From Microlunatus endophyticus (GTDB taxonomy: Bacteria; Actinomycetota; Actinomycetes; Propionibacteriales; Propionibacteriaceae), in the NCBI RefSeq assembly GCF_014646195.1, contig NZ_BMMZ01000005.1, positions 62,001 to 126,000 of the forward strand: DNA of 64,000 bases, read 5' to 3'. Position 1 is the first letter of the stretch. Each line of letters opens with the position of its first letter. The position numbers and the translations under genes are program-made. Below are positions 1-64,000 of this stretch, piece after piece. The notes under the pieces were generated by a model. The model was given only the letters and a program-made list of their open reading frames with translations, had not been told where the DNA came from and did not search any database.

Positions 1-298
1 CCAGGGCCGCCGCGACCAGGAACGGCCACCACCCCGGCAGCAGCAGCACGGCCGCCGCGCCGACACCGATGATCGCGATCCACCAGGTCACCGCGTTGGC
101 GCTGATGCCGGTCGGCAGCAGCAGCCGGGTGATGTAGATCGAGCCCTTCCGTAGATACAGCGCACCCGCCCAGTGCTCGGAGTTGCGACGCCCCAGCACG
201 GTGGGCGGCTGGGACACCGCCCTCAGCTCGGCCATCGACGGATGGTTGCCCCGCGGGCTCGCCGGATCGGGACGGTCGGGGCACACGGCGTCAGGCAT
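1..298 (-). CDS. CDP-alcohol phosphatidyltransferase family protein, N-terminal part
   Basis: Only the first ~100 codons are in the window; the rest lies beyond its left edge. The visible part has a hydrophilic leader, then the block LGRRNSEHWAGALYLRKGS and an ISANAVTWW segment. These resemble the entry to the first membrane helix of actinobacterial CDP-alcohol phosphatidyltransferases, which move phosphatidate from CDP-diacylglycerol to an alcohol acceptor in phospholipid synthesis. A helix rich in Ile, Gly, Ala, Val and Leu follows and runs off the edge. ATG at 298 is taken as the start; an in-frame ATG at 310 is the alternative. The catalytic CDP-binding Asp motif is outside the window, so the substrate cannot be named. 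The next gene is divergent. Confidence 0.65.
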   Translation of the reverse strand, partial: MPDAVCPDRPDPASPRGNHPSMAELRAVSQPPTVLGRRNSEHWAGALYLRKGSIYITRLLLPTGISANAVTWWIAIIGVGAAAVLLLPGWWPFLVAAAL

Positions 299-362
299 AC
301 CGGCCAGCATAGGGTTCTCAGGCCCCGCTCTCAGAGACCGGCCGACGGCATGCCGAGCGGGT

Positions 363-368
363 TATCCT
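363..368 (+). promoter_or_regulatory. -10 box of a leaderless transcript
   Basis: TATCCT lies exactly 6 nt before the ATG at 375, and no Shine-Dalgarno sequence is present. Transcription would therefore begin at or next to the start codon. The same arrangement recurs at several other genes in this window. Confidence 0.5.
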
Positions 369-374
369 GGCCGC

Positions 375-632
375 ATGGGTCGGTTTCTGCCAGTGGCCTT
401 GGCGATTCTGCTCGCCATCTACACCCTCGTCGAGGTGGCGCAGGCCCCGACGTACGCCGTTCGCCGGATGCCCCGCTGGGGTTGGGCGACCGCCATCATC
501 CTGCTCCCGATTCTGGGCGCGGCCGGCTGGTTGTTCCTGGGCCGTCCCTCGTCCCAGTCCCGTCGCGAGAATTCCTACACCGCCCGGCCGAAAGCACCCG
601 ACGACGACAACGACTTCCTCAGCGGTCTGTGA
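375..632 (+). CDS. Small membrane protein, PLDc_N-like
   Basis: This 85-residue protein has two hydrophobic segments (about residues 3-20 and 38-56). The second begins just after the WGWATAIILLPILGAAGW stretch, and a hydrophilic tail rich in Arg, Pro and Asp follows. The pattern of an Arg/Pro hinge between two helices and a Gly-rich W-x-L-x-G-R-P end matches the phospholipase D N-terminal membrane domain family (PF13396). That family is found alone in many actinobacteria and has no known enzymatic role. No Shine-Dalgarno is visible and a -10 box sits 6 nt upstream, so the mRNA is probably leaderless. Its stop codon overlaps the GTG start of the next gene by 2 nt, implying co-translation. Confidence 0.7.
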   Translation: MGRFLPVALAILLAIYTLVEVAQAPTYAVRRMPRWGWATAIILLPILGAAGWLFLGRPSSQSRRENSYTARPKAPDDDNDFLSGL

Positions 633-1237
633 CGACCGCCGCCATCGTCTTGGCCGGCGGCACGTCGCAGCGCTTCGGCTCGGACAAACTCGACGCCCCG
701 CTCGCCGGCGTGCCGCTGCTGCAGCATGCTGTCCGGGGTCTTCCCGACGACTGGTTGTTGATCATCGTCGGGCCGCACCGTGCACTGCCCCGGGCGGCGC
801 TGTTCGTCCGTGAGGACCCGCCGGGCGGCGGACCCGGCGCCGGTCTGGTCGCCGGCGCCCGGGCAGCACGGGACGCCGGGGCGTCCATGATCGCCACGAT
901 GCCGGGAGACGCGCCCTACGGCAGTGCCGCCGCGCAAGAACTGGCCGCGACCTTGATCGACTCCCTTGCCGGGATCGGTGCGGTGATCGGTGTCGATGCC
1001 ACCGGAGTCGATCAGCCCCTGCAACTGGCCGCTCGCGGTCCGGCCCTGCGGATGCTGGCCCAACGCTCCGGTACACACAACCTGCGCGCCCGCAGCCTGC
1101 TGGATGATCTTGATGCCGCAACCGGGGTCGTACGCCTCCGGTTGCCCGCGGCGCTGACCGCCGACGTGGACGTCCCCGAGGACCTGGCCACGCTCAGCCG
1201 GGACCGGGTCCTGATCAGACCTGACGATCAGACCTGA
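629..1237 (+). CDS. MobA-like NTP transferase (molybdenum cofactor guanylyltransferase family)
   Basis: The 202-residue product starts with the nucleotide-binding loop LAGGTSQRFGSDK, the hallmark of the MobA/GlmU-type nucleotidyltransferase superfamily. A Gly/Pro-rich segment (about residues 70-78) and MPGDAPY near residue 92 follow; MobA normally has a metal-binding Asp in D-M/Q-P at that position. MobA-type proteins attach GMP to molybdopterin in the cytoplasm. The paralogue CoxC/MocA (cytidylyltransferase) cannot be excluded from sequence alone, and no other molybdenum gene is nearby. The GTG start at 629 overlaps the preceding stop, so it is translationally coupled. The last codons and the stop fall in a 13-bp tandem repeat shared with the end of the convergent gene. 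Confidence 0.7.
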   Translation: MTTAAIVLAGGTSQRFGSDKLDAPLAGVPLLQHAVRGLPDDWLLIIVGPHRALPRAALFVREDPPGGGPGAGLVAGARAARDAGASMIATMPGDAPYGSAAAQELAATLIDSLAGIGAVIGVDATGVDQPLQLAARGPALRMLAQRSGTHNLRARSLLDDLDAATGVVRLRLPAALTADVDVPEDLATLSRDRVLIRPDDQT

Positions 1238-1260
1238 CGATCAGACCTGACGATCAGACC
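1211..1260. repeat. 13-bp tandem repeat across two convergent gene ends
   Basis: Three perfect copies of CTGACGATCAGAC lie at 1221-1233, 1234-1246 and 1247-1259, preceded by a 10-bp shortened copy at 1211-1220. Each copy carries TGA on one strand and TCA on the other. The stop codons of both convergent genes (1235-1237 on plus, 1254-1256 on minus) lie inside the repeat. Confidence 0.9.
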
Positions 1261-2255
1261 TGAAGATCGAACTTGACGCCGGTACGCTGCTCCGCCGCCT
1301 GCCACCAGCGGCTGCCGACCTGCGGATCGGCCATCAGCGCCCGCGGTCGGATGATCCAGGGCTCGCCACGGGACACCCATCGCGGTCCGATGTACTCCCC
1401 GCCGGTCAGTTCCGGCGCGGTGGCCGCGTAGACCTCGCAATCGGCACCCTGGTCCGCCGGTGTGGCCAGCGCACCGGTGAAGAAGTTGATCGCCCGGTTG
1501 ATCGGATCGGTCTGGTGGGCGAAGAGCTCGGTCGCTGCCCAACCGGGGTGGGTCAGCAGCGAGATCACCCGGTGCCCGGCCACCTGGAGCCGGCGGTCCA
1601 GCTCGAGGGCGAAGATCCCGCAGGCCAGCTTGCTCTGCGCGTACGCGATCCCCGGCTGATACCAACCGCGCTCGTTGAAGTGATAGTCGACCGACGGCAA
1701 CGCCCGTGCGGCCAGGCTGCTCACCGAGACCACCCGCGCATCGCCGGCTGCGTGCAGCGCCGGCATCAGCAAGGCGGTCAGGACGAAATGTCCCAGCACG
1801 TTGGTCGCTGCCTGCAATTCGAAACCGTCGGCGGTGATCGTCCGCTTCGGCAGCATCGAGATCCCGGCGTTGTTGATCAAGACATGTACCGGCCCGCGGG
1901 ACAGCTGATCACCGGCGAACCGGCGGACCGAGGCCAGCTCGGCAAGATCAAGATCAGCCAGCTCGAGCCGGGCGTCGGGCACCGTCGCACGGATCCGTTC
2001 GGCAGCAACCCGGCCGCGCTCGGGATTGCGGACTGCCAGCACGACCTCGGCACCGCGCGCAGCGAGTGCAGCCGCTGCGCCCAGACCGATCCCGGCGCTC
2101 GCACCGGTGATGATCATCCGCCTACCCAGCTGATCGAGCCCGGCCTGCTGATCGAGCCCGGCCTGCTGATCGAGCCCGGCCTGCTGATCGAGCCCGGCCT
2201 GCTGATCGAGCCCGGCCTGTTGTTCGGACCTGCGTTCTTGATCGGACCCGGGCAC
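1254..2255 (-). CDS. SDR-family oxidoreductase with an N-terminal QQAGLD repeat
   Basis: This 333-residue short-chain dehydrogenase/reductase has the NAD(P)-binding motif TGASAGIG (about residues 50-57), the NNAG motif, a catalytic Ser in VVSVSSLAA and the catalytic pair in YAQSK. The length of the core and the position of YxxxK fit the atypical, retinol-dehydrogenase-like SDR group. The substrate is unknown. Five exact QQAGLD hexapeptides (residues 13-42) sit in front of the Rossmann fold and come from an 18-bp tandem repeat; such an extension is not typical of the family. The GTG start at 2255 lies 1 nt after the gntK stop, so this is the third gene of gnd-gntK-SDR. An internal ATG at 2117 would remove the repeat but sits right at the first beta strand. 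Confidence 0.85.
   Translation of the reverse strand: MPGSDQERRSEQQAGLDQQAGLDQQAGLDQQAGLDQQAGLDQLGRRMIITGASAGIGLGAAAALAARGAEVVLAVRNPERGRVAAERIRATVPDARLELADLDLAELASVRRFAGDQLSRGPVHVLINNAGISMLPKRTITADGFELQAATNVLGHFVLTALLMPALHAAGDARVVSVSSLAARALPSVDYHFNERGWYQPGIAYAQSKLACGIFALELDRRLQVAGHRVISLLTHPGWAATELFAHQTDPINRAINFFTGALATPADQGADCEVYAATAPELTGGEYIGPRWVSRGEPWIIRPRALMADPQVGSRWWQAAEQRTGVKFDLQV
2131..2220. repeat. 18-bp tandem repeat (5 copies) inside the SDR gene
   Basis: The unit TGATCGAGCCCGGCCTGC is present five times (2131-2148, 2149-2166, 2167-2184, 2185-2202, 2203-2220). Only the last base of the fifth copy differs. Because 18 is a multiple of three, copy-number change keeps the SDR reading frame. 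Degenerate units appear to continue to about 2245. Confidence 0.95.
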
Positions 2256-2256
2256 C

Positions 2257-2775
2257 TCAGCCTCCCAGCTGCAATTCGTGCATCGCCTGGTCGGCGATCA
2301 CGTCCGGGCGGCCGCCGACATCCACTACACAGCCGTCCTCGCCGGGCTGCAGCGCCTCCAGCGTGGCGAACTGCGAGTCCAGCAGGGACGCCGGCATGAA
2401 GTGTCCGCGGCGTCCGGTGATCCGCTTCCTGATCACCTCATGATCACCGTCGAGGTGCACGAAGACCACCCGGGCATGCGCCTGCCGCAGCACGTCGCGG
2501 TAACTGCGCCGCAGCGCCGAGCAGGTCAGGATCACACTGCCCGGCGCGGCGTCGATCCAGTCCCGGAGCGCCTCGAGCCACGGCAGGCGGTCGGCGTCGG
2601 TGAGCGGGGTGCCGGCGTGCATCTTGGCGACGTTGGCCGCCGGATGGAAGTCGTCGGCCTCGGCCTCCGGCCACCCGAGGCGGCGGGACAGGATGCCGGC
2701 GATGGTCGTCTTGCCGGATCCGGAGACCCCCATCACCACCACCGCCGTCTTGTCCGGCAGCGGCGCAGTGGTCAC
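2257..2775 (-). CDS. gntK: Gluconokinase
   Basis: The 172-residue protein matches the usual length of GntK-type gluconokinases, which phosphorylate D-gluconate to 6-phosphogluconate with ATP. It has the P-loop GVSGSGKTT near the N terminus. The family segments EADDFHPAANVAKM (substrate side), TPLTDADRLPWL, TCSALRRSYRD and GRRGHFMPASLLDSQFATLE follow in order. The chosen start is the GTG at 2775, which overlaps the gnd stop by 4 nt; a longer frame to 2805 exists but adds a non-family extension inside gnd. The product feeds directly into the 6-phosphogluconate dehydrogenase encoded upstream, so the pair forms a gluconate branch of the pentose phosphate pathway. Confidence 0.93.
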   Translation of the reverse strand: MTTAPLPDKTAVVVMGVSGSGKTTIAGILSRRLGWPEAEADDFHPAANVAKMHAGTPLTDADRLPWLEALRDWIDAAPGSVILTCSALRRSYRDVLRQAHARVVFVHLDGDHEVIRKRITGRRGHFMPASLLDSQFATLEALQPGEDGCVVDVGGRPDVIADQAMHELQLGG

Positions 2776-4208
2776 TGCTGGGTTTCCGAACGATCCCGGC
2801 TCCACTCGGTGTGGAAGGTGCCCTCCTTGTCGACGCGTCGATAGGTGTGCGCGCCGAAGAAGTCCCGCTGCGCCTGGACCAGCGCCGCCGGCAGCCGCTC
2901 GGCGCGGATGCCGTCGTAGTAGGACAGCGAGCTGGAGAAGGCGGGCACCGAGACCCCATTGGTCGCCGCGCCGGCGACGATCCGCCGCCAGGACTCGACA
3001 CCGGAGTTGACCGCGTCGGCGAAGTAGTCGTCGGCCAGCAGCAGCGGCAGCTCCGGATCCCGCTCGTAGGCCTCGGTGATCCGATTCAGGAATCGGGCCC
3101 GGATGATGCAGCCGCCGCGCCAGATCCGCGCCATCGCGCCGCGGTCGATGTCCCAGCCGTACTCCTTGCTGGCGGCCGCGATCTGGTCGAAGCCCTGGGA
3201 GTAGGCGACCACCTTGGACGCGTACAGGGCCTGCCGGACGTCGTTGATGAATTCGTCCCGGTCGGTGACCTCCCAGGTGGCGGCCTTGCCCTCGAGCTTC
3301 TGCCGCGCGGCCTCCCGCTGCGGTGTCGACGCTGACAGCGACCGCTCGAAGGTCGCCTCGGCGATACCGGTGATCGGCACCCCGAGGTCAAGAGCGTTCT
3401 GCACGGTCCAGCGGCCGGTGCCCTTCTGCTCGGCGCGGTCCAGGATGATGTCGACGAACGGCTTGCCGGTCTCGGCGTCGACGTGGCCGAGCACCTCGGC
3501 GGTGATCTCGATCAGGAACGACTCCAGGTCGCCGGAGTTCCACTCCTTGAAGATCTCCGCGAGCTCGCCGGCCGAAGCCCCCAGGCCGATCCGCAGCAGG
3601 TCGTACGCCTCGGCGATCAGCTGCATGTCGGCGTACTCGATGCCGTTGTGCACCATCTTGACGAAGTGCCCGGCGCCGTCGGAGCCGACGTAGGTGCAGC
3701 ACGGAACGCCGTCGACATGGGCGGAGATCTTCTCCAGCATCGGCCCGAGCGATTCGTACGACTTCGGCGAACCACCGGGCATGATCGACGGGCCGTTGAG
3801 CGCACCTTCCTCGCCACCGGAGACACCCATCCCGACGAAGTGCAGATCGTGCTCGGCCAGCGCCTTCTCCCGGCGGATGGTGTCCGGGAAGTGCGAGTTG
3901 CCGGCGTCGATGACGATGTCGTCAGGCTCGAGCAGCGGCACCAGCTGGTCGATCACCGCATCGGTTCCGGGACCGGCCTGGACCATGATCACGATCCGCC
4001 GCGGCCGTTCCAGCGACGCGACGAAGTCCTCCAGGGACTCGCTCGCGACGAAGTCACCCTCGCTGCCGTGTTCGGCAATCAGCGACTCGGTGCGCGCGTA
4101 GGTCCGGTTGTGCAATGCGACCCGGTAGCCGTTGCGGGCGAAGTTCCGGGCCAGGTTCCGGCCCATCACTGCCAGGCCGGTGACACCGATCTGGGCGAGT
4201 TCAGACAT
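2772..4208 (-). CDS. gnd: 6-phosphogluconate dehydrogenase (decarboxylating)
   Basis: The 478-residue length equals that of the long NADP-dependent family. The enzyme oxidatively decarboxylates 6-phosphogluconate to ribulose 5-phosphate, yielding NADPH. Visible marks are the dinucleotide motif GLAVMGRNLARNFARNG near the N terminus, IDAGNSHFPDT, MGVSGGEEGA, the catalytic Lys in GHFVKMVHNGIEY, the family signature DRAEQKGTGRW, and the C-terminal GAHTYRRVD that reaches the partner subunit's active site. The ATG at 4208 is preceded by a GAGGAG ribosome site. It is the first gene of a tight gnd-gntK-SDR unit, with overlaps of 4 nt and a gap of 1 nt. Confidence 0.97.
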   Translation of the reverse strand: MSELAQIGVTGLAVMGRNLARNFARNGYRVALHNRTYARTESLIAEHGSEGDFVASESLEDFVASLERPRRIVIMVQAGPGTDAVIDQLVPLLEPDDIVIDAGNSHFPDTIRREKALAEHDLHFVGMGVSGGEEGALNGPSIMPGGSPKSYESLGPMLEKISAHVDGVPCCTYVGSDGAGHFVKMVHNGIEYADMQLIAEAYDLLRIGLGASAGELAEIFKEWNSGDLESFLIEITAEVLGHVDAETGKPFVDIILDRAEQKGTGRWTVQNALDLGVPITGIAEATFERSLSASTPQREAARQKLEGKAATWEVTDRDEFINDVRQALYASKVVAYSQGFDQIAAASKEYGWDIDRGAMARIWRGGCIIRARFLNRITEAYERDPELPLLLADDYFADAVNSGVESWRRIVAGAATNGVSVPAFSSSLSYYDGIRAERLPAALVQAQRDFFGAHTYRRVDKEGTFHTEWSRDRSETQQ

Positions 4209-4442
4209 CTCGACTCCTCAGCATGCTGTAGTACCGACGGACCTCGTAGTCCGGCCCAGATATCCTCCCATCCGGACTCGCTGCGGGCTACCGGGCCCCG
4301 CCTTGACGAGAAGCCGCGCGTGCTCCGGTCCGATCTTGATCAGCGCCTCGTTGATCTGCACTAAGCTGCCGAGCGCGAGCCGGATACAGACCTGGATTCG
4401 CAGGACCGAGCATGGCAGGGATGCTCGGCCGGGAGGGTGGCA

Positions 4443-5417
4443 ATGCTTCAAGCTCTTGGGGTCAGCACGGAAGCTGAGTCGCTGTACGTCCAGATCGCGC
4501 GTCAGGAGGATGTCGCGCTGGACGAGCTGCCGCGCAACGGCTCCGAGGACCCCGAAGCGCTGCTCGGCGAACTCCAGGAACTGGGTCTGGTGATCGAGCC
4601 GTCACCTGGACGGGTGCGCGCATTGCCGTTGGCGGAGGCGGCCAAGGGGATCCGTGATCGCCGGGTCGCTGAGATCGACGCCGCGGTCCGGGCGGCGGAG
4701 GCGATGAGCCTGCACATGTGGGAGAGCGTCGCCCCGTCGATCGGCATCGAGGTGCTGATCGGCCGGGAAGCGGCAAGCAAGGCGATGGCCGACCTCTGCC
4801 ACCATTCGCAGACCGAGATCGCGGCCTTCGACCGGCCGCCGTACGTCAACACCCACCAGCCGACGGTCGCCTATCTGGAGGAGAACTCCCCCGAATACCA
4901 GGCGCTGACCCGTGGCGTCTCGGTGCGGGCCGTCTACCATCCCGGATTCGACATGGAGCGGCTCAGCGAGTTGACCTTGTTCCTGCGGCACGGTGAGCAG
5001 GCCAAGCTCGGCGACGTGCCGATGAAGCTGATCCTGATCGATCGCAAGGCGGCCGTACTGCCGGCTCCGCAGTCGTACAACCCGGGCCAGGAGGTCCGTG
5101 TCACCGTCGTACGCCACCCGGTGGTCGTTGAGGCGCTGGTATCACTGTTCGAGGCGGTCTGGGAGCGATCGGTCGCGATCCGGCCCACCGACACCGGAGA
5201 GCTGCAGCAGGATCCCCGCCGGGACGCGCTCGTGTCGCTGCTGATGAGTGGCGCGACGGATTCGGCCATCGCCGGTCAGTTCGGGGTCACCGAACGATCC
5301 GTCCGTCGCTGGATCGCGGAGTTGATGGACGAACTGGACGTCCGCACCCGGCTCCAGCTGGGTGCCGCCCTCGCACGGACCCAGGCATTCCGCCGGGACA
5401 ACCGACAGCTTTTCTAG
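4443..5417 (+). CDS. Helix-turn-helix transcriptional regulator (TrmB/LuxR-like architecture)
   Basis: The 324-residue protein has an N-terminal winged-helix-like part (about residues 1-60, LGVSTEAESLYVQIARQ). A middle ligand-type region of phospholipase D-like fold follows (about 95-245). The C-terminal helix-turn-helix (about 265-310) reads SLLMSGATDSAIAGQFGVTE, then SVRRWIAELM. This two-ended layout is common in actinobacterial regulators often labelled LuxR or TrmB-like. Ligand and targets are unknown. ATG 4443 is chosen because GGAGG lies 6 nt upstream; a GTG at 4437 lies inside that ribosome site. It is divergent from gnd across 234 nt, so it could control the gluconate genes, but no operator was proven. 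Confidence 0.75.
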   Translation: MLQALGVSTEAESLYVQIARQEDVALDELPRNGSEDPEALLGELQELGLVIEPSPGRVRALPLAEAAKGIRDRRVAEIDAAVRAAEAMSLHMWESVAPSIGIEVLIGREAASKAMADLCHHSQTEIAAFDRPPYVNTHQPTVAYLEENSPEYQALTRGVSVRAVYHPGFDMERLSELTLFLRHGEQAKLGDVPMKLILIDRKAAVLPAPQSYNPGQEVRVTVVRHPVVVEALVSLFEAVWERSVAIRPTDTGELQQDPRRDALVSLLMSGATDSAIAGQFGVTERSVRRWIAELMDELDVRTRLQLGAALARTQAFRRDNRQLF

Positions 5418-5466
5418 CTCGTCAGCTGTTCTTGGGGCGTCAGCCGGTCTGGGGAAGGGAATGACA

Positions 5467-5499
5467 AACCGCCGGGTCGCGACGCACGACCCGGCGGTT
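5467..5499. terminator. Bidirectional hairpin terminator
   Basis: A perfect 13-bp stem (AACCGCCGGGTCG paired with its complement at 5487-5499) closes a 7-nt loop. It lies between the convergent HTH regulator and VNGL-repeat genes, so it can end both transcripts. There is no strong U-tract, as is usual in high-GC actinobacteria. Confidence 0.85.
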
Positions 5500-5512
5500 C
5501 ACTCTGTGAAGG

Positions 5513-5929
5513 TCAGAGACCGTTGACGCCCAGGCCGTTGACGCCACCTGCGCGATGCACGGTAAGGCCGTTGACACCCAGACCATTGACACCCAGACCA
5601 TTGACACCCAGCCCATTGACGTCGAGACCATTGACGTCGAGACCATTGACGTCGAGACCATTGACGTCGAGACCATTGACGGCCAGGCCGTTCACACCGA
5701 GACCGTTGACGCCACCGGGGAGGTAGATCGACAGCCCGTTGACCGCCAGACCGTTGACATCGCCGGCGCGATGCACGCCGAGCCCGTTGACATCGCCTGC
5801 GCGATGAGCACCCAGGCCGTTGACGTCCGCCGCGTGGGCCGGGGCCATGCTGATTCCGAAACCTGCTGCTGCAACCGCAGCGATGACGGCACCCCGAGCG
5901 ATGAACCGTCGTACTGATACTTTGGACAT
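5513..5929 (-). CDS. Secreted VNGL pentapeptide-repeat protein, function unknown
   Basis: This 138-residue protein has a clear signal peptide: a basic start (residues 1-12), a hydrophobic core, and the cleavage motif AHA at about residues 31-33. The mature part is almost only repeats: sixteen copies of VNGL, each preceded by D, G or A, mostly spaced every five residues. Three insertions of the type HRAG break the array, as does one SIYLPG insertion. The pattern does not fit the A(D/N)LxX pentapeptide-repeat fold, RTX nonapeptides or chaplins. No cysteine, transmembrane anchor or LPXTG motif is visible after the signal, so secretion or self-assembly is likely. GGAGGAAGG upstream supports the ATG at 5929. 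Composition, signal and ribosome site argue that it is real rather than a repeat artefact. Confidence 0.75.
   Translation of the reverse strand: MSKVSVRRFIARGAVIAAVAAAGFGISMAPAHAADVNGLGAHRAGDVNGLGVHRAGDVNGLAVNGLSIYLPGGVNGLGVNGLAVNGLDVNGLDVNGLDVNGLDVNGLGVNGLGVNGLGVNGLTVHRAGGVNGLGVNGL
5514..5829. repeat. 15-bp imperfect tandem repeats encoding VNGL units
   Basis: Imperfect 15-bp units of the type GACCATTGACGTCGA run through the mature part of the gene, with identical copies in the middle. The array is in frame with the encoded pentapeptide, so it can grow or shrink without a frameshift. Confidence 0.85.
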
Positions 5930-6790
5930 GATTCCTTCCTCCGTACCGGCCCGTTGTGGTCGAGGGGAGGACCCGACCTTCCGGCTACGGATGATTCGAC
6001 TTTACTGAGAACGTACGTGCTGCGCACGCCGTCACGGGCCGTCCCGAACCGGACATGTCCACTATTGGACAGCCGGCATCGCCCCGCACTGCTGATATCG
6101 CGCCCGGCAGATCACCCGAACAGCGCCGACTGTTCAAACCACGGCCGGACTACGGGCTTGCCGATCTCACGGCAAAAGATACCCGCAGCAGCACCTTATC
6201 AATCACCGCAGGCGTAATCACGAATCCGTAAAGATAGGTCTGATCCCAGCTCGCCACGGGAGTCCGAATTCCTAGCGCGGCGGCGCACTCAGCGGACCGG
6301 GTCCATGTCCAAAGCCCGGCCAACTCTCGAGGTGGTCGGTGGGGGTCATCACCGATTCACCCAAACGACGGGGTGGCCGTTCAGATCGCTCCCGGGGGGA
6401 ATCGCTGAGCGATCTGCCAAGCGAGCAGTGGTGCGTCGGGTTCATCACTGCTCACACGGCCTCGTCGGTCGAGGGCTGAGCGCGCCGCCCACGTCGGAGC
6501 TCCAACGCTGAGGTCAACCTCGACCCTCGGCAGGTCCTCAGACCCGTCGTGGGCCGGAGATCCAAGCGCTGCGGTGCAGACACAACATTAGTTGCCGCCG
6601 GTACTGCGCAAGTACCGCTGAGCCGTCCGCAACCGGACATTTCCGGTTGTGGACAAGTCGGCTTCGTTGGCCTCTTCCGGCCCATCGGTGGCGCCCGGAG
6701 CGGGTGCCTGTGGATGAATCCGGCGACCCCACCCCTGATCGGAATTAGCCTCGATCGTCCGATCCGGCCGGTCCATAGGGGGTCTTCATC
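5930..6790. other. Divergent intergenic region without a supported gene
   Basis: This 861-bp stretch lies between the VNGL-repeat gene and the M4 protease gene, which are transcribed away from each other. Short open frames are present, but none has a ribosome site, a family motif or conserved-looking composition. Two inverted repeats are the only structured parts (6423-6453 and 6625-6654). Two loosely similar 28-bp blocks near 6488 and 6545 share GGAGNTCCAA and may be decayed repeats. Confidence 0.6.
6625..6654. promoter_or_regulatory. 13-bp-stem hairpin upstream of the M4 protease
   Basis: GTCCGCAACCGGA (6625-6637) pairs with TCCGGTTGTGGAC (6642-6654) around a 4-nt CATT loop, with one G-U pair. 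It lies 136 nt before the protease start. It could be an operator, an attenuator or an mRNA 5' structure. A weaker 8-bp inverted repeat (GAGCAGTG / CACTGCTC) lies at 6423-6453. Confidence 0.55.
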
Positions 6791-8089
6791 ATGCCATCCA
6801 GCAAGCACTCAGCCACGTCATCGAGCACACCGTCCCCGGCGGTGTGCTCGATCATTCCGTCCTACCTGTTGCAACGCGTCGTCGAGACGTCGGACCGCTC
6901 ACCGCACCCCGGCGAGCGGACCCTGCTGCTCGACGAGCAGCTCCGCGAGAGCCGGTCACGTCGCAGGACCGGCAAGACGGGCACGAAAGCCCGTACCACA
7001 TCTCGCACGAAATCCAGTACGGAACCCAAGTCGCCGGATGCCCAGCGCACCATCGACGATGCCGCCAACAGCGAGACGTTGCCCGGCAAGGCGGCACGCA
7101 AAGCCGGCGATCCGGCGACGGAGGATCCGGCGGTCGATGAGGCCTGGAAGTCCTCGGCCCAGATCTGGGACCTGTACGCCGAGGTCTTCGAGCGCCAGTC
7201 CGTCGACGGCCACGGCTCCGGAGTCACCGTGACGGTGCACTACGGAAATGACTACGACAACGCCTTCTGGGACGGCAAGCAATTGGTCTTCGGCGACGGG
7301 GACGGCGAGGTCTTCGAGCGTTTCACCAAGCCCATGGACGTGATGGCCCACGAATTCACCCACGGCGTCACCCAGGACACCGCCGGCCTGTCCTATGACG
7401 GCCAGTCGGGCGCGCTCAACGAAAGTGTCTCCGACGTCTTCGCCGCGATCTGCACCCAACGGGTGAAGAAGCAGACCGCGGCCAAGGCCGATTGGTTGAT
7501 CGGCAAGGGCATCTTCGTCGAGGGTATCAAGGCCAAGGGCCTGCGATCGATGAAGGACCCGGGTAGTGCGTACGACGACCCGCGGCTGGGCAAGGACCCT
7601 CAGGTCGGCTCGATGTCCGACTACGTCCAGACCACCGATGACAACGGCGGCGTGCACATCAACTCCGGGATCCCCAACAAGGCGTTCCAGCTGGCCGCGA
7701 CCAAGCTCGGCGGCCACAGCTGGGAGCAGGCCGGGCCGATCTGGTATCAGGCGCTCACCGGCGGCGAAGTCACGGCACACACCGACTTCGCCGGCTTCGC
7801 GAAGGCGACCGTCAACGCCGCGACCAAGCTCTATCCCGACGAGCCGAAGATCGCGGCCACGATCACCGCGGCCTGGACCGAGGTCGGCGTGCTCGACAAG
7901 GGCGGCGACAAGGCAGGGCCCCCCGTACGCCACCGGTCCCGCCCCGTCGCGATCGCGCGCGGCAGCGAAATCGCCGGCCGGCCCGGGACCGAGACGGGTG
8001 AATCGATCAAGATCGTCCTCGACAGCGCCGGGCCCGCCAGGCCGCGGGCCCGGAAGCACCCCGGGCCCGCGGCCGGCCGAGGCCGATGA
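6791..8089 (+). CDS. M4-family (protealysin-like) metalloprotease
   Basis: The 432-residue protein is a thermolysin-family zinc protease. The zinc ligands are the two His of HEFTH and the downstream Glu of GALNESVSDVF. The general substrate-binding His is in DNGGVHINSGIPNKAF, and the calcium/structural block AFWDGKQLVFGDGDG precedes them. The short N-terminal motif CSIIPSYLLQRV is the mark of protealysin-type propeptides, and no signal peptide is present. A basic linker (about residues 55-75) joins propeptide and catalytic part. About 60 residues rich in Arg, Pro and Gly extend past the usual C terminus. Protealysin-type genes are often followed by an emfourin inhibitor gene; none is seen here. 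AGGGGG lies 8 nt before the ATG at 6791. Confidence 0.9.
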   Translation: MPSSKHSATSSSTPSPAVCSIIPSYLLQRVVETSDRSPHPGERTLLLDEQLRESRSRRRTGKTGTKARTTSRTKSSTEPKSPDAQRTIDDAANSETLPGKAARKAGDPATEDPAVDEAWKSSAQIWDLYAEVFERQSVDGHGSGVTVTVHYGNDYDNAFWDGKQLVFGDGDGEVFERFTKPMDVMAHEFTHGVTQDTAGLSYDGQSGALNESVSDVFAAICTQRVKKQTAAKADWLIGKGIFVEGIKAKGLRSMKDPGSAYDDPRLGKDPQVGSMSDYVQTTDDNGGVHINSGIPNKAFQLAATKLGGHSWEQAGPIWYQALTGGEVTAHTDFAGFAKATVNAATKLYPDEPKIAATITAAWTEVGVLDKGGDKAGPPVRHRSRPVAIARGSEIAGRPGTETGESIKIVLDSAGPARPRARKHPGPAAGRGR

Positions 8090-8106
8090 CAGAATCCAGC
8101 CATCAC

Positions 8107-8120
8107 GATCACCGGTGATC
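8107..8120. promoter_or_regulatory. 14-bp perfect palindrome, possible operator
   Basis: GATCACCGGTGATC is a perfect palindrome in the 80-nt gap between the M4 protease and the M81 peptidase gene. It is placed where a repressor could act on the downstream gene. No regulator can be assigned. Confidence 0.35.
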
Positions 8121-8169
8121 TTGAACCCAGCAACCTGTCGATCCAACCCGTCCTGGGAAAGGCGTGCCC

Positions 8170-9741
8170 GTGTCCGAAACTCCTCTCGCCTCGCAGATCT
8201 GGTGCGGACCGTTGCCCGCCGTCGAAGCCGGCGGCATCGAAAAGCCCAGGATCGGCATCGGCGGCATGTCGATCGAGGCCAGCACCTATTCACCGCACAT
8301 CAGCGGGCGGGAGGCATTCGCGGTCCGCCGTGGAGAAGAGCTGCTCGGCTACTACCCGTTCTTCACCGGACGCCGGGACGACATCCTCGAGGCCGCGACC
8401 TGGGTGCCGCTGGTGCACGCCCGGTCGCTGCCTGGGGGTGCGGTGGATCCGGACTTCTTCGACTGGGTGAAGAACGAGTTGATCACCGCGGTCCGGGAGT
8501 CGATCGCGGCCGACGGCCCGTTCGACGGCTTCTACTTCGACATCCACGGTGCCATGAGCGTGATCGGCCGGACCGACGCCGAAGGTGATCTTGCGACCGC
8601 GCTCCGGGAGGCGCTCGGCCCGGACACCCTGATGACCACCTCGATGGACCTGCACGGCAATGTGTCCCGCGCCTTGCTGGACGCCACCGATCTGATCACC
8701 TGCTACCGGATGGCGCCGCACGAGGACGCCATGAACACCAAGGAACGCGCCGTCTACAACCTGCTCAGCCGGTTCCGGGCCAGCACCGGATCCGATGTGC
8801 AGGCCCGGCGGCCGTACAAGGCCTGGCGCCCCGTCCCGGTGCTGCTGCCCGGCGAGAAGACCAGCACCCGACTGGAACCGGCCCAGAGCATCTACGCCCA
8901 GGTACCGGTGACCGAGGCGATGGACGGCGTCCTGGACGCGGCGATCTGGGTCGGCTACGCGTGGGCGGACGAGCCGCGCAACCAGTGCGCCGTGGTCGTC
9001 ACCGGTGATGATCAAGGGGTGATAGCCCGCGAGGCCCAGCGGCTGGCCAAGCTCTACTGGGACGCCCGCAAGGACTTCGTCTTCGTCGCCGACGCACTGC
9101 CGTTGGACCAGGCACTCGACGCCGCCCTGGCCGAGGGTGCGCCGCGGCCGTACTTCATCTCCGATTCCGGTGACAATCCGACCGCGGGCGGCACCGGTGA
9201 CGTGTCCTGGACGTTGGGCGAGCTGTTGCAGCGGCCGGAATTCGCCGGTACCGACCACACCGTCATCCATGCATCGATCTTCGATCCGGTCGCGGTCGAC
9301 GCTGCGGTCGCCGCCGGCGTCGGCGGCACGGTCGAGGTCGAGGTCGGCGGCCACGTCGACGGCGGGCCACGCGGGCCGGTACCGATGAAGGCTGAGGTGT
9401 TCTCGATCACCGAGGGCGATCCGACCGCCGGCACCCAGGTCGTGCTGCGCTCGGGTTCGGTCTACGAGATCGTCACCCAGCGCCGCAAGCCCTTCCATCG
9501 GATCACCGACTTCACCGCGCTCGGACTCGATCCGCTGCAGGCCGACATCGTGCTGGTCAAGATCGGCTATCTCGAGCCGCAGCTGTACGAGGCCGCTGCC
9601 GGCTGGAAGCTCGGGCTGACCCCGGGTGGAGTTGATCAAGACCTGCTGCGGCTGCCGCACACCCACCTCGAGCCGGGGGTCTATCCCTTCGACGAGCTCG
9701 ACACCGATCCCGATCTGACCCCGGTCGTCACTCGGCGCTGA
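8170..9741 (+). CDS. M81-family metallopeptidase (MlrC-like)
   Basis: The 523-residue protein belongs to the MlrC/M81 family, named for the enzyme that opens linear microcystin-LR products. Most actinobacterial members have unknown substrates. The N-terminal GGMSIEASTYSP block, the metal-site motifs DIHGAMSV and MDLHGNVS, and YRMAPHEDAMNT are all present in family order, so the active site looks intact. A C-terminal domain with PTAGGTGD and a KIGYLEP segment fits the second family domain. Start choice: GTG 8170 has GGGAAAGG 7 nt upstream; GTG 8164 would lie directly on that site. It follows the M4 protease gene by 80 nt on the same strand. Confidence 0.85.
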   Translation: MSETPLASQIWCGPLPAVEAGGIEKPRIGIGGMSIEASTYSPHISGREAFAVRRGEELLGYYPFFTGRRDDILEAATWVPLVHARSLPGGAVDPDFFDWVKNELITAVRESIAADGPFDGFYFDIHGAMSVIGRTDAEGDLATALREALGPDTLMTTSMDLHGNVSRALLDATDLITCYRMAPHEDAMNTKERAVYNLLSRFRASTGSDVQARRPYKAWRPVPVLLPGEKTSTRLEPAQSIYAQVPVTEAMDGVLDAAIWVGYAWADEPRNQCAVVVTGDDQGVIAREAQRLAKLYWDARKDFVFVADALPLDQALDAALAEGAPRPYFISDSGDNPTAGGTGDVSWTLGELLQRPEFAGTDHTVIHASIFDPVAVDAAVAAGVGGTVEVEVGGHVDGGPRGPVPMKAEVFSITEGDPTAGTQVVLRSGSVYEIVTQRRKPFHRITDFTALGLDPLQADIVLVKIGYLEPQLYEAAAGWKLGLTPGGVDQDLLRLPHTHLEPGVYPFDELDTDPDLTPVVTRR

Positions 9742-9851
9742 AGGTAGAAATCCTCCGAATTCCGCACAAGGGAGCACTCAGGAAACTACGATGTGATGCG
9801 GACGGTTCCGTCGGGGAGAACTGTCCGAAGGGGGCAGGTACGTACGGGCTG

Positions 9852-9868
9852 CCTCCTCTCGGGGGAGG
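9852..9868 (+). promoter_or_regulatory. Hairpin covering the lsr2 ribosome site
   Basis: CCTCC at 9852-9856 can pair with GGAGG at 9864-9868, which is the Shine-Dalgarno of the gene starting at 9875. A small 5-bp hairpin with a 7-nt loop would mask the site and may tune translation. Confidence 0.35.
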
Positions 9869-9874
9869 AAACAA

Positions 9875-10258
9875 ATGGCTCACCGGGTCACTGCCGTTTT
9901 GGTAGATGATCTTGATGGTCACAGCGCTGCAGACGAGACGGTGTATTTCGCTCTGGATGGCCTGAACTACGAGATCGATCTGTCCGACGAGCATGCGGAC
10001 CAGCTCCGCGAGTGTCTGCGTCCGTGGCGGGAACATGCCAGGGTTGTGCCGCAGTCGCGGCGGCAACGTCGTCGCCAAGTCAATCGACAGGCCAACGGTC
10101 AACCGCATCGGGCGATGTCCCGCGTCGACCGCGCGCATGCGCAAGCGATCAGGACCTGGGCGCTGGCCAACGGCCTGCGGGTCTCGGCGCGGGGCAAGAT
10201 CCCGGACGCGATCCATCGGGCCTTCGAAGAGGCCCACGCAGGTGAACGCGTCGCCTGA
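9875..10258 (+). CDS. lsr2: Lsr2-like nucleoid-associated protein
   Basis: The 127-residue protein matches the H-NS-like xenogeneic silencer Lsr2. The N-terminal dimerisation half has VTAVLVDDLDG, ETVYFALDGLNYEIDLS and an acidic turn. A basic linker (about residues 62-80) follows, then the C-terminal DNA-binding part IRTWALANGLRVSARGKIP. The usual AT-hook-like triplet in this part is RGR; here it reads RGK, a conservative change that keeps two basic residues around Gly. The protein would bind AT-rich minor grooves and silence foreign or secretion-related genes. GGAGGAAACAA precedes the ATG. It stands alone, convergent with the response regulator gene. Confidence 0.92.
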   Translation: MAHRVTAVLVDDLDGHSAADETVYFALDGLNYEIDLSDEHADQLRECLRPWREHARVVPQSRRQRRRQVNRQANGQPHRAMSRVDRAHAQAIRTWALANGLRVSARGKIPDAIHRAFEEAHAGERVA

Positions 10259-10275
10259 GCCGGGCGCGGCCAGGC

Positions 10276-10944
10276 TCAGCTGACGCGGATCAGGCCGGAC
10301 TGGTAGGCCAGGGCCACCACCTGCGCCCGGTCACGCGAGCCGGTTTTCATGATCACCCGCGCGACGTGGGTCTTCACCGTTGCCTCGCTGACGACCAGCT
10401 TCTCGCAGATCTGCCGGTTGGACAGGCCTTGGGCGATCAGGGCCAGCACCTCGAGTTCGCGCGGCGTCAACAGGCTGCGCAGTTCGGCGGCACCGACCCC
10501 GTGATCGGGGACCTGTGAGAGCCGCTCGATGACGCCGCCGGCAATCGACGGATCGAGCCAGGCCTCGCCTGCCGCCACCCGGCGGATGGCCGACGGCAGG
10601 TCCTGCGGCGCCGCATGCTTGAGCAGATAGCCCTGGGCTCCGGCGCGCAGTGCTGGATAGACGGATTCGTCGTCACCGAAGGTGGTGAGCACCAGCACCT
10701 TGGTCGGGCGATCGGGATCAGCCGGGTCGGTCGTGATCCGCCGGGTGGCCTCGATGCCGTCCAGGCCGGGCATCCGCAGATCCATCAACACGACGTCGGG
10801 TGAATGCTCGGCGACCAGTGCCAGGACCTGGTTGCCATCGGCCGCTTCGCCCAGCACGGTGATGTCCGGCTGGGCTGCCAGCAGCATCACGATTCCGGCC
10901 CGGATCAACTCTTGATCATCGGCAACCACGACAGAGATGGACAC
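10276..10944 (-). CDS. NarL/LuxR-family response regulator
   Basis: The 222-residue protein has a receiver domain (about residues 1-120) with acidic residues in VVADDQE, the phospho-acceptor Asp in VVLMDLRMPG, a Thr in VLTTFGDD and Lys in YLLKHA. A C-terminal LuxR helix-turn-helix (about 155-220) reads LTPRELEVLALIAQGLSN and continues ICEKLVVSEATVKTHV. It is the partner of the sensor kinase encoded 102 nt upstream on the same strand. The target genes are unknown. An inverted repeat in the gap (10976-10996) could be its own operator. It ends 17 nt from lsr2, convergently. Confidence 0.95.
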   Translation of the reverse strand: MSISVVVADDQELIRAGIVMLLAAQPDITVLGEAADGNQVLALVAEHSPDVVLMDLRMPGLDGIEATRRITTDPADPDRPTKVLVLTTFGDDESVYPALRAGAQGYLLKHAAPQDLPSAIRRVAAGEAWLDPSIAGGVIERLSQVPDHGVGAAELRSLLTPRELEVLALIAQGLSNRQICEKLVVSEATVKTHVARVIMKTGSRDRAQVVALAYQSGLIRVS

Positions 10945-10975
10945 TCCTGTCGCGCCCCTTTCTCCAGCCGTCGCA

Positions 10976-10996
10976 CCGGACGGTGATCACGTCCGG
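10976..10996. promoter_or_regulatory. Inverted repeat between sensor kinase and response regulator genes
   Basis: CCGGACG at 10976-10982 is mirrored by CGTCCGG at 10990-10996 around a 7-nt GTGATCA centre. The place and size fit either a dimer-binding site (autoregulation) or a short hairpin that sets the kinase-to-regulator ratio. Confidence 0.4.
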
Positions 10997-11046
10997 GGAC
11001 GATGATAGTGCCGGGTCTCGACGCTGGATACCGCAAGGGAGGATTT

Positions 11047-12279
11047 TTACCCCTGGGTCGAGACTGCCTCGACGACAGCCGTACGCATCGACGCGACGGG
11101 GAGCGTGGCACGGACCACGAATCCGCCGGTCGAAAGTTCCTCTGTCTCCAGTCGGCCCCCGACCAGCCGGACCCGTTCGGACAGGCCGGCCAGGCCGTTG
11201 CCGGTGGACAGCACCGCCTGGTCGGAGGCCGCCCCCGCGGCATTGCGGACGGTCAGCACCAGCTGCGGTGGGATCCACTCCATCCCGACCGCTACCTGGG
11301 CACTGGTCCCCGCATACTTGCGGGCGTTGGTCAACGCCTCTTGGACGATCCGGTAGCAGGCCAGCTCCACGCTCGGGTCGAGCTCACCCGGCGAACCGTT
11401 GATCGCCAACTCGACCGTCTGTCCGGACGACCGCGCGGTCTCCAGCAGCTGCGGAAGATCAGAAAGCTGCGGCTGGGTCGCGGTGGTCTGGTCCGTGCCG
11501 TCGGCGCGGAGCACGCCGAGCAGCCGCTGCAGCTCGTTCATCGCCTGGACGCCGGCGCGCTCGATGATCTCCAGGCTCGGCCCGACCTTGGACGGATCCA
11601 GATCCATGATCGCCCGGGCGCCGGCCGCCTGCAGGGTCATCACGTTGACCGTGTGGGAGACGATGTCGTGCAGCTCGTGGCTGAGCATCAGCCGCTCGTC
11701 GCGGCGGGCGATCTCGAGCGCCTGATCATGCTCCCGACGCAGGTCACGGATCCGGGCCAGCGAACGGTAGCGAAAGCGGCCGAAGGACCAAACGGCCACA
11801 GGAAGCACCACGTCAGAAACGACGACTGCGATTACCCAGCTGCCCCAATGCGTCGTGCCGACTGGGCTGCTGTTGACGACCGAAACTCCCAGAACTCCCA
11901 AGGTCGCCACAAGCGCGAGCACCGCACCGTACCGGTGCGCTGCGACAGCTACCCCGTACAAGGCCACGAAAAGGATGCCCACCGGCTGCATATCGGGCGC
12001 GAAGACTGCGCTGAAGCCCACACACCACGCAATGACGAAGGTCAGTGTCGGCCACCGACGGCGCACCACCAGAGCGGCCGCACCGATCAGGATCAACGCG
12101 ACGCCGACTGGCACCGGAAGGAGACCGGCGCCATGCCGCAAGCCGGCGGAGCTGGCATTGAGATATGTCGTCAGATCAAAGGCCCCTGCTGCCGCTGCCA
12201 GGAGAACGTCCAGCCCTGACTGCAGTGCTGGACGGACGGGTCGAGCCGGTCCGGCTCGACCTAGATGGGCGACGGACAC
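11047..12279 (-). CDS. Sensor histidine kinase (NarX/DesK-like, HisKA_3)
   Basis: The 410-residue protein has an N-terminal membrane part with about five hydrophobic helices (residues ~20-170) and very short loops, so it probably senses a signal in or at the membrane. A coiled helix follows, then the dimerisation/phospho-acceptor box SHELHDIVSHTVN (phospho-His about residue 204). The ATPase domain has an N box in QEALTNARKYAG and the G box GNGLAGLSERVRLVGG. The start is set at GTG 12279, 1 nt after the stop of the upstream small gene; a longer open frame exists but would overlap that gene. Membrane topology resembles DesK- and LiaS-type sensors. The partner regulator is encoded directly downstream. 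Confidence 0.9.
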   Translation of the reverse strand: MSVAHLGRAGPARPVRPALQSGLDVLLAAAAGAFDLTTYLNASSAGLRHGAGLLPVPVGVALILIGAAALVVRRRWPTLTFVIAWCVGFSAVFAPDMQPVGILFVALYGVAVAAHRYGAVLALVATLGVLGVSVVNSSPVGTTHWGSWVIAVVVSDVVLPVAVWSFGRFRYRSLARIRDLRREHDQALEIARRDERLMLSHELHDIVSHTVNVMTLQAAGARAIMDLDPSKVGPSLEIIERAGVQAMNELQRLLGVLRADGTDQTTATQPQLSDLPQLLETARSSGQTVELAINGSPGELDPSVELACYRIVQEALTNARKYAGTSAQVAVGMEWIPPQLVLTVRNAAGAASDQAVLSTGNGLAGLSERVRLVGGRLETEELSTGGFVVRATLPVASMRTAVVEAVSTQG

Positions 12280-12280
12280 G

Positions 12281-12676
12281 TCAACACGACTTGCAGAAGT
12301 CGAGGCAGATGACCCGACAGATCCACGGGTCCCCGCCGACCGGCCCGTCATCCTCGCCCAGAGTCTCTTTGATCTCGAAAGCAACGATGCCGGTCTGTGT
12401 CTCGACGAACTCGGCACCCGGCTGCTCGCGGGACGCGATCTCGACCGCCTCGTCGTAGCCGACCAGACCCGGCCGGATCCGGAAGACCTCGTGGTTGCCT
12501 TCCGGGGTCACGATCACGAACTCGCCGGCCTGCCGGGCGACCCGGGACAGCTCCGCGTCGAGCGGCGGCGCGACCTGGACGACCTGAGGATGGATGATCT
12601 TGCCCGTGCCGACGGCCTCGCCGACACTGCCACCGTCGCCCCGGGCGTGGATGGCGACCTCTGAACCAATCTGCAT
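12281..12676 (-). CDS. Unknown 131-residue protein with a CX3CX3CX2C tail
   Basis: I do not recognise a family. The protein is acidic, has no signal peptide or membrane segment, and contains FVIVTPEGNHEVFRIRP followed by a short helix-rich part. It ends in WICRVICLDFCKSC. The last eleven residues hold four cysteines spaced CX3CX3CX2C, the only cysteines in the protein. Such a tail could bind zinc or an iron-sulfur cluster, form disulfides, or be the core of a modified peptide; nothing in the neighbourhood decides this. Its stop lies 1 nt from the start of the histidine kinase, so the three genes (Cys-tail protein, kinase, regulator) form one coupled unit and the protein may act in sensing. 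Confidence 0.6.
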   Translation of the reverse strand: MQIGSEVAIHARGDGGSVGEAVGTGKIIHPQVVQVAPPLDAELSRVARQAGEFVIVTPEGNHEVFRIRPGLVGYDEAVEIASREQPGAEFVETQTGIVAFEIKETLGEDDGPVGGDPWICRVICLDFCKSC

Positions 12677-12913
12677 GCGATGATCATTGCGCTGATCGGA
12701 TGGTTACGCATCAGTCCGAGCCAGAAATACCGTGGGTATGGCTGCCGGTGGTCCCCTGTCATCCTGGCGTAGTACGCGAAGATGATGCCGAAGGTTGACG
12801 ACGCAGATACTCCGGTGCGAGAGTCTTATGTCGTGCTCATCGCCGAATGGGCGCGAACGGGGGGATGATCGGTGCCCGCTTTGGGGGAGGCCAGCGCCGG
12901 TTCATAGTGCCCC

Positions 12914-12972
12914 ACCGGACTACATGGAGTCGTGACGCCACGGGGGATCGTCACGCAGCCATGTGGTCCGGT
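12914..12972. repeat. Two-stem inverted repeat
   Basis: The outer arms ACCGGACTACATGG (12914-12927) and CCATGTGGTCCGGT (12959-12972) match over 14 bp with one mismatch. Inside them CGTGACG (12931-12937) is mirrored exactly by CGTCACG (12949-12955). The result is a long hairpin with an internal bulge. Confidence 0.75.
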
Positions 12973-12973
12973 C

Positions 12974-13019
12974 CGGTGAGGGGATGGCGGCTGTGTCCGC
13001 CGCCGCCAGCCCCTCACCG
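12974..13019. terminator. Strong hairpin, probable terminator
   Basis: CGGTGAGGGG and CCCCTCACCG form a perfect 10-bp outer stem. It is extended by TGG/CCA and CGGC/GCCG pairs around a small loop. It begins 1 nt after the previous inverted repeat. On the minus strand it lies just downstream of the GNAT gene, so termination of that transcript is the simplest role. Confidence 0.55.
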
Positions 13020-13062
13020 CGTGGGCCCACTTCTGGGTATCCGTCTCAGGCAACATCCAATG

Positions 13063-13539
13063 TCACGAAACGACCAGCGTCATGAACGTGCTGTACGGAT
13101 CGTGGCGATAGTTGCCGAAGGGTGCGCACTCGACGAACCCGATGCTGGCATAGAGCGCACGAGCGGGCGCGAAGAACTCTCCACTTCCGGTCTCCAGCGA
13201 GATCCTGCCGACACCGCGGCTGTTGGCGTCGCCGATAATCACCGAGACCAGCCGCCGTCCGATGCCCCGGCCACGGAATCCCGGATCGGTCCGCATGCTC
13301 TTCAACTCTTCATGATCGACTTCCAGCGCCGCCAGGCCGACGGTGCCGACGATGGTGCCGTCCTCGCTCCGGGCCACCCAGAGTCGTACGCCGGGTGCCT
13401 GCAGCGCGATCAGGTCCAGTGCGTGCCGGCTCTCCGGCGGGCTGGTCGGTTCAAGATCATCGAGATGGGCTTGCAGGAAGGTCGCCAGCCCGGGATCCGA
13501 GAAATCGGCCCGCTCGATGATCACCGCCGTCATGATCAC
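13063..13539 (-). CDS. GNAT-family N-acetyltransferase
   Basis: The 158-residue protein is a single GNAT domain. It has IVGTVGLAALE (beta-4), the acetyl-CoA pyrophosphate loop DPGFRGRGIGRRLV, and the C-terminal LYASIGFVECAPFG motif. Such enzymes move acetyl from acetyl-CoA to an amine; the substrate cannot be read from sequence. Length and motif spacing are normal. Two in-frame start codons lie three codons apart (13539 and 13533); the longer form is given. It ends next to strong inverted repeats and lies just downstream of the long exopolysaccharide operon on the same strand (19-nt gap to the stop of that operon's last gene), so read-through is possible. Confidence 0.85.
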   Translation of the reverse strand: MIMTAVIIERADFSDPGLATFLQAHLDDLEPTSPPESRHALDLIALQAPGVRLWVARSEDGTIVGTVGLAALEVDHEELKSMRTDPGFRGRGIGRRLVSVIIGDANSRGVGRISLETGSGEFFAPARALYASIGFVECAPFGNYRHDPYSTFMTLVVS

Positions 13540-13557
13540 CAGCCTGCCATGGCAGCC

Positions 13558-14889
13558 TCAGACCATGCCGTCCAGCAGGCCGACCGGGTCCGTCGCCACC
13601 GACTGCAACGCACCATCCAGTGCTACGACGTCGGTGTACTCGCGGTGCGCGGTCGCGCTGAGATGCATCCCGTACGGACTCCGGGCGAAGACGTAGGTGA
13701 CCGCGTTGGGACCGGCCGGCTCGGCCGCGACCACGTATTGACCGTGACGCTGGCCGTCAAGATCACCCGGTTCCACGAAGTCCACGTCGTCGGCAGAGAT
13801 GCCGCCGAAATAGCTGAGATTGATCTTCGGTGCCGAGCCCGGTGACGCCATCGTCGGCATCTGTGCCGGGCGTCCGCGCCGCAGCACCGAGCGCGCGGCG
13901 ATCGCCGTCAGCAGCACCAGCGGTACGCCGTCGGCAGCCGCGCCGGCCAGTTCGGCGCCGAGCGCGTTGGGATCGGCAAGATCATCGGGGAGCAGATACG
14001 GTCCGACCGCGAAGTTGCCCTGCACGGCCGCACCCTCGGGCAGATAACGCCGGCAGTTCATCATGGTGAAAACGCCGTCACCGGTGTCGATGCCGTGCAG
14101 CCGCAGGGCCCGGACCGAGGCCGCCATCCAGAGTGCCGCGACCGAAGCTTTGGGAGCATGATCAGCACGCCAGGTCCGCAGGGCGGCCTCGACGTCCGGC
14201 GTCGCGGTCCGGGTGATCAACTCCGGCGTCCCGACGGTCGCGGCAACAGGAGTTTCCGCCGCCCCTGTCGCAGGTCCCAGCGGCAGTGCCCGGCGGAAAG
14301 CCCTGATCGCCCGCCGCGGATTCCGGCCGAACTGGTTGATCAATGCCGCAGCCAACGGAAAGCGGGTCGTGCGGCCGCTGGTGATCAGGTCGAGCGCCCG
14401 GTCGGGATCACCCGCGCGCAACAGCCCGAAGAACCACGGATTGGCCGTCGCGGTGTCACCGATCACATGCGCCGAGCGCATCGCCGCCGCCCGGTCGCTG
14501 ATCGCGATCATGAACGGCAATCCGTCCAGCGGCCTGGCCTGCAGCAACCGAGCCAGTTCCACGGCGTCGGCACCGGCCGGGGCCGGGACGATCACCGCCC
14601 CCAGGTAGCCGTCAAGCTGGTCGGCCGGGACCGGACGCCGTACGGCGGTCCGTTCGTCCATCCGGCACACCAGCGGATGCCGCGGAGCGGTCTGCCAGAG
14701 CTTGATCAACAATTCCCGCACCCGGGCGGTCGACGGTGTCCGGACCGGCCCGATCGCCCGTACGGTGTGGAAAGGCATCCAGGCCCGGTCGCGGAGCGGG
14801 ATCCGGACCGCCGTGAGCCGCTGTTCCTGGGCCGGTCGCGCTGCCACCGCGGTCGCCACCGGACTGAGGGCGTCGGCTGACGAGTTCAT
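13558..14889 (-). CDS. Condensation-domain-like (acyltransferase) protein
   Basis: The 443-residue protein looks like a member of the chloramphenicol-acetyltransferase/condensation-domain superfamily. It is ~440 residues, it has HVIGDT near residue 138 (the HxxxD core of the usual HHxxxDG motif, with the first His replaced by Ala), and it has a later FTMMNCRRYLPEGA-type strand and ALGAE segments. PapA-type and wax-ester-synthase-like enzymes with this fold acylate sugars, lipids or peptides. Here it is the last gene of the polysaccharide operon, 36 nt after the second GH6 gene, and it has an AGGAG-type site (AAAGGAGCC). Acyl decoration of the exported polymer is an inference. The altered first His leaves activity uncertain. 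Confidence 0.55.
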   Translation of the reverse strand: MNSSADALSPVATAVAARPAQEQRLTAVRIPLRDRAWMPFHTVRAIGPVRTPSTARVRELLIKLWQTAPRHPLVCRMDERTAVRRPVPADQLDGYLGAVIVPAPAGADAVELARLLQARPLDGLPFMIAISDRAAAMRSAHVIGDTATANPWFFGLLRAGDPDRALDLITSGRTTRFPLAAALINQFGRNPRRAIRAFRRALPLGPATGAAETPVAATVGTPELITRTATPDVEAALRTWRADHAPKASVAALWMAASVRALRLHGIDTGDGVFTMMNCRRYLPEGAAVQGNFAVGPYLLPDDLADPNALGAELAGAAADGVPLVLLTAIAARSVLRRGRPAQMPTMASPGSAPKINLSYFGGISADDVDFVEPGDLDGQRHGQYVVAAEPAGPNAVTYVFARSPYGMHLSATAHREYTDVVALDGALQSVATDPVGLLDGMV

Positions 14890-14925
14890 GAGGGGCTCCT
14901 TTTCGAACCTGCTGACAAAGAGGTG

Positions 14926-15999
14926 TTACCAACCCGCGTTGCGGGCGAGCTGATCGGCGTACTGGGGCCAGAACTGTCCGGCCTGCGGTTCGTTTCGACC
15001 ACAGTCGCCGTCGGACTCCCCCGGCGGTTTGATCCACAGATAGGCGTCGATGTTCGGGCCCGGCGCGGCGCGCGGTGTCGGTCCGAGCGCGCGACCCTGC
15101 GGGTTGCACCAGTTCTCGTCGCCACCACCGGTCGCCGGCCCGTTGCCGCTGCGACCGGTGTCGATCACGAAACTCTTCCAGCCGACCCGCGACGAGATCT
15201 GCCGGCCGTAGTTGGCGACGTCGTCGGCCTTGAAGAAATTCGACACGTTGAGGGAGAAGCCGCGCGCGTGCGCCACCCCCGCCTCGGAGAGCCGCTTGGC
15301 GGCCTCCTGGGGTGGCAGCCAGTCAACCGTTCCGGCGTCCAGATAGACGGCGGTCCCGTGGACGGCCGACAGCCAGGTGGTGGCCGCCCGCAACAGGTCA
15401 AGGCGTTCGCCCCGCCGGCTGGCCGGCAGATTGTCCAGCAGCCCGAGCGCATCGGGCTCCAGGATCACCGCGACCCCCGGACCGTCGGCGGCGCCACCCT
15501 GCTCCAGCCCCGCCACGAACGCCTTGATCCAAGCGACGTACGCCTCCCCTGACGGTGCACCGCCTGCCGAGTACCCACCACAGTCGCGCAACGGGATGTC
15601 GTACGCGACCAGCGTGGTGACCTGCTGGCGTTCCCTCGCCTGTTTGACGGCCGTCGCGACCTGGTCGGTGAGGGCCTGCCCGGTGGTCGAGGAATCGGCG
15701 AACCAGGTCGCCGTCGGCTGAGCCGCGATCTTGCGCAGCCGTTCGGCCTCACCGGTGTTCCCCGCCTTCTGGGCGGCGGCGGCCGCCGACTGCGCGGCAC
15801 CGTACTGCGGGACATACATGCCGGCATTCCGGAAGGGGGATACCGGTACCGCACCGCTCGGCTTCTCGGGGAAGCTCCACGGTTTGCCCATCCGGTCGGC
15901 CTGCTGCTTGCAGCGCGAGACCGACACCTCCGGACGGGCGGACGCGTCCCCGCGATGCGTCACGATGACGGCAGCAGCGATCACCGCGATCACCACCAT
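14926..15999 (-). CDS. GH6 family glucanase (membrane-anchored or secreted), second copy
   Basis: The 357-residue protein is a glycoside hydrolase family 6 enzyme (beta-1,4-glucanase). Signature 1, IPLRDCGGYSAGG, carries the catalytic acid-region Asp. VAVILEPDALGLL is signature 2, and IKPPGESDGDC with WCNPQGRALG completes the active-site cleft. A single hydrophobic N-terminal segment anchors or exports it. The in-frame sequence just upstream of the ATG at 15999 encodes IVAKRWIVLSSITA, a good signal n-region, with GGAGG nearby but no ATG, GTG or TTG. The true start may therefore be a rare ATC about 14 codons upstream. It is clearly related to the GH6 gene 95 nt upstream, a tandem duplication. 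Confidence 0.88.
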   Translation of the reverse strand: MVVIAVIAAAVIVTHRGDASARPEVSVSRCKQQADRMGKPWSFPEKPSGAVPVSPFRNAGMYVPQYGAAQSAAAAAQKAGNTGEAERLRKIAAQPTATWFADSSTTGQALTDQVATAVKQARERQQVTTLVAYDIPLRDCGGYSAGGAPSGEAYVAWIKAFVAGLEQGGAADGPGVAVILEPDALGLLDNLPASRRGERLDLLRAATTWLSAVHGTAVYLDAGTVDWLPPQEAAKRLSEAGVAHARGFSLNVSNFFKADDVANYGRQISSRVGWKSFVIDTGRSGNGPATGGGDENWCNPQGRALGPTPRAAPGPNIDAYLWIKPPGESDGDCGRNEPQAGQFWPQYADQLARNAGW

Positions 16000-16094
16000 T
16001 GCGGTGATCGACGACAGAACGATCCAACGCTTCGCGACGATGGCCTCCGATCCTCATGGTTGTCAGCGGTTCGGTTCCCAGTGTTCCCCGTTGA

Positions 16095-17219
16095 TCACGC
16101 CACGTACCAGCCGGCGTTGACGGCGAGCTCGTTGGCATAGGACGGGAAGAACTCGCCGGCGGCCGGATCGCCCTTGGCGCAGGAGCCGTCGGACTCGCCC
16201 GGCGGCTTGACCCACACGTAGGCGTCGATGCTGCCGGTCTTGCCCTTCGGGTCGGCCACCGGCTTATGGCCGAGCGCGCGGCCGGAGGGGTTGCAGGATT
16301 CGCCGTTGGCGCCGTTGCCGTTGCGGCTGGTGTCGACGACGTAGTGCTTCCAGCCCAACCGTCCGATCATCTGGTTGCCGTAACTCTCCTCGCCCTTCTC
16401 GGCGTTGAAATTCGCAACGTCGAGAGAGAAGCCGCGCGCCATGCCGAGGCCGGACTTGGACAGCCTGCTGATCATGGTCGAGGTCGAGACCCAGCCGTGG
16501 GTGCCGGCGTCGATGTAGGCCGACGTCTTGGGCGTCCAAGCCAGATTGCGGACGGCGGTCCGGATCAGGTCCATTCGCTCGGTCCGTCGGTTCTCGGGCA
16601 GATTGCCCAGTAGGGCCAGAGCATCGGGCTCGACGATCACCGAGACGCCGGGGCCGCTGGCGACTCCGCCCTTCACCAGTCCGGCACGGAAGGCCTTGAT
16701 CCAGGAGCGGTACGCGCTGGCGGACTTGGCGCCGCCCTCGGAGTAGCCGCCGCAGTCGCGCAGCGGGATCGCGTACATCACCAGGGTGGCGACCTCGCCC
16801 TTGCTGCGGGCCGCGGAGACCACGTCGGCCACCGCGGTGGTCAGGGCCGAACTGCTCATCGAGCCGTCGGTGAACCAGACGGCGCGAGGTTGAGCAGCGA
16901 TCGCCCGCAGTCGCTTGGCCTCAGCGGTGTTGCCGCTGGCCTGGGCCTGGTCGGCTGCGGCCTGGGCCTTGGGGTACGGCGGCACATACATCGACGCCTT
17001 GGTGTACCGGTTGGCCGGTGAGGCCCAGTCATAGTTGGCCGTCGAGTGCCACGGGGCCGGCATCTTGGCCGCCTCGGCCGCGCACGCCGAGCTGACGGCA
17101 TTCGACGGAGCGGCCCCGACCGCGAGCACTCCGGCGGCCAGTGCTGCAGCGGCCAGTGCGCTTCCACCCCTCTTGACAGCTCTTGTGATCATGGTGCGCG
17201 TGATCATGCGTGTGGTCAT
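16095..17219 (-). CDS. GH6 family glucanase (secreted), first copy
   Basis: This 374-residue secreted protein has a signal peptide (Arg/Lys start, Ala-rich core, cleavage near SNAVSSA at about residue 40) and a GH6 catalytic domain. Signature 1 is IPLRDCGGYSEGG and signature 2 is VSVIVEPDALALL. C-terminal blocks VKPPGESDGSC and CNPSGRALG match. Both catalytic regions look intact, so endo- or exo-cleavage of beta-1,4-glucan outside the cell is expected. Its ATG overlaps the stop of the cellulose-synthase-like gene by 4 nt (ATGA). Streptomyces places the GH6 enzyme CslZ in its CslA cellulose locus, and bacterial cellulose operons commonly contain a trimming cellulase. This coupling therefore points to a beta-glucan product. 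Confidence 0.93.
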   Translation of the reverse strand: MTTRMITRTMITRAVKRGGSALAAAALAAGVLAVGAAPSNAVSSACAAEAAKMPAPWHSTANYDWASPANRYTKASMYVPPYPKAQAAADQAQASGNTAEAKRLRAIAAQPRAVWFTDGSMSSSALTTAVADVVSAARSKGEVATLVMYAIPLRDCGGYSEGGAKSASAYRSWIKAFRAGLVKGGVASGPGVSVIVEPDALALLGNLPENRRTERMDLIRTAVRNLAWTPKTSAYIDAGTHGWVSTSTMISRLSKSGLGMARGFSLDVANFNAEKGEESYGNQMIGRLGWKHYVVDTSRNGNGANGESCNPSGRALGHKPVADPKGKTGSIDAYVWVKPPGESDGSCAKGDPAAGEFFPSYANELAVNAGWYVA

Positions 17220-18862
17220 GGTGCGGGGACCAACTCCTTCAGCGGATCGGATTGATCTTCGCCGGGTCGGCCGCTGGTGGACTGCCAGCGCGACTCACCG
17301 GTCGGCAACTCTGCCTTACTGCGCTCCTCCAGGGCGCGCGGTCGTAGGGCCCACGACATGCCGGTCCCCAGCACCACCAGGTGCAGGCCGGCGAACGCCA
17401 CGTTGTTCAACGTTGCGGCGTCCTGGCTCAACAGAACTCCCCGGACGCCCACCACCAGCAGCAGCCCGCAGACCACCAGCCCGGGCCAGACGGTGGCCGG
17501 CTGCCACTGTCCGGCGCCGCCCTTCGGCGTCACCACGAAGCGACCCTTACGCCTGGTGACCACCGAGATCGTCGCGGCGATGTGGATCCAGAAGGATGCG
17601 GCGGACAGGGCGTAGGCGCTGAATTTGTAGACGCCCCCGCCGGCGATGCCGACGATCGCGATCGACAACATGAAATAGGGCGCGAAATGCACCAGGAAGG
17701 TATTCGCCGTCGACGCAGCGACCGGTTGCTCGCCGGTCAGCAGCTTGATCACCGGCAGCGACATGTAGATCATCACCGTCCAGCCGGTCAGGAAGTGCAG
17801 GCTGGACAGCGCGTACTGGCTCTTGATCTTGATCGGGAGTTTCGCTCGCAGTACCCGGCCGACCGCCGACAGACAGCCGCGGGCCCAGCGCAACTGCTGG
17901 CTGGTGTAGGAGGCCATGTCCTCCGGCCCCAGTCCCTGGACCAGCACCTCCGATACGTATTCGGTGTGCCAGCCGCGTTCCTGCATGATCACCGACAGCT
18001 CGAAGTCCTCGGTGATCGAGTGCGTCGGGAAGCCGCCGACGTCGTCCAGCGCCGTACGCCGGAAGACGACGTTGGTGCCACAGCAGAACATCGCGCCGAT
18101 CCGGCTCTTGCCCCGGGCGATGCAGCCGAAGAACAGCGCCTGCTGAGCCCAGGCCGCTGCCGCGACCGGATTGCGGTCGGCATTGGCGTAATACTGCGGA
18201 GTCTGGACGAAGGCCAGCTTCTCGTCGGCGAAGTAGCCCAGGGTCCGACGCAGGAATTCCGGATGTGGTACGTGATCACAGTCCAGCACCAGCACGTAGT
18301 CGCTGTCGGTCATCGCCAGGGCGTTGTTGATGTTGCCCGCCTTGGCGCCGTCGTGTTCGTCGCGAGCGATGTATTCGGCACCGTACTTCCGTGCCAGGGC
18401 AGCGAATTCGGGCGATCCGCCGTCGTCCAGCAGGTAGACGGTCACATCGGCGCCGCGCAACTCCACCGAGGCCGCGATCACCGGCTCGACGATGTCGACG
18501 GGCTCGTTGTAGCGCGGCACGAAGACGTCGACCGACGCGTAGTGTGCCGCCGGCACCGGCGTCTTGCGCGGCCGGTCCGAGAGCATCGTCCACCAGAAGC
18601 CGAGCGCCTGGGCGACGTTGAAGAATTCCGCGAGCAGCAGAAGCCCGTACAGGAAGGGATTCCCGACCCGTTCGGGGTGCAGTAGCCAGCTGAAATACCA
18701 GAATGTGGCCAGGACGTTGAGCAGCACCATCAGCCGGACCAGCCACGGTTCGGGTTGCCGGAGCACGGCGTAGGTGGTGTCGGCGGTCGGACCGGTCAGG
18801 CGATGCCGCGGTCTCGTTGCCAGGGTTGCGTTCGCGGGTGGTGTGATCGGCAGGTCGGACAT
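17216..18862 (-). CDS. Cellulose-synthase-like processive glycosyltransferase (GT2)
   Basis: The 548-residue inner-membrane protein has two N-terminal helices (about 42-62, 70-90), a cytosolic GT-A domain, and four or more C-terminal helices. All processive GT2 marks are visible: DDG (146-148), DCD (194-196), the catalytic-base TED (284-286) and the acceptor motif QQLRWARG (322-329). This is the BcsA/CslA pattern for making and extruding a beta-linked glucan from UDP-glucose or a related donor. No PilZ domain follows the helices, so direct c-di-GMP control as in BcsA is not indicated. It abuts the flippase/GT39 gene (no gap) and overlaps the GH6 gene. The polymer sugar is inferred from the GH6 partners. 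Confidence 0.9.
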   Translation of the reverse strand: MSDLPITPPANATLATRPRHRLTGPTADTTYAVLRQPEPWLVRLMVLLNVLATFWYFSWLLHPERVGNPFLYGLLLLAEFFNVAQALGFWWTMLSDRPRKTPVPAAHYASVDVFVPRYNEPVDIVEPVIAASVELRGADVTVYLLDDGGSPEFAALARKYGAEYIARDEHDGAKAGNINNALAMTDSDYVLVLDCDHVPHPEFLRRTLGYFADEKLAFVQTPQYYANADRNPVAAAAWAQQALFFGCIARGKSRIGAMFCCGTNVVFRRTALDDVGGFPTHSITEDFELSVIMQERGWHTEYVSEVLVQGLGPEDMASYTSQQLRWARGCLSAVGRVLRAKLPIKIKSQYALSSLHFLTGWTVMIYMSLPVIKLLTGEQPVAASTANTFLVHFAPYFMLSIAIVGIAGGGVYKFSAYALSAASFWIHIAATISVVTRRKGRFVVTPKGGAGQWQPATVWPGLVVCGLLLVVGVRGVLLSQDAATLNNVAFAGLHLVVLGTGMSWALRPRALEERSKAELPTGESRWQSTSGRPGEDQSDPLKELVPAP

Positions 18863-21805
18863 CTATTTGCCACCCTTCGTCTGCTTGGTGTGGTCGGTGT
18901 CGGCCTTGCTCGTGTCGGACTTACTGGGTGGCAACTGCTGGTATTCCCACACCTTCACGTTGGCCACCGAGTGCACCGCCAGTCGCTTGGTATTGCTGGC
19001 CCGATCAAGATCGGAGAGCACGCCGCCGACCTGGCCGGCGACCTGCGGCTCCTCCAGGAAGCTGCCGAAGACGAAGACCCGGCGGCCCTGTTTCGGGATC
19101 GCGGGCATGCCGGTCTGGGCGCGGCTCGGGTGGGCGCTGTTGGCATCCAGCGTGGTCAATCCGGACGGGTAGTACTCCAGCTCCGTCCGCAGGAAGTTCG
19201 GCGCGTACAGCACCACGTCCTGGGGTTGGGAGTTGGCCTTCACCCAGCCGACCGCGCCGCGGAAGTCGTAGACCCGTGGGTTGGACTGGTTGATCTGCTG
19301 GTCGATCAGCCCGGCGCCCAGTGAGGCGATCGTGACGACCGGTAGCAGGAGCTTCGTCAGCGGCCCACGTCCCCAGGTGGCGGCCATCCGGGCCAGCACC
19401 AACAGCAGCATCGGCACCGTGCTGTCGAAGTAGCGCAGCTCGAAGAACTGACGCCGCTCGAAGCCGACCAGGAACAACATCGCCGGCGGAGCGACGGCGA
19501 TCGTCGCCAGGATCAGGTTGGTCCGGTCCCGGACCCGGCCCAGCGCGGCGAAACACATCAGCACCGCGACCGGCCAGAAAGCGCCCAACTGCACCATGGT
19601 GGAGTCCGCGTGATAGCCCCAGACCGACCAGATCGTGTTCGCGACCGCGGCGTAGACGTCCGGTTTGCCGGTCGTCGCGGTGTCGGAGCCGGTCTGCGAC
19701 GGCGCCGTCGAGGCGCCCTGGGCGGCGATGATGTTGCCGAACTGGTCGAGCATGTACGGCACCAGCGGAGCGAACAAGATCAACTGCACGACGGCCGACA
19801 GCAGCCAGTTGCGGACGAAGCGCCACTTGCGCACCTTCAGCACCGCGATCAGGAAGATCAGATGCTGGGTGATGATCGGCAACGCCGTGAACCACTGCAC
19901 GTAGATCATCGCGGCGGTCACCACGGTGAAGCCGGCCCAGTCGGCCAGGCTGCCGTATCCCTTGCCCTCCTTGATGTCGCGGAGGATCCGGATCTGGCAC
20001 CAGGCCAGGATGGTCGCGCCGAGCATCCACAGGCCGTACATCCGGGCTTCCTGGGAATACCAGACGGCGACCGGAGCGACGGCGACCACAAACCCGGCGA
20101 CCACGGCCGTACGGCGGTTCCACAGGTCCTTGGCCATCGCGAAGGAGATCGGGATGCACGCGGTGCCGGCCAGCAGGCTCGGCAGCCGGACGATGTATTC
20201 GGCCGTCGACCCGGTCAGGTGCACCAGCGCCCAGAGGATGGTGTGGAACAACGGCGGATGCACGTCGTCGTTCTTCAGCGTGTTGATCATGTCCGGGTAG
20301 GGCAGCTGGGCCTGCTGGATACTGATCGCCTCGTCCACCCAGATACTCCGGGTGACGATGACCCGCAGGCCGATGCCGATCCCCATCGCCAGCCACAGCG
20401 GCCACAAGGCTTTGATCTTCGATCCCAGCGGGACCCGCTGGACGACGGGCGGGGCGGCCGGGGCCGGAGCGGCGCTCGGCCGGACAGCCGTCCGGGACGC
20501 CTCCGGGTCGACGACCACCATCGCCCGCTGCAGACGTGCCTCGCGCAGCAGCACGGCGGCCGATCCGACCAGCAGCATGCCGCAGCCGGCGGCAGTCGCG
20601 GCGACCACCGCGCTGGCCGAGTGGGCGGGGATCAGCACCCCGACCTGGACGGCCACCGACAGCGCGGACAGCACCGCGGCGGCTCGGGCGAGTCCGGTCT
20701 TGCACAGCTGGGCGATCAGAACCCGGCCGATCCCCAACGCGGCCATCGCGGCGACGTAGGCGACCACGTAGTCGCCGACCGAGGCGTAGTGCTCGCCGAG
20801 CACCATCGCGTACGCCCGGGCCGGCAACAGGGCGACGACGCCGACACCGGCGAGCGATACAGCCCCGGCCACGCCGACAGCGACCAGCAGGCTGCTGCGG
20901 CCGGAATCACGGCTACCGCTGAGCATCATCGGGATGGTGCCGGTGGCGAAGTAGGCGGCGCTGCCGATCGTCGCGACGGCGGCGAAGACGCCGGCCTCGC
21001 CCGGGCCGAGCTGCCGGTTGGAGAAGATCGCGTTCGCCGACGCCAGGCAGGCGACCAGCAGGAACGTGACGGTGACGTAGAGCGAGTCGCCGGTACGGGC
21101 CCGGCGGGCATGCCGGCCGGTGTCCTCGGCCAGCCGCGGCAGCGGCTCGGGCCTGCGACGGGCGGCGATCGAGGCCGCAGCCAGCGCGGCGTAACCGGCG
21201 GCGACCACGCCGACGGCGGCGCCGACCGGCCCGATCACGCTGCCCAGCAGCAGGCCGATCACGGCCCGCCCGATCGGCTCGGTGATCAGGGTCGCGACGG
21301 TGCCGCCGACGCTCTGGGTGCCGTACAACCGGCCGCGGGCCAGCGCGAGCAGCACTGCCGACGGCCCGGCGGCGCCGAGCAGGATGATCACCGGGACCGG
21401 CAGGTTGAGCAGCGGGGACAGCACCCCGGACAGGGCGGCGAGCACGGCGCCGATACCGAGTCCCAGCGCCAACCCGCGACGGAACAGCCGCTTGTGCAGC
21501 CCGGGGTCGATCGCCACAGCGGCGGTGACGCTCGAGCCGACCATGTGCATCAGCACGTAGGCGGAGACGAAGGAAACCAGGACGGCGTACTCGCCGGGCA
21601 GCAACACCCGGGCGAACAGCGCCGAGATGATCATGTTGCCGACGCCGGCGACCAACTGGCCGGACATGGTCAGCAGTTGCTTGCTGCCGGCCCGACGGAC
21701 CCTGGTGAGCAGCGTGGCCGGGGCGCCGGCTCCGGCGCCTCCCGATCCGGGTCCGCCTGATCCGGGTCCGCCTGATCCGGTCCGGGCGGTGTCGACGGCG
21801 CTCAT
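18863..21805 (-). CDS. Fused polysaccharide flippase and GT39-like (GT-C) glycosyltransferase
   Basis: This 980-residue membrane protein joins two units. A Gly-rich start (residues ~10-28) leads into a Wzx/MVF-type polysaccharide flippase domain of about 12 helices (~40-430). An Ala/Pro linker follows. The second part (~480-900) is a GT-C transferase of the PMT/ArnT type, with the acidic first-loop motif WVDEAISIQQAQ and the DDVHPPLFHTILW motif. A hydrophilic extracytoplasmic tail closes it. GT-C enzymes use polyprenyl-phosphate sugars on the outer face of the membrane. The fusion would place lipid-linked sugar export and extracellular transfer in one chain. Its ATG at 21805 overlaps the upstream stop by 4 nt. 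Longer open sequence upstream is out-of-frame coding of the neighbour. Confidence 0.85.
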   Translation of the reverse strand: MSAVDTARTGSGGPGSGGPGSGGAGAGAPATLLTRVRRAGSKQLLTMSGQLVAGVGNMIISALFARVLLPGEYAVLVSFVSAYVLMHMVGSSVTAAVAIDPGLHKRLFRRGLALGLGIGAVLAALSGVLSPLLNLPVPVIILLGAAGPSAVLLALARGRLYGTQSVGGTVATLITEPIGRAVIGLLLGSVIGPVGAAVGVVAAGYAALAAASIAARRRPEPLPRLAEDTGRHARRARTGDSLYVTVTFLLVACLASANAIFSNRQLGPGEAGVFAAVATIGSAAYFATGTIPMMLSGSRDSGRSSLLVAVGVAGAVSLAGVGVVALLPARAYAMVLGEHYASVGDYVVAYVAAMAALGIGRVLIAQLCKTGLARAAAVLSALSVAVQVGVLIPAHSASAVVAATAAGCGMLLVGSAAVLLREARLQRAMVVVDPEASRTAVRPSAAPAPAAPPVVQRVPLGSKIKALWPLWLAMGIGIGLRVIVTRSIWVDEAISIQQAQLPYPDMINTLKNDDVHPPLFHTILWALVHLTGSTAEYIVRLPSLLAGTACIPISFAMAKDLWNRRTAVVAGFVVAVAPVAVWYSQEARMYGLWMLGATILAWCQIRILRDIKEGKGYGSLADWAGFTVVTAAMIYVQWFTALPIITQHLIFLIAVLKVRKWRFVRNWLLSAVVQLILFAPLVPYMLDQFGNIIAAQGASTAPSQTGSDTATTGKPDVYAAVANTIWSVWGYHADSTMVQLGAFWPVAVLMCFAALGRVRDRTNLILATIAVAPPAMLFLVGFERRQFFELRYFDSTVPMLLLVLARMAATWGRGPLTKLLLPVVTIASLGAGLIDQQINQSNPRVYDFRGAVGWVKANSQPQDVVLYAPNFLRTELEYYPSGLTTLDANSAHPSRAQTGMPAIPKQGRRVFVFGSFLEEPQVAGQVGGVLSDLDRASNTKRLAVHSVANVKVWEYQQLPPSKSDTSKADTDHTKQTKGGK

Positions 21806-22992
21806 CGCATGACCCCCGTCGGACGGACGACGTGGGCATGGTCGGCCCGGCCGGATGAGGGCGTACGCGGCAACTCGCCGCCGTCGGTGAGCAGCACCCG
21901 GAGCAGGTCGACCACCTCGCCGGCGGTCGCGATCTGCTCGCGGACGACAGGCAGGGTCTGGCCGGCGCGCGTCAGGGCGCTGTCGACCAGCGTCGGCGCT
22001 GTGTGCCCACTCGCCGCGAGATTGTCGGTGATGGTCGGAACGTCCAGCCAGTCCGACATGGCGCGGGCCGCAGGGTCGGCCGGCCACGAGATCACACCGA
22101 CGCCCGCTGCAGCGGCCGCCATCAGGGCGTGCTGGTCCCCGGTCACACAGAGCGCGACCCGGCTGAGGCCGTCCCGGACTTCGGCCAGCGACAGCGGCGG
22201 CGGCAACACCCGCACGGGCACATCGCCGCTGCGCAGCTCGCCGGCGATCGCGGCCGCCGACTCCAGGTCCGCGCCCGAGGCGGTGCCGCCGCGCCAAGCC
22301 TGGATCAGCACACCGGGATCCGGGACGCCGAGCCGATCGGCCAGTGAGCTCTGGACGGCGGCCAGGTCATCGGCGACGGCCTTCTCGCCGCCGGCCGCGT
22401 CGATACCGGGGCGGGTCATGGCGAACCAGAGTTCCTCGCCCGGGAAGGTGCCCGCACCATCCTGGGCGGGCTCGGGCTCGACCGGCGGTTCCTGCAACTC
22501 GAGCCAGCCGAGATCGGCTCCGACCCGGATCGGTAACGGCACTCCGGCCTTGGTCAGGATGTCGGCGGACTCGGGCTCGTCGACGACCGCAAGCGCGCTG
22601 CCGATCACCAGCCGACGGGCCAGGAAAGCATCCCGCCGGGTCTGCAGCGGGCCGGCGGCGACGCCGATCATCGCGAAGCGTTTGCCGACGGTCCTGGCCG
22701 CGGTCGCGATCGTGTAGAGGTCGGCCAGGCCGAAGATCTGGTCGATCGCGGCGGACGATGCCAGCGGGCGGCCGCCGATGACGACCACCGCGTCGACCGA
22801 TCGCAGCGTGCGCAGCAGCGTACGACGATCGGCGGCGACGGCCGGCAGGCCGGTCATCCGCTCGGTTCGCTCGGGATCCGCGGTCGCCGCGACGACCCGG
22901 ACCGGGTCCAGTTCGCGGGCTGCTGCGGTCAGGACGGCGTCGTGCGCCGCATCACGCCAATGCGAGGTCTGCAGCAGCAGGGCGGTCGTCAT
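21802..22992 (-). CDS. Polysaccharide pyruvyl transferase family protein (CsaB-like)
   Basis: The 396-residue protein has the two-domain layout of polysaccharide pyruvyl transferases. An early D-x-V-V-x-I-G-G stretch (VDAVVVIGGRPLASS), FAMIGVAAGPLQTRR with the following VVDEPESADILTKAGV, and a C-terminal ALCVTGDQHALMAAAAAGV stretch (the usual R-x-H site) are in family order. Enzymes of this group transfer pyruvate from phosphoenolpyruvate onto a sugar as a ketal, giving acidic polysaccharides or cell-wall anchoring sites. The usual Arg before His is replaced by Asp-Gln here, so activity needs testing. GAGGAG lies upstream of the ATG at 22992. The first 41 nt overlap the GT4 gene. Confidence 0.7.
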   Translation of the reverse strand: MTTALLLQTSHWRDAAHDAVLTAAARELDPVRVVAATADPERTERMTGLPAVAADRRTLLRTLRSVDAVVVIGGRPLASSAAIDQIFGLADLYTIATAARTVGKRFAMIGVAAGPLQTRRDAFLARRLVIGSALAVVDEPESADILTKAGVPLPIRVGADLGWLELQEPPVEPEPAQDGAGTFPGEELWFAMTRPGIDAAGGEKAVADDLAAVQSSLADRLGVPDPGVLIQAWRGGTASGADLESAAAIAGELRSGDVPVRVLPPPLSLAEVRDGLSRVALCVTGDQHALMAAAAAGVGVISWPADPAARAMSDWLDVPTITDNLAASGHTAPTLVDSALTRAGQTLPVVREQIATAGEVVDLLRVLLTDGGELPRTPSSGRADHAHVVRPTGVMR

Positions 22993-24217
22993 GATCAAGT
23001 GCTCCTCGATAGAGGTCGAGATGGCGTTGTGCCACCGCCGGCCACGCGCGGTCGCCGGCCATCTGGTCGATCCGCTCACCGATGAGCGTGAGTCCGTCCG
23101 GGTCGGCCGCCAGGGCGGTCAACCGGTCGGCCCAGTCGTGCGGGTCCGGGCCGACGGCGAGCGCCGGATCGGCCCCCACCGTCTCCGCCAGACGGCGGCT
23201 CAGCAATGCCGGCGTGTGGTGGGCCAGGGCCAGAGCGAGCGGCCCGCTGGAGGCGTGCGGCTCGGGGTAGCACAGCAGTAGTACGTCAGCCGCGTTGAAC
23301 CAGTCGCCGACCGACTGGTCGGGAACGTAACCGGTGAAGGTGGCGGCGGCGCCCCAGCGGCTCTGCAGCCGCTCGGCATAGTCGTCGCCCTGTCCGGCCA
23401 GTCGCGGGTGCGGGCCGCCGGCGACCACCAGGCGTACGGACTCGTCGGTCAGTGAGGCGGCCTCAAGCGCGGTCTCCAAGCCCTTGTACGGCGCCAGGAA
23501 GCCGAAGCACATGGCCAGCAGCCCGTCCGCGGGGGCGCCCAGCCGCTCACGGATCGCGGCCTTGGACTCGGTCGGCGGCTCCGGCACCTCGATGCCGTGG
23601 TGCACGACCGCGGCGCCGCGGATGATCCGGGCGAAGGCCGGCTCATGGACCAGCACCCGATCGGCGAGCTTCGGCAGCACGCGCTGTACCGAGCCGATCG
23701 CCAGCCGGGCGGCCGGCGCCGGGACCGCGACCCGGTGCATCCGGGTGTAGTCCCGGGTGACCGCGGCGGGGTTCACCACCTGGTGCATGGTGATCACGGT
23801 CCGCTGTCGGCGTCCCCGGCCGGGCGCACGGCGGGCGGCCAGCGCTGCGACCGTCGTCGGCAGCCCGCCGGCACCCGAGTAGAGGAACAGCTCGTGTTGC
23901 AGATGGGCGACCGGCGCGCCGGTCGCGGACGCCGCCGCAAGAGCCTGCGGCACGGCGGTCGGGGTGCGGTCGACGAAGGCCCGGCGGACCTCGACCGGTC
24001 CGTCGTCGCCGCACTCGGGCTCACCCGCGACTCGCGGCGCGATCACGACGACCTTCGCACCACAGCCGGCCAGCGCGTGCGCCAGGTTGGCGGTGTAGGA
24101 GGCAACGCCGGAATCTCCGTCGTGCCGGGTGCCGAGTCGCGGATAGGGGCTGATCAGAGCCACATCAGGTGCAGACTCAGGAGGCACGTGACAACCCGCC
24201 TTCGCCGAGGACGTCAT
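22952..24217 (-). CDS. GT4-family glycosyltransferase
   Basis: The 421-residue protein is a GT-B fold glycosyltransferase. The N-terminal half has SPYPRLGTRHDGDSGVASY (donor/acceptor entry) and HLQHELFLYSG. The C-terminal half has CFGFLAPYKGLETALEA, GYVPDQSVGDWFNAADVLLLCY and the acidic PEPHASSGPLALALA segment, equivalent to the nucleotide-sugar-binding Ex7E motif of family 4. It works in the cytoplasm, presumably on a lipid-linked acceptor. The start ATG 24217 (GGAG 9 nt upstream) is preferred; a GTG at 24187 would reduce the overlap with the upstream gene from 41 to 11 nt. Sugar specificity is not predictable. Confidence 0.88.
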   Translation of the reverse strand: MTSSAKAGCHVPPESAPDVALISPYPRLGTRHDGDSGVASYTANLAHALAGCGAKVVVIAPRVAGEPECGDDGPVEVRRAFVDRTPTAVPQALAAASATGAPVAHLQHELFLYSGAGGLPTTVAALAARRAPGRGRRQRTVITMHQVVNPAAVTRDYTRMHRVAVPAPAARLAIGSVQRVLPKLADRVLVHEPAFARIIRGAAVVHHGIEVPEPPTESKAAIRERLGAPADGLLAMCFGFLAPYKGLETALEAASLTDESVRLVVAGGPHPRLAGQGDDYAERLQSRWGAAATFTGYVPDQSVGDWFNAADVLLLCYPEPHASSGPLALALAHHTPALLSRRLAETVGADPALAVGPDPHDWADRLTALAADPDGLTLIGERIDQMAGDRAWPAVAQRHLDLYRGALDHDDRPAAADLALA

Positions 24218-25061
24218 CGACTTCAACTCCGACGTCGACACCGACTCCGACCCTGGCGGGGATGTCGGCATGGACGACCGCCGGGATCCGGGAGACCGTC
24301 GCGCGGCCGAAGGCCGGCTGCGCAATCTCCATCGCGGGCCGGGCCGGCATCTTGACCGGCACCACCTGGTGGTGCAGCCACAACCGGCCGAGCGAGGCGG
24401 CCATCCGCATGCTGTCGTGGACGACCCGGACCCGCGATCCCTCGCGGTCGATCCAGACCGTCGGCACCTCCGCAACCTGGAGATCGAGGGCGCGGGCCAC
24501 CAGCAGCAGGTCGACGTCGAAGACGAAATCTCGGGAGCTCATCAGCGGCATCACCCGGCCGGCCGCGCCGCGGGTGAGCACCTTGGCACCGCACTGGGTG
24601 TCGGCGTACGGGAGCGAGAACATCGTCCGGACTGCGGTGGCGAAACCCCGGCTGGCGATCCGCCGGCCGAGTGGCCGGGGACGCGGCAGCACCGAGGTCG
24701 GGTGCCAACGGGACGCGATCGCGATGTCGGCACCGGTCTGCGCCAGGGTCGAGGTGAGCACCTCGATCTCCGAGGGTGGAGTGGCGCAGTCGGCGTCGAC
24801 AAAGGCGACCATGTCCGCGTCGGTGGACCGGAAGGCCTCCGAGAGCACTCCCCCCTTGCCGAGCCGTGGGTACTCCTTGGCGCGGATCCGATCATCGTCG
24901 GTGGCGTAGGAGTCGACGATCTCGGCGGTCGCGTCGGTGCAGTCGTCCAACGCAACCGTGATCGTCAGATCGGATTGCAACAGCTCGTTCGAATAGGCGT
25001 GGAGCGTCTGCGCTATCCGATGTTCTTCATTATGGGCGGGAATAACGATCTCAAGAGACAT
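24177..25061 (-). CDS. GT2 glycosyltransferase, polyprenyl-phosphate sugar synthase-like
   Basis: The 294-residue protein resembles dolichyl/polyprenyl-phosphate glucose or mannose synthases. It starts with MSLEIVIPAHNEEHRI, has VALDDCTDAT, GKGGVLSEAF, the metal-binding FVDADCAT and a late DTQCGAKVLT stretch. It lacks C-terminal helices and ends in a Val/Asp/Gly-rich tail (GVGVDVGVEVDD). Such enzymes make the lipid-phosphate sugar that GT-C transferases use, which fits the GT-C half of the fusion encoded two genes downstream. GAGGAG lies before the ATG at 25061. It is the first gene of the exopolysaccharide operon. Confidence 0.85.
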   Translation of the reverse strand: MSLEIVIPAHNEEHRIAQTLHAYSNELLQSDLTITVALDDCTDATAEIVDSYATDDDRIRAKEYPRLGKGGVLSEAFRSTDADMVAFVDADCATPPSEIEVLTSTLAQTGADIAIASRWHPTSVLPRPRPLGRRIASRGFATAVRTMFSLPYADTQCGAKVLTRGAAGRVMPLMSSRDFVFDVDLLLVARALDLQVAEVPTVWIDREGSRVRVVHDSMRMAASLGRLWLHHQVVPVKMPARPAMEIAQPAFGRATVSRIPAVVHADIPARVGVGVDVGVEVDDVLGEGGLSRAS

Positions 25062-25549
25062 GATCAACTCCTCGGGGCTCTGGCAAGCCTCGTGTGGCAG
25101 GGCTGAGTGATCCTCGGCGTCCTTCAGGTCCGCAACGACCAGGTCGATCCAGGACAACAGAACCAAGCCGGTCTGTCAAACCTGGATCCCGAACGCCGAT
25201 GTCCGGTCGGGCTACGGCGGGAATCTCCCACCAGTACAGCGATTCCGCAGCGCCGGCACGACTCGACGGTGCGGTAACTCCTTTCCAACACTGTGGCGGA
25301 TCCGGCCCATCATGCCAAGTATCACAACCAGGTTTCACATGTCTGTAACCTTCCTGACAGACGGGTCCTGAGCCGTCCTTGTGCCAGCCTTAACCCAGTT
25401 CAAGATCATTGATCATGGTCACGGCAGCGCGATTTCGTTGACGAACAGCCGACGCAGTGCTAATCCAAGATCAAACAGGTGATCCGCCACAGTTGTTGAT
25501 CAAGAACGCCCTTGATCAAGAATTAACAATCAGGTTGTCCGGAAACCGG
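25062..25549. other. Long upstream region of the exopolysaccharide operon
   Basis: This 488-bp gap holds the promoter side of the polysaccharide operon and the 3' end of the oxidoreductase gene. It has less GC than its surroundings near 25330-25420 and 25490-25540. Two exact copies of TTGATCAAGAA occur at 25496-25506 and 25512-25522, and AGATCATTGATCATGG lies near 25400. No gene is supported. A long, AT-richer leader is where Lsr2 or other silencers would be expected to bind. Confidence 0.5.
25496..25522. repeat. Direct repeat TTGATCAAGAA, 16-bp period
   Basis: Two perfect 11-bp copies start at 25496 and 25512, each with the TTGATCAA palindrome in it. The 16-bp period lies about 435 bp upstream of the polysaccharide operon's first gene and just past the stop of the oxidoreductase gene. 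A regulator-binding pair is possible. Confidence 0.5.
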
Positions 25550-27253
25550 TCATGGGGTTGTCACGGATGGGCTGGATGCCAGCCAGCGGTGTACCAGAGG
25601 CACCACCGACGAGCCCTCCCCGCTGGCCGCGGCGACCCGCTTCATCGAGCCCGACCGGATATCTCCGGCAGCGAACACACCAGGCACGGTTGTCGCCAGA
25701 TCGGCCGGCGGCAGGCCCTTGGCCCAGGCGGTCTGCGGGACGTCGCGGCCGGTGAGCACGAATCCGCGGTCGTCAGTGGCGATCGATTCGGGCAGGAAGT
25801 CGCAATACGGTTCGGCGCCGAGCAGCAGGAAGAGGCCGGCGGCCGGGACGGTGCTGCGCTCGCCGGTCCTGGTGTCCTGCAGGGTGACCTGCTCGAGCAG
25901 CGGGTCACCCGCCCCGTCGACGACGCGAGTGCAGGTCTGCACGGTGATCCGCGGTGTGAAGGCGATCTCGCCGATCAGATAGGACGACATCGTCTCCTTT
26001 AGGCTCGGACGGCGTACGACCAGGCGCACCGAGCGGGCGAAGCGGGCCAGGTGCACGGCCGCCTGGCCGGCTGAGTTGCCGCCACCGACGACCACGACGT
26101 CACGACCGTCCAGCTCACGCGCGGCCGTCAGCGCGGCGCCGTAGTTGACGCCGTTGCCGACGAGCGCCTCGACCGAGTCGACCCCGAGCTTGCGGTAGCG
26201 GACACCGCTGGCGATGACGACCGCGCGGGCCCGGATGTCGCCGACCTCGGTCCGTACGACGTGCGGATCGCCCGGCCTTGGCTCCCCCGGCTGCAGTTCC
26301 CGGACCGGCCAGCCGGTGAAGAACTGGGTGCCGAACCGCAACGCCTGGTTGCGGGCGCGTTGGGCCAGTCGCATCCCGGAGATGCCGCGGGGAAAGCCCA
26401 GATAGTTGCGGATCATCGAACTGGTGCCTGCCTGGCCGCCGATCGCGCCGGACTCCAGGACGACCGTCGACAGGCCCTCCGATGCGCCGTAGACGGCGGC
26501 GGCGAGCCCGGCCGGACCAGCGCCGATCACCGCGAGATCGACGACACCGGGGACCGCGACCTGGTCCGGCGCGCCATAGATGGACCGGGCCACGTCGCTG
26601 ACGGACCGGGCGACGATCGGCTCGCGGACGACCGACCAGACCAGCGGGAAGCGCGGGTCCGGCTCCACCTCGGCCGGCAGGCTTGCCAGGACGTGCCGCG
26701 CGACCTCGCTGTCGGGGGCGTAGAACCGGGTCGGCATGCCCATCCGGTCGAAGAAATCCCGGATCTCCAACGTGAGCCCGTTCTGGGTCGGCGCGATGAT
26801 CTTGGCGGTGATCGCCTCCGGGTCGGGCACCGAGGAGCCCCAATCGGACAGCAGGTCGGTGATCGCGTTGTGGAATTCCTCGTCACGCGGCCCGCGCGGC
26901 ATCAGCAGATACGCGTCGTACTTGCCCTTGGCCATCGCCAGCCGCAGCGGGGCGGCGTCGGAGGTGAAGCGCTCCCACGGCGCAATGATCGCACGTCGGG
27001 CGGTCGGCACCGCGGCACGCCAGGCGGAGAAGGCGACCAGTACGTCGGCGTCGGGCAGCCGGGAGTCGCTGGCGAACAGGGCGATGTCCGAGCCCTCGGC
27101 CCGTAAGCGTTCGACGGCCGCGATCGCCTCGACGCAGGAACGCGCGGTGCGGAGTTCGTAGTCGCGCGCGTAGCGGCCGAATTCATCGAGCAACGTCTCG
27201 GCATGTTCGTCGGAGACGAGCACGATCGCCGGCCGGGCTGGAGTCGTACTCAC
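25550..27253 (-). CDS. Fused response-regulator-like/thioredoxin-reductase-like FAD oxidoreductase
   Basis: The 567-residue protein has three parts. Residues ~8-135 form a receiver-like domain, with an Asp in ASDSRLP at the phospho-acceptor position. Residues ~150-225 form a thioredoxin-like segment without a CxxC pair. Residues ~238-560 form a thioredoxin-reductase-type flavoprotein with the FAD motif GAGPAG (244-249), the NAD(P) motif VVGGGNSAGQA and the C-terminal FAD motif GVFAAGDIR. The redox-active CxxC of true TrxB is missing: the region reads GVNYGAALTA. This matches the known 'fused response regulator/thioredoxin-disulfide reductase' family, whose electron acceptor is not established. 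It stands alone between the polysaccharide operon and the DinB gene. Confidence 0.88.
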   Translation of the reverse strand: MSTTPARPAIVLVSDEHAETLLDEFGRYARDYELRTARSCVEAIAAVERLRAEGSDIALFASDSRLPDADVLVAFSAWRAAVPTARRAIIAPWERFTSDAAPLRLAMAKGKYDAYLLMPRGPRDEEFHNAITDLLSDWGSSVPDPEAITAKIIAPTQNGLTLEIRDFFDRMGMPTRFYAPDSEVARHVLASLPAEVEPDPRFPLVWSVVREPIVARSVSDVARSIYGAPDQVAVPGVVDLAVIGAGPAGLAAAVYGASEGLSTVVLESGAIGGQAGTSSMIRNYLGFPRGISGMRLAQRARNQALRFGTQFFTGWPVRELQPGEPRPGDPHVVRTEVGDIRARAVVIASGVRYRKLGVDSVEALVGNGVNYGAALTAARELDGRDVVVVGGGNSAGQAAVHLARFARSVRLVVRRPSLKETMSSYLIGEIAFTPRITVQTCTRVVDGAGDPLLEQVTLQDTRTGERSTVPAAGLFLLLGAEPYCDFLPESIATDDRGFVLTGRDVPQTAWAKGLPPADLATTVPGVFAAGDIRSGSMKRVAAASGEGSSVVPLVHRWLASSPSVTTP

Positions 27254-27308
27254 ACCGTGATGATAGGGACCGGACCCCGGATCGAGCAGTGACGTGGTGG
27301 TCCGGGCA

Positions 27309-27817
27309 TCAGGCGAAACCCGTCCGGCCGTCGATCTGCTCGCGCAGGATGTCGAGGTGGCCCGCGTGCCGGGCGGTCTCCTCGATCATGTGCAGGTAGA
27401 CCCAGCGCAGACTCAGCTCGCCCAATCTCGGGTGCTGAGCCAGATCGTCCAGCCCGCGGCCTGCGGCGATTCTCCGCGACGTCGCACAGGCGGATTCGTA
27501 GTCGGCGATCAGGCCGGCCAGCATCTCGCCGGGCTCCATCCGGTACTGCCACTCGGGATCGGTGTCCCGCCATTCCGGGCGCGGCACGCCGTCGAGCGCG
27601 TTGACGAACCACGCCTCCTCGACGTGGCGCAGGTGCTTGACAATCCCTCCCAGGGTGGTGCCGGACTCGACGAGCTTGCGGCCGGCCTGATCGTCAGACA
27701 GCCCGGCCAGCTTCCAGACGACGATGGCGCGGTATTGATCAAGGAAGGTCTCCAGCGCGTCGCGCTCGCCGGCGGTCGTTGCCCAGTCGTCGGTCTTGGC
27801 GCAATGTCGGGGCTCAT
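27309..27817 (-). CDS. DinB/DUF664-family protein with an apparent 5' frameshift
   Basis: From codon ~9 onward the protein is a normal four-helix DinB-like (DUF664) domain: ERDALETFLDQYRAIVVWKL, SGTTLGGIVKHLRHVEEAWF, GEMLAGLIADYESACATS and YLHMIEETARHAGHLDILRE, with His residues placed for a metal. In this frame no ATG, GTG or TTG exists upstream until far inside the next gene. An ATG at 27817, with a TACGGT -10 box exactly 6 nt before it, opens the neighbouring frame and would give MSPDIAP. One base appears to be missing within about 20 nt of that start, for example in the CCCC run at 27808-27811. Either a sequencing error or a recent natural frameshift explains it. These proteins include mycothiol- or bacillithiol-dependent enzymes. 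Confidence 0.7.
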
Positions 27818-27823
27818 CCGTCG

Positions 27824-27829
27824 ACCGTA
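27824..27829 (-). promoter_or_regulatory. -10 box of a leaderless transcript (DinB gene)
   Basis: TACGGT on the minus strand ends 6 nt before the ATG at 27817. It faces the equivalent box of the divergent epimerase gene, so two -10 boxes lie within 22 bp. Confidence 0.5.
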
Positions 27830-27839
27830 GCGAATTGCG

Positions 27840-27845
27840 TACTGT
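27840..27845 (+). promoter_or_regulatory. -10 box of a leaderless transcript (epimerase gene)
   Basis: TACTGT lies exactly 6 nt before the GTG at 27852, and there is no Shine-Dalgarno. Confidence 0.5.
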
Positions 27846-27851
27846 GATCGC

Positions 27852-28712
27852 GTGCGCATTTTGATCACTGGTGTCGGCGGCAACCTCGGCCGCGGAATTG
27901 TGCGACGGCTCCTCGACGACGGGCGGCACGAACTCGTGCTGAGTGATCTTGTCCGTCCCGCCGATCTGCCCGACGGTGTGGAGTTCCACCAACTCGACCT
28001 CCAGATCGGCGTCGGTCTCGAGACAGCCGCCCGAGGCTGCGACCTGCTGCTCCATCTGCCTGCCTGGCATGGCATCCACAGTTCCACGAAGACGGAGGCC
28101 GACTTCTGGCGCCTCAACGTCGACGGCACTTTCTGGGCACTCCAGGCCGCGCTGGTCAACAACGTCCGCCGCTGCGTCTTCCTGTCCTCGCAGTCCTGGC
28201 ACGGGCATTACGAGAAGTACGGCTTCACCAAGAGGATCAGCGAGGAGCTGCTCGCCTACCATCACGCGCAGCACGGGCTGTCCTACGTGGCGATCCGTCC
28301 ACACGACTTCACTCCGTGGAGCGGGGACTGGCCGCAGCGCTACGGCGCCCGGCTGCTCTACGGCGGCGTCGATCGGGAGGACGTCCTGGACTCCGTGTTT
28401 GCTGCTGTTGATCATGTCCGCGAGGTCGACGACGCCGCACTGGTGCTGGACGCGACCCGGCCGAATGTCTTCACCGCCGAGCAAGTCGAGGGCTGGGAGG
28501 AGGATCCCGTCGGCCGGTTGGAGAGGCTCTTCCCCGGTGCCGCCGAGGCCGTCGAACGCTACCGGCTGGACGTCACGCGAAAGCCGGAGATCGTCCTCGA
28601 AGGTGGTCGGGCAGAGACCGGCTACGCGCCGACCCGGCACTTCGGCACCTTCCTGCAGCAGTTGACCACGATGGAACATGAGCAGGCCTGGGCACTGCCC
28701 TGCCCGTTCTAG
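27852..28712 (+). CDS. NAD-dependent epimerase/dehydratase family protein
   Basis: The 286-residue extended SDR protein begins with the dinucleotide motif ILITGVGGNLGRGIV. LHLPAWHGIH and VFLSSQSWHGHYEK follow, with the catalytic YGFTK (YxxxK). VAIRPHDFTPW is the segment that usually precedes the substrate pocket. The substrate is not predictable; sugar-nucleotide epimerases and uronate dehydrogenases share this fold. The GTG at 27852 has a -10 box 6 nt upstream, so the mRNA is probably leaderless. It is divergent from the DinB gene with only 34 bp between starts, and convergent with the DUF402 gene, whose stop codon overlaps its end by 4 nt. Confidence 0.85.
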   Translation: MRILITGVGGNLGRGIVRRLLDDGRHELVLSDLVRPADLPDGVEFHQLDLQIGVGLETAARGCDLLLHLPAWHGIHSSTKTEADFWRLNVDGTFWALQAALVNNVRRCVFLSSQSWHGHYEKYGFTKRISEELLAYHHAQHGLSYVAIRPHDFTPWSGDWPQRYGARLLYGGVDREDVLDSVFAAVDHVREVDDAALVLDATRPNVFTAEQVEGWEEDPVGRLERLFPGAAEAVERYRLDVTRKPEIVLEGGRAETGYAPTRHFGTFLQQLTTMEHEQAWALPCPF

Positions 28713-29278
28713 AGGGTTCGGTCGATCAGCGCAGGCGTCCAGTCGTCCCAGCCTGACCACCACCGTTCACCCCGTCGGATTTCGTCGCTGACGGTGTGAG
28801 CTGCGGACAGGATGCCCAGGACCTCGGCCGCGACGAGTCGGCCGGAGCGGAGCATGGCGTCGAGGTCTTCGACGTCCTTCCACACCAATGTGCCGTCGCG
28901 TTCGATGATCAGGTCGAGCCCATGATCATCAGTTTCGAATCCGTCCAGTCGCCGGAGGGCCGGCGTCTCGAAGTTGATGTACCAGTTGCGGAATCGATGG
29001 TCATCGAAGAACATCCAGACCGAGTACGGCGTGTCCATCCGGTAGAGCTGAAGGACTTCCGGACCTCTCCAGTCGGGGTGGCGACGCCATGGATGCGGTC
29101 CGAGCGGGTGATCATGATCATGGAACCGGAATGCCGAGCCGGGGCTGAGCAGCACCGCGAACCGATCGCCCGAGTCCTGGACGACACGAACCGGATGGTC
29201 CATCCAGTCCCGGCCGCGATGTGACTCATAACGGGTTATCAGGCTGCCCGGCCGGAAGATCTGTTTCGCGCTACCCAT
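28709..29278 (-). CDS. DUF402 domain-containing protein
   Basis: The 189-residue protein carries the DUF402 fold. WYINFETPALRRLDGFETDD, with DHGLDLIIERDGTLVWKDVEDLD, is the family core, and the Asp/Glu residues in it form the metal-dependent nucleotide phosphatase site known in the Ntdp-type members. GRDWMDHPVRVVQDSGD and FDDHRFRNW fit the N-terminal half. Members in Gram-positive bacteria hydrolyse nucleoside di- and triphosphates; others are RNase-G-linked. Start ATG 29278 gives a normal family N terminus; a longer open frame to 29353 adds unrelated residues. It is divergent from the fructosamine-kinase-like gene with a 64-nt gap. Confidence 0.8.
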   Translation of the reverse strand: MGSAKQIFRPGSLITRYESHRGRDWMDHPVRVVQDSGDRFAVLLSPGSAFRFHDHDHPLGPHPWRRHPDWRGPEVLQLYRMDTPYSVWMFFDDHRFRNWYINFETPALRRLDGFETDDHGLDLIIERDGTLVWKDVEDLDAMLRSGRLVAAEVLGILSAAHTVSDEIRRGERWWSGWDDWTPALIDRTL

Positions 29279-29342
29279 TGAGCCATTCAAACACCGACCA
29301 CCGTGTGCGACGATGCCGGAACATTCTCGGCGAGGAGGACGG

Positions 29343-30278
29343 ATGGCGAGCATGGCTCACCCGTTGTTGACGTCGGCAACCCGGGAACTGATCGAGGCAG
29401 CGGTTTCGAGCCACCTGGGACGTTCCTGGCAGGTCACCACTTGGACCGATCTGGCCGAGCGGTCCTCGCATCCGGCACTGGTACTCCGCGGCGACGGGTT
29501 CGACGTCTTTGCCAAGCTGGCCGACCAGGCCGAGGCGGCTGCCCGGGCCGAAAACGAGCTGGCGGGACTGCGGCTGATCGGCGAACTGTCGGGCGTCGCC
29601 GTACCGGTCCCGATCGCCGATGGTCGGCTCGATCTGCCGGACGGTTCGGCCATGTTGATCTTCGAGGCGCTGGACGAATGCATCGACCGCAGGCCAGAGG
29701 ACTGGCGGGCCATCGGGCGCACCCTGGCGTCGATCCACGAGGTGCCGGGCGAGATCTTCGGCGGGACCACCGACGGCTTCTTCGGCCCGCTGCGGCAGGA
29801 CAACCGGCCGGTCGACTCCAACACCTGGGCCGAGTTCTACGCCGTACGCCGTGTGCTCCCGTGGCTGCGGACCGCCCGTGACGCCGACGCGATCGATGCT
29901 GCGACGGCGGCCCGGGTCGAAAAGCTGACCGAGCTGCTACCGGGGTTGATCGGCTCGGAGCCGTCACCGCGGCTGCTGCACGGCGACGCCCAGCACCACA
30001 ATTTCGTCAGCACGCCGCGCGGAGCGGTGGCGATCGATGCGGCGCCGTACTTCGGGCACCCCGAACTCGACCTGGCTCTCCTGGACTACTTCTCACCCGT
30101 GCCGCCCCAGACCTGGGAGGCGTACCGGGAGATCCGGGCGATCGACCCGGGCTTCGCCGAGCGGCGCGAGTTGTGGCGGATCTTCGCCTATCTCGCCATC
30201 CTCACGGTCGACGACGGCGGCGACTTCGGGCGGGCCTTCTGCACGCGGCTGGACGACGCACTCGATCACTACCTCTGA
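29343..30278 (+). CDS. Fructosamine kinase-like phosphotransferase
   Basis: The 311-residue protein has a protein-kinase-like fold of the fructosamine-3-kinase/aminoglycoside phosphotransferase group. It has an N-terminal Lys in FDVFAKL, a catalytic loop in LLHGDAQHHNFV, and IDAAPYFGHPELDLALLDYF, which corresponds to the D-P-x-x-Y-x-G-H-R-E-x-D-L-A block typical of fructosamine kinases. The Asp usually directly before Pro is displaced (AIDAAPYF), but an Asp remains two positions earlier. These enzymes phosphorylate glycated amines to trigger deglycation. AGGAGG sits 4 nt before the ATG at 29343. Downstream, the MarR promoter overlaps its 3' flank. Confidence 0.82.
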   Translation: MASMAHPLLTSATRELIEAAVSSHLGRSWQVTTWTDLAERSSHPALVLRGDGFDVFAKLADQAEAAARAENELAGLRLIGELSGVAVPVPIADGRLDLPDGSAMLIFEALDECIDRRPEDWRAIGRTLASIHEVPGEIFGGTTDGFFGPLRQDNRPVDSNTWAEFYAVRRVLPWLRTARDADAIDAATAARVEKLTELLPGLIGSEPSPRLLHGDAQHHNFVSTPRGAVAIDAAPYFGHPELDLALLDYFSPVPPQTWEAYREIRAIDPGFAERRELWRIFAYLAILTVDDGGDFGRAFCTRLDDALDHYL

Positions 30279-30281
30279 CTT

Positions 30282-30326
30282 CAGTTAGAGGATTGATTGT
30301 CAGTCTTCTAACTGTTAGAGTTCTAA
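30282..30326. promoter_or_regulatory. MarR operator region
   Basis: CAGTTAGA (30282-30289) is mirrored by TCTAACTG (30307-30314), and directly after it TTAGAGTTCTAA (30315-30326) is a 12-bp palindrome. A TAGAGT -10-like box lies at 30316-30321 within the second palindrome and ends 7 nt before the ATG. A bound dimer would block transcription of marR and probably of the MATE gene. Confidence 0.7.
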
Positions 30327-30328
30327 TC

Positions 30329-30775
30329 ATGGAACCTCCCGAGGACGCCTTCGCCAGCCCGCTCGGCCAGCTCCGCTGGATCGGCTGGGCCCAACGCAAG
30401 GCTGCCGAGGACTGGATCCGTGAGCGCGAGATCAGCTTCGAACAGGGATTCGTGCTGGGTTACCTGGAGCAGAATCCGGGCACCATCCAGCGCGACATCG
30501 CCACGATCACCCGGACCAGTGCCGCGAGCGTCTCGAGTCTGCTGCAGGGACTCGAACGCCGCGGGCTGGTCGAGCGCCGTACTGATCCCGGCAACGAACG
30601 CAGCAAGCGCGTGTACGCGACCGAGGCCGGGATCGCGCTGATCGAGGGATTCGACGCGGCCATGGCCGCTGCGGACGACACGATTCTCAGCCCGCTGGAG
30701 GCCACGGAACGCGAGACGTTCATGATCCTGCTGACCAAGATCACCGCGGAGCTGCCGAAACCGTCACGCGACTGA
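30329..30775 (+). CDS. MarR-family transcriptional regulator
   Basis: The 148-residue protein is a winged-helix MarR regulator. The DNA-binding part has FEQGFVLGYLEQNPGTIQRD, TRTSAASVSSLLQGLERRGL (helix 3/recognition helix) and the wing VERRTDPGNERSKRVYATEAG. Terminal helices form the dimer. The ATG at 30329 lies right after palindromes with TTAGA half-sites, so the protein very likely represses itself. There is no Shine-Dalgarno and the -10 box is 7 nt upstream, which suggests a leaderless mRNA. The MATE exporter gene follows 103 nt downstream on the same strand, the usual partner of such regulators. The inducer is unknown. Confidence 0.93.
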   Translation: MEPPEDAFASPLGQLRWIGWAQRKAAEDWIREREISFEQGFVLGYLEQNPGTIQRDIATITRTSAASVSSLLQGLERRGLVERRTDPGNERSKRVYATEAGIALIEGFDAAMAAADDTILSPLEATERETFMILLTKITAELPKPSRD

Positions 30776-30878
30776 CGTCTTCAGCGGCCGCACCGCATCA
30801 CCCACCTCAACCACAACATCTCCTGCGACACCGGCGCATCGCCGGCGTGCGCTCCGTCCTGCCCGGAAGGGAGCAGCC

Positions 30879-32354
30879 ATGAGCACCACCACGACAGAAT
30901 CTGCTGCGGGTCGACCGCCCGCACCTCAATCATCAACCGGGGCCGACGACTCCGGCTCCAATCGCTGGTACCTGTCAGCCGCACCGATCGTGCGCGCTCT
31001 GGTCCACCTGGCCGCTCCGATGGCCGCAGCCATGGTCGTCGGGGCTGTCTACAACGTGATCAACGCCGGCTTCATCGGATCGCTGCACAACAGTGCGCTG
31101 CTGGCCGCCGTCACCTTCGGCACTCCCCTGCTCGGTCTGGTGATGGCCATCGGCGGCGTCTTCGGCGTCGGCGGCGGCGCGCTCGTCTCCCGCCTCCTGG
31201 GAGCCGCCGAGAACGACCCGGCCGAGGCCGGCAGGATCAAATACGTCTCCGCGTTCGCGCTCTGGGGCTCGGTGATCGCCGGCGCGGTCTTCGGCGGCGC
31301 TGGGCTCCTGCTGCTGCACCCGCTGGTCACCGTCCTGGGTGCCAACGGCGCGGCCGTCGGCCCGACGAGTGCATTCGTCGCCGTCATGTTGGCCTTCGTC
31401 CCGGTCCTGGCCGCGTCCTTCTGTCTCGAACAGCTGATCCGCGCCGAGGGTGCCGCCCGCCAGGCCATGATCGGCCTGATCATGTCGACCGTCGCCAACC
31501 TGATCTTCGATGTCCTCTTCATCCTCGTACTGGGCTGGGGTGTGGCCGGCGCCGGGCTCGCGATCGGGCTGTCCAACCTGATCACCGTCGGCTACTTCTT
31601 CTCCTGGCTGCAAAGGAAAAGCGAACACATCAGCCTTGCACCACGTTGGTTCACCCTGTCGCCACAAGTGCTCAAGCCGGTCTTCGGCGTCGGGGTCGGG
31701 GAGCTGCTGCAGTCCGCCTTCCTGATCATCACCTCGCTGGTGCTGAACAACCTCGCAGCCCAGTACGGGGACGGTCCGCTGGCGGCGATGGGTGTCGCGG
31801 TCCGGATCGCCCAGGTCCCGGAGTTCCTGGTGATGGGCGTGACGATCGGCATCCTGCCGTTGTTGGCGTACGCGTATGGCAAGGGCGACACGGCCCGGCT
31901 CAATGCCGCACTGCGTGCCTCCGCGATCGCCGTCGGGGTCATCGGCGTGATCTTCGCCGGCGCGGTTTTCGGCTTCCGTGATCAACTGCTCGGTCTGTTC
32001 CTGGCCGACCACTCGCTCTTCGCCGTCGGCATCACGATCCTGGTCGCACAACTGACCGCGATGATCGTCAACGGCTTCACCGGCCTGATCACCTCACTCT
32101 TCCAGGCCACCGGCCGAGCGGTACCGGCGATGGTCATGTCGATCGCCCAGGGCGTGCTGTTCATTCCGATCGTGATCATCGGCAATCTCTGGTTCGGACT
32201 GACCGGCATCATCTGGTCGCTGACCGTGACCGAGATCATCGTCTTCCTGATCGGCGGTGTGCTGACGCTCGCCTCCCACAGGAGGATCACGGAGCCGGAT
32301 AGCATGGCCGGGGCGGCAGCTGACAATGACGTAACGAGCAGCCGTCGATCATGA
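30879..32354 (+). CDS. MATE-family efflux transporter
   Basis: The 491-residue membrane protein shows the twelve-helix MATE layout in two halves. The first starts with PIVRALVHLAAPMAAAMVVG and has FGVGGGALVSRLLGA; the second starts near PVFGVGVGELLQSAFLIITS and has QATGRAVPAMVMS. Such proteins exchange H+ or Na+ for drugs and other cationic compounds. The N-terminal ~35 residues are polar and disordered-looking. GGAAGGGAG lies upstream of the ATG at 30879. It follows the MarR gene directly and is the likely main target of that repressor. The substrate is unknown. Confidence 0.93.
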   Translation: MSTTTTESAAGRPPAPQSSTGADDSGSNRWYLSAAPIVRALVHLAAPMAAAMVVGAVYNVINAGFIGSLHNSALLAAVTFGTPLLGLVMAIGGVFGVGGGALVSRLLGAAENDPAEAGRIKYVSAFALWGSVIAGAVFGGAGLLLLHPLVTVLGANGAAVGPTSAFVAVMLAFVPVLAASFCLEQLIRAEGAARQAMIGLIMSTVANLIFDVLFILVLGWGVAGAGLAIGLSNLITVGYFFSWLQRKSEHISLAPRWFTLSPQVLKPVFGVGVGELLQSAFLIITSLVLNNLAAQYGDGPLAAMGVAVRIAQVPEFLVMGVTIGILPLLAYAYGKGDTARLNAALRASAIAVGVIGVIFAGAVFGFRDQLLGLFLADHSLFAVGITILVAQLTAMIVNGFTGLITSLFQATGRAVPAMVMSIAQGVLFIPIVIIGNLWFGLTGIIWSLTVTEIIVFLIGGVLTLASHRRITEPDSMAGAAADNDVTSSRRS

Positions 32355-32366
32355 TCGGAGGCTTGC

Positions 32367-33665
32367 ATGACGCTCGCGGTCCGCGCGGTCGCCGCAGTGC
32401 TGGCATACGTCGGCGTCGTCCTGGCGCCCTTGGTCTTCGCCGCCATCGGTGCCACCGATCCCGGTTACGGCTTCTGGACCAACTTCTCGGTCGCCCTGGC
32501 CTTCGTCGGCCTGGCGATGATGGGACTGGAATTCGTCCTGGTCGCCCGGTTCAAGCCGGTCGCGGCACCATTCGGTCAGGACGCACTGCTGCAATTCCAC
32601 CGCCAGATCGGCTTCCTCGGGCTGGCGTTCGTGATCATCCACATCGTCATCTCAATCAACTGGGGAGCCATCCTCACCTTCCGGGCCCCGGCCTTCATCT
32701 GGGTGGGTGTCGCGGCAGCGGCCGCGCTGGTCGTGCTGGTGATCACCTCGGTCTGGCGTAAGCGGCTGCGGATCCCGTACGAGGTGTGGCACGTCGTGCA
32801 CACGCTGCTGGCGCTGGTCCTGGTGGTTGGTGCGCTGGTCCACGTCTACCTGGTCAACCAGTACTTGAGCTCGCTGTGGAAGCAGTTGCTCTGGGGCCTG
32901 ATGTCGGCGGCATTCCTGGCGTTGATCGGATGGGTACGGGTGATCAAGCCTTGGACGATGCGCTCGCGGGCCTGGCAGCTGGTGCATGTCGGTCAGGAGC
33001 GAGGGCAGACCACGACGCTGCGGATGGCGCCGCCGGCAGGCGAGGAGTTCCGGTTCGATCCTGGCCAGTTCGCCTGGTTCGTCTTCAACCGCTCGCCGTT
33101 CTCGCTGACCTCGCACCCGTTCTCGCTGTCCTCGAGTGCCGAACAAGGCGAGATCGAGATCGCGGTCAAGGCGCTCGGAGACTTCACCTCCGCGATCAAC
33201 CAGCTCCAGGCCGGCTCCAAGGTCTACGTCGACGGCCCGCACGGCGTCTTCTCGATGGACCAGGACGAAGGACCGGGATTCTGCTTCATCGGCGGCGGCG
33301 TCGGCATCACCGGGCTGCTCAGTATGTTGCGGACGATGGCCGATCGGGAGGACGCCCGGAAAGCAATCCTGATCTATGCCAACCGCGACTGGGAATCCGT
33401 CGCGTTCCGGGAGGAGATCGAACGGCTGGAGAAGTTGATCAATCTCACCACCGTGCACGTGCTGACCCAGGCCGCGGCCGACTGGACCGGCGAGAGGGGT
33501 TACGTGGACCGGGAGATGCTGTCCCGGCACCTGCCGAAGGGATATCGGCGGTTCCAGTACTTCATCTGCGGACCGGATCCGATGATGGATGCCGCCGAGG
33601 GCGCGCTCCTCGGGCTGGGCGTCCCGACAGAGCGCGTGCACACCGAGCGCTTCAACATGGTCTGA
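32367..33665 (+). CDS. Ferric-reductase-like membrane flavocytochrome
   Basis: The 432-residue protein combines a membrane heme domain with a ferredoxin-NADP reductase domain. Helices within residues ~5-200 contain paired His for b-heme: H78 and H92 in the FHRQIGFLGLAFVIIHI stretch, and further His in VWHVVHTLLALVL and LVHVYLV. The cytosolic half (about 215-432) has the FAD site in FSLTSHPFSLSS, the NAD(P) loop IGGGVGITGLLSML and the C-terminal FICGPDPMMDA. It would pass electrons from NAD(P)H through FAD and heme to an acceptor outside, such as Fe(III) or oxygen. GGAGG lies 7 nt before the ATG. A very small membrane protein gene follows 13 nt downstream. Confidence 0.9.
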   Translation: MTLAVRAVAAVLAYVGVVLAPLVFAAIGATDPGYGFWTNFSVALAFVGLAMMGLEFVLVARFKPVAAPFGQDALLQFHRQIGFLGLAFVIIHIVISINWGAILTFRAPAFIWVGVAAAAALVVLVITSVWRKRLRIPYEVWHVVHTLLALVLVVGALVHVYLVNQYLSSLWKQLLWGLMSAAFLALIGWVRVIKPWTMRSRAWQLVHVGQERGQTTTLRMAPPAGEEFRFDPGQFAWFVFNRSPFSLTSHPFSLSSSAEQGEIEIAVKALGDFTSAINQLQAGSKVYVDGPHGVFSMDQDEGPGFCFIGGGVGITGLLSMLRTMADREDARKAILIYANRDWESVAFREEIERLEKLINLTTVHVLTQAAADWTGERGYVDREMLSRHLPKGYRRFQYFICGPDPMMDAAEGALLGLGVPTERVHTERFNMV

Positions 33666-33678
33666 ACGGAGGCTGCCG

Positions 33679-33768
33679 ATGCGACACGTCCAGATGACCC
33701 GACTGGTCTGGTTGATCACCATCGTGCTGGTGCTCGCCTGCCTGCTCTTCGCCGTCGCGCAGAGCTGA
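33679..33768 (+). CDS. 29-residue single-helix membrane peptide
   Basis: This very short gene has a good ribosome site (ACGGAGG, 6 nt before ATG) and encodes a basic N terminus (MRHVQMTR), one hydrophobic helix of about 18 residues and a short AQS end. It starts 13 nt after the stop of the flavocytochrome gene, so the two are surely co-transcribed. Small single-helix subunits are common in membrane redox complexes, so a helper role for the flavocytochrome is plausible. I know of no named family. The inverted repeats right after it (33780-33848) can serve as the operon terminator. Confidence 0.6.
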   Translation: MRHVQMTRLVWLITIVLVLACLLFAVAQS

Positions 33769-33779
33769 CGCTCAACGCC

Positions 33780-33848
33780 AAGAACGTCATCACGGATTCA
33801 CGAATCCGCGCTTATCGCGCTCCGTTGGAGAACCGGGAGGACGTTCTT
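33780..33848. terminator. Nested inverted repeats, probable terminator
   Basis: AAGAACGTC (33780-33788) is mirrored exactly by GACGTTCTT (33840-33848). Inside lies a 16-bp palindrome, CGGATTC-AC-GAATCCG (33793-33808). The structure lies between the flavocytochrome operon and the next promoter. Confidence 0.6.
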
Positions 33849-33862
33849 AGCACCGGGGCGAC

Positions 33863-33868
33863 TAGCCT
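33863..33868 (+). promoter_or_regulatory. -10 box of a leaderless transcript
   Basis: TAGCCT lies exactly 6 nt before the GTG at 33875, with no Shine-Dalgarno in between. Confidence 0.5.
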
Positions 33869-33874
33869 CACACC

Positions 33875-34600
33875 GTGCCAACGAATAGGCAGACCGACCT
33901 TGCGGCAGCGCTGGCGCCGACCGGAACCCTGCGAGCCGCGATCAATCTTGGCAATCCGGTGCTGGCCCAGGGAAGGACGGATGATCCTCGCGGCGTCACC
34001 GTCGACCTCACCCGGGAGATCGCGCGACGCCTCGGCATCGAGGCAGCGTTCAGCTGTCATCAGGCCGCACGGGAGTCGTTCGAGGACCTGGTGAACTACC
34101 GGACCGACATCGCCTTCCTGGCGATCGAACCGGCCCGGGCCGCGCAGGTCCGGTTCACGGCGCCGTACGCGATCATCGAGGCCGTCTATGCGACTGCCGC
34201 CGACTCGGCGCTGGAGACGGCCGACGATGTCGACCACCCCGGCATCCGGATCGGGGTCAAGGAGGGGTCGGCTTATGACCTGTTCCTGACCCGCAGTCTG
34301 CAGCACGCCGAACTCGTCCGTGGTGAGGAGGGCTCAGCGATCTTCGATGCCGACCGGCTTGACGTGGCTGCGGGACTCCGCACGCCGCTGACCGGCTTCG
34401 CGGCCGAACACGGACTGCGAATCCTGGAGCCCGCGTTCCAGCAGATCCGGCAGTCGGTGGCCTCGCCGATCGGCTTGCCCGACGACGCGGCGGCGTACCT
34501 GGCCGGGGTGATCGAGGAACTCAAGTCCACCGGTTTCGTCGCCGAGGCACTCCGGCGCTCCGGTCGTGACGATGCCCAGGTGGCGCCGCCCTCAAGCTGA
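33875..34600 (+). CDS. Solute-binding-protein-like (SBP family 3) protein without a signal peptide
   Basis: The 241-residue protein has the periplasmic amino-acid-binding fold: GTLRAAINLGNPVL at the start, GVTVDLTREIARRLGIEA, TDIAFLAIEPARAAQVRFTAPY, GIRIGVKEGSAYDLFLTRSL. These blocks belong to SBP family 3, where they bind amino acids or similar small molecules between two lobes. No signal peptide or lipobox is present and the -10 box sits 6 nt before the GTG, so no longer N terminus is hidden upstream. No permease or ATPase gene is nearby. A cytosolic sensor, or an enzyme related to cyclohexadienyl dehydratase (which shares this fold), is possible. Confidence 0.75.
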   Translation: MPTNRQTDLAAALAPTGTLRAAINLGNPVLAQGRTDDPRGVTVDLTREIARRLGIEAAFSCHQAARESFEDLVNYRTDIAFLAIEPARAAQVRFTAPYAIIEAVYATAADSALETADDVDHPGIRIGVKEGSAYDLFLTRSLQHAELVRGEEGSAIFDADRLDVAAGLRTPLTGFAAEHGLRILEPAFQQIRQSVASPIGLPDDAAAYLAGVIEELKSTGFVAEALRRSGRDDAQVAPPSS

Positions 34601-34626
34601 CCGCCCCGGGGATCACAGGATGCAGG

Positions 34627-34699
34627 TGGGCCCCGTGGGACTCGAACCCACAACCCGCGGATTAAAAGTCCGCTGCTCTGCCAATTGAGCTAGAGGCCC
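34627..34699 (-). tRNA. tRNA-Lys (anticodon TTT)
   Basis: Read on the minus strand, the cloverleaf folds fully. The acceptor GGGCCTC pairs with GGGGCCC, the anticodon loop is CTTTTAA with anticodon TTT, the T stem GTGGG/CCCAC encloses TTCGAGT, and the discriminator base is A. The CCA end is not encoded (CCT follows). It lies between the solute-binding-like gene and the DUF1992 gene. Confidence 0.95.
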
Positions 34700-34781
34700 T
34701 CGTGCTCCCAGGCCGCCTCCGAGAGCGGTGCGGGCGCCGGCCAAGCCTAGCGGCAGATGCGGTCCGGTATGCGATCCGGCC

Positions 34782-35207
34782 TCAGCGGCCGGCCCGGCGC
34801 TCCCGCCACTCGCCGACCACCCGATCGGCACTCACCGTCCGCAGGAACGAGTCCGGCCCGCGGTAGTGACCAGAGGGGGGCCGCAGACGCATCTCGCGGA
34901 TCCGCCGGTTCAGCTCATCGACCACGCTGCGAACCTCGGCCTCGGTGGGCAGGTCGGCGCAGGTGTCGACGATCTTCTCCGCCTCCTTGCGCAACGCCAG
35001 CTCCGGCGGCAGTACACCGGACAGGTCCTCGCGCTGGACCCACTGGGTGACCCAGTCACGGGCTCCCGGCCCGGTCAGATGGCGCAGCGGCTTGCCGGCG
35101 CCCTTCAGGTTGTCGAATCCGCCGCGCTCCTGAGCCTCGCGGATCAGCCGGTCGTGGACCGACTCGTTGCGCTGGCCGGGCTTACGACCCGCAGGATTCT
35201 CACTCAT
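34782..35207 (-). CDS. DUF1992 (DnaJ-C28-like) protein
   Basis: The 141-residue protein contains the DUF1992 block: RLIREAQERGGFDNLKGAGK, PLRHLTGPG, and LALRKEAEKIVDTCADLP with a following VDELNRRIREMR helix. The same domain is found in eukaryotic DNAJC28 and in many small bacterial proteins such as YhdN. Its function is not known. It is soluble and mostly helical, with a basic start. Its ATG at 35207 is preceded by GAAGGAGAC. It is divergent from the GroEL-apical-domain-like gene that starts 100 nt away, so the two may share regulation. Confidence 0.85.
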   Translation of the reverse strand: MSENPAGRKPGQRNESVHDRLIREAQERGGFDNLKGAGKPLRHLTGPGARDWVTQWVQREDLSGVLPPELALRKEAEKIVDTCADLPTEAEVRSVVDELNRRIREMRLRPPSGHYRGPDSFLRTVSADRVVGEWRERRAGR

Positions 35208-35306
35208 CGCTGTCTCCTTCGGCAGGAGTATGTGAATGCGTTCACGAGCACCTTACCGGCTCGCAGGACCGGCACCAAGGCCCGGCGGTGTGGAAGTCTG
35301 GATGTC

Positions 35307-36011
35307 ATGGACGGCTGGTTGATCGGACTGATCGCGCTCGTCGTGATCGGCGTGGGACTGATCGCCTTCGGTGCGTTCTCCGACCGGCGGAAGAACCGGC
35401 GCGCGGTTGCCGAAATGCTGTCCCCGCCACCTCGCACCATCCCCAGCATGCCGCCCGACGCCCAGCGGCCCCGGTACCTGTCCACGCTCCAGGCGCATCG
35501 CGTCACCGACCCGCGTCCAGCCCTCGACGACGATCAACAACGTCACTTGGCCGGGCAGTTGAAAGCCGCCGGGACCGTACGGATCCCAGTCGGCTTCGCT
35601 GCCCCCGAATTCATCACCGACACCGGATCCGGACGAGCAGTGATCGACAGCCCACGGCTGCTGGTCAGCGCCGAGCCGATCATGGCGATCCGGGAGTTGA
35701 TCAGCGTCCTGGAGCACATGATCACCGATCACACCGCTCTGGTCGTGGTCGCCCCCACGCTGTCATCGGAGGTCCTCGACACTCTGGTCGTCAACCACCT
35801 GCAGCGGATGATCGATGTTGTCGCTGTGGTCACCCGCGATCCGATCCCGGTCGACACGATCGTCGAAGCCACCGGGGCCACACTGGTCAGCCGGATCGAT
35901 CTGCAGAACGGCTATGTCAGTGATCAACACCTCGGCCGCTGTGACCGCTGGGTCAGCGACCGTAAGGTGAGTTACGTCGTCCGCGGCCCGTCGCGATCAA
36001 CTCCACCGTAA
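35307..36011 (+). CDS. Membrane-anchored, stand-alone GroEL apical-domain-like protein
   Basis: The 234-residue protein starts with one transmembrane helix (about 4-23) followed by DRRKNRR, which puts the rest in the cytosol by the positive-inside rule. After a Pro-rich linker, residues ~94-227 follow the GroEL apical domain from end to end: GFAAPEFITDTGSGRAVIDS (GroEL GYISxYFVTDxExxEAVLED), LLVSAEPIMAIRELISVLE, ALVVVAPTLSSEVLDTLVVN (LLIIAEDVEGEALSTLVVN), the VVAVV strand, then ATGATLVS and LGRCDRWVSDRKVSYVV (LGKARKVVVTKDETTIV). The equatorial and intermediate ATPase domains are absent. A substrate-binding but non-ATPase chaperone or adaptor is the best guess. The 3' end overlaps the convergent GNAT gene by 40 nt. 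Confidence 0.75.
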   Translation: MDGWLIGLIALVVIGVGLIAFGAFSDRRKNRRAVAEMLSPPPRTIPSMPPDAQRPRYLSTLQAHRVTDPRPALDDDQQRHLAGQLKAAGTVRIPVGFAAPEFITDTGSGRAVIDSPRLLVSAEPIMAIRELISVLEHMITDHTALVVVAPTLSSEVLDTLVVNHLQRMIDVVAVVTRDPIPVDTIVEATGATLVSRIDLQNGYVSDQHLGRCDRWVSDRKVSYVVRGPSRSTPP

Positions 36012-36454
36012 TCAGCTTCGGCTCCTGAAAGGTGCAGCCGCATCGGGAGATGAGCGATGCCGTCCTCGACGAACTCGGCGCCGCTGATCACGAACCCGTG
36101 GCTGCCGTACCAGCCGGCCAGCGGGGACTGCGCATCCAGGACGACGTCCCGGTCGGTGGTCGCTGCGAGAGCTGCGGTGATCATGGTGTCGGCCAGGCCC
36201 GTGCCGCGCGCTGATGTCGCCAGCACCACGCGGCCGATCCGCCACACGTCTCCGTCATCGAGGATCCGCAGCGTGCCGACGACCGTCTCGGCGTCGATCA
36301 GAACCAGATGCCGGGTGCCCGGTTCGACGTCCCTGCCGTCGAGGTCCGGATAGGGGCAGTCCTGTTCGACCACGAACACGTCCTGCCGCAGCCGCCAGGC
36401 CTCGTACGCGACCCGCGGCGGCAGTTGGTCGAAAGCCAGGATCTCGGTCTGCAC
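35972..36454 (-). CDS. ElaA-type GNAT acetyltransferase
   Basis: The 160-residue protein matches the ElaA group of GNAT enzymes. It has LPPRVAYEAWRLRQDVFVVE and QDCPYPDLDGRDVEPGTRHL at the start (the VFVVEQxCPYxExDGxD signature), WRIGRVVLATSARGTGLADT as acetyl-CoA loop, and SPLAGWYGSHGFVISG near the end. The physiological substrate of ElaA is unknown. A GTG at 36454 is used; there is no strong Shine-Dalgarno. Its stop lies inside the convergent chaperonin-like gene (40-nt overlap), which is unusual for this compact but rarely overlapping region. Confidence 0.87.
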   Translation of the reverse strand: MQTEILAFDQLPPRVAYEAWRLRQDVFVVEQDCPYPDLDGRDVEPGTRHLVLIDAETVVGTLRILDDGDVWRIGRVVLATSARGTGLADTMITAALAATTDRDVVLDAQSPLAGWYGSHGFVISGAEFVEDGIAHLPMRLHLSGAEADYGGVDRDGPRTT

Positions 36455-36614
36455 GCCGGAATCGTCCCACCCTCAGCACGTAACCATCGCCAGGGTTCCG
36501 CGGCGCGCTCACGCTTGAATCACACCGCTGAAGTTTGTGCCCCACACGCGGCGTGTCGAGTTGCGTAATCGCCGAGTTGCGTACTCGACGGGTTGATCGT
36601 CCGAGACCTAACCG

Positions 36615-36718
36615 TTACAGTCCTGAGAAATTTGAGGCTGCTGTGACTCCCGTGGCTGGGGACCACAGTGCGCGGCGGCGTCAGACAAAGATCCCCCAAT
36701 CGCGGTCCGGGAAGGCCG
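36615..36718 (+). ncRNA. Structured leader of the Rpf gene, candidate c-di-AMP (ydaO-type) riboswitch
   Basis: The leader shares ordered blocks with the leader of the next gene: TCCTGAG (36621), CTGCTGT-ACT, GTGG-TGGGG-CCACA (hairpin, from 36652) and CGGTCCGGGAAGGCCG (36703-36718), then GAGGAGG before the ATG. Spacing between blocks is nearly equal (82 nt versus 76 nt from first to last). The GGGG(A)ACC core and its place before rpf and NlpC/P60 genes match the c-di-AMP riboswitches known upstream of actinobacterial wall-hydrolase genes. The class call is inference. Confidence 0.6.
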
Positions 36719-36734
36719 CAGAGGAGGAAGTTGC

Positions 36735-38078
36735 ATGAGCAGCATTCTGAGAAGGGCTGCCGTCGGCACCGCGATCGCCGCCGCAGCCGGCACCGCGATC
36801 ACGGCCGGCGGAGCACACCTGATGACGGCCGAAGCGGCAACCGCCACGACCGGGGTGAACATCCGCTCCGGCCCGGGTACCTCGTACGCAATCGTCGGCG
36901 GCCTGATGCGTGGCCAGTCGATCAGCGCCGTCGGCAAACCCCAGGATGGGTGGGTGAAGGTCCGCTTCGACGGCGGCACCGCCTATGTGTCGGCGCAATA
37001 TCTCGACCTCGCCGGAACGACGGTCAAGTCCTCGGCCCCGGTGACCATCTCCACCAGCGGCACCAAGATCGCATCCGCGCCCCTGAACGTTCGCAGCGGA
37101 CCGGCATTGACCTCTTGGGTCATCGGTTACGTCTCCGACGGACAAGCGGTGTCACTGACCGGCAAACAGTCCAAGGGGTTCGCCGAGATCCTCTACGGCG
37201 GACAGCGGGCCTGGGTGATCGCCCAATATCTGATCAGTTCGGTGCACGGGCTGCCGAGCAGCTCGGGCACCCGGGTGGCCACCGCCGACCTCATGATCAG
37301 GACCACCAGCGACTCCGGATTCAAGATCGTCACGACAGTGCCCAAGGGGAGCACGCTCAAGATCACCGGCGCAACCAGCAACGGCTACGCCCAGATCGTC
37401 TACGGCAACGCGATCCGCTGGGTGACGGCGAAATACCTCTCGTCGACGGCCAAGGCCGGCCCGGTGGCATCGTCAGGCTCGCAGTCGGGCTCATCCTCGC
37501 CGGCTCGCGCCGCCACTCCGCGGGCGATCGGCACCCGCTACGCGACCACCGAGCTGCTTGTACGCTCCTCGTCGGGCAGCGGCGACAAGACGGTCGCCAC
37601 CGTGCAGCGCGGTGACGCGGTCAAGATCACCGGCAGCACCCGCAACGGCCGGGCCGAGATCGTCTACGACGGGACTGCACGCTGGGTGACGGCGCAATAC
37701 CTGTCGACCTCCGAACCGCGGTCCGGATCGGCCAGCAGCACCTCTGGCTCGAGCAATTCGGGGAAGAGCTCGAGCAAGAGCTCCACCAAGAGCTCGGGCG
37801 CCGTCGACGCCAGTTACCACGGCAAGACCAAGAACGTCTCCGACAGCGTCTGGGACGAACTGGCAATGTGCGAGTCCAGCGGCGACTGGAGCATCAACAC
37901 CGGGAACGGCTTCTACGGCGGCCTGCAGTTCACGCTGCAGACCTGGCGCGGGTTCGGTGGCACCGGCATGCCCAACAAGGCGAGCCGGGCCGACCAGATC
38001 GAGGTCGCCGAACGCGTCCTGGCGGCCCAGGGTTGGGGTGCCTGGCCGGCCTGCAGCACGAAGCTTGGACTGCGGTGA
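36735..38078 (+). CDS. Secreted SH3-domain protein with C-terminal Rpf (transglycosylase-like) domain
   Basis: The 447-residue protein has a signal peptide (cleavage near AEAATA at about residue 35) and four bacterial SH3 repeats, each with (T/S/P)LN/IxxxRS/T and WV(T/K/S)AxYL marks (~36-92, 105-168, 178-237, 262-325). A Ser/Lys-rich linker follows. The resuscitation-promoting-factor domain (~372-445) has [20 protein letters not shown], with the catalytic Glu in CESSGDW, and [18 protein letters not shown]. It cleaves peptidoglycan glycan strands and supports regrowth of resting cells. The structured leader and GAGGAGG site fix the ATG at 36735. It pairs with the SH3-NlpC/P60 gene downstream. 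Confidence 0.93.
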
Positions 38079-38171
38079 CGAGTCGGTCCTGACTCCGGGC
38101 CTGGCTCCGTGAGCTGACTCAGGCGCCCGGACGAGGATGTGACGCACTGTTCGGGCGCCAAACTCTCAACT

Positions 38172-38187
38172 GTTGATCGAGATCAAC
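38172..38187. promoter_or_regulatory. 16-bp palindrome in the gap before the second hydrolase gene
   Basis: GTTGATC-GA-GATCAAC is a perfect palindrome 93 nt after the Rpf gene stop. It could bind a regulator or act as part of a terminator. The AT-rich stretch at 38340-38385 further on is the likely promoter of the downstream leader. Confidence 0.35.
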
Positions 38188-38443
38188 TCGACCGCCGGTG
38201 ATAACTCCGTGATCGTCTCGTGATGGGACTGTGACCGGAACCGTTATTGCCGGCGGTCGGCTCATGTCCGGACCCCCGAAAGGGCGACTTTCCCGCGTGA
38301 ATCCGGCTTTGCCACCCCGGGTTGAGTTCCCCGAGAAGGTACCCAAATCACATCAGTGAAATTTAATCAAATCAAACGGCGTGTCGGATTGCAACAACGC
38401 TACTGGAGCTACTCAGGCGGTTGCCGTGCTCGCTGTGGCGTGG

Positions 38444-38541
38444 TTAAAGTCCTGAGCAGATTGTGACTGCTGTTACTGGCGTGGTTGGGGAACCACAAGG
38501 TCGCAGCAGTGTGTACGTCCATCCACGGTCCGGGAAGGCCG
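38444..38541 (+). ncRNA. Structured leader of the NlpC/P60 gene, candidate c-di-AMP (ydaO-type) riboswitch
   Basis: Same block order as the leader of the Rpf gene: TCCTGAG (38450), CTGCTGTTACT (38467), GTGGTTGGGGAACCACA (38481-38497) and CGGTCCGGGAAGGCCG (38526-38541), followed by GAGGAGG and a GTG start. Base changes in the GTGG/CCAC stem and the conserved GGGGAACC loop fit an RNA under structural selection. Ligand identity is inferred from genes and motif likeness. Confidence 0.62.
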
Positions 38542-38558
38542 TTGAGGAGGAACCCCCA

Positions 38559-40247
38559 GTGAGCACCATGCGCAGAGCCGGTGCCGTGACTGCATTGCTG
38601 GCCGCGACCGGCACAGCAGTCGCGGTAGGCAGCGTCCAGATGGCTTCGGCCGAGTCGGCGACGGCTACGGCCGGCGTCAACATCCGGTCTGGCCCCGGCA
38701 CCAAGTACCAGATCGTCGGCGGCCTCGATGCCGGGCAGCGGATCACAGCAGTCGGACAGCCGAAGAACGGATGGGTCAAGGTCCAGTTCAACGGCTCGAC
38801 GGCCTATGTGTCCGCCGCCTATCTGAATCTGAAGTCCGGCACCACAACAGCCGGACCGGCCGCCATCTACACCAAGGGCACCAAGATCGCGACCGCCGCA
38901 CTGAATGTGCGTCAGGGACCGAGTCTTGGCTCGAAGGTGATCGGCTACATCGCTGAGGGCCAGAACGTCACGCTGACCGGCAAACAGTCCCGTGGATTCG
39001 CCGAGATGCTGTACGGCGGTCAGCGTGCCTGGGTCAGCGGTCAGTACCTGGCCAGCTCGATGAATTCGCTGCCCAAGGACACCGGCTCACGGTACGCCAC
39101 GGCCGACCTGCTGGTCCGGACCAGCACCGATGCCGACTTCAAGATCATCACCACGGTCAAGAAGGGCACCGAGCTGCAGACCACCGGGGCAACCCAGAAC
39201 GGGTACGCCCAGATCGTCTACCAGAATGCGATCCGGTGGGTGACCGCGAAGTACCTCTCCAACCAGTCGGTCACCGGCCCGACACCCAGCCGGCCGGCCG
39301 AGACCTCGAGCAAGTCGACCTCCAAGACCACGAGCAAGTCGAGCTCGAAGTCGACCTCCAAGAGCACCGCCCACAAGGACGCCCGGCCCACTCCGACCCA
39401 GGCCACGCTGCCCAGGGTGATCGGTACCCGGTACGCCACCACCTCCTTGATCATCCGGACGACACCGGGCAGCGACTTCAAGTCGATCACCGACGTGCCG
39501 ACCGGGACCAAGCTGTCCATCACCGGCAAGGTGAGCAACGGCAAGGCGCAGGTGATCTACAACGGCGCGGCCGAATGGGTCACCGCCCAATACCTGTCGA
39601 CGACCTTACCCAAACAGGACGACGACGCGCCGAGCGGACCGACTCTGCCCAAGATCATCGGCACCCGGTACGCGACCACCGAGCTGATCATCCGCAACCA
39701 CTCGACCGCGGACTACAAGGCGTACGGCTCGGTTCCTGCCGGCACCGAGCTGAGCATCACCGGTGTCTACAAGAACCAGAAGGCGCAGATCGTCTACAAG
39801 GGCGCCGTCCGGTGGGTCACCGACGACTACCTCTCGAAGTCCAAGCCGGGTACGCCGCGCAACACCGGCGACGCGGCGCCACTGGTCTCCAACAGCAACA
39901 AGGGCCAGATCGCCCTGGCCTACGCCAAGGCCCAGCTCGGCAAGCCGTACGTCTATGGTGCCGAGGGTCCGAGCTCCTTCGACTGCTCGGGCCTGGTGAT
40001 GCGGGCCTGGCAGCAGGCGGGCGTCAACCTGCCACGTACGTCGCAGCAACAGTTCAACGCCAGCCCCCGGGTTTCGTTGAGCAACCTGAAGTTGGGAGAC
40101 CTGGTCTTCTTCTACGGTCCGAGCCCGAGCCACGTCGGCATCTACGCCGGCAACGGCCAGGTGATCAATGCCCCCCGGCCGGGCAAGACCGTCGAATACA
40201 CGCCGATCTCCTACATGCCGGTCGCCGGCGCCACACGACCGGGCTGA
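38559..40247 (+). CDS. Secreted SH3-domain NlpC/P60 endopeptidase
   Basis: The 562-residue protein has a signal peptide (cleavage near ASAESA, about residue 32) and five SH3 repeats with ALNVRQGP, LLVRTST, LIIRTTP and LIIRNHS marks, separated by Ser/Thr/Lys-rich linkers. The C-terminal NlpC/P60 peptidase (~445-560) has its catalytic Cys in FDCSGLVMRAWQQAG, the His in SHVGIYAGNG and the third polar site in INAPRPG. It would cut stem peptides of the cell wall. The GTG at 38559 (GAGGAGG 8 nt upstream) is chosen; ATG 38568 is possible. The first repeats are closely similar to those of the Rpf protein, which shows duplication of the whole leader-plus-SH3 module. Confidence 0.93.
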   Translation: MSTMRRAGAVTALLAATGTAVAVGSVQMASAESATATAGVNIRSGPGTKYQIVGGLDAGQRITAVGQPKNGWVKVQFNGSTAYVSAAYLNLKSGTTTAGPAAIYTKGTKIATAALNVRQGPSLGSKVIGYIAEGQNVTLTGKQSRGFAEMLYGGQRAWVSGQYLASSMNSLPKDTGSRYATADLLVRTSTDADFKIITTVKKGTELQTTGATQNGYAQIVYQNAIRWVTAKYLSNQSVTGPTPSRPAETSSKSTSKTTSKSSSKSTSKSTAHKDARPTPTQATLPRVIGTRYATTSLIIRTTPGSDFKSITDVPTGTKLSITGKVSNGKAQVIYNGAAEWVTAQYLSTTLPKQDDDAPSGPTLPKIIGTRYATTELIIRNHSTADYKAYGSVPAGTELSITGVYKNQKAQIVYKGAVRWVTDDYLSKSKPGTPRNTGDAAPLVSNSNKGQIALAYAKAQLGKPYVYGAEGPSSFDCSGLVMRAWQQAGVNLPRTSQQQFNASPRVSLSNLKLGDLVFFYGPSPSHVGIYAGNGQVINAPRPGKTVEYTPISYMPVAGATRPG

Positions 40248-40296
40248 TCCCCCACAGTCCGTCCGCAGGTGATCCGTCCTGACCTGGATCACCGCC

Positions 40297-40332
40297 GTCC
40301 GCGGTTCGTTCCCTCCGGAACGGACCGCGGAC
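40297..40332 (+). terminator. Hairpin terminator after the NlpC/P60 gene
   Basis: GTCCGCGGT (40297-40305) pairs with ACCGCGGAC (40324-40332), and an inner GTTCC/GGAAC stem follows after a two-base mismatch. It lies 50 nt past the stop codon. Confidence 0.8.
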
Positions 40333-40392
40333 TGGTGTCCGGGCCCGTCACGACGGCCGGATCCAGGTTTGGGACAGCACGCCCGGTGGCTC

Positions 40393-40398
40393 TATAGT
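40393..40398 (+). promoter_or_regulatory. -10 box of tRNA-Glu
   Basis: TATAGT lies 12 nt before the mature tRNA-Glu. An identical hexamer precedes tRNA-Asp. Confidence 0.55.
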
Positions 40399-40409
40399 CA
40401 TGCGGTCAG

Positions 40410-40485
40410 GTCCCCATCGTCTAGTGGCCTAGGACATCGCCCTTTCACGGCGGTAACACGGGTTCGAATCCCGTTGGGGACACCA
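40410..40485 (+). tRNA. tRNA-Glu (anticodon TTC)
   Basis: The acceptor GTCCCCA pairs with TGGGGAC. The anticodon loop CTTTCAC has anticodon TTC, and the T arm is ACGGG-TTCGAAT-CCCGT. The discriminator A is followed by an encoded CCA (40483-40485), unlike the other tRNAs here. Confidence 0.95.
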
Positions 40486-40711
40486 TTCGCCGGCGACAAC
40501 ATCTACGACGGGATGCTGTCGGGCCCGCCGCGCGGCTGACCGCCCGGCCCGGGGCTACACGATGCCCGAGGGCTTTCGGACTGATCCATTCCCGTGCACT
40601 GGGCGGATTCGATCAAGCCGTGGTGGCAGCGTCAGGTGCCCGCCGATGAGTACTGGCGAGATACCGTCGCGGCCTGCTCGATTCGGTTTTTTACCGGCCG
40701 TCCACCTACGC

Positions 40712-40717
40712 TATAGT
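40712..40717 (+). promoter_or_regulatory. -10 box of the tRNA-Asp/tRNA-Phe unit
   Basis: TATAGT, identical to the box before tRNA-Glu, lies 56 nt before tRNA-Asp. The 288 nt between tRNA-Glu and tRNA-Asp hold no gene that I can support. Confidence 0.5.
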
Positions 40718-40773
40718 TTCGCGGGCGCCGGAAACGGCGCCGATCCGGGAGTGGGATGCCGGAGACGATGCAA

Positions 40774-40847
40774 GGCCCAGTGGCGCAGTTGGTTAGCGCG
40801 TCGCCCTGTCACGGCGAAGGTCGCGGGTTCAAGTCCCGTCTGGGTCG
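40774..40847 (+). tRNA. tRNA-Asp (anticodon GTC)
   Basis: GGCCCAG pairs with CTGGGTC (one G-U). The anticodon loop CTGTCAC has anticodon GTC, and the T arm is GCGGG-TTCAAGT-CCCGT. The discriminator is G and CCA is not encoded. tRNA-Phe follows 37 nt downstream. Confidence 0.95.
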
Positions 40848-40884
40848 CGGAACGGCGAGGTTCGTCCTCGCCGTTTGTGATTCT

Positions 40885-40958
40885 GGCCAGGTAGCTCAGC
40901 TGGTAGCAGCGTTCGCCTGAAAAGTGAAAGGTCGGCGGTTCGAGCCCGCCCCTGGCCA
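40885..40958 (+). tRNA. tRNA-Phe (anticodon GAA)
   Basis: GGCCAGG pairs with CCTGGCC. The anticodon loop CTGAAAA has anticodon GAA, and the T arm is GGCGG-TTCGAGC-CCGCC. The discriminator is A and CCA is not encoded. It is probably co-transcribed with tRNA-Asp. Confidence 0.95.
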
Positions 40959-41334
40959 CCCTATTTCGTCCGCTCTGTTCCGCTGCCGCGATTCTGGGCA
41001 TCGGAGTTGCGTTTCGGGGGACGACCCCCGGCCCCCGGATCGGTTATCTCCACAGTCGTCTTACGGCGTCGTTGCTCCGAATACTCCGCGACGACCTCGC
41101 TTCGCTCGTCCTGCCGGGCCCGTTTGGGGTCTGTGGCTGGGTCTCCGCCGTCCCCGCTTCCGCTCCGCCGTCCCTGCTTCCGCTCCGTGCCCGCGCTTCC
41201 CTTCGCCGGGAGCGGGGCAGCGACGGGAAGCGGCAGCGGTATGAACGCCAAGCGAGCGCCAAGCACGGGCGGCCGGACCGTGCGACGAGAAGCGAACGCG
41301 CAGCAGCAGTCCGGAGCGCCGGAGGCGTACGGGT
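40959..41334. other. Intergenic region with short tandem repeats, no gene
   Basis: This 376-bp stretch lies between tRNA-Phe and the end of the NDH-2 gene. It contains two copies of a 20-bp unit beginning CTCCGCCGTCCC (41143-41162 and 41163-41182, one base different), with a decayed third copy. Open frames are present on both strands, but all are driven by the GC-rich repeats and lack ribosome sites. Confidence 0.6.
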
Positions 41335-42627
41335 CTACGCGCTCTCGGCCTGGGAGGTGTCGGGCCGGTCGTCGTCCGGGGTCTCGACGTCACCGACGAT
41401 GGCGGCGGTCTGGCTGGGCCAGATCAGGTAGCGGTAGACGAGGTTGATGATCGTCTCGACGCGATTGCGGCCGCCGAGCAGGTACCACAGGTGCAACGCC
41501 ACCCAGGCCGCCCAAGCGACCAGGCCGGTGATCTTGAGACCGTTGCTGAGTTGGACTACTGCGGTCTTGTTACCGATCGTGGCCATGATCCCGCGATCAT
41601 GGTAGTGAAACGGCTCGGTCGGCAGGCCGCGCTCCAGCCGTACGATCTGCTGTGCGGCGTGGACGCCCATCTGCATCGCCGGGGGCGCCAGCTGGGCCAA
41701 CGGATGATCAGGATCAACTGCCGCGTCACCGACGGCGAACACGCGATCATGATCATGGACGCGGAGATCGCTGCCGATCTCGATCCGGCCGCCCTTGCCG
41801 ATCGGCAGTCCCCACTCCGAGACCTCCGGATAGCCGGCGACACCGGCGGCCCAGATCACCAGATCCGAATGCAACTGGGTGCCATCCTTCAAGATCACGT
41901 GATCTTCGGCGATCTCGGCGATGGCGGTCTTCAGCCGGACGTCGACACCGCGTTTGATCAACTGGCGCAGGGCGTAGCGCTGTAGGCCCTTCTCGAAGGG
42001 CAGCAGCAGCGCATCCGTCATCTCGACCAGGATCACGTTGACCTCGGACGGATTCAGCTCCGGGAAGGTCGGGGTCAGCATCGCACTCTTCAGCTCGGCG
42101 ATTGCTCCGGCCATCTCGACGCCGGTCGCGCCGCCGCCGACGACCACGATGGTGAATCCACCGGTGCCCGTCGACGACTGGCCGGCGATCTTCTCCAGCC
42201 CGCTGAAGATCGCGTCCCGGACCCGCAGCGCGTCGGCGCGGGTGTACATCGACATGCTGTGTTCGGCGGCTCCCGGGATGCCGAAGTGATTGGTCGTGCT
42301 GCCGATGCCGATGATCAGATAGTCGTAGTCGATCGCCGGGCCGGAGTCGACCAGCACCTGCTGATGATCACGGTCGACGCCAGTGACCTTGGCCCGCCGG
42401 TAGCGCGCACGGTTGCGCGCGCTGAGCGTACGCAACGGGTAGGTGATATCACCAGGATTCAGTCCTCCGGTCGCCACCTGGTAGAGCAACGGACGGAAGG
42501 TGTTGTAGGGATGTTGGTCGACGACGGTGACCCGGACGTCGGCGTCAGCCAGAGCGCGGAGCGCAGAGGCGCCGGCGAACCCGGCACCGAGGACGACCAC
42601 GTGCGGTAGGTGATCTGTGTTCCTCAT
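41335..42627 (-). CDS. ndh: Type II NADH dehydrogenase (NDH-2)
   Basis: The 430-residue flavoprotein has the FAD motif VVVLGAGFAGASALRAL (residues ~10-26), YNTFRPLLYQVATGGLNPGD, the NADH motif IVVVGGGATGVEMAGAIAEL, and the second FAD site VFAVGDAA with QLAPPAMQMGVHAA (quinone side). A C-terminal amphipathic helix pair (WAAWVALHLWYLLGGRNR) anchors it to the membrane. NDH-2 oxidises NADH and reduces menaquinone without pumping protons. Length and motifs are standard. GGGAGGTGAC directly precedes the ATG at 42627. It forms a possible pair with the hydrolase gene 91 nt upstream on the same strand. Confidence 0.93.
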   Translation of the reverse strand: MRNTDHLPHVVVLGAGFAGASALRALADADVRVTVVDQHPYNTFRPLLYQVATGGLNPGDITYPLRTLSARNRARYRRAKVTGVDRDHQQVLVDSGPAIDYDYLIIGIGSTTNHFGIPGAAEHSMSMYTRADALRVRDAIFSGLEKIAGQSSTGTGGFTIVVVGGGATGVEMAGAIAELKSAMLTPTFPELNPSEVNVILVEMTDALLLPFEKGLQRYALRQLIKRGVDVRLKTAIAEIAEDHVILKDGTQLHSDLVIWAAGVAGYPEVSEWGLPIGKGGRIEIGSDLRVHDHDRVFAVGDAAVDPDHPLAQLAPPAMQMGVHAAQQIVRLERGLPTEPFHYHDRGIMATIGNKTAVVQLSNGLKITGLVAWAAWVALHLWYLLGGRNRVETIINLVYRYLIWPSQTAAIVGDVETPDDDRPDTSQAESA

Positions 42628-42718
42628 GTCACCTCCCTGTTAGATCCGATACAGGACAGCATCGGGTGGCGGGATGTTCTGTCTCCTCGCCCACATACCC
42701 GTGGCTGCGAAGGTCGAC

Positions 42719-43741
42719 TCAGTGGATCACCGTACGCTGCTGATCGGCCGGCTCCAGTGAGCCCAGGTACCCGATCCAGGCCTTCATCTCGGCGAATACC
42801 GCCTCCCGGACCGGCTTCGCGCTGAGTACCAGGTCGTGCACGCCGCCGTCGAACCGAACCAGGGTCAGGTGCCGGCCCAGGCGCTGGGCGCGGTTGGCGA
42901 TCTGGTCGACGTCCAGCACGGTGTCGACCTCGGCCAGTTCGGGCGCCCAGCGCCGCCGGAACAGCGTCCTGGCCGACGTCATCACCAGGATCGGCACCTC
43001 GATGCCCAGTCCGGCCGCGACCCGCGCATGGCCCTGGCGGATCGCGCGGATCCAGCCGATCAGGATCGGTGGCCCGGGCGAGCCCTTCCATGCCTGGTTG
43101 TAGGTCCACTCGCCGTCCCGGTCCGCCCGCAGCACCCGGGCGTAGAAGTCGGTGCCGGTCATCGGGATCGCCGTCGTCGCCATCCCCCGGCTCGCGAGTG
43201 CCTGCAGCACCGGCGTACCGACGGCCCGGATCATCGCCGAGCCCTGCAACTCCAGCCACGGCGAGTTGAGGATGACACCGTCGGCGGCGCCCGGCCGGTC
43301 GGCCACCCACAGCGCAGCGATCAGCCCGCCGGTCGAGTGACCGGAGACGATCAACTGCTCCGGGCGCTCCCCCGGCGCGGCGTCGTTGATGATCGCGACG
43401 GCAGCATCCAACTCCTCGGTGTAGTGGCTGAGCGTCGTGATGTAGCCCTGCAGCTGGCCCTCGCGGAGGCTACGGCCGTAGCGGCGCAGGTCGATGGCGT
43501 AGAAGTCGTAGCCGAGCTCGGCGAAGAAGTCCCCGAGATGGGTCTGGAAGAAGTAGTCGTTCCAGCCGTGCAGATAGAGCACGACCTTCTCCCGGCGGCG
43601 GCCGCGGCGGCGTACGAGTGTTGCGGAGAGCGGGCCTTCCGCGTCACCGGCGACGATCTCGGCGTCCGGCAGCGGCAGGTCCCGGCACTCGTAACCCGGC
43701 AGAATGTCCGGCTGCCAGCCGTCGACGACCTCCTCGCTCAT
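42719..43741 (-). CDS. Alpha/beta hydrolase (monoacylglycerol-lipase-like)
   Basis: The 340-residue serine hydrolase has VVLYLHGWNDYFFQTHLGDF with an HGW oxyanion turn, YAIDLRRYGRS, and the nucleophile elbow IVSGHSTGGLIAAL. A late Asp in VLDVDQIANRA and the His in FDGGVHDLVLSA complete the catalytic triad. Layout and the DLRRYGRS block resemble monoacylglycerol lipase and lysophospholipase-type enzymes. It is cytosolic, with no signal peptide. ATG 43741 is chosen; the longer open frame to 43768 lacks a ribosome site. The substrate is not known. It sits 37 nt downstream of the DUF4870 gene. Confidence 0.83.
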   Translation of the reverse strand: MSEEVVDGWQPDILPGYECRDLPLPDAEIVAGDAEGPLSATLVRRRGRRREKVVLYLHGWNDYFFQTHLGDFFAELGYDFYAIDLRRYGRSLREGQLQGYITTLSHYTEELDAAVAIINDAAPGERPEQLIVSGHSTGGLIAALWVADRPGAADGVILNSPWLELQGSAMIRAVGTPVLQALASRGMATTAIPMTGTDFYARVLRADRDGEWTYNQAWKGSPGPPILIGWIRAIRQGHARVAAGLGIEVPILVMTSARTLFRRRWAPELAEVDTVLDVDQIANRAQRLGRHLTLVRFDGGVHDLVLSAKPVREAVFAEMKAWIGYLGSLEPADQQRTVIH

Positions 43742-43778
43742 AGATCCAGATTGCCAGACCGATCCCAACCAAGCGGGG

Positions 43779-44303
43779 TCACTTGATCCACTTCACATTG
43801 AACGGATACGAATACACCTCGCCGTTGTTGGCCCGGACCGCTCCGATGATGCCGAAAATGATCGCCAGCACCGCAGCCGCGGCCATCACCAGACCGCCCA
43901 CGACGACCACCAGCAGGATCGAGCCGACGACATATCCGATCGCCATCAGAAAACCGAAATTCGTCGCCGCGGCCGCGTTCTGCCGCACCAGCGGGTTGCG
44001 GTCCTTGAAGACAGCCCAGATGATCAGCGGCCCGATGAATCCGGTCACGATGACGCCCACGTGGGACAGCATGGACCACAGCTGGGCATCGGCATCCGAC
44101 AGCGGTGGCTGACCGGTCGGCCCGTACGGCCCCTGCTGGTACGGCCCCTGCTGGTACGGGGGTTGCTGGGGCTGTCGGTACGACCCCTGCTGTTGGTGAG
44201 ACCCCGGGGAGTGCGGCGGCAGCCCCAGGCCGCTCGGCCCCGGACCAGGCTGGCCGGAGCCGTTCTGCCAGTAGGGATCGTCACCCAAGTGTGGCTCGGT
44301 CAT
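43779..44303 (-). CDS. DUF4870 membrane protein with a Pro/Gln/Gly-rich N terminus
   Basis: The 174-residue protein starts with ~65 residues rich in Pro, Gln, Gly and Tyr, including repeats of PYQQG encoded by 16-bp near-identical units. A DUF4870 domain follows: DAQLWSMLSHVGVIVTGFIG, GPLIIWAVFKDRNPLVRQNA and two long hydrophobic helices ending in VRANNGEVYSYPFNVKWIK. DUF4870 proteins are small membrane proteins of unknown function (formerly grouped with Tic20-like). The low-complexity head may mediate contacts on the cytosolic side. An ATG at 44303 is used. Confidence 0.88.
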   Translation of the reverse strand: MTEPHLGDDPYWQNGSGQPGPGPSGLGLPPHSPGSHQQQGSYRQPQQPPYQQGPYQQGPYGPTGQPPLSDADAQLWSMLSHVGVIVTGFIGPLIIWAVFKDRNPLVRQNAAAATNFGFLMAIGYVVGSILLVVVVGGLVMAAAAVLAIIFGIIGAVRANNGEVYSYPFNVKWIK

Positions 44304-44396
44304 GAGAATGACCGTAAAGCCAACACGGGTCCATCACCGGCATAGTCGCCGTTTCCCTCGTACTCGATCATCCGCGAAGGCTCGCGGCGGCGAGGA

Positions 44397-44624
44397 CTAG
44401 CCGGACTTGCGGACGTCCTGGTAGTCGTCCGCATGGGAGGGCGAGCCGTGCTCGTACTCCTCGGCGAGGTCGGCGTACGCCTCGGGGACCGAGTCCACCG
44501 ACTCCTCGTGCGGAGGTTGCCCTCGCAATTCGCGCTCCAAGGAGGAGAAGTCCGTGTCTACCGACCGGTACTTCAACTCGCGGGCAACCTTCGTCTGCTT
44601 TGCCTTTGCACGGCCGCGCCCCAT
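44397..44624 (-). CDS. DUF3073 protein
   Basis: The 75-residue protein carries the conserved actinobacterial DUF3073 start MGRGRAKAKQTKVARELKY, then YRSVDTDFSSLERELRG and an acidic C-terminal half. The basic head and acidic tail suggest nucleic-acid or ribosome contacts, but no function is known. The gene sits just after purM in many actinobacteria, as here (168 nt downstream of it). AGGGGG lies upstream of the ATG at 44624. Confidence 0.95.
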   Translation of the reverse strand: MGRGRAKAKQTKVARELKYRSVDTDFSSLERELRGQPPHEESVDSVPEAYADLAEEYEHGSPSHADDYQDVRKSG

Positions 44625-44792
44625 AGGGTCGACCCCCTCGCGTGATCCGCCGGCGGTAAACCGCGGCTATGTGTTGGTCAATGTCGTGAGGCCAAGGCTA
44701 CCTAATGCCGCCCACACCGCAAACCGCACCCCGGCCAACCCCGCGCCCGAGTCTGTGACGATTCGGTTACTGTCGCCGTCGCCGGGCGTCTG

Positions 44793-45863
44793 TCACTGGT
44801 GCCGGCCGACCAGTTCGACCGACCCCGGAAGCCCCGGATCCGCCGCGGACACCACCTCGCCGCAGACCCAGGCGGGAATGCCCCGTCGGGCAAGCAGTGC
44901 CACGGCGTCCTCGGCCCGGTCTGCCGGCAGCAGGGCCACCATGCCCACGCCCTGGTTGAGGGTGGCCTCGATGTCCGGCTGGGAGATGGCGCCGACCTCC
45001 TGGACCAGGCGGAAGATCGACGGCGGCTGCCAGGTCGCCCGGTCGATCCGTACGGCCAGCCCGGCCGGCACCACCCGGGTCAGGTTGTTGGCCAGGCCAC
45101 CGCCGGTGATGTGGCTCATCGCATGGACTTCGACGGCCTCGATGAGGGCGAGGATGTCCAGCGCGTAGACCCGGGTCGGCTCCAACAACTCGGCACCGAG
45201 CGCACGGCCCAATTCGGGCACCTCGCGGTCCAGCGACCAGCCGGCGTCGGTGAGCAGCACCTTGCGGACCAGGGAATACCCGTTCGCATGCAGGCCCGAC
45301 GAGGCCATTGCGACCGCCACGTCACCGGACCGCACGCGGTCCGGGCCGAGCATGTCGTCGTGCTCGACGACGCCCGTGGTCGCGCCGGCGACGTCGTACT
45401 CGTCCGGGCCGAGAAGGCCGGGATGTTCGGCGACCTCGCCGCCGAGCAGTGCGCAACCGGCGACCACGCAGGCGTCGGCGATGCCCTTGACGATGCTGGC
45501 GATCTTTTCGGGCACGACCTTGCCGCAGGCGATGTAGTCAGTCACCCAGAGCGGTTCGGCGCCGGTGACCACGAGGTCGTCGACGAGCATGCCCATCAGG
45601 TCGAAGCCGATGGTGTCGTGCACGTCCATGGCCTGGGCGATCGCGACCTTGGTGCCCACACCGTCGGTCGAGGTGGCCAGCACCGGGTGGTGGTAGCGAG
45701 CGATCTTGCTGGCGTCGAAGAGCCCGGCGAAGCCGCCGATGCCGCCGATCACCTCGGACCGCTCGGTCCGGCTGATCCACTGCTTCATCAGCTGGACGGC
45801 TTTGTCACCGGCCTCGATGTCGACGCCGGCCCGGGCGTACGCGGATTGTTCGTTGGCGCTCAT
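44793..45863 (-). CDS. purM: Phosphoribosylformylglycinamidine cyclo-ligase (AIR synthetase)
   Basis: The 356-residue protein closes FGAM to aminoimidazole ribonucleotide with ATP in the fifth step of purine synthesis. Family motifs are YARAGVDIEAGDKAV at the start, VLATSTDGVGTKVAIAQAM (ATP/phosphate site), GFDLMGMLVDDLVVTGAEPL, CALLGGEVAEHPG, VAMASSGLHANGYSLVRKVL and ITGGGLANNLTRVVP. Length is normal for PurM. It starts 26 nt after the purF stop on the same strand, so purF-purM is one operon, with DUF3073 following. Confidence 0.97.
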   Translation of the reverse strand: MSANEQSAYARAGVDIEAGDKAVQLMKQWISRTERSEVIGGIGGFAGLFDASKIARYHHPVLATSTDGVGTKVAIAQAMDVHDTIGFDLMGMLVDDLVVTGAEPLWVTDYIACGKVVPEKIASIVKGIADACVVAGCALLGGEVAEHPGLLGPDEYDVAGATTGVVEHDDMLGPDRVRSGDVAVAMASSGLHANGYSLVRKVLLTDAGWSLDREVPELGRALGAELLEPTRVYALDILALIEAVEVHAMSHITGGGLANNLTRVVPAGLAVRIDRATWQPPSIFRLVQEVGAISQPDIEATLNQGVGMVALLPADRAEDAVALLARRGIPAWVCGEVVSAADPGLPGSVELVGRHQ

Positions 45864-45889
45864 CGGTCCTCGCGTTCGGGTCGGGTGGC

Positions 45890-47437
45890 CTACGGACGGG
45901 TCAGCGCGTCGATCGCGCCGATGCCGGGTGCGCTGGTCGCCAGGCCGTCGACGTCGGTGCGTTCGACCGACAGATCGGCGAGCTGGGCGCCCAGCCGCTC
46001 GCGGAGCGGGATCTCGACCGGGTAGACACCGTCGAAACAGGCGCGGCAGAGGTTGTCCTTGCCGATGTTGGTGGCGTCGATCAACCCGTCGAGACTGACG
46101 TAACCGAGCGAATCCGCGCCGATCGACCGGCAGATCTCGTCAGTGTTCAGCCCGGTGGCGATCAGCTCGGCGCGGGTCGGGAAGTCGATGCCGTAGAAAC
46201 ACGGCCACTTGACCGGTGGCGAGGAGATCCGGATGTGGACCTCGGCGGCACCGGCCTCGCGGAGCATCCGGACCAACGCTCGCTGGGTGTTGCCGCGGAC
46301 GATCGAGTCGTCGACGACGACCAGCCGCTTGCCGGCGATCACATCGCGCAGCGGATTCAGCTTCAGCCGGATACCCAGCTGGCGCAGGGTCTGGCTGGGC
46401 TTGATGAACGTCCGCCCGACATAGGAGTTCTTGACCAGCCCCTGGCCGTACGGGATACCGGACTCCTCGGCGTAGCCGATCGCAGCCGGCGTGCCCGACT
46501 CCGGGACCGGGATCACCAGATCAGCGTCGGCGGGAAATTCCTTGGCCAGCGTGCGCCCGACCTCTACCCGGACCGAATGCAGCCGCTGACCGCTGATCAT
46601 GGTGTCCGGACGGGCCAGGTAGACGTACTCGAAGAGACAGCCCTTGGGCTCCGGCTGGGCGAATCTGCGGCTGCGCAGCCCCGCGGCGTCGATGGCGATC
46701 ATCTCGCCGGGCTCGACCTCGCGGATGAAGGAGGCACCGATGGTGTCCAGTGCCGCGGTCTCGGAAGCCACCACCCACCCGGTCTCGAGCCGGCCGAGCA
46801 CGAGCGGACGGATGCCCTGGGGGTCGCGGGCGGCGTACAGGGTCTCCTCGTCCATGAAGACCAGGCTGAAGGCGCCGCGCAACCGGGGCAGCACCTGCAT
46901 CGCCGCGTCCTCGGTGCTCAGGTCGGTGAAGGTGGCGATCAGCGCGGTGACCGCGGAGGTGTCGTTGGTGACCTCCTTGCTCAGCGCACCGGGGATCAGC
47001 GAGTTGCCCGGCAGGTCGCGATCGGCGAGCCAGGCCTCGAGCTCGTCGAGGTTGGTCAGATTGCCGTTGTGGCCCAGGGCGATGCCACCGGTCGCCGTCG
47101 GGCGGAAGGTCGGCTGGGCGTTCTGCCAGACGCTGGCGCCGGTGGTCGGATAGCGGGTGTGGCCGATGGCCAGGTGGCCCCGCAACGAGTTGAGGGTCGC
47201 CTCGTCGAAGACCTGGCTGACCAGGCCCATGTCCTTGAAGACGGTGATCCGGCGACCGTCACTGACCGCGATACCGGCCGACTCCTGGCCGCGGTGCTGC
47301 AGCGTGTAGATGCCGAAGTAGGTGAGTTTGGCGACTTCCTCGCCGGGGGCCCAGACACCGAAGACGCCACAGGCGTCCTGGGGGCCGCGGTCGTTGGGAT
47401 CGAGCTCGTGGGTCAGACGACCGTCTCCGCGGGGCAC
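45890..47437 (-). CDS. purF: Amidophosphoribosyltransferase
   Basis: The 515-residue protein makes phosphoribosylamine from PRPP and glutamine, the first step of purine synthesis. A 22-residue propeptide precedes the catalytic Cys of DACGVFGVWAPG. Then come LQHRGQESAGIAVSDG, IGHTRYPTTG, the PRPP-site VVVDDSIVRGNT, and cysteines in GCLFEY, KWPCFYGIDFP and NLCRAC that match the 4Fe-4S ligands of the Bacillus-type enzyme. The GTG start at 47437 has a TAAACT -10 box exactly 6 nt upstream, so the purF-purM mRNA is probably leaderless. No PurR-type operator or riboswitch is visible in the 61 nt to the divergent hydrolase gene. Confidence 0.97.
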   Translation of the reverse strand: MPRGDGRLTHELDPNDRGPQDACGVFGVWAPGEEVAKLTYFGIYTLQHRGQESAGIAVSDGRRITVFKDMGLVSQVFDEATLNSLRGHLAIGHTRYPTTGASVWQNAQPTFRPTATGGIALGHNGNLTNLDELEAWLADRDLPGNSLIPGALSKEVTNDTSAVTALIATFTDLSTEDAAMQVLPRLRGAFSLVFMDEETLYAARDPQGIRPLVLGRLETGWVVASETAALDTIGASFIREVEPGEMIAIDAAGLRSRRFAQPEPKGCLFEYVYLARPDTMISGQRLHSVRVEVGRTLAKEFPADADLVIPVPESGTPAAIGYAEESGIPYGQGLVKNSYVGRTFIKPSQTLRQLGIRLKLNPLRDVIAGKRLVVVDDSIVRGNTQRALVRMLREAGAAEVHIRISSPPVKWPCFYGIDFPTRAELIATGLNTDEICRSIGADSLGYVSLDGLIDATNIGKDNLCRACFDGVYPVEIPLRERLGAQLADLSVERTDVDGLATSAPGIGAIDALTRP

Positions 47438-47443
47438 GCCTGG

Positions 47444-47449
47444 AGTTTA
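47444..47449 (-). promoter_or_regulatory. -10 box of the leaderless purF-purM transcript
   Basis: TAAACT on the minus strand ends 6 nt before the GTG start of purF. Confidence 0.5.
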
Positions 47450-47486
47450 CCCGCCGGGCACCGGGATCGCCTCATCTGGACTCTGG

Positions 47487-47492
47487 TAGTTG
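47487..47492 (+). promoter_or_regulatory. -10-like box of the divergent hydrolase gene
   Basis: TAGTTG ends 6 nt before GTG 47499, the same geometry as the purF promoter on the other strand. It is a weaker match because the last base is G. Confidence 0.35.
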
Positions 47493-47498
47493 TGGCGC

Positions 47499-48275
47499 GT
47501 GCACACCACGCGGATCCCCTACGGCGACCATCCGAGCCAGTGGATCGACCTGAGCACCCCGGAGAGCGCAACCGCTCCACTGCCGGTGGTGATCTTCATC
47601 CACGGCGGCTATTGGCGCCAGCTTCACGGCGCCGACCAGGGCGAGCCGTTGATCAAGGATCTGGTCGCCAACGGGGTCGCCGCCGTCAACGTGGAATACC
47701 GCCGGGTCGGCAAGAGCCCGGTCAGTGGCGGCGGCGGTTGGCCGGCGACCTTCCTCGACATCGCGGCGGCGATCGACTCCCTCGCCGGACGCGACGAACT
47801 TGATCTTGGTCGGGTGGTCGCGGTCGGCCACTCAGCCGGCGGCCAATTGGCGGTCTGGGCTGCGGCGCGTCCCGGGCTACCGGCCGGCGCGCCCGGCGCG
47901 GATCCCTTGGTGCGGTTGTCCGGCTACGTCAGTCTCGGCGGCGTACTGGATCTGATCACCGGCGCTCGCGACCGGCTGGACAACGGCGCGATCCAGAGCT
48001 TCCTGGGCGGCGAACCGAACAAACAGCCGGAAGCCTACGAGTTGGGCTCGCCGATCAACCGGCTGCCGATCGGCGTGCCGGGCGTCTGCCTGCACGGCAC
48101 CAAGGACGACCGTGTGCCGTACGAGCAGACCCAGACCTTCGTCGCCGCCGCGACCAGAGCCGGCGACGAATGCCGGTCCTTCACGCTGACCGGAGCCGGG
48201 CACTTCGAATATCTGGATGTGACGAGTTCCGTGTGGGCCGCAACCCGGTCGGTGACACTCTCATTGCTCGGCTGA
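47499..48275 (+). CDS. Alpha/beta hydrolase (kynurenine-formamidase/BD-FAE-like)
   Basis: The 258-residue hydrolase has VVIFIHGGYWRQL, the HGGYW oxyanion motif of the kynurenine formamidase/carboxylesterase group. VNVEYRRVG, the nucleophile elbow VAVGHSAGGQLAVWAA, LHGTKDDRVPYEQTQ (Asp) and GAGHFEYLD (His) complete the triad. Arylformamidases, small esterases and lactonases share this pattern, so the true substrate is open. No tryptophan-degradation gene is nearby. GTG 47499 is favoured because a -10-like box ends 6 nt before it; TTG 47490 is an alternative. It is divergent from purF. Confidence 0.83.
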   Translation: MHTTRIPYGDHPSQWIDLSTPESATAPLPVVIFIHGGYWRQLHGADQGEPLIKDLVANGVAAVNVEYRRVGKSPVSGGGGWPATFLDIAAAIDSLAGRDELDLGRVVAVGHSAGGQLAVWAAARPGLPAGAPGADPLVRLSGYVSLGGVLDLITGARDRLDNGAIQSFLGGEPNKQPEAYELGSPINRLPIGVPGVCLHGTKDDRVPYEQTQTFVAAATRAGDECRSFTLTGAGHFEYLDVTSSVWAATRSVTLSLLG

Positions 48276-48342
48276 CGCCGCCTGGTGGGGAAAGAATGTG
48301 CCGCGTCGTGACGGCGCGATCATCCCCACGAACATCGATGAA

Positions 48343-49698
48343 CTACAGGCCGGCGATGTTGTGCACCAGCAGCGCCTCGGACAGGCAGGCGCGCCGGAAA
48401 TCGCCCAGGTGCAGGGATTCGTTGCTGCCGTGCGGCCTGGAGTCCGGATCACCGACACCAGTGACCAGAACCGTCGCCTGCGGATAGGCCTGCTGGAAAT
48501 CGGCGATCATCGGGATCGAGCCGCCCTGGCCCATGAAGACCGGCTCGGCCTGCCAGGCATCCCGGAAGGCCGACCGGGCGGCTTCGGCGTACGGGCCGTC
48601 GAACGGCACGACGGACGGCTCGCCCGCCTCACCGGCTCGTACGCTGACCTGTGCGCCCCACGGCACGTGATCTTCGAGGTGCTTGATCAACTTCTGTTGC
48701 GCGGCGGCCGCGTCCTCGTTCGGCGCCAGCCGCATGCTGATCTTGGCAGCAGCCTTCGGCCAGAGGGTGTTGGAGGCCTTGGAGACCGGCGTCGCGTCCA
48801 GGCCGACGATGGTGATCGACGGTTTGGTCCACAGCCGCTCGGCGAAGCTGCCGTCGCCGATGTAGTCGACGCCGTCAAGGATTGCCGACTCCTGCCGGAT
48901 CCGCTCCTCGGGGTAGTCGACGTCGGGCGCCGGCTCGGAGTGCAGGCCTTCGACGGCCACGTTTCCTTGATCATCGTGGAGGGTGCCGAGCAGCCGGACC
49001 AGCACCATCAGCGCATCGGGAATGACGCCACCGAAGCCGCCCGAGTGCAATGCATGATCGATCGTCTGCACCTCCACATACGCCTCGGCCAGGCCGCGCA
49101 GGGTGTTGGTGAACGTCGGCACGCCGACGGCGAAGTTTCCCGAGTCGCCGATCACGAAGACATCGGAGGCGAGTTCGTCGCGGTGCTTGGCCAATAAGGC
49201 CTTCAGGGTCGGCGATCCGACCTCCTCCTCGCCCTCGATGAAGAGGGTCACACCGACCGGCGGCCTGCCCTCGTACGCCCTGAGCACGGCCAGGTGCATG
49301 GCCAGGCCGCCCTTGTCGTCGGTGACCCCGCGGGCGAAGAGCCGATCGCCCTTCTCCGTTACCTGGAACGGATCTCCGGTCTCCCAGAGCCCCGGGTCAC
49401 CCTCCGGCTGCACATCGTGGTGGGCGTACAGGCAGATCGTCGGCCTGCCCTCGGGCGCCGGGAAGTGCGCGATCACGGCCGGCTTGCCACCGTCGACGGC
49501 GTCGATCGCCACCGTCGCAGCACCAAGATCACGCAACTGGTTCGCGACCCACTCGGCGCTGGCCTGCACCTGGTCGGCGCGATCCGGATCGGCGCTCACC
49601 GACTGGATGGCGACGTGGCTGGCAAGATCGGCGAGAACGCGCGGCAGCTCGCGCTCGACGGCCGCGCGGACCTCGTCGGCAGTGCTGGGGATCGTCAT
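48343..49698 (-). CDS. M20-family dipeptidase
   Basis: The 451-residue protein is an M20 metallopeptidase. The two-zinc site is visible as YAHHDVQP (His, Asp), GVTDDKGGLAMHL (bridging Asp), IEGEEEVGSP (catalytic Glu and metal Glu), VIGDSGNFAVG and the late NESLHLGDF (His). A dimerisation domain with TIDHALHSGGFGGVIPD is inserted in the middle. Enzymes of this branch split dipeptides and other C-terminal amide bonds in the cytosol. A TAGGTT -10 box ends 6 nt before the ATG at 49698, so the mRNA is probably leaderless. It lies 24 nt after the ABC exporter pair on the same strand. Confidence 0.93.
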   Translation of the reverse strand: MTIPSTADEVRAAVERELPRVLADLASHVAIQSVSADPDRADQVQASAEWVANQLRDLGAATVAIDAVDGGKPAVIAHFPAPEGRPTICLYAHHDVQPEGDPGLWETGDPFQVTEKGDRLFARGVTDDKGGLAMHLAVLRAYEGRPPVGVTLFIEGEEEVGSPTLKALLAKHRDELASDVFVIGDSGNFAVGVPTFTNTLRGLAEAYVEVQTIDHALHSGGFGGVIPDALMVLVRLLGTLHDDQGNVAVEGLHSEPAPDVDYPEERIRQESAILDGVDYIGDGSFAERLWTKPSITIVGLDATPVSKASNTLWPKAAAKISMRLAPNEDAAAAQQKLIKHLEDHVPWGAQVSVRAGEAGEPSVVPFDGPYAEAARSAFRDAWQAEPVFMGQGGSIPMIADFQQAYPQATVLVTGVGDPDSRPHGSNESLHLGDFRRACLSEALLVHNIAGL

Positions 49699-49704
49699 GA
49701 CCGC

Positions 49705-49710
49705 AACCTA
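49705..49710 (-). promoter_or_regulatory. -10 box of the leaderless M20 peptidase transcript
   Basis: TAGGTT on the minus strand ends 6 nt before the ATG of the M20 peptidase gene. Confidence 0.5.
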
Positions 49711-49722
49711 TACCGGGGCCGG

Positions 49723-51504
49723 TCAGCGATAGCCGCGGGCCTGGATCTCGTACAACTCGGCATAGGCGCCACCGGCGGCCATCAGTTGCCGGTGGGTGCC
49801 CTGCTCGACGATCCGTCCCTCCGCCAGGACCAGCACCGTATCGGCGGCCGCCACCGTGGAGAACCGGTGGGTGACCAGCACCGTGACGCCGCCGCTGCGG
49901 CCGGCGTCGCGGGCCGCAGTGGCGTAGCGGTCGAAGAGCGCGTGTTCGGTCGCCGCGTCCAGCGCCGAGGTCGGCTCGTCGAGCGCCAGCAGCAGCGGCT
50001 GCCGGCGCATCATCCCGCGGGCGATCGCCAGTCGCTGCCACTGGCCGCCCGACAGGTTGACCCCGTCGGGCCAGGTGGTGCCCAACTGCGTCTGCAACCG
50101 CTGCGGCAGGGCGGTCAGGACGTCGGAGGCGGCACCGTCGGCCAGCGCGCGATTGATCTCGGGCTCGTCCTCGATGTGGTCGAGGTCGCCGAGGCCGATC
50201 GCCTCGCCGGCCAGGAATTCGAGATTGGCATGATCCTGGAAGGCTGCAGAGGTCCGTGCCCGCCAGGCGTCGAGATCGATCTCGGCAAGATCGACATCGT
50301 CGATCAGCACCCGGCCGCCGGTCGGCTGGTACATGCCGGTCAACAGCTTCACCAGGGTTGACTTGCCGGCGCCGTTCTCCCCTACTACGGCGACCACGGT
50401 GCCGGCCGGCAGGTCAAGATCAACATCGCAGAGGGCGTCGGAATCGGCGCCGTTGTAGCGATAGCTGACGTGCTCCAGCCGGATCCCGTTGTCGAGCCGG
50501 GCCGGCGGCCGGCGGTGCCCGGTGTGCCGGGCGTGGATGGTCGCAGCATAGTCGCGCAACCAGACGAAGCGGGTCGCCGATCGGGACTCCTGGCCCAGCC
50601 ACCGCGCCGTACTGACCAGGCCGGAACTGATCTCCTGCAGCGAACCCATCGAGGTGACGGCGATGGTCAGTGCGCTGACCGCCACCGTCCCGCCGATCGC
50701 GTCGTGCACCATCCAACCGATGATCGCGGCGGCGCCGCCGAAGAAGAACAATCCGTTACCCAGCTCAAGCATTGCGGTCTTGGTGTTGCGATCCTGATCG
50801 GGCCGCTGGGCACGCCGGCTGCTGCTGGAGATCCGTTGCATCAGCAGGGTCCGCAGGGCGAACACCCGGCTCTCGGCGCCGGCGTCACGATCCCGGGTCA
50901 GATCGACCAACTGGTCGGCGAGCCGGCGGAACGGGCTGCCGGTCTCCTCGGCGATCTTGTTCCAGCGCTGGGTCACCGGCACCAGCAGCAGCCGCGGGAT
51001 TCCCAGCAGCGCAAGGATGATCAACCGCCAGTCGGCCGACAGTGCGACGATCAGCGTGGTGGCGCTCCAGGCCACGGAGTTGACCATATTGAGAAGGGCG
51101 TTCAGGGCACCACCGACCCCGCCTGACCAGCTGCGGAACGACTGCAGCTTGTCGAGCAGAACCGGATCCTCGTGGTGGTCGAGGGTCTCGATCTCCGACA
51201 TCATCAGGGCGATCTGCCGGGAGAACTCGAAGCCGACGTAGACCTGCTGCTTCAGCCGCGCACTGGTGCCGACCCATTGCAGGATGCCGTTGATGCCGGT
51301 CCCGAAGCCCAGCCCGATGACCGCGATCATCAACTGGCGGACGTCGCGATGGATGACTCCGGAGTCGAAAAGCCCGTAGAACAAGGGATTCAGGCCGTAG
51401 AGGACCTTGCCCGCGGTCTCGCCGAAGGCCAGCAGGCTCTGGGTCCTGCTGACCCTGAAGGCGATCACGGTCACCAGCCACAGCGCCCGTACGGTGGCGA
51501 TCAT
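49723..51504 (-). CDS. ABC exporter half-transporter (permease-ATPase), second subunit
   Basis: The 593-residue protein has an N-terminal membrane domain with about five to six helices (~1-320) and a C-terminal ATPase. Walker A is VVGENGAGKSTLVKLL, the ABC signature is LSGGQWQRLAIARG, Walker B is LLLALDEPTSALD and the switch His is VTHRFSTV. It is the partner of the half-transporter encoded just upstream (ATGA overlap at 51501-51504), so the pair works as a heterodimeric exporter of the lipid/peptide/drug type. The ATG at 51504 is certain from the overlap. The cargo is unknown. Confidence 0.93.
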   Translation of the reverse strand: MIATVRALWLVTVIAFRVSRTQSLLAFGETAGKVLYGLNPLFYGLFDSGVIHRDVRQLMIAVIGLGFGTGINGILQWVGTSARLKQQVYVGFEFSRQIALMMSEIETLDHHEDPVLLDKLQSFRSWSGGVGGALNALLNMVNSVAWSATTLIVALSADWRLIILALLGIPRLLLVPVTQRWNKIAEETGSPFRRLADQLVDLTRDRDAGAESRVFALRTLLMQRISSSSRRAQRPDQDRNTKTAMLELGNGLFFFGGAAAIIGWMVHDAIGGTVAVSALTIAVTSMGSLQEISSGLVSTARWLGQESRSATRFVWLRDYAATIHARHTGHRRPPARLDNGIRLEHVSYRYNGADSDALCDVDLDLPAGTVVAVVGENGAGKSTLVKLLTGMYQPTGGRVLIDDVDLAEIDLDAWRARTSAAFQDHANLEFLAGEAIGLGDLDHIEDEPEINRALADGAASDVLTALPQRLQTQLGTTWPDGVNLSGGQWQRLAIARGMMRRQPLLLALDEPTSALDAATEHALFDRYATAARDAGRSGGVTVLVTHRFSTVAAADTVLVLAEGRIVEQGTHRQLMAAGGAYAELYEIQARGYR

Positions 51505-53375
51505 GCGGGATCCTCGGGGCCGGCCATCGCGAAGCGTCGCGCCTGCAGGGTGAACATCTCGGCGTACGCCCCGCCCCGGGCGATCAGCTCCTCGTGCCTG
51601 CCGTCCTCGGCGATCCTGCCGGTGCGGCCGTCCAAGACGACGATCCGCTCGGCCCGGCGGACGGTGGAGAGCCGGTGGCTGACCAGGATCGTCGTGACGC
51701 CGTGGGTCATGTCGAGGAAGCGGTCGAAGATCTCCGCCTCGGCCCGGACGTCCAACGCCGCGGTCGGTTCGTCCAGCACCAGCACCCCGGCACCACCGCC
51801 GACGGCCGCCAGCGCCCGGGCCAGCGCGACCCGCTGCCACTGACCGCCTGACAGGTCGGTGCCGCCCTCGGCCTGGTTGGTCAGCACGGTGTCCCAGTCA
51901 CCGCCGACCCGCTCCAGCACCGCGATACCGGCGGCATCACGGAGGGCCCGGTCCAGCAACGCCTGGTCGATCTCACCGCCGGCTGTGCCTCCGAAACCCA
52001 TGGCACCGAAGCCCACGTTCTCCCGCAACGACAGCGGATAGTGGACGAAATCCTGGAAGACCACCGCGACCTGGCCGCGGCTGGTCTCGTCGGCGTACGG
52101 ATCCCTGCCGTCGACGCGTACGGTCCCGCTGCCCGCCGGGTAGAGGCCGGCGATCAGTTTGATCAAGGTCGATTTGCCGGCGCCGTTCACGCCGACGATC
52201 GCCAGGGACTGGCCGGCCGGGACGTGCAGCGACAGCTCCTGCAGGGTCGGCTCGTCGCGGGTCGGATAGGTGAAGGTCAGGCCGTCGATATCGATCCCGA
52301 CTGCGCCGGGCCGCCGCGCGGCGGCCGGAGCCGGCGTCACCGTATGCAGTTCGGGCAGCCCGACCGATCGCCGCAGCCCGAAGAGATTGCGCAGGAAGAC
52401 CGCGATCCGGATCAGGCCGGACTCGATATCGCCCATCGGCGCGAACGCTTCCAGCGCGAGGATCGCCATCACCGTGGTGGTGACGGTGCCGATCGGTACG
52501 GCGCCGCGCCAGGCGTCCCGACCCAGCAGGCCGAGGGCACCGAACATCACCGCGGCCTCGATGAGCAGCACCCCGGCCATCCGGACCAGCCCACGGTGCG
52601 CCTTCGGCCAGTACGCGTTCCCCGCGGCTTCGAACAGCAGCACGTAGCGGCGCTCCAGCCAGCGGCCGATGCCGAAGATCCTGATCTCCTTCGCTGCTTG
52701 AGGATGGATCATCAGCCGTCCGATGTAGTCCGAACGCTGCCGGTCGACATTGGGCTTCTCGAAGACGTTGTCCAGCATCGAATCCAGCCAGGACCGGCTC
52801 AGCCGCGCCACCAGCAGGAAGGCCGCGATCACCACGAACGGCACCCACCAGCGCCAGGAGAAGACGATCACCGCCGCGCCGACCGCGACCAGCTTGTGGA
52901 CCAGGAACATCCAGGAGCCGGTCAACCCGTTGCGCAACAGCCAGCCCTTGCTGTTGGCGGTCAGGTCAGTCAGCCGCTGGGCGAACTGCTGGTCCTCGAG
53001 GGTGCCGAGATCGCGCGGGTGCAGACCGGCCTCGGCGATCAGCTCGTCCAGCCGGACCCGGTAGGCGGCGCTCACCCGGGCATTGCCCCAGGTCGTCACC
53101 GCACTGACGAGCTGCAGCAGGATCGCCCCGCCGGCGAAGATCACGAACCACTGCCACAGCGTCGCGGCGGGGCCGCTGTGCCCGACCACCGCTGCCAGCG
53201 CGCCGATCAGCCGGCCGATGGCGATCATGGCGAGCACATTGCAACCGACGCTGATCAGGGAAGTGATCAGGCACAGCAGCGTCCAGCCGGGTGTGATCGA
53301 CCACAACATCCGGACGTGATCGCCGAAGCCGGTGATCCTGTCGATCCGGCTCTCAGCCGGGACTGCGTCCGCCAT
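51501..53375 (-). CDS. ABC exporter half-transporter (permease-ATPase), first subunit
   Basis: The 624-residue protein has six predicted helices (~20-330) and an ATPase domain with Walker A VGVNGAGKSTLIKLIAG, signature LSGGQWQRVALARAL, Walker B VLVLDEPTAALD and switch VSHRLSTV. The ATG at 53375 shares a base with the stop of the hydrolase gene upstream (TGATG). Together with the second subunit it should form a heterodimer. The coupled hydrolase may process or detoxify the cargo. Both ATPase sites look canonical on sequence, so no degenerate site is evident. Confidence 0.93.
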   Translation of the reverse strand: MADAVPAESRIDRITGFGDHVRMLWSITPGWTLLCLITSLISVGCNVLAMIAIGRLIGALAAVVGHSGPAATLWQWFVIFAGGAILLQLVSAVTTWGNARVSAAYRVRLDELIAEAGLHPRDLGTLEDQQFAQRLTDLTANSKGWLLRNGLTGSWMFLVHKLVAVGAAVIVFSWRWWVPFVVIAAFLLVARLSRSWLDSMLDNVFEKPNVDRQRSDYIGRLMIHPQAAKEIRIFGIGRWLERRYVLLFEAAGNAYWPKAHRGLVRMAGVLLIEAAVMFGALGLLGRDAWRGAVPIGTVTTTVMAILALEAFAPMGDIESGLIRIAVFLRNLFGLRRSVGLPELHTVTPAPAAARRPGAVGIDIDGLTFTYPTRDEPTLQELSLHVPAGQSLAIVGVNGAGKSTLIKLIAGLYPAGSGTVRVDGRDPYADETSRGQVAVVFQDFVHYPLSLRENVGFGAMGFGGTAGGEIDQALLDRALRDAAGIAVLERVGGDWDTVLTNQAEGGTDLSGGQWQRVALARALAAVGGGAGVLVLDEPTAALDVRAEAEIFDRFLDMTHGVTTILVSHRLSTVRRAERIVVLDGRTGRIAEDGRHEELIARGGAYAEMFTLQARRFAMAGPEDPA

Positions 53376-54262
53376 CAACCGAAGAGCGCGTTCAGGACCC
53401 GATCCAGGGCATGGTCGGCGAACACGATCGAGTAGTGGTTGCAGTCCGGCACGAACTCGGTTCGCACGCGCGGCCCGAGCCCGGCCGATTCGACCAGCTC
53501 GGGTGGCAACAGCCCGGGCGTCTGGTTCTGCAGCCCACGTGGCGCCCAGAACAACGTGCCCGGCATCGTCAGCTGGCTCGCGGCGGTCAGCACCTCGGAG
53601 TCGATCATGGTATCCGCACCGTCGGACCGGATCGCCTCCGGGACGCAGGAACTGCCGAGCACGCCGCCCTGGCGGGGAACGAGATCGTGGAACAGGTAGC
53701 TCTGCAGGTCCTTCGCGATCTTCGGTCCGAGCGCCTCGGTCTCGACGATCGCCGGGTTGGTCCGCATGAATTCCAGGTACGCCGCCTGGTCGGCGAACGT
53801 CATCGAGAGCTTCGCCTGGGCCGGGCCGAGGACGGCGCCCAGCATCGCGTCGACATCGGCTCCGGGCGGTGTCGGGAAGCCGATCCCGCCGTCGACGAGG
53901 ACCACCCGCTCGAACCGATCCGGGTGCCGGGCGGCAGCCAGCGCCAGCGCGTACGCGCCCATCGAGTGGCCGATCGCCGGGACCCGGTCCAGTCCGAAGT
54001 GATCAAGAACCGCGATCAGGTCGGCTACGTGCGCAGCCAGTCCCCAGGGACCGGTGACAGCGGCGCTCTCGGCGCGACCCCGCAGATCCGGAGCCAGCAG
54101 CCGTACGCCTCCGGGCAGCCGCCGGGCCAGGGTCGCGTACGACAGACCGTTGGCGGTGATGCCGTGCACGGCCAGGATCGTGGTCGGGCTGTCGCTGTCG
54201 CCGGCGAGTTCGTGAACGGCCAAGGTGCCGCCCTGCACGTCGACCGCGAACGATGAGGTCAC
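53375..54262 (-). CDS. Alpha/beta hydrolase coupled to the ABC exporter
   Basis: The 295-residue serine hydrolase has ILAVHGITANGLSYATLARR (HG oxyanion), LLAPDLRGRAESA, the nucleophile elbow AIGHSMGAYALALAAARHPD and a late His in VPDCNHYSIVFADHAL. The triad Asp lies in the segment near WAPRG or soon after. It resembles lactonase- and esterase-type members. Its stop codon overlaps the start of the first exporter subunit, so the three genes are translated together; a shared role in export or resistance is inferred. GTG 54262 has a TAGCGT box 7 nt upstream, a near-leaderless layout. Confidence 0.82.
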   Translation of the reverse strand: MTSSFAVDVQGGTLAVHELAGDSDSPTTILAVHGITANGLSYATLARRLPGGVRLLAPDLRGRAESAAVTGPWGLAAHVADLIAVLDHFGLDRVPAIGHSMGAYALALAAARHPDRFERVVLVDGGIGFPTPPGADVDAMLGAVLGPAQAKLSMTFADQAAYLEFMRTNPAIVETEALGPKIAKDLQSYLFHDLVPRQGGVLGSSCVPEAIRSDGADTMIDSEVLTAASQLTMPGTLFWAPRGLQNQTPGLLPPELVESAGLGPRVRTEFVPDCNHYSIVFADHALDRVLNALFG

Positions 54263-54341
54263 GATCCCGACGCTATCGCAGCCCGGGACCAGGCCCACCC
54301 CGCGGATCCGCACCGCCTGCGGCTGGTCCAGCGGGGGCCTG

Positions 54342-56597
54342 TCAGGCGGCGAGGACGGCCCGGATCGGTGCCTGCCAGGCGGTCCGCAGCTCCTTGATAC
54401 CGAGGCTGAAGCGACCGTCGAAGTCCAGCCGGTCGCCACCGACGGTGCCCAGTTCGCGGACCGGGACCCGGTGGGTCCGGCAGAGCTCCACAAATCCCTC
54501 CAGCCGGTCGCGATCCAGCGAGACCAGCACCCGCCCGGTGCTCTCGGAGAACAGCGCGACGAACGGGCCGGCGTCGTCGGCCAGCGTGATCCGGGCACCG
54601 TGCCCGTTGCGCAGCACCGCCTCGGTCAGCGCCTGGGCCAGGCCGCCCTCGGACAGATCGTGGGCGCTGGTCAGAGCGCCCTGGTGCGCCGCGGTGATCA
54701 TCACCTCGGCCAGCCGCTGCTCGTGATCAAGGTCGACGGCCGGTGGCCGGCCACCGAGATGATCATGGACCACCCCGGCCCAGGCGGAGCCCGCCAGCTC
54801 GTCCTTGGTGTCGCCGAGGAGCAGGATCACATCGTCATCGGCGGCGAAGCCCATCGGCGTCCGCTTGGCGACGTCGTCGATCACGCCGAGCACTCCGACG
54901 ACCGGGGTGGGCAGGATGGCCTGGGTCCCGGTCTGGTTGTAGAAGCTGACGTTGCCGCCGGTGACCGGCGTGCCGAGCTTCTTGCAGGCATCGACCAGCC
55001 CGGCGATCGCGCGCTCGAACTGCCACATCACCGAGGGATCCTCCGGAGACCCGAAATTCAGGCAGTCCGACACCGCGACCGGACGAGCGCCGGTGACGGC
55101 CACATTCCGGTACGCCTCCGCCAGCGCCAGCTGCGCGCCGGCGAACGGATCCAGATAGGCGAAGCGGCTGTTGCAGTCGGTCGCCAGAGCGACGCCGAGG
55201 CCGGTGCCCTCATCGATCCGCAGCATCCCGGAATCCTCCGGCTGGGCCAGCACCGAATCGCCGCGGACGTAGCGGTCGTACTGATCGGTCACCCAGGACT
55301 TGTCGGCGAGATTCGGCGAGCCGATGATCGCGAGCAGGGTGTCGCGCAGCTGATCATCGGTCGTCGGTCGGGCAAGCCCGGCGACGCCGTCGGCCTGGAC
55401 GCGGTCCTGCCAGTCCGGGCGGGCGTACGGCCGCTCGTAGACCGGGCCCTCGGCGGCGACCGTGCGCGGCTTGACATCGACGATCGTCTCGCCGTGCCAG
55501 TCGATGATCAGGCGCCCGGTCTCGGTGACCTCGCCGATGTCGGTGGCCAGCACGTCCCACTTGCGGCAGATCTCGAAGAACCGCTCGACATGCTGCGGCT
55601 CGACGATCGCCATCATGCGTTCCTGGGACTCGCTCATCAGGATCTCTTCCGGGCTGAGCGTGTGGTCGCGCAGCGGCACCCGGTCGAGTTCGACATGCAT
55701 GCCGCCGTCACCGGAGCTGGCCAGCTCCGCAGTCGCGCAGCTGAGTCCGGCGGCGCCGAGATCGCTGATGCCGTTGATCACACCGGCGGCGAAGAGCTCC
55801 AGCGTGCACTCGATCAGCAGCTTCTCCTGGAACGGATCGCCGACCTGGACGCTCGGTCGCTTGGCGGGGCCTGTCTCGTCGAAGGTCTCGGAGGCGAGCA
55901 CCGAGGCACCGCCGATGCCGTCGCCACCGGTCGCGGCGCCGTACAAGATCACCTTGTTGCCGACCCCGGTCGCCTTGGCCAGGTGTAGGTCCTCGTGCTT
56001 GAGCACTCCGACGCACAACGCGTTGACCAGCGGGTTTCCCAGATAGGACCGGTCGAAGACCACCTCGCCGCCGATGTTGGGCAGCCCGAGGCAGTTCCCG
56101 TAGCCGCCGACCCCGGCGACCACACCGGGCAGCACCCGATGCGTATCGGCCGCGTCCAGCGGCCCGAAGCGGAGCGCGTCCATCACGCCGACCGGCCGCG
56201 CACCCATCGCCAGGATGTCGCGGACGATGCCGCCGACGCCGGTCGCCGCACCCTGATAGGGCTCGACGTACGACGGATGGTTGTGGGACTCGATCTTGAA
56301 GGTGACGGCCCAGTCCTGGCCGATGTCGATCACACCGGCGTTCTCGCCAATACCGGCCAACAGCTTGCCGACCGGGGTCTCGGGCGCCAGTTCGCCGAAC
56401 CGGCGCAGATGCACCTTGGAGGACTTGTAGGAGCAGTGCTCGGACCACATCACCGAGTACATCGCCAGCTCGCTGCCGGTCGGGCGTCGACCGAGAATCT
56501 CCCGGATACGCCGATACTCGTCCTCCTTGAGACCCAGCTCGCTCCACGGCTGCTGGGTATCGGGAGTCTTGGCCGCCTGATCAACGGTGTCCGCCAC
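54342..56597 (-). CDS. purL: Phosphoribosylformylglycinamidine synthase subunit II
   Basis: The 751-residue protein is the small PurL that works with PurQ and PurS, not the ~1300-residue fused form. Family marks are [20 protein letters not shown] near the start, [82 protein letters not shown] and [19 protein letters not shown]. It converts FGAR and glutamine-derived ammonia to FGAM with ATP. A TAACCT -10 box ends 6 nt before the GTG at 56597 (leaderless). It is about 4 kb from purQ and purS, separated by two hydrolase genes and a membrane protein. Confidence 0.98.
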
Positions 56598-56603
56598 GGG
56601 CCA

Positions 56604-56609
56604 AGGTTA
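56604..56609 (-). promoter_or_regulatory. -10 box of the leaderless purL transcript
   Basis: TAACCT on the minus strand ends 6 nt before the GTG start of purL. Confidence 0.5.
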
Positions 56610-56733
56610 TCGAGCCGCGCCGCCCGCCGGCGAATCCGGTCTCTCCCCTCTATCGGAATGTGCGGACTTGCACCACACTGATGGATAGCTTCTCGTGGCG
56701 GCCTCGGCCGCATCCGGACAGTGGGGGCGGTCC

Positions 56734-57597
56734 ATGACCGATCTGGCGACCGAGCTGGCGCAGTGGGAGCAGGACGAGATCGACCGGGCCAACGCGTCCG
56801 GTCGGACGCCGGTGGTCTTCGTCCATGGACTGTGGTTGCTGTCCAGCAGTTGGCAGCCGTGGCGCGATCTCTTCGAGGAGAGCGGCTACGCGACACTGGC
56901 CCCGGGCTGGCCGGACGATCCGCCGACGGTGCAGGAAGCCCGCGCATACCCCGAGGTGTTCGCCCACAAGACGGTCCAGCAGGTCACCGACCACTACCTG
57001 TCTGCGATCGCACAGCTGGACAGGAAGCCCGCCGTGGTCGGCCACTCCTTCGGCGGGTTGATCGCCCAGAAGATCGCCGGCACGGGCGCCGCCGCGGCCA
57101 CGGTGGCGATCGACAACGCACCGTTCAAAGGTGTGCTGCCGGTGCCACTGTCATCGATCCGGTCGTCGTCGCCGGTGCTCGGCAACCCCGCCAATCGCGG
57201 CAAGGCGATCGCGCTGACCTTCGACCAGTTCGTCTACGGCTGGGCCAACAATCTCGATCGGGACGAGGCCCGGCAGCTCTACGACAGCTACCACGTGGCC
57301 GCCTCCGGGGTGCCGCTCTTCCAGGCCGTGGTCGCCAATTTCAACCCCTTCCACAACGAGGTCACCGTGGCTGCCAGGAACACCGACCGCGGCCCCTTGT
57401 TGATCATCGGCGGGGCCAAGGACAATACGGTCCCGCTGGCGATCACCAGGGCGACCTACAACTACCAGCACAAGCACAACCCGGGCGTCACCGAATTCAC
57501 CGAGATTCCCGATCGCGGCCATTCGCTGACCATCGACCACGGCTGGCGGGAGGTGGCCGAGCCGACCCTGGAATTCGTCCAGCGGTTCACCTCCTGA
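56734..57597 (+). CDS. Alpha/beta hydrolase
   Basis: The 287-residue serine hydrolase has VVFVHGLWLLSSSWQPW (HG oxyanion), the nucleophile elbow PAVVGHSFGGLIAQKIAG, GGAKDNTVPLAITRA (Asp) and IPDRGHSLTID (His). The LWLLSSSW entry and length are typical of actinobacterial hydrolases annotated simply as alpha/beta hydrolase. No substrate can be assigned. ATG 56734 is chosen, with GGGGGCGG upstream. It is divergent from purL across 136 nt and precedes a second, distinct hydrolase gene by 42 nt, with which it forms an operon. Confidence 0.85.
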   Translation: MTDLATELAQWEQDEIDRANASGRTPVVFVHGLWLLSSSWQPWRDLFEESGYATLAPGWPDDPPTVQEARAYPEVFAHKTVQQVTDHYLSAIAQLDRKPAVVGHSFGGLIAQKIAGTGAAAATVAIDNAPFKGVLPVPLSSIRSSSPVLGNPANRGKAIALTFDQFVYGWANNLDRDEARQLYDSYHVAASGVPLFQAVVANFNPFHNEVTVAARNTDRGPLLIIGGAKDNTVPLAITRATYNYQHKHNPGVTEFTEIPDRGHSLTIDHGWREVAEPTLEFVQRFTS

Positions 57598-57639
57598 CCG
57601 CGCTTCCCGACGAGACCTCCCACCACCGAAAGGTTCCTG

Positions 57640-58461
57640 ATGCCCCACATCACTGCGACCGACGGCACCGAGATCTATTACACCGACCAGGGATCGGGTC
57701 AGCCGATCCTCTTCAGCCACGGCTGGCCGCTGAGTTCCGATGCCTGGCAGGTCGAGTTGAAGACTTTCGCCGACGCCGGCTTCCGTACCATCGCTCATGA
57801 TCGCCGTGGTCACGGACGGTCATCGTCCAGCTACACCGGCAACGACATGGACACCTATGCCAAGGACGTCTCCGAGCTCGTCGAGGCGCTCGATCTCCAC
57901 GATCTCGTCGTGGTCGGGCACTCCACGGGAGGCGGCGAGGTGGTGCGCTACGCGGCCCGGTACGGCGCCGGGCGGGTCGCGAAGGTGATCACCGCCGGAG
58001 CGGTGCCACCGATCATGGTGAAGTCCGATGCCAATCCGGAGGGCACGCCGATCGAAGCGTTCGACGACATCCGCGCCGGCGTGCTCAGGGACCGATCCCA
58101 GTTCTACAAGGAACTTGCGGTTCCGTTCTACGGTGCCAACCGCGATGGGGCGAAGGTCTCCCAGGGTGCGATCGACGACTTCTGGCGGCAGAGCATGCTG
58201 GTCAATCTGGCGGCGGCGTACGACTGCGTGGAGGCGTTCTCCGAGACCGACCAGACCGAGGACCTGAAGTCCCTTGACGTCCCGATCATGATCGCCCATG
58301 GGGACGATGATCAGATCGTGCCGATCGCCGACGCCGCCGAGAAGTCGATCAAGTTGGTGAAGAACGGCACCCTGAAGGTCTATCCGGGCGCACCGCACGG
58401 CATCTACGGCGCCTACCAGGAGCAACTCGACAAGGACATGCTGGAGTTCATCGGCGGCTAG
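57640..58461 (+). CDS. Alpha/beta hydrolase (cofactor-free chloroperoxidase-like)
   Basis: The 273-residue protein matches the non-heme chloroperoxidase/arylesterase group. It has DGTEIYYTDQGSGQPILFSH, HGWPLSSDAWQ, IAHDRRGHGRSSSSYTGND, the elbow VVVGHSTGGGEVVRYAARYG, IAHGDDDQIVPI (Asp) and GAPHGIY (His). These enzymes hydrolyse esters, and some perform perhydrolysis that looks like halogenation. ACCGAAAGG is a plausible ribosome site before ATG 57640. It is second in an operon of two hydrolases. Its stop overlaps by 4 nt the convergent end of the large membrane protein gene. Confidence 0.92.
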   Translation: MPHITATDGTEIYYTDQGSGQPILFSHGWPLSSDAWQVELKTFADAGFRTIAHDRRGHGRSSSSYTGNDMDTYAKDVSELVEALDLHDLVVVGHSTGGGEVVRYAARYGAGRVAKVITAGAVPPIMVKSDANPEGTPIEAFDDIRAGVLRDRSQFYKELAVPFYGANRDGAKVSQGAIDDFWRQSMLVNLAAAYDCVEAFSETDQTEDLKSLDVPIMIAHGDDDQIVPIADAAEKSIKLVKNGTLKVYPGAPHGIYGAYQEQLDKDMLEFIGG

Positions 58462-60584
58462 CGGCGGCGACGCGTACGGCCACGGATCGCAGGATTGCCC
58501 GACCGGTGCGGATCACGGTGATCGGCAACCGGGTGCTCGACCCCCGGTGTCGGCCGGTCGGCGAATTCCTCCCAGCGCAGCACCGCCCCGAGGCCGTACG
58601 CCTGGTAGCGATACATCAGCAGCGCGAAGGTGGTCAGCGCGAAGGGCCCGGTCACGGTTACCAGCACCCAGACCCCGCCGTCGTTGTCCAGTGTGCCGAG
58701 CACGCTGGTCAGGCAGGCCGCGATCGCGGTGATCGTGAACGGGGCGTACAGATCCTCAGGTACGGCCTTGCGCAACCAGCGCAGGATGATTACCCAGATC
58801 GCGGCGGCGACGATGATCCCGGCGATCCCGCCGGGCAGGATCATCGTGTGCAAGGAGGCCTCGGCCTTGCGGATCAGGATCGGCCAGGCGTCACCGGCGA
58901 TCACCCGCTGGACGAAGTCGCCCAGGTGGGTGCGGTGACCCGCGCCGCGCGACCAGTCCAGCAGCGATACCCCGGCGACGACGATCACGGCCGCCGCAAC
59001 GATGCCGATGATCTTGCCCCAGGTGATCCGTCGGCCGGAGATCGCGATCGCCATCAGCAGGATCGCCGGCACCAGCGTGATGACGCCGCCGAAGTCGGAG
59101 CCCATCGACGGCCAGCCCTCGACCAGCACGCCGAGCGCGCCGACGGTGAGGACGCCGATCATGGCCGCCGTTCGATGGCCGTGGCGCAGGTAGCGGTGGG
59201 CAACGTATCCGGCGACGGACAGGATCGAGGCGGCGTAGCAGCCGAAGCTGACGTTGCCGAAGCCGTACCACCGCCCGCCGATGACCGGCTTGGAATTCAG
59301 CAGCGATCCCGGTTCCATCAGCCCGCCGAGCGCGGCGTCGGTGGTGAAGGCGGCCATCACCAGGCCGGCCGCGACCATCGGGACCGGAAGCCGTCGCCAT
59401 CGGGAGATCAACAAGGTCAGGCCGATCAGGATCGCGGTCCACAGCACCAGCGTGATCACCAGCGCCACACCTGGGTGCGAACTGGCCTGCCAGGGAAAGG
59501 ACCCGGTCAGCATCAGCGTGGCGGTCAGAGTGCCGAGCCCGGCGATCATGGCCCAGGCCGTACGCCACCACCGACGGAGCAGGGCGACGGCCAGCACGGC
59601 TGCCAGCAGCACGCCGACGATGGTGCCGGCCAGGTAGCCGGCCGGCGCGACCGCAGACAGGTTGTGGATCGATCGCAGGTGGCCGGCCAGCAGCGCGGCC
59701 GACGGGGTCCGGTCGGTCTGCACCTCGATAGGACTGCCGTCGATCGGCGCACCGGCCGGGACCGGCTTGTCCCCCAGGCTGAAGCCGATCAGCGTGCGAC
59801 TGAGGTCGGTCAGGATCACGATCCCGCGACGCCGGGTGCTGTCCGAGGTCATCATCCCCGGCAGCGTGGTGCCGATCCGGTAGATGGCCTGCAGATCCCG
59901 GTTCCGGCTGCCGGCATTCGGCCCCACGCCGCTGACGATCAGGGTGACGTCGCTGCGGGCGGCCAATGCCGAGATGATCTTGTCCGATTCCGAGCCGGCG
60001 TCGACGATCGTCAGCGGGCAGTCCAGCCGCTCCTTGCTGCCGATCAGGTCGGTGGCGGTCTCGTAGCGATCGAGTGTGCCGTCCGGGTTGGCTGCCGCCA
60101 GGGCCGCACCCGGCCCGACCGCCTCGACACAACCGGGGCTTGTCGAGGCGAGGGTACCTAGCTTTGCGTCGCCGGCGTTGCGAGCCGCGATGTCAAGCCG
60201 CTGCGACCAGTCCGTGACCCTTGCCGTCGTACCCGAACCGGTCACGGTCGGATCGCACAAGCCGCCGGCAGTCGTTCGTCGACCGGCTCCGATGGTCAGC
60301 CAGCCGGCGGCTGCACATTCCTGCTGTTCCTGGGGCCTAATGGAGATCGCGCCGATCTGCGCATCGTCACGGTGGGCGTCGATCACCCTCCGGTCGGTGG
60401 CGTCCGGAGTGGTCCTGCCGGTGACCCCGACCAGCACCAGTTTGGTGGTGTAGAAGCCGCTGTCACTGGCGGGCGTCGGCAGCCCGCTGAGCAGCCGGAG
60501 GATCGCGAAGATCACCGCCAGGGCGACGATGATCAAGATGGTCCGGACGGTCAGCGCCCGCCGGGGTCGTACGCCTGCTCTCAC
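58458..60584 (-). CDS. Large multi-pass membrane protein of unknown function
   Basis: The 708-residue protein has one N-terminal helix (~14-34) and a large extracytoplasmic domain (~35-310). That domain includes LTIVDAGSESDKIISALAAR and DVTLIVSGVGPN, a fold reminiscent of a phosphatase/sulfatase-like or nucleotide-independent alpha/beta domain. About ten helices follow (~315-660), with the distinctive GGRWYGFGNVSFGCYAAS and GWPSMGSDFGGVITLVPAI between them. Proteins with this layout occur across actinobacteria without a known function. The start GTG 60584 lies 16 nt after purQ, so it is last in purC-purS-purQ-this gene. Its tail is basic (RGRTRRRR). Confidence 0.75.
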   Translation of the reverse strand: MRAGVRPRRALTVRTILIIVALAVIFAILRLLSGLPTPASDSGFYTTKLVLVGVTGRTTPDATDRRVIDAHRDDAQIGAISIRPQEQQECAAAGWLTIGAGRRTTAGGLCDPTVTGSGTTARVTDWSQRLDIAARNAGDAKLGTLASTSPGCVEAVGPGAALAAANPDGTLDRYETATDLIGSKERLDCPLTIVDAGSESDKIISALAARSDVTLIVSGVGPNAGSRNRDLQAIYRIGTTLPGMMTSDSTRRRGIVILTDLSRTLIGFSLGDKPVPAGAPIDGSPIEVQTDRTPSAALLAGHLRSIHNLSAVAPAGYLAGTIVGVLLAAVLAVALLRRWWRTAWAMIAGLGTLTATLMLTGSFPWQASSHPGVALVITLVLWTAILIGLTLLISRWRRLPVPMVAAGLVMAAFTTDAALGGLMEPGSLLNSKPVIGGRWYGFGNVSFGCYAASILSVAGYVAHRYLRHGHRTAAMIGVLTVGALGVLVEGWPSMGSDFGGVITLVPAILLMAIAISGRRITWGKIIGIVAAAVIVVAGVSLLDWSRGAGHRTHLGDFVQRVIAGDAWPILIRKAEASLHTMILPGGIAGIIVAAAIWVIILRWLRKAVPEDLYAPFTITAIAACLTSVLGTLDNDGGVWVLVTVTGPFALTTFALLMYRYQAYGLGAVLRWEEFADRPTPGVEHPVADHRDPHRSGNPAIRGRTRRRR

Positions 60585-60600
60585 GGCCGGAGCGTCAGCT

Positions 60601-61284
60601 TCAGACAGCCTGCAACTGCGCCAGGACGCTGGCGAAGAAGCCGACTCCGTCCAGGGTCGGCGAGGTCAGCGGGTCGACGTTGTGCTCCGGATGCGGCATC
60701 AGACCGACGACGTTGCCCCGTTCGTTGGACACCCCGGCGATGTCGCGGTAAGAGCCGTTGGGATTGAGATCGCTGCTCGCGTAGCGGAAGACGACCTGGC
60801 CCTCACCCTCGAGCCGGTCGAGGGTGTCGGCGTCAGCGACGTAGCGGCCTTCGCCGTTCTTGAGCACGATGGTGATCTCCTGGCCGGCGCTGAACTGGTT
60901 GGTCCAGGCGGTCCGGTCGTTCTCCACGATCAGCTTCTGGTCCCGGCAGGTGAAGATCTGGACGTCGTTGCGGATCAGCGCGCCCGGCAGCAGATGGGCC
61001 TCGCAGAGCACCTGGAAGCCGTTGCAGATCCCGAGCACCGGCAGCCCGGCGCCGGCTCTGGTGATCACCTCGGACATGATCGGCGCGAATCGGGCGATCG
61101 CACCGCAGCGCAGGTAGTCGCCGTAGGAGAAGCCGCCGGGCAGGATGACCGCGGACACGTCGTCCAGGGAGTCACTGCCGTGCCACAGCGGCACCGCCTC
61201 GGCCCCGCACTGCCGGATCGCGCGCAGCGCGTCGTGATCATCCAGCGAGCCGGGGAAGGTGATGACTCCGATCCGTGCGGTCAT
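60601..61284 (-). CDS. purQ: Phosphoribosylformylglycinamidine synthase subunit I (glutaminase)
   Basis: The 227-residue protein is the class I glutamine amidotransferase that supplies ammonia to PurL. It starts with [18 protein letters not shown], has [19 protein letters not shown], the nucleophile Cys in [19 protein letters not shown], and the His-x-Glu pair in [11 protein letters not shown]. Length is typical. It overlaps the purS stop by 4 nt (ATGA), so PurS and PurQ are made together, as needed for the PurLQS complex. The membrane protein gene follows after 16 nt. Confidence 0.98.
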
Positions 61285-61547
61285 CGGTTGGCCGCCTGGT
61301 CGGCAACCGTCTCCTCGCGGACGGTGAACGACTCGATCACGGTGTTGGCGAGCAGCGTGTCGGCCGCCTTGCGGATCTCCTCGAGCCGGTCCTCGGTGAC
61401 GTCGCCGTCGACCTCGATCTCGAACCGCTTGCCCTGCCGGACGGTGAGTCCGTCGAAGCCCAGCCGCTGTAGGGCCCCGGTCACCGCCTTGCCCTGTGGA
61501 TCGAGGATCTCGGGCTTGGGCATTACATCAACCACAACGCGCGCCAT
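61281..61547 (-). CDS. purS: Phosphoribosylformylglycinamidine synthase subunit PurS
   Basis: The 88-residue protein is the small linker subunit of the PurLQS complex: [40 protein letters not shown] and [19 protein letters not shown]. It dimerises and bridges PurL and PurQ so ammonia can pass. Length is normal. It overlaps purQ by 4 nt and begins 51 nt after purC on the same strand. ATG at 61547. Confidence 0.97.
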
Positions 61548-61598
61548 GGAGTGAATCCTAGTTGGGGCGGCTATGAATCACCCAAGCGTCCTGAGCCG

Positions 61599-62471
61599 CT
61601 ACCGGAAGCGCTGCTGTGTGAGTGCCTCGTACGCTTCCACGTAGCGCTGGCGGGTGGCTGCGACGATCTCCTCCGGCAGCGGCGGCGGAGCGACGTTCGA
61701 CGCCCGGTCCCAGTCCGTCTCGTCGGTCAGCCAGTTGCGCAGGAACTGCTTGTCGTAGGAATCGATCCGCACGCCCGGCTGCCAGGTCTCCGCGTCGACG
61801 AACCGCGACGAGTCCGGGGTCAGCACCTCATCGGCGAGCACGATGGTGCCGTCGGCGCGGCGACCGAACTCAAATTTGGTGTCGGCCAGGATGATGCCGC
61901 GCTCGGAGGCGTACGACTCCGCCTGGCGGTAGATCTTGAGGGTGAGGTCGCGGATCTGCTCGGCGGTGTCCCGCCCGACCCGGCGGACGGTCTCATCGAA
62001 GTCGATGTTCTCGTCGTGCTCACCGATCGGCGCCTTGGTGGCGGGGGTGAAGATCGGCTCGGGCAGCCGGGAACCGTTCTGCATTCCGATCGGCAGCTCG
62101 ATGCCGCAGACCGTCCGGGTGCGCTCGTACTCGGCCCAGCCCGAACCCATCAGGTAGCCGCGGGCGACGCACTCGATCTCGATCATCTCGAGCTTCTCGC
62201 AGATCACCGCACGCCCGGCGACGGCCTCGGGCACGTCGGTGGACACGACGTGATTCTCTACATCCCGCAGCTGGTCGAACCACCACAGCGACATCCGGGT
62301 GAGAATCTCGCCCTTGTCGGGGATCGGCGGGGTCAGCACGAAGTCGAACGCGGAGATCTTGTCGGTGGCGACCATCAACAGCCGGTCGTCGCCGATCGCG
62401 TACAACTCGCGCACCTTGCCGGCGTGCACCAGGGGGAGGTCGACAACGGACCCATAAAGCGATTCAGACAT
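61599..62471 (-). CDS. purC: SAICAR synthetase
   Basis: The 290-residue protein makes SAICAR from CAIR, aspartate and ATP. Family marks are LPLVHAGKVRELYAIGDDRL (ATP loop), DKISAFDFVLTPPIPDKGEI, the sequence near IECVARGYLMGSGWAEYERT, and a late GIILADTKFEFGRRADGTIV with VLTPDSSRF. Length matches the long bacterial/yeast-type PurC. ATG 62471 is chosen, with TAAGGT 7 nt upstream as a -10-like box; a GTG at 62480 falls on that box. It heads purC-purS-purQ-membrane protein. The ABC-2 permease gene ends 60 nt upstream. Confidence 0.97.
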   Translation of the reverse strand: MSESLYGSVVDLPLVHAGKVRELYAIGDDRLLMVATDKISAFDFVLTPPIPDKGEILTRMSLWWFDQLRDVENHVVSTDVPEAVAGRAVICEKLEMIEIECVARGYLMGSGWAEYERTRTVCGIELPIGMQNGSRLPEPIFTPATKAPIGEHDENIDFDETVRRVGRDTAEQIRDLTLKIYRQAESYASERGIILADTKFEFGRRADGTIVLADEVLTPDSSRFVDAETWQPGVRIDSYDKQFLRNWLTDETDWDRASNVAPPPLPEEIVAATRQRYVEAYEALTQQRFR

Positions 62472-62478
62472 CGACTGC

Positions 62479-62484
62479 ACCTTA
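62479..62484 (-). promoter_or_regulatory. -10-like box of the purC transcript
   Basis: TAAGGT on the minus strand ends 7 nt before the ATG of purC. The same bases can also be read as a weak AAGG ribosome site, so the two roles cannot be told apart here. Confidence 0.4.
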
Positions 62485-62531
62485 CCGGTGCCGGGCCGCG
62501 GTTATCGATGTGATCAGATCTTCGCCGGGAA

Positions 62532-63329
62532 TCAGGCGACGTCCTGGCGGACGGTGGTGATGATGCCGACGACCGCCGGGATGACGGCCCATCCGAGGAG
62601 CACCAGCAGGCCGGCCCAGGCCGGCCAACCGGCACCGCCGGGTGCAGCCGCCCCGATCGCGCTGGTGGCGTCGACCCCCAGCAGCGTCGACGTGGCACTG
62701 CTGGGCATCAGATTCGCCGGCACCGTCCAGTGCTGGAGGGCGAAGATCACGCTGATGATCGGCTCGATGATGTAGGCGAAGCCGACCGCGATCAGGACCG
62801 AGGCAAGCATGTTCTTGATCAGGATGCCGAATCCGAAACCGATCATCGCCCAGAGTGCGATCGCGACGATGTTGAGCAGCAGCGCCTGCCAGGTCCCCCG
62901 GTGGCCCAGCGCCAGGCTGCCGTTCTTGATCAGGACGAAGACGGTCGCGACGATGAATCCGGCTACCGTGGCGACCAGGCCGAAAGCCAGTCCGTAGCCG
63001 AAGGTGACGATCGCCTTGCCGCCGACCACTTTCGTACGGTTCGGGACGGCGAGATAGCTGCTGGACAGGGTCTTGTAGCGGAATTCCTGGCCCATCATCA
63101 AGGCACCGGCGATGATCGCCACCACCCGCGCGGCCTGATTGTTGCCGGTGTAGATCGCGGCGATGAACTCCGGATGGGTGAAGACGTTCCCCTCGGTCGG
63201 TCCGATCAGCCCGACGAGGGCGAAGATGCCGGAGAAGACCAACGAGACACCGGCCGTGATGCAGATCATGATGATCCAGCCGCGGGTCGTGGCGATCTTG
63301 CGGACCTCGGATGCCAGCACCGTCGTCAT
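62532..63329 (-). CDS. ABC-2 type transporter permease
   Basis: The 265-residue membrane protein has six predicted helices. It starts with ASEVRKIATTRGWIIMICIT, the usual cytosolic ABC-2 start that binds the ATPase. MGQEFRYKTLSSSYLAVPNR (coupling region) and FGYGLAFGLVATVAGFIVA come next, with IGFGFGILIKNMLASVLIA later. Such permeases work with a soluble ATPase in export or lantibiotic/bacitracin-like resistance. Its ATG overlaps the stop of the ATPase gene upstream (ATGA). The substrate is unknown. Confidence 0.9.
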   Translation of the reverse strand: MTTVLASEVRKIATTRGWIIMICITAGVSLVFSGIFALVGLIGPTEGNVFTHPEFIAAIYTGNNQAARVVAIIAGALMMGQEFRYKTLSSSYLAVPNRTKVVGGKAIVTFGYGLAFGLVATVAGFIVATVFVLIKNGSLALGHRGTWQALLLNIVAIALWAMIGFGFGILIKNMLASVLIAVGFAYIIEPIISVIFALQHWTVPANLMPSSATSTLLGVDATSAIGAAAPGGAGWPAWAGLLVLLGWAVIPAVVGIITTVRQDVA

Positions 63330-64000
63330 GCCCGTACTCCTGTCGAAGTTGATGCGCCGGAAGGCGGCGTGCCGCCGTCCTGCTCATTGATCAGCGCGAA
63401 GAACTCCGACTCCAGGTCGACCACCTGGGCCGCGAGCTCGAGCACCGGGATGCCCGCCTCGAACAACCTCAGGCCGATGGTCGCCAGCTCGGCGCCGGCA
63501 ACGATCAGGTATGGACCGGCCGCGTCCTCCTGCCGCGTCCAGGTCGCATTGAGTTGATCAAGTGCCGCCCCGGCGGCCTCCGGGTCCCTGACCCGTACGC
63601 GTGCCGAGGTGCTGGCGGCCAGTTCGCTCATCGGCGCCTGCCGGATCAATCGCCCGTGGCCGATCACGATCACGTCGTCGACGGTCGCCTCGACCTCGTT
63701 GAGCAGGTGCGAGCTCATCAGCACCACCCGGCCGTGGCCGGCGAAGTTGCGCAGGAAGCCGCGCAGCCAGCGGATGCCCTCCGGGTCGAGGCCGTTCGCC
63801 GGTTCGTCGAGGATCAGATAGTCCGGGTCACCGAGCAACGCCCCGGCCAGGGCCAGCCGCTGCCGCATGCCGAGCGAATAACCGCCGATCCGCCGGCTTC
63901 CGGCATCGGCCAACCCGACCAGATTCAACAGCTCGTCGACCCGGCTGTCGCTGGCACCGGCCGTGACCGCCAGCACTCTCAAGTGGTCGCGGCCCGTCCG
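63326..64000 (-). CDS. ABC transporter ATP-binding protein, C-terminal part
   Basis: The gene runs off the right window edge, so its start and Walker A are not seen. The visible 224 codons begin with RTGRDHLRVLAV. They then have GGYSLGMRQRLALAGALL (ABC signature variant YSLGMRQRL), YLILDEPANGLDPEGIRWLR (Walker B with catalytic Glu and D-loop) and VLMSSHLLNEVEATVDD (switch His). A ~90-residue C-terminal extension resembles bacitracin/lantibiotic-type ATPases. It is the motor for the permease encoded downstream with a 4-nt overlap. Confidence 0.92.
   Translation of the reverse strand, partial: RTGRDHLRVLAVTAGASDSRVDELLNLVGLADAGSRRIGGYSLGMRQRLALAGALLGDPDYLILDEPANGLDPEGIRWLRGFLRNFAGHGRVVLMSSHLLNEVEATVDDVIVIGHGRLIRQAPMSELAASTSARVRVRDPEAAGAALDQLNATWTRQEDAAGPYLIVAGAELATIGLRLFEAGIPVLELAAQVVDLESEFFALINEQDGGTPPSGASTSTGVRA

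Follow-up and report, generated by a model that had tools for sequence, protein, structure and literature searches.

A predicted half-trypsin protein with a conserved Trp-Cys tail encoded beside a histidine kinase in Microlunatus endophyticus

The locus and its small gene

The window analysed here is a stretch of 64,000 nucleotides from the actinomycete Microlunatus endophyticus (contig NZ_BMMZ01000005.1, positions 62,001 to 126,000). Its minus strand carries a small gene followed by the genes of a histidine kinase and a response regulator (Table 1). The original prediction, made from the letters of the DNA, had singled out a 131-residue protein of no known family whose only cysteines form a terminal CX3CX3CX2C and whose gene stops 1 nt before that of the kinase. 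The reading frame and the position of its cysteines (120, 124, 128 and 131) are confirmed. The spacing is confirmed as well, taking the likeliest kinase start: the stop codon is followed by a gap of 1 nt and then by a GTG in the kinase frame, and the frame is also open further upstream, where other start codons are present. The 131-residue frame looks like a real gene, because GC makes up 0.72, 0.44 and 0.86 of its first, second and third codon positions and because its differences from a 61%-identical homologue in genome G101 fall mostly on third positions (31, 35 and 57 at the three positions). Tail, kinase and regulator genes would be transcribed together.

Table 1. Features of the module in the window (coordinates are those of the window)
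Feature	Position	Strand	Description	Basis
Half-trypsin / Cys-tail protein	12281..12676	minus	131 aa; stop codon 12281-12283	ORF reading and homologues
Predicted barrel	12347..12667	minus	Residues 4-110; predicted single beta-barrel like the N-terminal barrel of S1 (trypsin-like) proteases	AF2, Foldseek, VIA-align
Trp-Cys tail	12284..12328	minus	Residues 117-131, PWICRVICLDFCKSC; CX3CX3CX2C	Four Cys conserved in 4/4 clade members
Histidine kinase	11047..12279	minus	About six hydrophobic segments, HisKA_3 and HATPase_c; likely GTG start	Pfam, hydropathy
Response regulator	10276..10944	minus	Response_reg and GerE (LuxR type), 222 aa	Pfam, alignment

Clear homologues occur within the genus, in G101 (61% identity), G092 (37%) and G100 (35%), as found by a search of 198 genomes of the bacterial family. 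Two of the four members of the window clade carry one additional cysteine each outside the tail, so that the description "only cysteines" is true for the window protein and its G101 homologue, not for the whole clade.

A kinase-linked family with a conserved tail

Sixteen members of the family were found, 112-181 residues in length and all within one bacterial family. A profile of six kinases run against 195 family genomes listed 29 kinase places at E up to 1e-60, and a small Trp-Cys-tail protein precedes 13 of them: six members of the profile and those in G125, G015, G011, G010, G122, G113 and G114. The other 16 places have no preceding tail protein, G032 among these 16 having its upstream side off the contig. 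The seven new tail proteins had been found by reading upstream frames and were therefore tested with a profile free of kinase information. Built from the 13 tail proteins and run against 195 family genomes, this profile recovered all 13 and added three members (G109, G110 and G112; E 4e-12, 1e-7 and 3e-5), each encoded directly before a kinase gene.

A check with kinase and regulator profiles finds a kinase gene directly behind the tail gene in all 16 members, and a regulator lies near the tail gene in 15; the G112 stretch ends inside the kinase, and the G105 regulator is on the opposite strand. In 12 of the 16 the distance between the tail-gene stop and a kinase start is -1 to 15 nt, and in G105, G122, G010 and G011 the kinase frame opens within the end of the tail gene, its start being unsure. 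The coupled set of Cys-tail protein, kinase and regulator that had been predicted therefore exists and is conserved, and homologues standing apart from kinases, which would have spoken against it, were not found. Also as foreseen, the window kinase is polytopic with short loops, a rough hydropathy count giving six hydrophobic segments (4-6 across six such kinases). In 20 genomes of the genus, kinases 50-73% identical to it were found only in the three other genomes with a tail protein.

In a tree of 60 kinases the 16 tail-linked sequences form one side of a single branch (support 97/84; 98% of 200 bootstraps), so that the division into tail and no tail takes one branch, against a mean of 14.3 changes after shuffling. 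Some clustering is expected because the kinases were picked by their likeness to tail-linked ones; what counts is how cleanly the two groups separate. A quick preliminary tree with 44 rows gives the same picture. The 60-kinase tree leaves out L097, which is frameshifted, and L138, which is too divergent, and it scores L102 as "no tail", yet the upstream side of that locus is off the contig. Its inner order is unsure because of long branches, including that of L101 joined to L092/L093. Of the kinase places at class level, 30 were covered as loci, one being the window's own, and none of the other 29 has a tail protein.

The tail is the part of the protein that the family shares. Among 15 aligned members the invariant columns are the start Met and two tail cysteines, nothing else. 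Both cysteines are kept in all 16 members; homologues without them had been named as evidence against the proposal and did not turn up. Trp precedes the first tail cysteine in 14 of the 15, the window protein having Ile there and its Trp one residue earlier, 14 residues from the C-terminal end. The form W-C-x3-P-x4-C is found in 12 of 16 members and C-x3-C-x3-C-x(1-2)-C in all four of the window clade. The 12 members without the four-cysteine set have a fixed C-x8-C spacing; they include the G106 protein, which carries a third cysteine five residues before the ring pair. Outside the window clade, identity to the window protein drops to 13-21% and the tail is retained, frequently behind a D-, P- or G-rich stretch. 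Invariant columns are concentrated in the tail both in a five-member clade (8/13 against 29/143, p 0.003) and in the window clade (6/15 against 18/115, p 0.03). A Gly-Gly lies just upstream of the window tail (VGG-DPWIC; 12329-12334 of the window, minus strand, in the region of residues 114-115) and is absent in its three clade relatives.

The tail had been thought of as a possible metal sensor. As a general function a four-cysteine metal site is rejected because 12 of the 16 members lack the four-cysteine set; for the window clade, where all four members have it, metal sensing is still a candidate.

Other searches added no member to the family. Scans of genome contigs with the single protein and with query A1 gave 60 and 20 pattern stretches, respectively, and no relative beyond the genus. 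In 391 genomes of the order, query A1 returned the known four genomes and six weak places. Query A3 found its own two genomes only among 197 family genomes, and had no match in 394 class genomes, a set without a known positive and hence uninformative. Plasmids gave no match for two members. Candidates in G048, G069, G076, G084 and G183 (E 2.8e-4 to 0.0097) were dropped as parts of other proteins or opposite-strand frames, one frame per locus being read, as were places in G126, G146 and G061 that matched the 13-protein profile (E 0.004-0.01) and overlap other evident genes.

Predicted fold and known systems

No Pfam or NCBIfam model matches the window protein at cut-off, the best Pfam E-value over 15 family members is 0.099, and a profile search of PDB sequences gave no match up to E 1. 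By sequence, the statement that the protein is of no known family thus holds; by predicted fold it does not, the model resembling half of a trypsin-like protease. An AF2 model from four window-clade sequences reaches pLDDT 82.9 (under 50 at residues 129-131) and pTM 0.79. S1 proteases account for all of the best 50 matches listed by Foldseek against the PDB, the best at E 2.2e-3 and none at or below 0.001. VIA-align superimposes the model on trypsin of S. erythraea (5kwm) with Z 9.0 and rmsd 3.2 over 78 residues, and on plasmin (8f7v_B) with rmsd 2.1 over 73. Most of its rows are confined to the first barrel (about 27-116 in chymotrypsin numbering), and a few take in other parts of the chain as well. 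No strand is predicted beyond residue 102 of 131, and the second barrel, which bears the catalytic Ser in S1 proteases, is absent from the model. We therefore regard the protein, by prediction, as half a trypsin, the first chymotrypsin-fold barrel standing alone. Such a half-trypsin would be catalytically dead. By eye, the sequence alignment of the four clade members has P/P/N/G at what looks like the position of the catalytic His and G/G/D/D at that of the Asp, and no plain catalytic His is seen in the first barrel.

Evidence that the fold extends to a second clade (G114 and four relatives) is weaker. The model has pLDDT 61.9 and pTM 0.61. Foldseek again returns mainly first barrels of S1 proteases, with two rows below 0.001, and chains of PhdC and HupZ also rank. 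The best VIA-align Z is 8.0, near the level of common arrangements. A comparison of the profiles of the two clades aligns the barrel strands with 80.6% probability; the profiles of two other clade pairs align on the tail alone (74.4% and 2.9%).

Some features of the module are familiar from ComX-ComP-ComA (ComQXPA) of Bacillus. There, as described in PMC4008528, the gene directly before that of a multi-TM HisKA_3 kinase encodes a variable precursor that has a Trp close to its C-terminal end, and the Pfam domains of ComP (HisKA_3, PF07730, and HATPase_c) and ComA (Response_reg and GerE) are those of our kinase and LuxR-type regulator. The differences are that the tail of the present module is built on cysteines, that its carrier is a predicted folded half-trypsin rather than the 52-73 residue ComX pre-peptide, and that its kinase has about six hydrophobic segments against 8-10 given for ComP (PMC4008528). 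A Pfam scan found no ComQ isoprenyl transferase (PF00348) among the window neighbours, the other loci being read by eye. With no ComQ among the scanned neighbours and a predicted folded domain as precursor, the window module is not, as modelled, a member of ComQXPA. ComQXPA works through a secreted, modified pheromone; the ligand here is a candidate.

HbpS-SenS-SenR of streptomycetes, which is of another kind, comes closest among three-part systems that include an extra protein. In the account of PMC4991794 the gene of the extra protein is clustered with those of a sensor kinase and a regulator. Redox sensing would fit the cysteines of our tail. HbpS is described as secreted and octameric and as sensing iron and haem stress (PMC4991794, PMC3754957); the half-trypsin, in contrast, has no visible signal peptide and another predicted fold. 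The nitrile hydratase-like leader peptides (NHLP) of ribosomal natural products, described in PMC2887384, are similar in that an enzyme-derived domain without catalytic residues carries a short, cysteine-bearing C-terminal segment. They differ in that the enzyme fold is another, that of the four clade members the window protein alone has the Gly-Gly cleavage motif, and that the fixed partner here is a kinase; linked modification or export genes of the NHLP type were not found among the scanned window neighbours.

The tail as a probable input of the kinase

The half-trypsin tail protein is probably a signal or switch for the adjoining kinase. A hint at which of these it may be comes from a different kind of protein. 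The kinase-free profile of 13 tail proteins gave a weak fourth match in G038 (E 2e-4), a 59-residue Sec-type protein ending FFCPIFPWLPMCHPR, which is encoded directly upstream, on the same strand, of a 737-residue kinase frame in which HisKA_3 is clear; its neighbourhood also includes a divergent regulator and the gene of an ABC ATPase. The peptide has orthologues in G035 and G037 (54% and 52% identity; two of 14 further genus genomes searched), where they too precede a kinase-like gene and a divergent regulator is present, the HisKA_3 match of these partial kinase sequences being below the Pfam cut-off. C-x3-P-x4-C is the terminus of all three Sec-type peptides; the two residues preceding its first cysteine are FF, FF and FI, and the Trp is not kept. 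The shared motif is short, and the three peptides, being orthologous, count as one event. A tail-only model built from 11 half-trypsin proteins was run against 8,194 distinct ORF ends, a set that includes loci brought in by earlier matches. The G038 peptide ranks top among the ends outside the family (E 0.006) and the G035 peptide second (E 0.36), and the G037 peptide (E 1.6) has the same score as an unrelated ORF; the four-cysteine tail of the window clade is at noise level (E 4-5) against this two-cysteine model. The Sec-type peptides adjoin another kinase type, and the two systems may thus share only the motif.

We favour the reading that the tail is a peptide ligand of the kinase, borne on a dead half-trypsin carrier in the manner of ComX-ComP-ComA, and give it a probability of roughly 0.4. 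What chiefly speaks for it is that two carriers of one terminal motif are both found beside kinases. The first barrel would serve as carrier of the short Trp-Cys tail, and the tail would be an input reserved for the polytopic HisKA_3 kinase of the next gene. The tail cysteines would form a small ring, of the type C-x8-C outside the window clade and with four cysteines within it. The tail might then be cleaved and released, or presented outside the cell, where the membrane part of the kinase could read it by binding, and the kinase would pass phosphate to the LuxR-type regulator for some physiological output. Of the functions first suggested for the tail, that of a peptide signal gains support from the Sec-type peptides, which carry the motif beside other kinases.

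Against a ligand stands that no signal peptide is seen, by eye, in the half-trypsin proteins. The same observation suits a cytosolic third component, in which the half-trypsin binds the kinase and the tail acts as a thiol redox switch, as a metal site in the window clade, or as a hydrophobic plug docking in the membrane bundle of the kinase. The tight gene spacing, the retention of a folded domain and the two cysteines at a fixed C-x8-C, which suit a dithiol switch, are all in keeping with such a component, and HbpS-SenS-SenR is a known redox-responding system of three parts with an extra protein (as described in PMC4991794). So is the neighbourhood, which likewise speaks against a ligand, since a reading of the ORF translations by eye showed no gene for export, proteolysis or modification that the loci have in common (about 1.5 kb on each side for G110 and G112; the wider neighbourhoods of G015 (L116) and G109 (L139) were searched for kinase and regulator only). 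Compared with the ligand reading, a redox or docking partner in the cytosol accounts better for the carrier and less well for the Sec-type peptides: it does not predict the same motif behind a Sec-type signal beside kinase-like genes in three genomes, and a metal version meets the further difficulty that most members have no four-cysteine set. We consider the cytosolic component a close rival, somewhat less likely than the ligand.

If the tail were instead the core of a bacteriocin-like ribosomal peptide, with the half-trypsin as enzyme-derived leader, the two-component system would have a regulatory part only. Dead, nitrile hydratase-like leaders do exist (examples in PMC2887384), the Gly-Gly before the window tail would be a fitting cleavage site, one that its three clade relatives do not have, and single loci have suitable genes: a C39 exporter and genes for two small peptides in G010, two ABC transporter genes in G092 and an M50-like gene about 6 kb off in G105. 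None of these was seen to be common to the loci, however, no maturation enzyme occurs among the scanned window neighbours, and the kinase is the one fixed partner, which makes a ribosomal-peptide core unlikely. Least of all do we expect the protein to be the decayed remnant of a protease that travels with the kinase, its tail without a role. A predicted loss of the second barrel, the lack of a plain catalytic His by eye and the low identity over the whole protein are what decay would leave, but the protein end, which should be lost first, is the best-kept part, none of the 16 frames is interrupted before the tail, and between window and G101 genes the third codon positions differ most; decay is thus very improbable.

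To our knowledge, actinomycetes have few known systems of peptide signalling. That a like tail ends short, secreted-type peptides beside other kinases hints at undescribed peptide communication, and we tentatively raise the idea, itself rather doubtful, of a new actinobacterial class of peptide pheromones: cysteine rings of about ten residues (C-x3-P-x4-C after an aromatic residue, or with four cysteines), read by polytopic HisKA_3 kinases and delivered on two carriers, a Sec signal in some species and a dead half-trypsin leader, exported by some route, in others. A search of open-licence PMC literature with narrow terms brought up no account of a half-trypsin or of a Trp-Cys-tailed protein beside a kinase, and the module is a conserved, kinase-bound one that is described by no family model or open-licence paper found, with a mechanism that we propose. 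With a short, synthesizable candidate ligand and its cognate kinase encoded side by side, reading of the peptide by the kinase is directly testable. If true, a protease fold would have been halved and reused as carrier or partner of a sensor kinase.

A rough rule for Sec-type cysteine peptides near other kinases, applied to 78 kinase loci, found none with the canonical ring, and several of its other matches look non-coding. One of its matches, a 50-residue Sec-type peptide of G105 (C120) ending SPLCGVCHGG (L027:947-1099, minus strand), is divergent from the nearest outgroup kinase of the tail-linked kinases. A predicted 60-residue, cysteine-rich Sec-type peptide with the end GCEWPRLPW (L117:8220-8402; no Pfam match) lies beside the G122 module. 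Two near-identical frames of 77 residues (L063:3392-3625 and L065:550-783), with a hydrophobic start and an end like ..LPQWC.(7-8)..C.PGG, are on the strand opposite two class-level kinases. The 737-residue frame behind the G038 peptide (L138:4835-7048, minus strand) seemingly holds two kinase units, the first, by eye, without the usual His in its "ELHD"-like box.

The C39-peptidase ABC exporter and the two small peptide genes of G010 lie just before the tail gene (L118:5453-8281); the two peptides have a common stretch like (A)AF/EF..GG.CTVTI and match no Pfam family. In G092 the ABC transporter genes come after the regulator, and the M50-like gene near the G105 module (L051:2357-5678; Pfam match below cut-off) is followed by that of a 704-residue TPR protein. 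Genes for an M4 thermolysin-like protease, an M81/MlrC protease and Lsr2 adjoin the window module (6791-10258), and look-alikes of the two proteases are also encoded near the G101 module, judging from translations. Further off, at 14926-18862 on the minus strand of the window, are two adjacent genes for GH6 glycosyl hydrolases, with a cellulose-synthase-like glycosyltransferase gene upstream on the same strand.
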